Assembly (NCBI GenBank): GCA_011524785.1
Contig: WTJQ01000649.1
Location: 1-9,390 of the forward strand
Direction: 5' to 3'
Length of the DNA: 9,390 bases
Source: Planctomycetota bacterium
Lineage (GTDB): Bacteria > Planctomycetota > UBA1135 > GCA-002686595
Within the stretch, counting starts at the first letter, position 1, and the number at the start of each line of letters is the position of its first letter. The position numbers and the translations under genes are program-made. Shown in pieces: positions 1-9,390 of the stretch. The notes under the pieces are model-generated. The model was not told the DNA's origin. It ran no database searches and saw only the letters and a list, made by a program, of their open reading frames with translations.

Positions 1-293
1 ACTCGGTTGGGGGGCAGGAGCGGGCCTGCGGGGCCCGTCGCTCCCTTGATCATGTTGGCCAGGTCCTTCATGGCCGACGGGTCGGCCGGGCCTCGCGTCC
101 GGGTGACGCGCTTCCGCGTGCCACGGGAGTCCCCACCGATCCGGTCGGAGACGGGGGCGAAGAAGCCCCCTCGGCCCCCGCGGCCGCCGGCTCCAGGCAC
201 GCCCCCGCGCTGCGGAGCCGCAGCGGCGAGGTCGCCGAGGCCCAGGAGGGCCAGCAGGCCCAGGGCGAGGAGGGTGGGACGGCGGTGCGACAT
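1..293 (-). CDS. Small exported Gly/Arg-rich protein, C-terminus cut by window edge
   Basis: The minus-strand frame opens with ATG at 293-291 and stays open for 97 codons to the left edge, so the C-terminus is missing. The N-terminus (MSHRRPTLLA) has two arginines followed by a Leu/Ala/Gly-rich hydrophobic stretch (about residues 7-26) and an Ala-rich site before Pro-Gln. This looks like a Sec signal peptide cleaved near residue 26. A short Gly/Arg-rich linker follows (residues 30-43), then a basic segment (R57-R67), then DPSAMKDLANMIKG, which could be a short helix. I do not recognise the family. The start lies 98 bp after the symporter's stop on the same strand, so read-through is possible. 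A 9-bp inverted repeat begins 4 nt upstream of the ATG. No clear Shine-Dalgarno sequence is present. Confidence 0.6.
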   Translation of the reverse strand, partial: MSHRRPTLLALGLLALLGLGDLAAAAPQRGGVPGAGGRGGRGGFFAPVSDRIGGDSRGTRKRVTRTRGPADPSAMKDLANMIKGATGPAGPLLPPNR

Positions 294-297
294 GACG

Positions 298-329
298 GGG
301 ACCCCTAAAGGATCGGCTCGAGGGGTCCC
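298..329 (-). repeat. 9-bp perfect inverted repeat in the leader of the small exported protein gene
   Basis: GGGACCCCT at 298-306 is the exact reverse complement of AGGGGTCCC at 321-329, with a 14-nt spacer. In the minus-strand transcript this is a GC-rich hairpin ending 4 nt before the ATG at 293. It could end symporter transcription, though no U-run follows it. It could also be an operator, or a leader hairpin that affects translation of the small gene. The sequence alone does not decide. Confidence 0.5.
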
Positions 330-391
330 TGACCGCAAGCTCGATGGAGCCCGCGCACCGAATCTCGGATCGAGACGCCTCCTGGACTTGG

Positions 392-2293
392 TCAGGCGGT
401 CTTTCCGGTCTCCTGACCCGGCTCGTAGGGGCGGATCTCACCGCTCTTGAGCTTGCCCCAGTAGTCCTGGAAGGCGCTCTTCACCTTGCCGGACAGCAGG
501 ACGACCCCGAGGACGTTCGGGAAGGCCATGCCCAGGATCATCAGGTCGCCGAACTCGAGGACCTGCGTCGCCGTGATGATCGAGCCGAGGAACACGAAGA
601 CGAGGAACATCGCCTTGTAGAGCAGCGAGGCCCCGTCCCCGAACAGCCAGACGAAGCATCGCTCCCCGTAGTAGGACCACGAGATCATGGTCGAGAAGGC
701 GAAGAGCACGACGGCCACGCTGAGCACGTAGGGGAACCAGCTGATCTGGCTGCCGAACGCCGCGCTGGTCAGCCCGGCACCGTTGGCGCCCTCGAGGTAG
801 GGCGCGTAGAGCCCGTCCGCCGTGGCCGGGTCGTAGGCCCCGGTGATCACGATCACGAGGGCGGTCATCGTGCAGACGACGATCGTGTCGATGAACGGCT
901 CGAGCAGGGCCACGATGCCCTCGCGGACCGCGTAGGGGGTCTTGGCCGCCGAGTGCGCGATGGCTGCCGAACCCACGCCGGCCTCGTTCGAGAAGGCGGC
1001 GCGCTTGAAGCCCTGGATCAGGACGCCGGCGAGGCCACCCAGGCCGGCCGCGGGGGTGAAGGCACCGTCGATGATCTTCCCGAAGGCGTCGGGGACCGCA
1101 GAGGCGTTGCCGAGGATGACCCAGAGCGCGGCGAGCACGTAGATGCCGCACATGGTCGGGACGACCTTCTCCGCGACCTGCGCGATGCGCTTGAGGCCGC
1201 CGAGGATCACGCCTCCGACCAGCACGGTCATGATCAGGCCGTAGATCCAGCGGTTCTCGGCGAAGAACGGGACGGTCTCCTGCAGCGCGTTGAGCGACTG
1301 GTTGACCTGGAACGAGTTCCCGCCCGCGAACGAGCCGCCCACGCACAGGATGGCGAACATCACCGCGAGGAACTTGCCGAGGCCGCCCATGCCGCGCTCC
1401 TTGAGCCCGATCGACAGGTAGTACATGGCACCGCCCATGACGCTCCCGTCGGAGCGCTGCTGCCGGTACATCTGGCCCAGCGAGCACTCGGTGAACTTCG
1501 AGGCCATCCCGAGGAAGCCGGCCAGGATCATCCAGAGGGTCGCCCCGGGGCCGCCGATGCTGATCGCGATGGCGACGCCCGCGATGTTGCCGAGCCCGAC
1601 GGTTGCGCTCAGGGCCGCAGTCAGGGCCTGGAAGTGGCTGACCTCGCCGTGGTCGTTGGGGTCCGAGAACTTGCCCTGGGTGACCTGGATGGCGTGGCCG
1701 AAGGCGCGCAGCTGAACGAGACCCATGCGCACCGTGAAGAAGATCGCGCCCAGCACGAGCCAGAGCACGGCGAGGGGGACGCCGCCACGCACGATGCTCA
1801 AGGAGGGCGTCGCGTCCACGCCGTCCCCGGGGATCGTGAGGGTCAGGGCAGCCGTCTCGACCGGAACGCCCTCGGCAGCGGCCTCGACGAGGAAGGCGTC
1901 GACCGCGGCCTGGAGAGCGGCCGAGTCGTCGAGGGACGCCGCCAGCTCGGCGGAGTGGCTGGCCTCGAAGACCGGGTAGAAGAAGAACGACGCGATGACG
2001 CCGTTGACGCCGGCCATCGCGCGGTCGACCTGCTCCTGCCAGTCCTTGGGACCCTCCTTGGGCTTGGCGACCGAGACCGCCAGCTTGTCGACCCGGCTCC
2101 CGAGGTGCGCCGCGAGAGCCTCCTTCAGCGAGGCCGCCTGCGCGTCTGCAGGGTCGACGGCCGCGGCTGCCGTCGGAGCGCTCTCCGCGGGAGCCTGGTC
2201 GTCCTCCTGGGCGTGGACCGGGGCCGCTGCGGCCGTGAGGAGGAGGACAGCCGTCGCCAGCCAGGACGTCAGGTGGGGGGGGAGCAGACGCAT
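392..2293 (-). CDS. Alanine/glycine:cation symporter (AGCS family) with signal peptide and periplasmic insert
   Basis: Inner-membrane secondary transporter that takes up alanine or glycine, usually with sodium. The 633-residue protein carries AGCS hallmarks: VPLAVLWLVLGAIFFTVRMG (about 172-191), GEVSHFQALTAALSATVGLG (216-235) leading into NIAGV, NEAGVGSAAIAHSAA (436-450), and ISWSYYGERC (537-546). About ten hydrophobic helices are visible. The start chosen is ATG at 2293-2291 because it opens a clear signal peptide (MRLLPPHLTS, then a Leu/Ala core, cleavage likely after VHA at 28). The frame runs 87 codons further upstream, but that part overlaps the divergent peptidase gene and looks random. 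Compared with usual members (about 450-550 residues), this one adds a signal peptide and an Ala/Asp-rich linker (about 29-85). It also adds an insert at about 111-165, between a membrane-like segment (about 95-110) and the first strongly conserved helix. No Shine-Dalgarno sequence is seen. Family assignment is secure; the exact substrate is inferred. Confidence 0.93.
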   Translation of the reverse strand: MRLLPPHLTSWLATAVLLLTAAAAPVHAQEDDQAPAESAPTAAAAVDPADAQAASLKEALAAHLGSRVDKLAVSVAKPKEGPKDWQEQVDRAMAGVNGVIASFFFYPVFEASHSAELAASLDDSAALQAAVDAFLVEAAAEGVPVETAALTLTIPGDGVDATPSLSIVRGGVPLAVLWLVLGAIFFTVRMGLVQLRAFGHAIQVTQGKFSDPNDHGEVSHFQALTAALSATVGLGNIAGVAIAISIGGPGATLWMILAGFLGMASKFTECSLGQMYRQQRSDGSVMGGAMYYLSIGLKERGMGGLGKFLAVMFAILCVGGSFAGGNSFQVNQSLNALQETVPFFAENRWIYGLIMTVLVGGVILGGLKRIAQVAEKVVPTMCGIYVLAALWVILGNASAVPDAFGKIIDGAFTPAAGLGGLAGVLIQGFKRAAFSNEAGVGSAAIAHSAAKTPYAVREGIVALLEPFIDTIVVCTMTALVIVITGAYDPATADGLYAPYLEGANGAGLTSAAFGSQISWFPYVLSVAVVLFAFSTMISWSYYGERCFVWLFGDGASLLYKAMFLVFVFLGSIITATQVLEFGDLMILGMAFPNVLGVVLLSGKVKSAFQDYWGKLKSGEIRPYEPGQETGKTA

Positions 2294-2357
2294 GGGAAGG
2301 AGACTGTGCCAAAGCCCCGCACGAGGGAGCAAATCGGGCGCGTCGCGGACGCCTACA
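2294..2357. promoter_or_regulatory. Divergent intergenic region with probable promoters
   Basis: These 64 bp separate two divergent start codons and must hold or border both promoters, unless they lie inside the genes. On the plus strand TACAAT (2354-2359) resembles a -10 hexamer but overlaps the ATG at 2358, and no matching -35 is visible. On the minus strand, CACAGT about 10 nt upstream of the symporter ATG, with TTGCTC 18 bp before it, is a weak -10/-35 candidate. No strong operator palindrome is visible. Confidence 0.35.
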
Positions 2358-3677
2358 ATGCATGCGACCCGCACCCTCTCCGCCATGCTCCTCCTCGTCG
2401 CCCTCTGCGCATCCCAGGCCTCGCTCACCCAGGACCCCGGCGGTCTCGATCTCCAGGCCCTCGGCACCGAGATCGAGCGCGGCGTGGCCGCGGTCACCGG
2501 CCGTGCGTTCCGGAAGCCCGTCGCGATCGCGACGACCAACGCCGAGGAGTTCACCGCCTATGCGATCGGCAAGCTGGAGGAGGACGGTGGCGCCGAGCGC
2601 ATGGCCTCCGACGAGGTGATCGCCAAGCACCTGGGTCTGGTGGGCCGGGACGTCGACCTGCGCGCCCTCACCCTGGAGGTCCTGGCCGAGCAGGTGGGGG
2701 GCTTCTACGACCCGCCGACCGACTCGTTCCGCGTGGTCGAGGGGCTGAGCGCGGACCTCACGCGCGTGATCATGGCGCACGAGTTCACGCACGCCCTCGA
2801 CGACCAGCACTACGACCTGGACGGTCTCGACACCGCGCGCGAGGGATCGACGGACGCGCAGCTGGCGCTGCACGCTCTGGCGGAGGGCAGCGCCATGGAG
2901 GTGATGGAGCGCTGGATGATGGCGAACCTCGCCACGCTGGACATGGCGGCCGTGCAGGAGTCCCAGGCCTCGTTCTCCTCCGCGGCCCTGCAAGCAGCAC
3001 CCTCGTACGTCTGGAAGCCGCTGCTCGCCAGCTACATGGCGGGCCAGACCTTCCTCCGCAAGGTCGAGCGGCGGACCCTCCTCACGCCGCCGGCTTCCAT
3101 GGCCGACGTGGAGCGTGCCTGGTCCGCGCCGCCGCGCTCGATGGAGCAGGTGCTCCACCCGGCCAAGTACTGGGACCCGGAGCAGGTCGACGAGCCGACC
3201 GCGGTCAGCCTCCCCGACGCCTTGATCCCCGAGGGCTGGACCGCGCGTCGACGCGACACGCTCGGTGAGCTCCTCCTCGGGATCCTCGTCACCCCTCCGA
3301 AGGAGCGCAGCGGTCTCGAGGTCGACCCCATGAAGCTCATGAGCATGAGCTACACCCATCCGGCTGCTGCCGGCTGGGACGGGGACCAGGTGGTCCTCCT
3401 CCGCGGCCCGGACGGCGCGGCGGCCACCGTGCTGCTCACCGTCTGGGACACCGCGACGGACGCAGACGAGTTCGAGGCGAGCCTGGTCCCTGCTCTGGGG
3501 CCCGAGTTCGCCGGGGCCGTCGACCGCGCCGAGGACCGCGCCGATGCCCCGGCGCCCCTCGTTCGCGCAGGGCGGGCCGTCGCCCTCGTCCGCGGGGACG
3601 TCGCTCGGCTCGGGCTCGATCGGACCGCGCTGCGCGCCCACCTCGTCACCCTGGACCGCTCGCTCGGGGAGGAGTGA
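2358..3677 (+). CDS. Secreted HExxH metallopeptidase-like protein
   Basis: A 439-residue exported protein with a zinc-peptidase signature. The signal peptide is MHATRTLSAM followed by a Leu/Val core, with cleavage likely after ASQA (residue 22). The motif AHEFTHALDDQHYDL (140-154) gives H141, E142 and H145 as predicted zinc ligands and catalytic base. LAEGSA (174-179) supplies E176, a plausible third ligand of gluzincin type. Further blocks that look family-specific are a Pro-rich stretch ending SMEQVLHPAKY (261-271) and AAAGWDGDQVVLLRG (336-350). I know similar hypothetical proteins with HExxHALxDQ plus EQxLHPxKY blocks in bacteria and archaea, but no characterised member. It probably acts in the periplasm or outside the cell. 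ATG 2358 is preferred because it adds a positive charge before the hydrophobic core; ATG 2385 (Met10) is an alternative if TACAAT at 2354-2359 is a real -10. It is the first gene of an overlapping set, and its TGA overlaps the next GTG. Confidence 0.85.
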   Translation: MHATRTLSAMLLLVALCASQASLTQDPGGLDLQALGTEIERGVAAVTGRAFRKPVAIATTNAEEFTAYAIGKLEEDGGAERMASDEVIAKHLGLVGRDVDLRALTLEVLAEQVGGFYDPPTDSFRVVEGLSADLTRVIMAHEFTHALDDQHYDLDGLDTAREGSTDAQLALHALAEGSAMEVMERWMMANLATLDMAAVQESQASFSSAALQAAPSYVWKPLLASYMAGQTFLRKVERRTLLTPPASMADVERAWSAPPRSMEQVLHPAKYWDPEQVDEPTAVSLPDALIPEGWTARRRDTLGELLLGILVTPPKERSGLEVDPMKLMSMSYTHPAAAGWDGDQVVLLRGPDGAAATVLLTVWDTATDADEFEASLVPALGPEFAGAVDRAEDRADAPAPLVRAGRAVALVRGDVARLGLDRTALRAHLVTLDRSLGEE

Positions 3678-6232
3678 GGACGCGCGTGACTTCGGCTCCC
3701 CCCGTCCGCACCACGAGCGGCACCGAAACTCGGACCACGCCGCCCGCGGGCTCGGCGCCCTCCACCCTGATCCAGGGCGTCGCACTCCTCGCTGGGGGGC
3801 TGCTGACCGCCTGCGCCGCGACTGGTCCCAGCCGTGACCCGGGCCCGCTCCTCGGCCGGCGCCCCGCGTCGGCGCTGCCCGGTCCGCGCGCAGAGGTGGA
3901 CGGCGAGCACTACCTGCTGGAGCTCGAGCTCCTCCCGACCACGCGCTCCATCCGGGGCCGGACGACCCTGCGCGCGCGCGTGATCGCGCCCGCGCTCGAT
4001 GAGGTGCGGCTCGACCTGGTCGACCTCACCGTGGACGGGGTCGAGGACGAGGAGGGGCGCCCCCTCGCGTTCCGCACCGATGCGGAGGGCGTGGTGGTCA
4101 CGCTGGGCGAGACGCTGGGCCAGGGCGACCCCCTGGCCCTCGCGGTCGCCTATCACGGCGTGCCGAACCGGGGGCTCTGGTACGCGCCGGGACCGGATCC
4201 CGACCACTGCTTCACCCAGGGTGAGTGCGAGGACGCGAGGCGCTGGTTCCCCTGCATCGACCACCCGAGCGACCGCGCCACCAGCGAGCTCGTGGTCACC
4301 ATGCCGGCGACCTGGACCTCGGTCGCGGGGGGCGTCCGCCTGTCGCGCGAGCTCGAGGCCGGGCGCGCCGTCGAGCGCTGGGTCCACCACGCACCGCACC
4401 CCGCCTACCTCGAGACCCTCGTCGCGGGCGAGCTCGTGACCGTGGAGGACGAGGGGGAGGTCCCCATCCAGTACGTCGGACCCGTGCGCACCGCGCCTCT
4501 CCTCCAGCCGAGCCTCGAGGCCACCCCCGGGGTGCTCGCCTTCCTCGGCAAGCTGACCGGCCGGGCCTATCCCTACGCGAAGTACGCGACGTGCGCCGTG
4601 GACGGCTTCCCGTTCGGCGGGATGGAGAACACGAGCGCGACCACCATCACCACCGCGGCCCTGTGCGACCACCGTGGGCGCGTGGACGGAGGGCCCGAGG
4701 GCCTCGTCGTGCACGAGGCGGCCCACCAGTGGTTCGGCGACCTGCTGACCTGCGCCGACTGGGACGAGATCTGGCTCAACGAGGGCTTCGCGACCTACTG
4801 CACGCACCTGTGGTTCGAGGCGACGCGCGGGCGCGATGAGCTGCTGGTGCGCGCGCGGGGCCTGATGGCCGCGGCGGCCGCAGCGGAGCGCAGGGCCCTG
4901 CGGCCCATGGTCCACGACGTCTGCGTCGACCCCATGGATCTGTTCTTCTCCGGGCACGCCTATCAGGGGGGGGCCGCTCGGCTGCACCACCTGCGCTTCG
5001 TGCTGGGGGACGAGGCGTTCTTCCGAGGCGTGCGCAGCTACGTGGGCGCCTTCGAGAACCGCGCGGTCCACACGGAGGACCTGCGCGCGTGCCTCGAGCG
5101 AGCCTCGGGGCTCGACCTCGAGCAGCACTTCGATCAGTGGCTGCACGCGCCGGGCGTTCCTCGCTTCCGAGTCGACTGGAGCTGGGAGGACGGGACGCTG
5201 ACCGTTGCGCTCGCCCAGACCCAGCGCGCCGAGGGAGGCGTCCCGGGGGCCTTCGTGACGCCGGCCGAGCTGGAGTGGCGGACGAACGACGGCCTGCGCC
5301 GCGAGCGGATCGTCGTCGATCGCCGCCGCATGGAGGTCGAGCTGCCCTGCGCGGAGGAGCCCCTCTGGGTGCGGTTCGATCCCCACCGGTGGATCCCGTG
5401 TGAGCTCGAGGCGGAGGTGGACACCGAGACCGCCCTGCGGCTGGCTGCTGAGGCTCCCGACCCTGGGGGACGGCTCGACGGTCTCGCCCTGCTCGGCGCG
5501 CGGGTCGAGTCCATGGACGAGGGCTATCGCCGCGCGTGCCTCGACCTGGCGGCCCGGCGCCTGGCGGCGGATCCGGTGCGCGAGGTCCGCTCGGCGGCGG
5601 CGGCCCTGCTGGGGGGCGCGCGGACCGCAGGCGCGCGGGACCTCCTGAGGGCCAGTGCCCTGGAGCTCGACGATCCCGCGGTCCGGGCCGCGTGCCTGGA
5701 CGCGCTCCGCGCCTTCACCCCGGACACCGACCTCTTCGACCTCGCCCAGCGTGCGTTCCTCGCGGCCCCCTCCTGGGCCGTCTGCGGGGCGGCCCTGCGC
5801 CTCGGCGCCGCGGCCGACGCGGAGCGGGCGGGGAGCTGGTTCGAGGAGCTCTCGGCGGGGCCCGGGCTGCTGCAGGTGGACGGCCCGAGTGCGCCGCTCG
5901 CCCAGGCGCTCGCAGGCGCGTGCACCGACCTCTCGCCGGAGTGGGCCCGGAGGCTGCTCGATGCCTGGCTCCTGGAGGAGGGCACGCCGCCGCTGGCGCG
6001 GGTGGCGGCCCTGCAGACCTTGACGCCCCAGCTGTTCGGGGACCCTGCGCTTGTTCGGGCCGTGATCGCGCTGCTGGAGCACGACGATCCGCGCGTCACG
6101 CGGGCGGCGGTCCAGGCCCTGGCCTCCATCGGGACCGAGGCGGCCCTGGAGGCTCTCGCCTCCCACTACCCGGGCACTGCGTCTCCGCGCGAGCGCCGCG
6201 CGATCGAGGCCCTCTTCCCCTTCGCCGAGTGA
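3674..6232 (+). CDS. Lipoprotein M1-family aminopeptidase with C-terminal helical (HEAT-like) repeats
   Basis: An 852-residue zinc aminopeptidase predicted to remove N-terminal residues from peptides at the cell envelope. The M1 signature is complete. FPFGGMENTSATT (312-324) is the GxMEN substrate-anchoring loop. HEAAHQWFGDLL (347-358) with E370 in WLNEGFATY gives HExxH-X18-E: zinc ligands H347, H351 and E370, general base E348. Y430 in AYQGGAARLHHLR fits the transition-state tyrosine. LLTAC (43-47) is a lipobox, so Cys47 is probably lipidated; the roughly 30-residue n-region before the hydrophobic core is unusually long. After the catalytic part, about 590-852 is Ala/Leu-rich paired helices resembling HEAT repeats (for example DPRVTRAAVQALASIGTEAA) in place of the usual C-terminal domain. 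GTG 3674 overlaps the preceding stop as GTGA. GTG 3686 is a real alternative, with GAGGA 5 nt upstream, and keeps the signal peptide. Confidence 0.93.
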   Translation: MRTRVTSAPPVRTTSGTETRTTPPAGSAPSTLIQGVALLAGGLLTACAATGPSRDPGPLLGRRPASALPGPRAEVDGEHYLLELELLPTTRSIRGRTTLRARVIAPALDEVRLDLVDLTVDGVEDEEGRPLAFRTDAEGVVVTLGETLGQGDPLALAVAYHGVPNRGLWYAPGPDPDHCFTQGECEDARRWFPCIDHPSDRATSELVVTMPATWTSVAGGVRLSRELEAGRAVERWVHHAPHPAYLETLVAGELVTVEDEGEVPIQYVGPVRTAPLLQPSLEATPGVLAFLGKLTGRAYPYAKYATCAVDGFPFGGMENTSATTITTAALCDHRGRVDGGPEGLVVHEAAHQWFGDLLTCADWDEIWLNEGFATYCTHLWFEATRGRDELLVRARGLMAAAAAAERRALRPMVHDVCVDPMDLFFSGHAYQGGAARLHHLRFVLGDEAFFRGVRSYVGAFENRAVHTEDLRACLERASGLDLEQHFDQWLHAPGVPRFRVDWSWEDGTLTVALAQTQRAEGGVPGAFVTPAELEWRTNDGLRRERIVVDRRRMEVELPCAEEPLWVRFDPHRWIPCELEAEVDTETALRLAAEAPDPGGRLDGLALLGARVESMDEGYRRACLDLAARRLAADPVREVRSAAAALLGGARTAGARDLLRASALELDDPAVRAACLDALRAFTPDTDLFDLAQRAFLAAPSWAVCGAALRLGAAADAERAGSWFEELSAGPGLLQVDGPSAPLAQALAGACTDLSPEWARRLLDAWLLEEGTPPLARVAALQTLTPQLFGDPALVRAVIALLEHDDPRVTRAAVQALASIGTEAALEALASHYPGTASPRERRAIEALFPFAE

Positions 6233-6708
6233 CGACCGCGCCCCCGTCGGCGGCCGCACTCCCCGAGGAGGCACGCCAGGCGCTCGTGCGCGAGCTCCAT
6301 CTCGCCCTGCTCTCGGAGGTCGGGGCGCGCTCCGTCTGCGACCACCTGCGGCGCAGGGTGCGCGATGCCGCCCTCGATGCGGTCCTCGCCCGGGTGAACG
6401 AGGAGGGAGCCACGGTCGTGGAGGAGGTGCAGGGACTGCTGCGGACCCTGGGGGCCGCGCCAAGGCGGACCAGCCTTCGCCGCCGCGTCCTGGCACGCCT
6501 CCTCGCCTCCTCGGCCCGTGTGCTGGGGCCTGCTCCGGTCGTCCGCATCGCCCAGGACGCCTCGGCCAAGGTCGCACGCTGGTACCTGCAGTACGCCTGG
6601 TTCCTGGCGGGGCACGGGGCCCTCGAGGAGGCCCGCACGTGCCAGCGCCTCGCAGCCACCAAGCGCCTGCACGCGGACTCCCTCGCGGCGTTCGTGCATC
6701 GCGTCTGA
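6229..6708 (+). CDS. Putative ferritin-like four-helix protein
   Basis: A 159-residue, almost wholly helical cytoplasmic protein. The GTG start at 6229 overlaps the aminopeptidase stop as GTGA, the same junction as between the two preceding genes, and it starts just before recognisable helical sequence. Upstream codons in this frame lie inside the aminopeptidase gene and are rejected. Four amphipathic helices can be drawn: about 11-50, 51-75, 82-128 and 130-157. Acidic and His residues typical of ferritin-like folds occur (E30, E58/E59, E65/E66, D110, E133/E134, H148). The regular pairs of ExxH di-iron motifs are not evident, so metal binding is doubtful. The pattern, including ARWYLQYAWFLAGHG and KRLHADSL, resembles rubrerythrin-like or DUF-type bundle proteins. 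The gene is real on context and codon use; the fold is a moderate inference and the function unknown. It precedes the selenium peroxidase gene by 35 bp. Confidence 0.65.
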   Translation: MTTAPPSAAALPEEARQALVRELHLALLSEVGARSVCDHLRRRVRDAALDAVLARVNEEGATVVEEVQGLLRTLGAAPRRTSLRRRVLARLLASSARVLGPAPVVRIAQDASAKVARWYLQYAWFLAGHGALEEARTCQRLAATKRLHADSLAAFVHRV

Positions 6709-6731
6709 GCTGCCCGCACCCGCTCCGCGGC

Positions 6732-6737
6732 TAGCAT
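6732..6737 (+). promoter_or_regulatory. TAGCAT -10-like box positioned for a (near-)leaderless transcript
   Basis: TAGCAT fits the TANNNT -10 pattern and ends 6 nt before the ATG at 6744, the spacing expected when transcription starts at or next to the start codon. No Shine-Dalgarno sequence lies before this ATG and no -35 is recognisable. The peroxidase gene may therefore have its own promoter although it follows the operon by only 35 bp. Confidence 0.4.
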
Positions 6738-6743
6738 CGGGGC

Positions 6744-7331
6744 ATGACCTGGATCCGCACCGTCTCTCTCGAGGAGGCCACCGGGAGGCTGGCCCGCAGC
6801 TATCGCGCGGCCGTGGAGCGAGCAGGGCGCGTGTTCGGCATCGTGCGCGCCATGAGCCTGCACCCGCCCGTGCTCGACGCCTCGATGGGGCTCTACCGGG
6901 CCATCATGAAGGACGGTGCGGATGCGGAGGGCGACCTGGACCTGCGGCAGCGCGAGCTCCTCGCCACGGTCGTGAGCCGGGTCAACGACTGCCACTACTG
7001 AACGCTCTCCCATGGGGAGGACCTCCGTGTCGAGGTCCAGCGAGTGGGAGGAGCGGCCGAGGTCGCCGAGCAGGTGATGCAGGACTGGCAGGGGGCCGAC
7101 CTCGGGCCCGCCGACCGGGCGCTGTGCAGGTTCGCCGAGCAGCTGACGCGCACTCCCGGAGCGGTGCGGGAGGAGGACGTGGAGGAGCTGCGCGCCGCGG
7201 GGTTCAGCGACGTGGCCCTGCATCGCGCCGTGCAGGTGATCGGCTACTTCAACTACATCAATCGCGTCGCGGACGCGGTGCACGTCGAGCTCGAACCGGA
7301 GATGCCGGACTACCCGGACGGGAGCCGCTGA
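6744..7331 (+). CDS. AhpD/CMD-like peroxidase, predicted selenoprotein (CxxU active site)
   Basis: A 195-residue alkylhydroperoxidase AhpD-like protein (the group often labelled peroxidase-related enzyme), read through one in-frame TGA at 6999-7001. The first 85 residues (MTWIRTVSLEEATGRLARSY...VVSRVNDCHY) and the 109 after the TGA (TLSHGEDLRVEV...YPDGSR) are in the same frame. Together they make a normal-length family member. Homologues have NxCxYCxxxHGxxL here; the TGA replaces exactly the second Cys. Mycobacterium tuberculosis AhpD uses E118, C130, C133 and H137; E71, C83, residue 86 and H90 match that spacing exactly, so Sec86 would be the peroxidatic residue. A SECIS-like stem-loop starts 6 nt after the TGA. 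Expected role: thiol-dependent reduction of peroxides in the cytoplasm. The alternatives are a TGC/TGT-to-TGA mutation or sequencing error, but neither explains the SECIS-like fold. Sec machinery genes are not in this window. Confidence 0.85.
6999..7001 (+). other. In-frame TGA predicted to encode selenocysteine (Sec86)
   Basis: This is the only stop between ATG 6744 and TGA 7329-7331 in this frame. It sits in Asn-Asp-Cys-His-Tyr-TGA-Thr-Leu-Ser-His, where AhpD-family proteins carry the peroxidatic Cys of CxxC. A codon recoded as Sec fits both position and chemistry. Confidence 0.8.
7007..7050 (+). promoter_or_regulatory. Bacterial SECIS-like stem-loop
   Basis: The lower stem pairs 7007-7013 (CTCCCAT) with 7044-7050 (GTGGGAG): six Watson-Crick pairs and one G-U. 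A symmetric internal loop follows (7014-7018 and 7039-7043). The upper stem pairs 7019-7025 (GGACCTC) perfectly with 7032-7038 (GAGGTCC). The apical loop is CGTGTC (7026-7031), with G at position 2 followed by U. It begins 24 nt after the TGA, inside the range of the published bacterial SECIS model (roughly 16-37 nt, G in the first two loop bases). A rival small hairpin, CTCCC 7007-7011 with GGGAG 7015-7019, could replace the lower stem but leaves the upper hairpin with 6 bp. SelB would bind the upper hairpin. Confidence 0.7.
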
Positions 7332-7340
7332 GACCGCTTA

Positions 7341-7354
7341 CCGAGGGCTCTCGG
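7341..7354. terminator. Possible weak hairpin between convergent genes
   Basis: CCGAG (7341-7345) pairs with CTCGG (7350-7354) around a GGCT loop. It lies in the 39-bp gap between two convergent stop codons, where a shared terminator would be expected. There is no T-run on either strand, so the call rests on position and a 5-bp stem only. Confidence 0.25.
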
Positions 7355-7370
7355 GACAGCGTCGTCTGGA

Positions 7371-9390
7371 TCAGGGCCGCTCGCGGAGCAGGATGCTGCC
7401 CGGGGCCACGTCCTCGTGCACGGTCTCCGCTCCCGACGGCCACCGCACCGTGACCTGCACCGAGCCCTCGATCGGGCCGAGACCGAAGAGGAGCTCGGGG
7501 GCTGCGCTCGTGAGGTAGCCCTCGCCCGCGCGCAGGGTACGGCGCAGGAGGAGGTCGCCCGCCGTCACCGTGACCTCGGCCCCGATGCCGAAGGGATTGG
7601 CACCCTCTCCGCGGAGCTCGATCCGCAGGGAGCGGGCCCCGGCCGCGCGCGGGGCGTCGTTGCGGAGCAGGCGGGGGGCGCCGTTGTTCGCCGTGACCAG
7701 GAGGTCCTCGTCCCCGTCGCGGTCGAAGTCGCAGGCCACCACGCCGCGCGAGGCGCAGGGGTGTCCCTCACCGACCAGGTCCTGGGCGGCCTGCTCGAAC
7801 GCGCCGGGCTTCGTGGCGAGGAACAGGTGGTCGGGCTGACCGACGCAGATGCCCGTCGAGCGGTAGTCGGGGCTCGTGTAGCCGTTCGCCACGTAGAGGT
7901 CGAGGTCGCCGTCCAGGTCGAGGTCCACCAGGGCCGGGCCCCAGCTCGTGACCCCGATCCCTGCCGCAGCGACCCCGGCTGCGATGGCCCCGTCCCGGAT
8001 CCGCGGGCGGCGCGTGCGCCCGGTCATGCGCCGCTCCAGGAGGTTCAGGTAGAGCGCGTTGGCCTCCAGCTCCCAGTTGGTGAGGAAGACGTCCTCGTCC
8101 CCGTCGGCGTCGACGTCCGCGATGGCGAGGCCCATGCCCCCCCTGGGGTCGTCCATGCCGGCCTCGAGCGTGACATCGCGGAAGGTGCCGTCCCCCTGGT
8201 TCTCGAACAGGACGTTCGGGGTCACGTCGTTGGCGACGTACAGGTCCTGGTCGCCGTCCCGGTCGAAGTCCCACCACATGGCCTGCATGCCGAGGCCGGG
8301 CGCGTCCTGCGAGGCGTCGCCCACGGTGCGCGTCTTGGGGTCGTGCACGCCGAGCTCCTCGGCCACCTCCTCGAACGCGAGGACGCCCTCGTCGAGCCGG
8401 TTGCGCAGCAGCTGGTTGCGCTGCCCCGGGAACAGGTAGGGCAGCATCTCCAGCGGGTCCTCGCGCTGGATCCGCCGCTCCGCGTCCTCCGGCGGCATCA
8501 GGCTCGGGTCGTACTCCAGGTAGCTCGTCACGTACACGTCGAGGTCGCCGTCCCCGTCGTAGTCCGCGGCGCAGGCGGCCGCGCTCCAGAGCTCCAGGTC
8601 GGGCAGCAGGTCGCTCGCCTCGCTGAACGTGCCGTCCCCGCGCCCGAGCAGCAGGCGGTCGCGACCTTGATTGGCGAGGTAGAGATCGAGGTGCCCGTCG
8701 CCATCGGCGTCGAAGGCGAGCGCTCCCATCCCCGCGTCGCTGGCTCCGAGACCGGAGCCCTGGCTCGCGTCCCGGAAGCCGCCCTCGCCGTCGCTCAGGA
8801 AGAGGCGGTGGGGGAGGGGGTCCTGTTCGGGTCGCCCCGCGCCCTGGACCAGCACGAGGTCGGGATGGCCGTTCCCGTCGAAGTCGCCCCAGGCCGCTCC
8901 AGGACCCATCGTCGGGCGGATGTCCACCTGGAGGTCGGGACCCTCCAGGTGCACCAGCTCGATGCCGACCTCGCGGGCCACGTTCCGCAGCCACGGGCGG
9001 CGCCCCGTGGCTCCGGCCTCGATCGCCCGGCCGGCCACGCGCGGGGGCTCGACGACGTCGGCGACGATGGTGAGTGACTCGCCCTCCTCGAGGATGGACT
9101 GGTCACTGAGGTCGAGGCTCAGGGCGCCTCGCTCGAAGCGGGCGGAGGTCCAGCTCCCGAGGCGCGGCAGGCGGACCGGGCGCAGGCGCTCGACGTAGTA
9201 AGCGTGGTCGAGTGGGGCCGCGGCCTCCACGCGGGTCGTGGCGCCCGGCGAGAGCAGGACGGCCGCCGCGCGTGCACCGCGCCCGAGGACCGAGCGCTGG
9301 TCGCTCGCCGTGACCGCTCCGGGCGCGCCGGCGACGAGGACCAGCGCGTTCCAGCGCCCTGGGGGCGCTTGCAGGTCGAGGGTCCCCGCC
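7371..9390 (-). CDS. Secreted FG-GAP/VCBS repeat protein with ASPIC/UnbV domain (CRTAC1-like), N-terminus beyond window
   Basis: The frame is open from the right edge to TGA at 7373-7371, giving at least 672 residues; the start and any signal peptide lie outside. A GTG at 9230 is internal, because coding-like sequence continues upstream to the edge. Seven calcium-binding DxDxDG-type loops mark FG-GAP/VCBS beta-propeller blades. They start at about residues 169, 227, 276, 374, 425, 489 and 554 of the visible part, for example DADGDGHLDLYLAN and DYDGDGDLDVYVTSY. The last 80 residues (about 588-668: GIGAEVTVTAG, LRAGEGYLTSAAPELLFGLG, VTVRWPSGAETV) are an ASPIC/UnbV domain. The first 150 visible residues look like beta-rich sequence I cannot assign. 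Such proteins are usually exported and thought to bind ligands or surfaces; no enzymatic role can be given. It is transcribed convergently with the peroxidase gene. Confidence 0.92.
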   Translation of the reverse strand, partial: AGTLDLQAPPGRWNALVLVAGAPGAVTASDQRSVLGRGARAAAVLLSPGATTRVEAAAPLDHAYYVERLRPVRLPRLGSWTSARFERGALSLDLSDQSILEEGESLTIVADVVEPPRVAGRAIEAGATGRRPWLRNVAREVGIELVHLEGPDLQVDIRPTMGPGAAWGDFDGNGHPDLVLVQGAGRPEQDPLPHRLFLSDGEGGFRDASQGSGLGASDAGMGALAFDADGDGHLDLYLANQGRDRLLLGRGDGTFSEASDLLPDLELWSAAACAADYDGDGDLDVYVTSYLEYDPSLMPPEDAERRIQREDPLEMLPYLFPGQRNQLLRNRLDEGVLAFEEVAEELGVHDPKTRTVGDASQDAPGLGMQAMWWDFDRDGDQDLYVANDVTPNVLFENQGDGTFRDVTLEAGMDDPRGGMGLAIADVDADGDEDVFLTNWELEANALYLNLLERRMTGRTRRPRIRDGAIAAGVAAAGIGVTSWGPALVDLDLDGDLDLYVANGYTSPDYRSTGICVGQPDHLFLATKPGAFEQAAQDLVGEGHPCASRGVVACDFDRDGDEDLLVTANNGAPRLLRNDAPRAAGARSLRIELRGEGANPFGIGAEVTVTAGDLLLRRTLRAGEGYLTSAAPELLFGLGPIEGSVQVTVRWPSGAETVHEDVAPGSILLRERP

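Follow-up and report, generated by a model that had tools for sequence, protein, structure and literature searches.

An AhpD-like gene of a Planctomycetota bacterium carries a predicted selenocysteine codon in a C-x-x-U motif

A single TGA interrupts the AhpD-like frame

The window, that is the whole stretch of 9,390 nucleotides analyzed here, carries on its forward strand an AhpD-like gene (6744-7331) with one internal TGA (codon 86, 6999-7001). We predict that this codon is read as selenocysteine by means of the tRNA-Sec, SelA, SelB and SelD for which the same genome has genes, and that the product is likely an AhpD-like peroxidase or thiol reductase that depends on selenium; judging from the sequences compared below, this reading is very probably correct. 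The gene would thus be likely to provide a selenium-dependent antioxidant enzyme of a kind whose genes are often split by gene callers.

Such a split is seen in the window, where an upstream open reading frame (6744-7001) of 85 amino acids stops at the TGA and a 3' piece in the same frame is listed from a GTG codon (7044-7331). Translation of 6744-7331 with TGA as U gave 195 residues (MTWIRTV...VNDCHY-U-TLSHGEDL...PDGSR). Within this frame U86 is the sole internal stop codon, and codon 196 (7329-7331) is a TGA that serves as the ordinary terminal stop. With a cysteine placed at codon 86, the read-through frame matched the TIGR01926 model ('peroxidase-related enzyme') over positions 2-177 of 178 with a score of 131.6 bits, against a curated cut-off of 81.8 bits. 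This bears out the initial annotation, which had described one TGA splitting an otherwise continuous AhpD-like frame. Taken alone, the two halves scored 38.3 and 75.5 bits, both below the cut-off, and they matched consecutive parts of the model (positions 2-81 and 90-177 of 178). The read-through protein also passed the Pfam CMD model (PF02627; 33.2 bits for a cut-off of 23), and this TGA-containing form is the sole CMD-family match in its own genome, which is represented by 3.43 Mb in 652 contigs and is 79% complete.

The TGA falls on an active-site position

The TGA stands at the second position of a C-x-x-C motif (C83-H-Y-U86-xxx-H90). Glu71 (6954-6956), Cys83 (6990-6992), U86 and His90 (7011-7013) are separated by 12, 3 and 4 residues, exactly as are Glu118, Cys130, Cys133 and His137 of the proton relay of Mycobacterium tuberculosis AhpD (PMC3141380), so that the spacing claimed in the initial annotation holds. 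The relay layout is therefore satisfied by E71, C83, U86 (selenocysteine replacing cysteine) and H90, Glu71 and His90 being the predicted relay residues that flank the pair. The fifth place of the relay, His132 in M. tuberculosis AhpD, is occupied here by Tyr85; the available part of the same paper denies that His132 is absolutely conserved, and reports a different chain topology for the M. tuberculosis protein (PMC3141380). Pseudomonas aeruginosa PA0269 shares with both proteins the Glu, Cys, Cys, His spacing and has Tyr50 as the counterpart of our Tyr85 (PMC3141380). The difference with AhpD and PA0269 lies in the second cysteine, at the place where we predict selenocysteine.

Among proteins of solved structure, eight distinct sequences were matched. 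The two best, 6k40 (E 2.7e-25) and 2oyo (E 3.6e-23), display the same Glu, Cys, Cys, His layout but have a cysteine at the place of the TGA, as is the case in all three alignments shown. The initial annotation had located the TGA on the 'peroxidatic' cysteine of the motif. The location is correct, but the adjective is unproven, since both cysteines of AhpD are termed catalytic in the available part of the literature source with no roles assigned between them (PMC3141380). A related domain is described by NF041238 (AhpD_rel_CFYUT, 'alkylhydroperoxidase-related (seleno)protein'), which has the C-x-Y-U-T motif in common with our gene. The match to this model reached 77.5 bits, below its cut-off of 175 bits, and covered its C-terminal half (151-339 of 357), the N-terminal half being absent from the gene.

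The TGA and the frame around it are conserved

We searched 61 genomes, namely that of the window and 60 relatives, and obtained a match at E 0.001 in 55 of them; a few, such as the sole match in genome G045, are remote and have no TGA. Forty-three loci were extracted (the window's own copy and 42 from relatives; L017-L046 and L053-L065), 42 of which belong to one family and one to another family of the same order. All 43 have a TGA in one and the same alignment column, together with invariant relay Glu, Cys and His residues, and none has another in-frame stop before its terminal stop, although one locus runs off its contig. Because the two halves fit consecutive parts of the family model and the TGA occupies this one column in every locus, the split is no chance effect. 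The nearest separate assembly with the same TGA is 81% identical, and recurrence of the codon in separate assemblies makes a base-call error very unlikely.

To evaluate the coding constraint, we compared the window copy with the other loci by the Nei-Gojobori method. Upstream of the TGA, 41 of 42 pairs could be used and the median dN/dS was 0.32; downstream, all 42 could be used and the median was 0.41. For the closest relative the two values were 0.09 and 0.39. These figures are rough, as the pairs are partly saturated, and we left out any pair whose dN was zero or whose dS was undefined. The part downstream of the TGA is thus less constrained than the upstream part but is still under purifying selection. 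One could have assumed that a nonsense mutation or a sequencing error gave rise to the TGA in a decaying AhpD-like gene, a view that fits the interruption of the frame by a standard stop codon and the weaker constraint on the downstream half. It is nevertheless very improbable: the same TGA is found in all 43 loci, none of which has a second internal stop, selection persists downstream, and the RNA hairpin described below is kept. We have set this reading aside, and the statement of the initial annotation that the locus does not resemble a decayed gene stands. Two of the findings that it named as speaking against a selenoprotein, close homologues with many other disabling mutations and a genome devoid of selenocysteine machinery, were looked for and did not turn up.

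A conserved hairpin follows the internal TGA

A predicted bacterial SECIS element could direct selenocysteine insertion at codon 86. Its apical hairpin lies on the forward strand at 7019-7038, at a distance of 24 nt from the TGA, and has the loop CGUGUC (7026-7031). The 62 nt starting from the internal TGA fold with -34.9 kcal/mol (z -3.80), and none of 200 shuffled sequences was as stable; the 62 nt from the terminal TGA fold no better than shuffles (z -0.48). According to a published bacterial SECIS model, the loop counts 3-9 nt with a G within its first two bases, the upper stem 4-16 bp, the distance from the UGA 16-37 nt and the energy is at most -7.5 kcal/mol (PMC13188914). The window hairpin lies within all of these limits, with a loop of 6 nt, a G at loop base 2, 7 bp, 24 nt and -8.9 kcal/mol (7020-7043).

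Over the 43 loci, 92% of the cells for the seven hairpin pairs are formed, versus 18-54% at 40 other in-frame registers. All seven pairs are present in 22 loci, six in 19 and five in 2; at most three uninterrupted loop-closing pairs remain in 11 loci. When folded alone, the hairpin reaches -7.5 kcal/mol or lower in 36 loci and is less stable in the other 7, so that part of the relatives fall outside the limits of the model. Loop base 2 is a G in 42 loci, and the base that follows is G or U in all 42.

One pair is formed by position 3 of an invariant Asp codon and position 1 of a codon for Val, Ile, Met or Leu. It occurs as C-G in 20 loci, T-A in 11 and T-G in 2, never as C-A, and the 10 mismatches all involve Leu codons. 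Covariation at this single pair (Asp third base with Val/Ile first base) was the strongest of 208 comparable column pairs (p 4e-7, the next one 3e-5), with p values that ignore kinship among the loci and a hairpin register taken from the window's own fold. The loop also covers an Arg codon, which is CGT in 31 loci and CGG in 11, is replaced once by a Gln codon and is never CGC, while CGC makes up 386 of the 710 Arg codons in the remainder of these genes. This absence of CGC from the loop is unexplained by protein coding. Neither a search of the window against Rfam at the gathering threshold nor ARAGORN on the window gave a match.

The genome encodes the selenocysteine machinery

The initial annotation had suggested looking for the selenocysteine machinery elsewhere in the genome. 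All four components were found there with scores over their cut-offs: tRNA-Sec (72.8 bits, cut-off 47; called by ARAGORN as tRNA-SeC with anticodon tca), selA (463.7 bits), selB (366.5 bits when joined, cut-off 242.25) and selD (338.6 bits). The selD gene, too, contains an in-frame TGA, in the context CAG-U-AAK (contig C427, which also carries selA), and SelD proteins often have selenocysteine or cysteine at that place. We also detected nine AhpC-TSA-like matches in the genome, three of them with an in-frame TGA. On the basis of the TGA codons of selD and of these three matches, the organism probably uses selenocysteine in several proteins. In the three AhpC-TSA/thioredoxin-like loci (L085, L086 and L090, on contigs C16 and C591), the TGA opens a C-x-x-C-like motif (FWUGPC, YWUGPC and YWUVRC), and two of these loci lie on one contig beside further AhpC-TSA-like matches. 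From its sequence, this region is probably a cluster with further selenoproteins.

A changed genetic code, in which the lineage would read TGA generally as an amino acid, could be evoked given that 5 of 77 database homologues have a Trp at the TGA place, as a code-4 call writes it, in what are protein records only. We consider its probability negligible and have set it aside, as TGA is the terminal stop of gene 6744-7331 and of 25 of the 43 loci (the others end with TAG in 13 cases and TAA in 4, one being off contig), and the full set of genes for selenocysteine insertion is present. Altogether, the conserved TGA, this machinery and the conserved hairpin make sequencing error, decay and general reassignment of TGA unlikely, and support decoding of codon 86 as selenocysteine.

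We then extended the search to a sample of the class. A tRNA-Sec match (E 1e-7) was obtained in 141 of 154 genomes, 139 of them over the cut-off, and an AhpD-like protein match at E 1e-20 in 119 of the 154, namely 112 of the 141 genomes with tRNA-Sec and 7 of the 13 without (tallied by eye). These last seven count against the selenocysteine reading, although six of them have selA over its cut-off. Among the matches listed, three rows lack the TGA, two being fragments located past the codon and the third a cysteine copy of 35% identity (genome G108).

Databases mostly hold half of the protein

The initial annotation had foreseen that such a gene would be misannotated, and this proved true of 77 database homologues: 47 begin just past the TGA position, five have Trp there and three Cys (according to the script's motif), and 22 are unclassed. 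As a consequence, the complete AhpD-like protein hardly shows up in the database searched, and it is easy to overlook both this enzyme and the lineage's likely dependence on selenium. One fragment of 109 residues (P0037), labeled as a hypothetical protein of Planctomycetes bacterium, is identical to the post-TGA part of the locus in a genome of the same genus (G001, L022). The five records with Trp at the selenocysteine place (P0003-P0006 and P0014), known as protein records only, read as a code-4 call (TGA=Trp) would write them.

One would also wonder whether the gene yields two separate functional products, with a stop at the TGA and a restart just downstream. The many records that list the downstream part as a protein of its own speak in favor of this, and so does an ATG found right after the TGA in some relatives. 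On the other hand, the split would separate Cys83 from the aligned catalytic residue and from His90, neither half reaches the TIGR01926 cut-off, and the codon after the TGA varies, being mostly ACC, ACG or another Thr codon. This possibility thus appears highly improbable and we did not retain it; a single read-through selenoprotein remains our interpretation.

Proposed function of the selenoprotein

We propose that SelB, loaded with Sec-tRNA-Sec, would bind the hairpin at 7019-7038 and decode the UGA at 6999-7001, and that the product would fold as a helical AhpD-like protein in which the Cys83/Sec86 pair is assisted by Glu71 and His90. The selenol could attack a peroxide or an oxidized partner protein, Cys83 could then close a selenenylsulfide, and the enzyme could be reset by a cellular thiol donor such as the lipoyl or thioredoxin system. 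Most likely, Sec86 is the reactive residue of a Cys-Sec redox pair that a thiol donor would reset after it has reduced a peroxide or an oxidized partner. A peroxidase or AhpC-reductase activity of the protein is predicted from its homologues.

A variant of the selenocysteine reading is that the main role of the protein is to reduce a peroxiredoxin, in the way that AhpD reduces AhpC, rather than to act itself as a peroxidase. AhpD has indeed been called an adaptor for AhpC, and PA0269 reduces H2O2 weakly (PMC3141380), and the genome contains the nine AhpC-TSA-like matches mentioned above, three of which have an in-frame TGA. Against this, no peroxiredoxin was found among the five window proteins scanned with Pfam. 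A Deinococcus radiodurans mutant of an AhpD-like protein shows raised sensitivity to H2O2, and the cysteines of its CxxC motif matter in complementation (review PMC8945050), a phenotype compatible with either role. We regard such an adaptor role as a real but tentative possibility.

Selenocysteine and cysteine forms across the phylum

AhpD-like selenoproteins with a CXXU motif were reported among the new families of the Sargasso Sea (27 sequences, COG2128; PMC1088965), in agreement with the initial annotation, which has such proteins predicted from marine metagenomes. The Global Ocean Sampling data comprise an AhpD-like 1 group with 299 Sec and 902 Cys sequences and an AhpD-like 2 group with 70 and 207, respectively (PMC2398784), and a 2026 review and catalogue has a row 'AhpD-like protein, TIGR01926, CxxU' (PMC13188914). 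Our gene shares with this published kind the family model TIGR01926, the C-x-x-U motif and a single selenocysteine; compared by the descriptions in the available parts of these sources, we saw no essential difference. Since the kind has been reported since 2005, gene 6744-7331 adds to a known family.

The less expected part is the extent to which selenocysteine prevails over cysteine. In a sample of the phylum, 102 of 294 genomes gave 124 matches, of which 119 contain an in-frame TGA and 5 do not (rows counted by eye); the 119 are matches with any in-frame TGA, the CxxU placement having been inspected for part of the rows. The five TGA-less matches are at most 43% identical. Selenocysteine is thus far above cysteine in this sample, in contrast to the 299 Sec to 902 Cys of the AhpD-like 1 group (PMC2398784). 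The literature searched, mostly without subscription papers and in part only, gave no account of this prevalence in the phylum. Twenty further places that we fetched have TGA at the CxxU place in 13 cases and Cys in 7, including the five TGA-less matches of the phylum sample. Of six loci from named genomes, five carry a more distant form of the gene with the TGA at the CxxU place, and the sixth, from Chloroflexota, has Cys. Acidobacteria-type loci with TGA (L047-L050 and L052) come from records titled Terriglobia, Candidatus Sulfotelmatobacter (twice), Acidobacteriales and Acidobacteria.

In a tree of 76 rows (61 Sec, 15 Cys), the labels require five changes, two of which are forced by well-supported branches. 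Since support is low at many forks and two of the Cys rows sit on very long branches, we draw no direction of Sec/Cys change from it. The Cys label of one row (P0068) is based solely on the whole-protein listing, its motif having been missed by the script. Another (P0002, 61% identical) groups among the Sec rows, and is either a true Cys form or one in which U was written as C in the record.

A hypothesis would be that in Planctomycetota this TIGR01926 AhpD-like protein is selenocysteine-first. Selenocysteine would be old and nearly fixed in close orthologues as well as in distant copies, with cysteine rare, and the hairpin within the coding sequence would have shaped synonymous codons and the choice between Val and Ile. 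We find the chances of this proposal evenly balanced. If it were true, peroxide defence in these bacteria would have a permanent need for selenium. The 119 TGA and 5 non-TGA matches of the phylum sample form a natural set to ask why selenocysteine is kept and which bases the SECIS needs.

Gene neighborhood

An M1 peptidase is present in the fetched stretch of 10 of 12 relatives, which, together with a small open reading frame just upstream (6229-6708, forward strand), suggests that gene order around the AhpD-like gene is partly conserved, without giving a functional clue. This small frame has no Pfam match, and its homologues lie beside the AhpD-like gene in 8 of the 12 relatives. A longer frame of 560 codons (1995-3677, forward strand), also without Pfam match, has homologues in 5 of the 12 fetched relatives; its start is probably further downstream, because it overlaps a symporter gene on the other strand.
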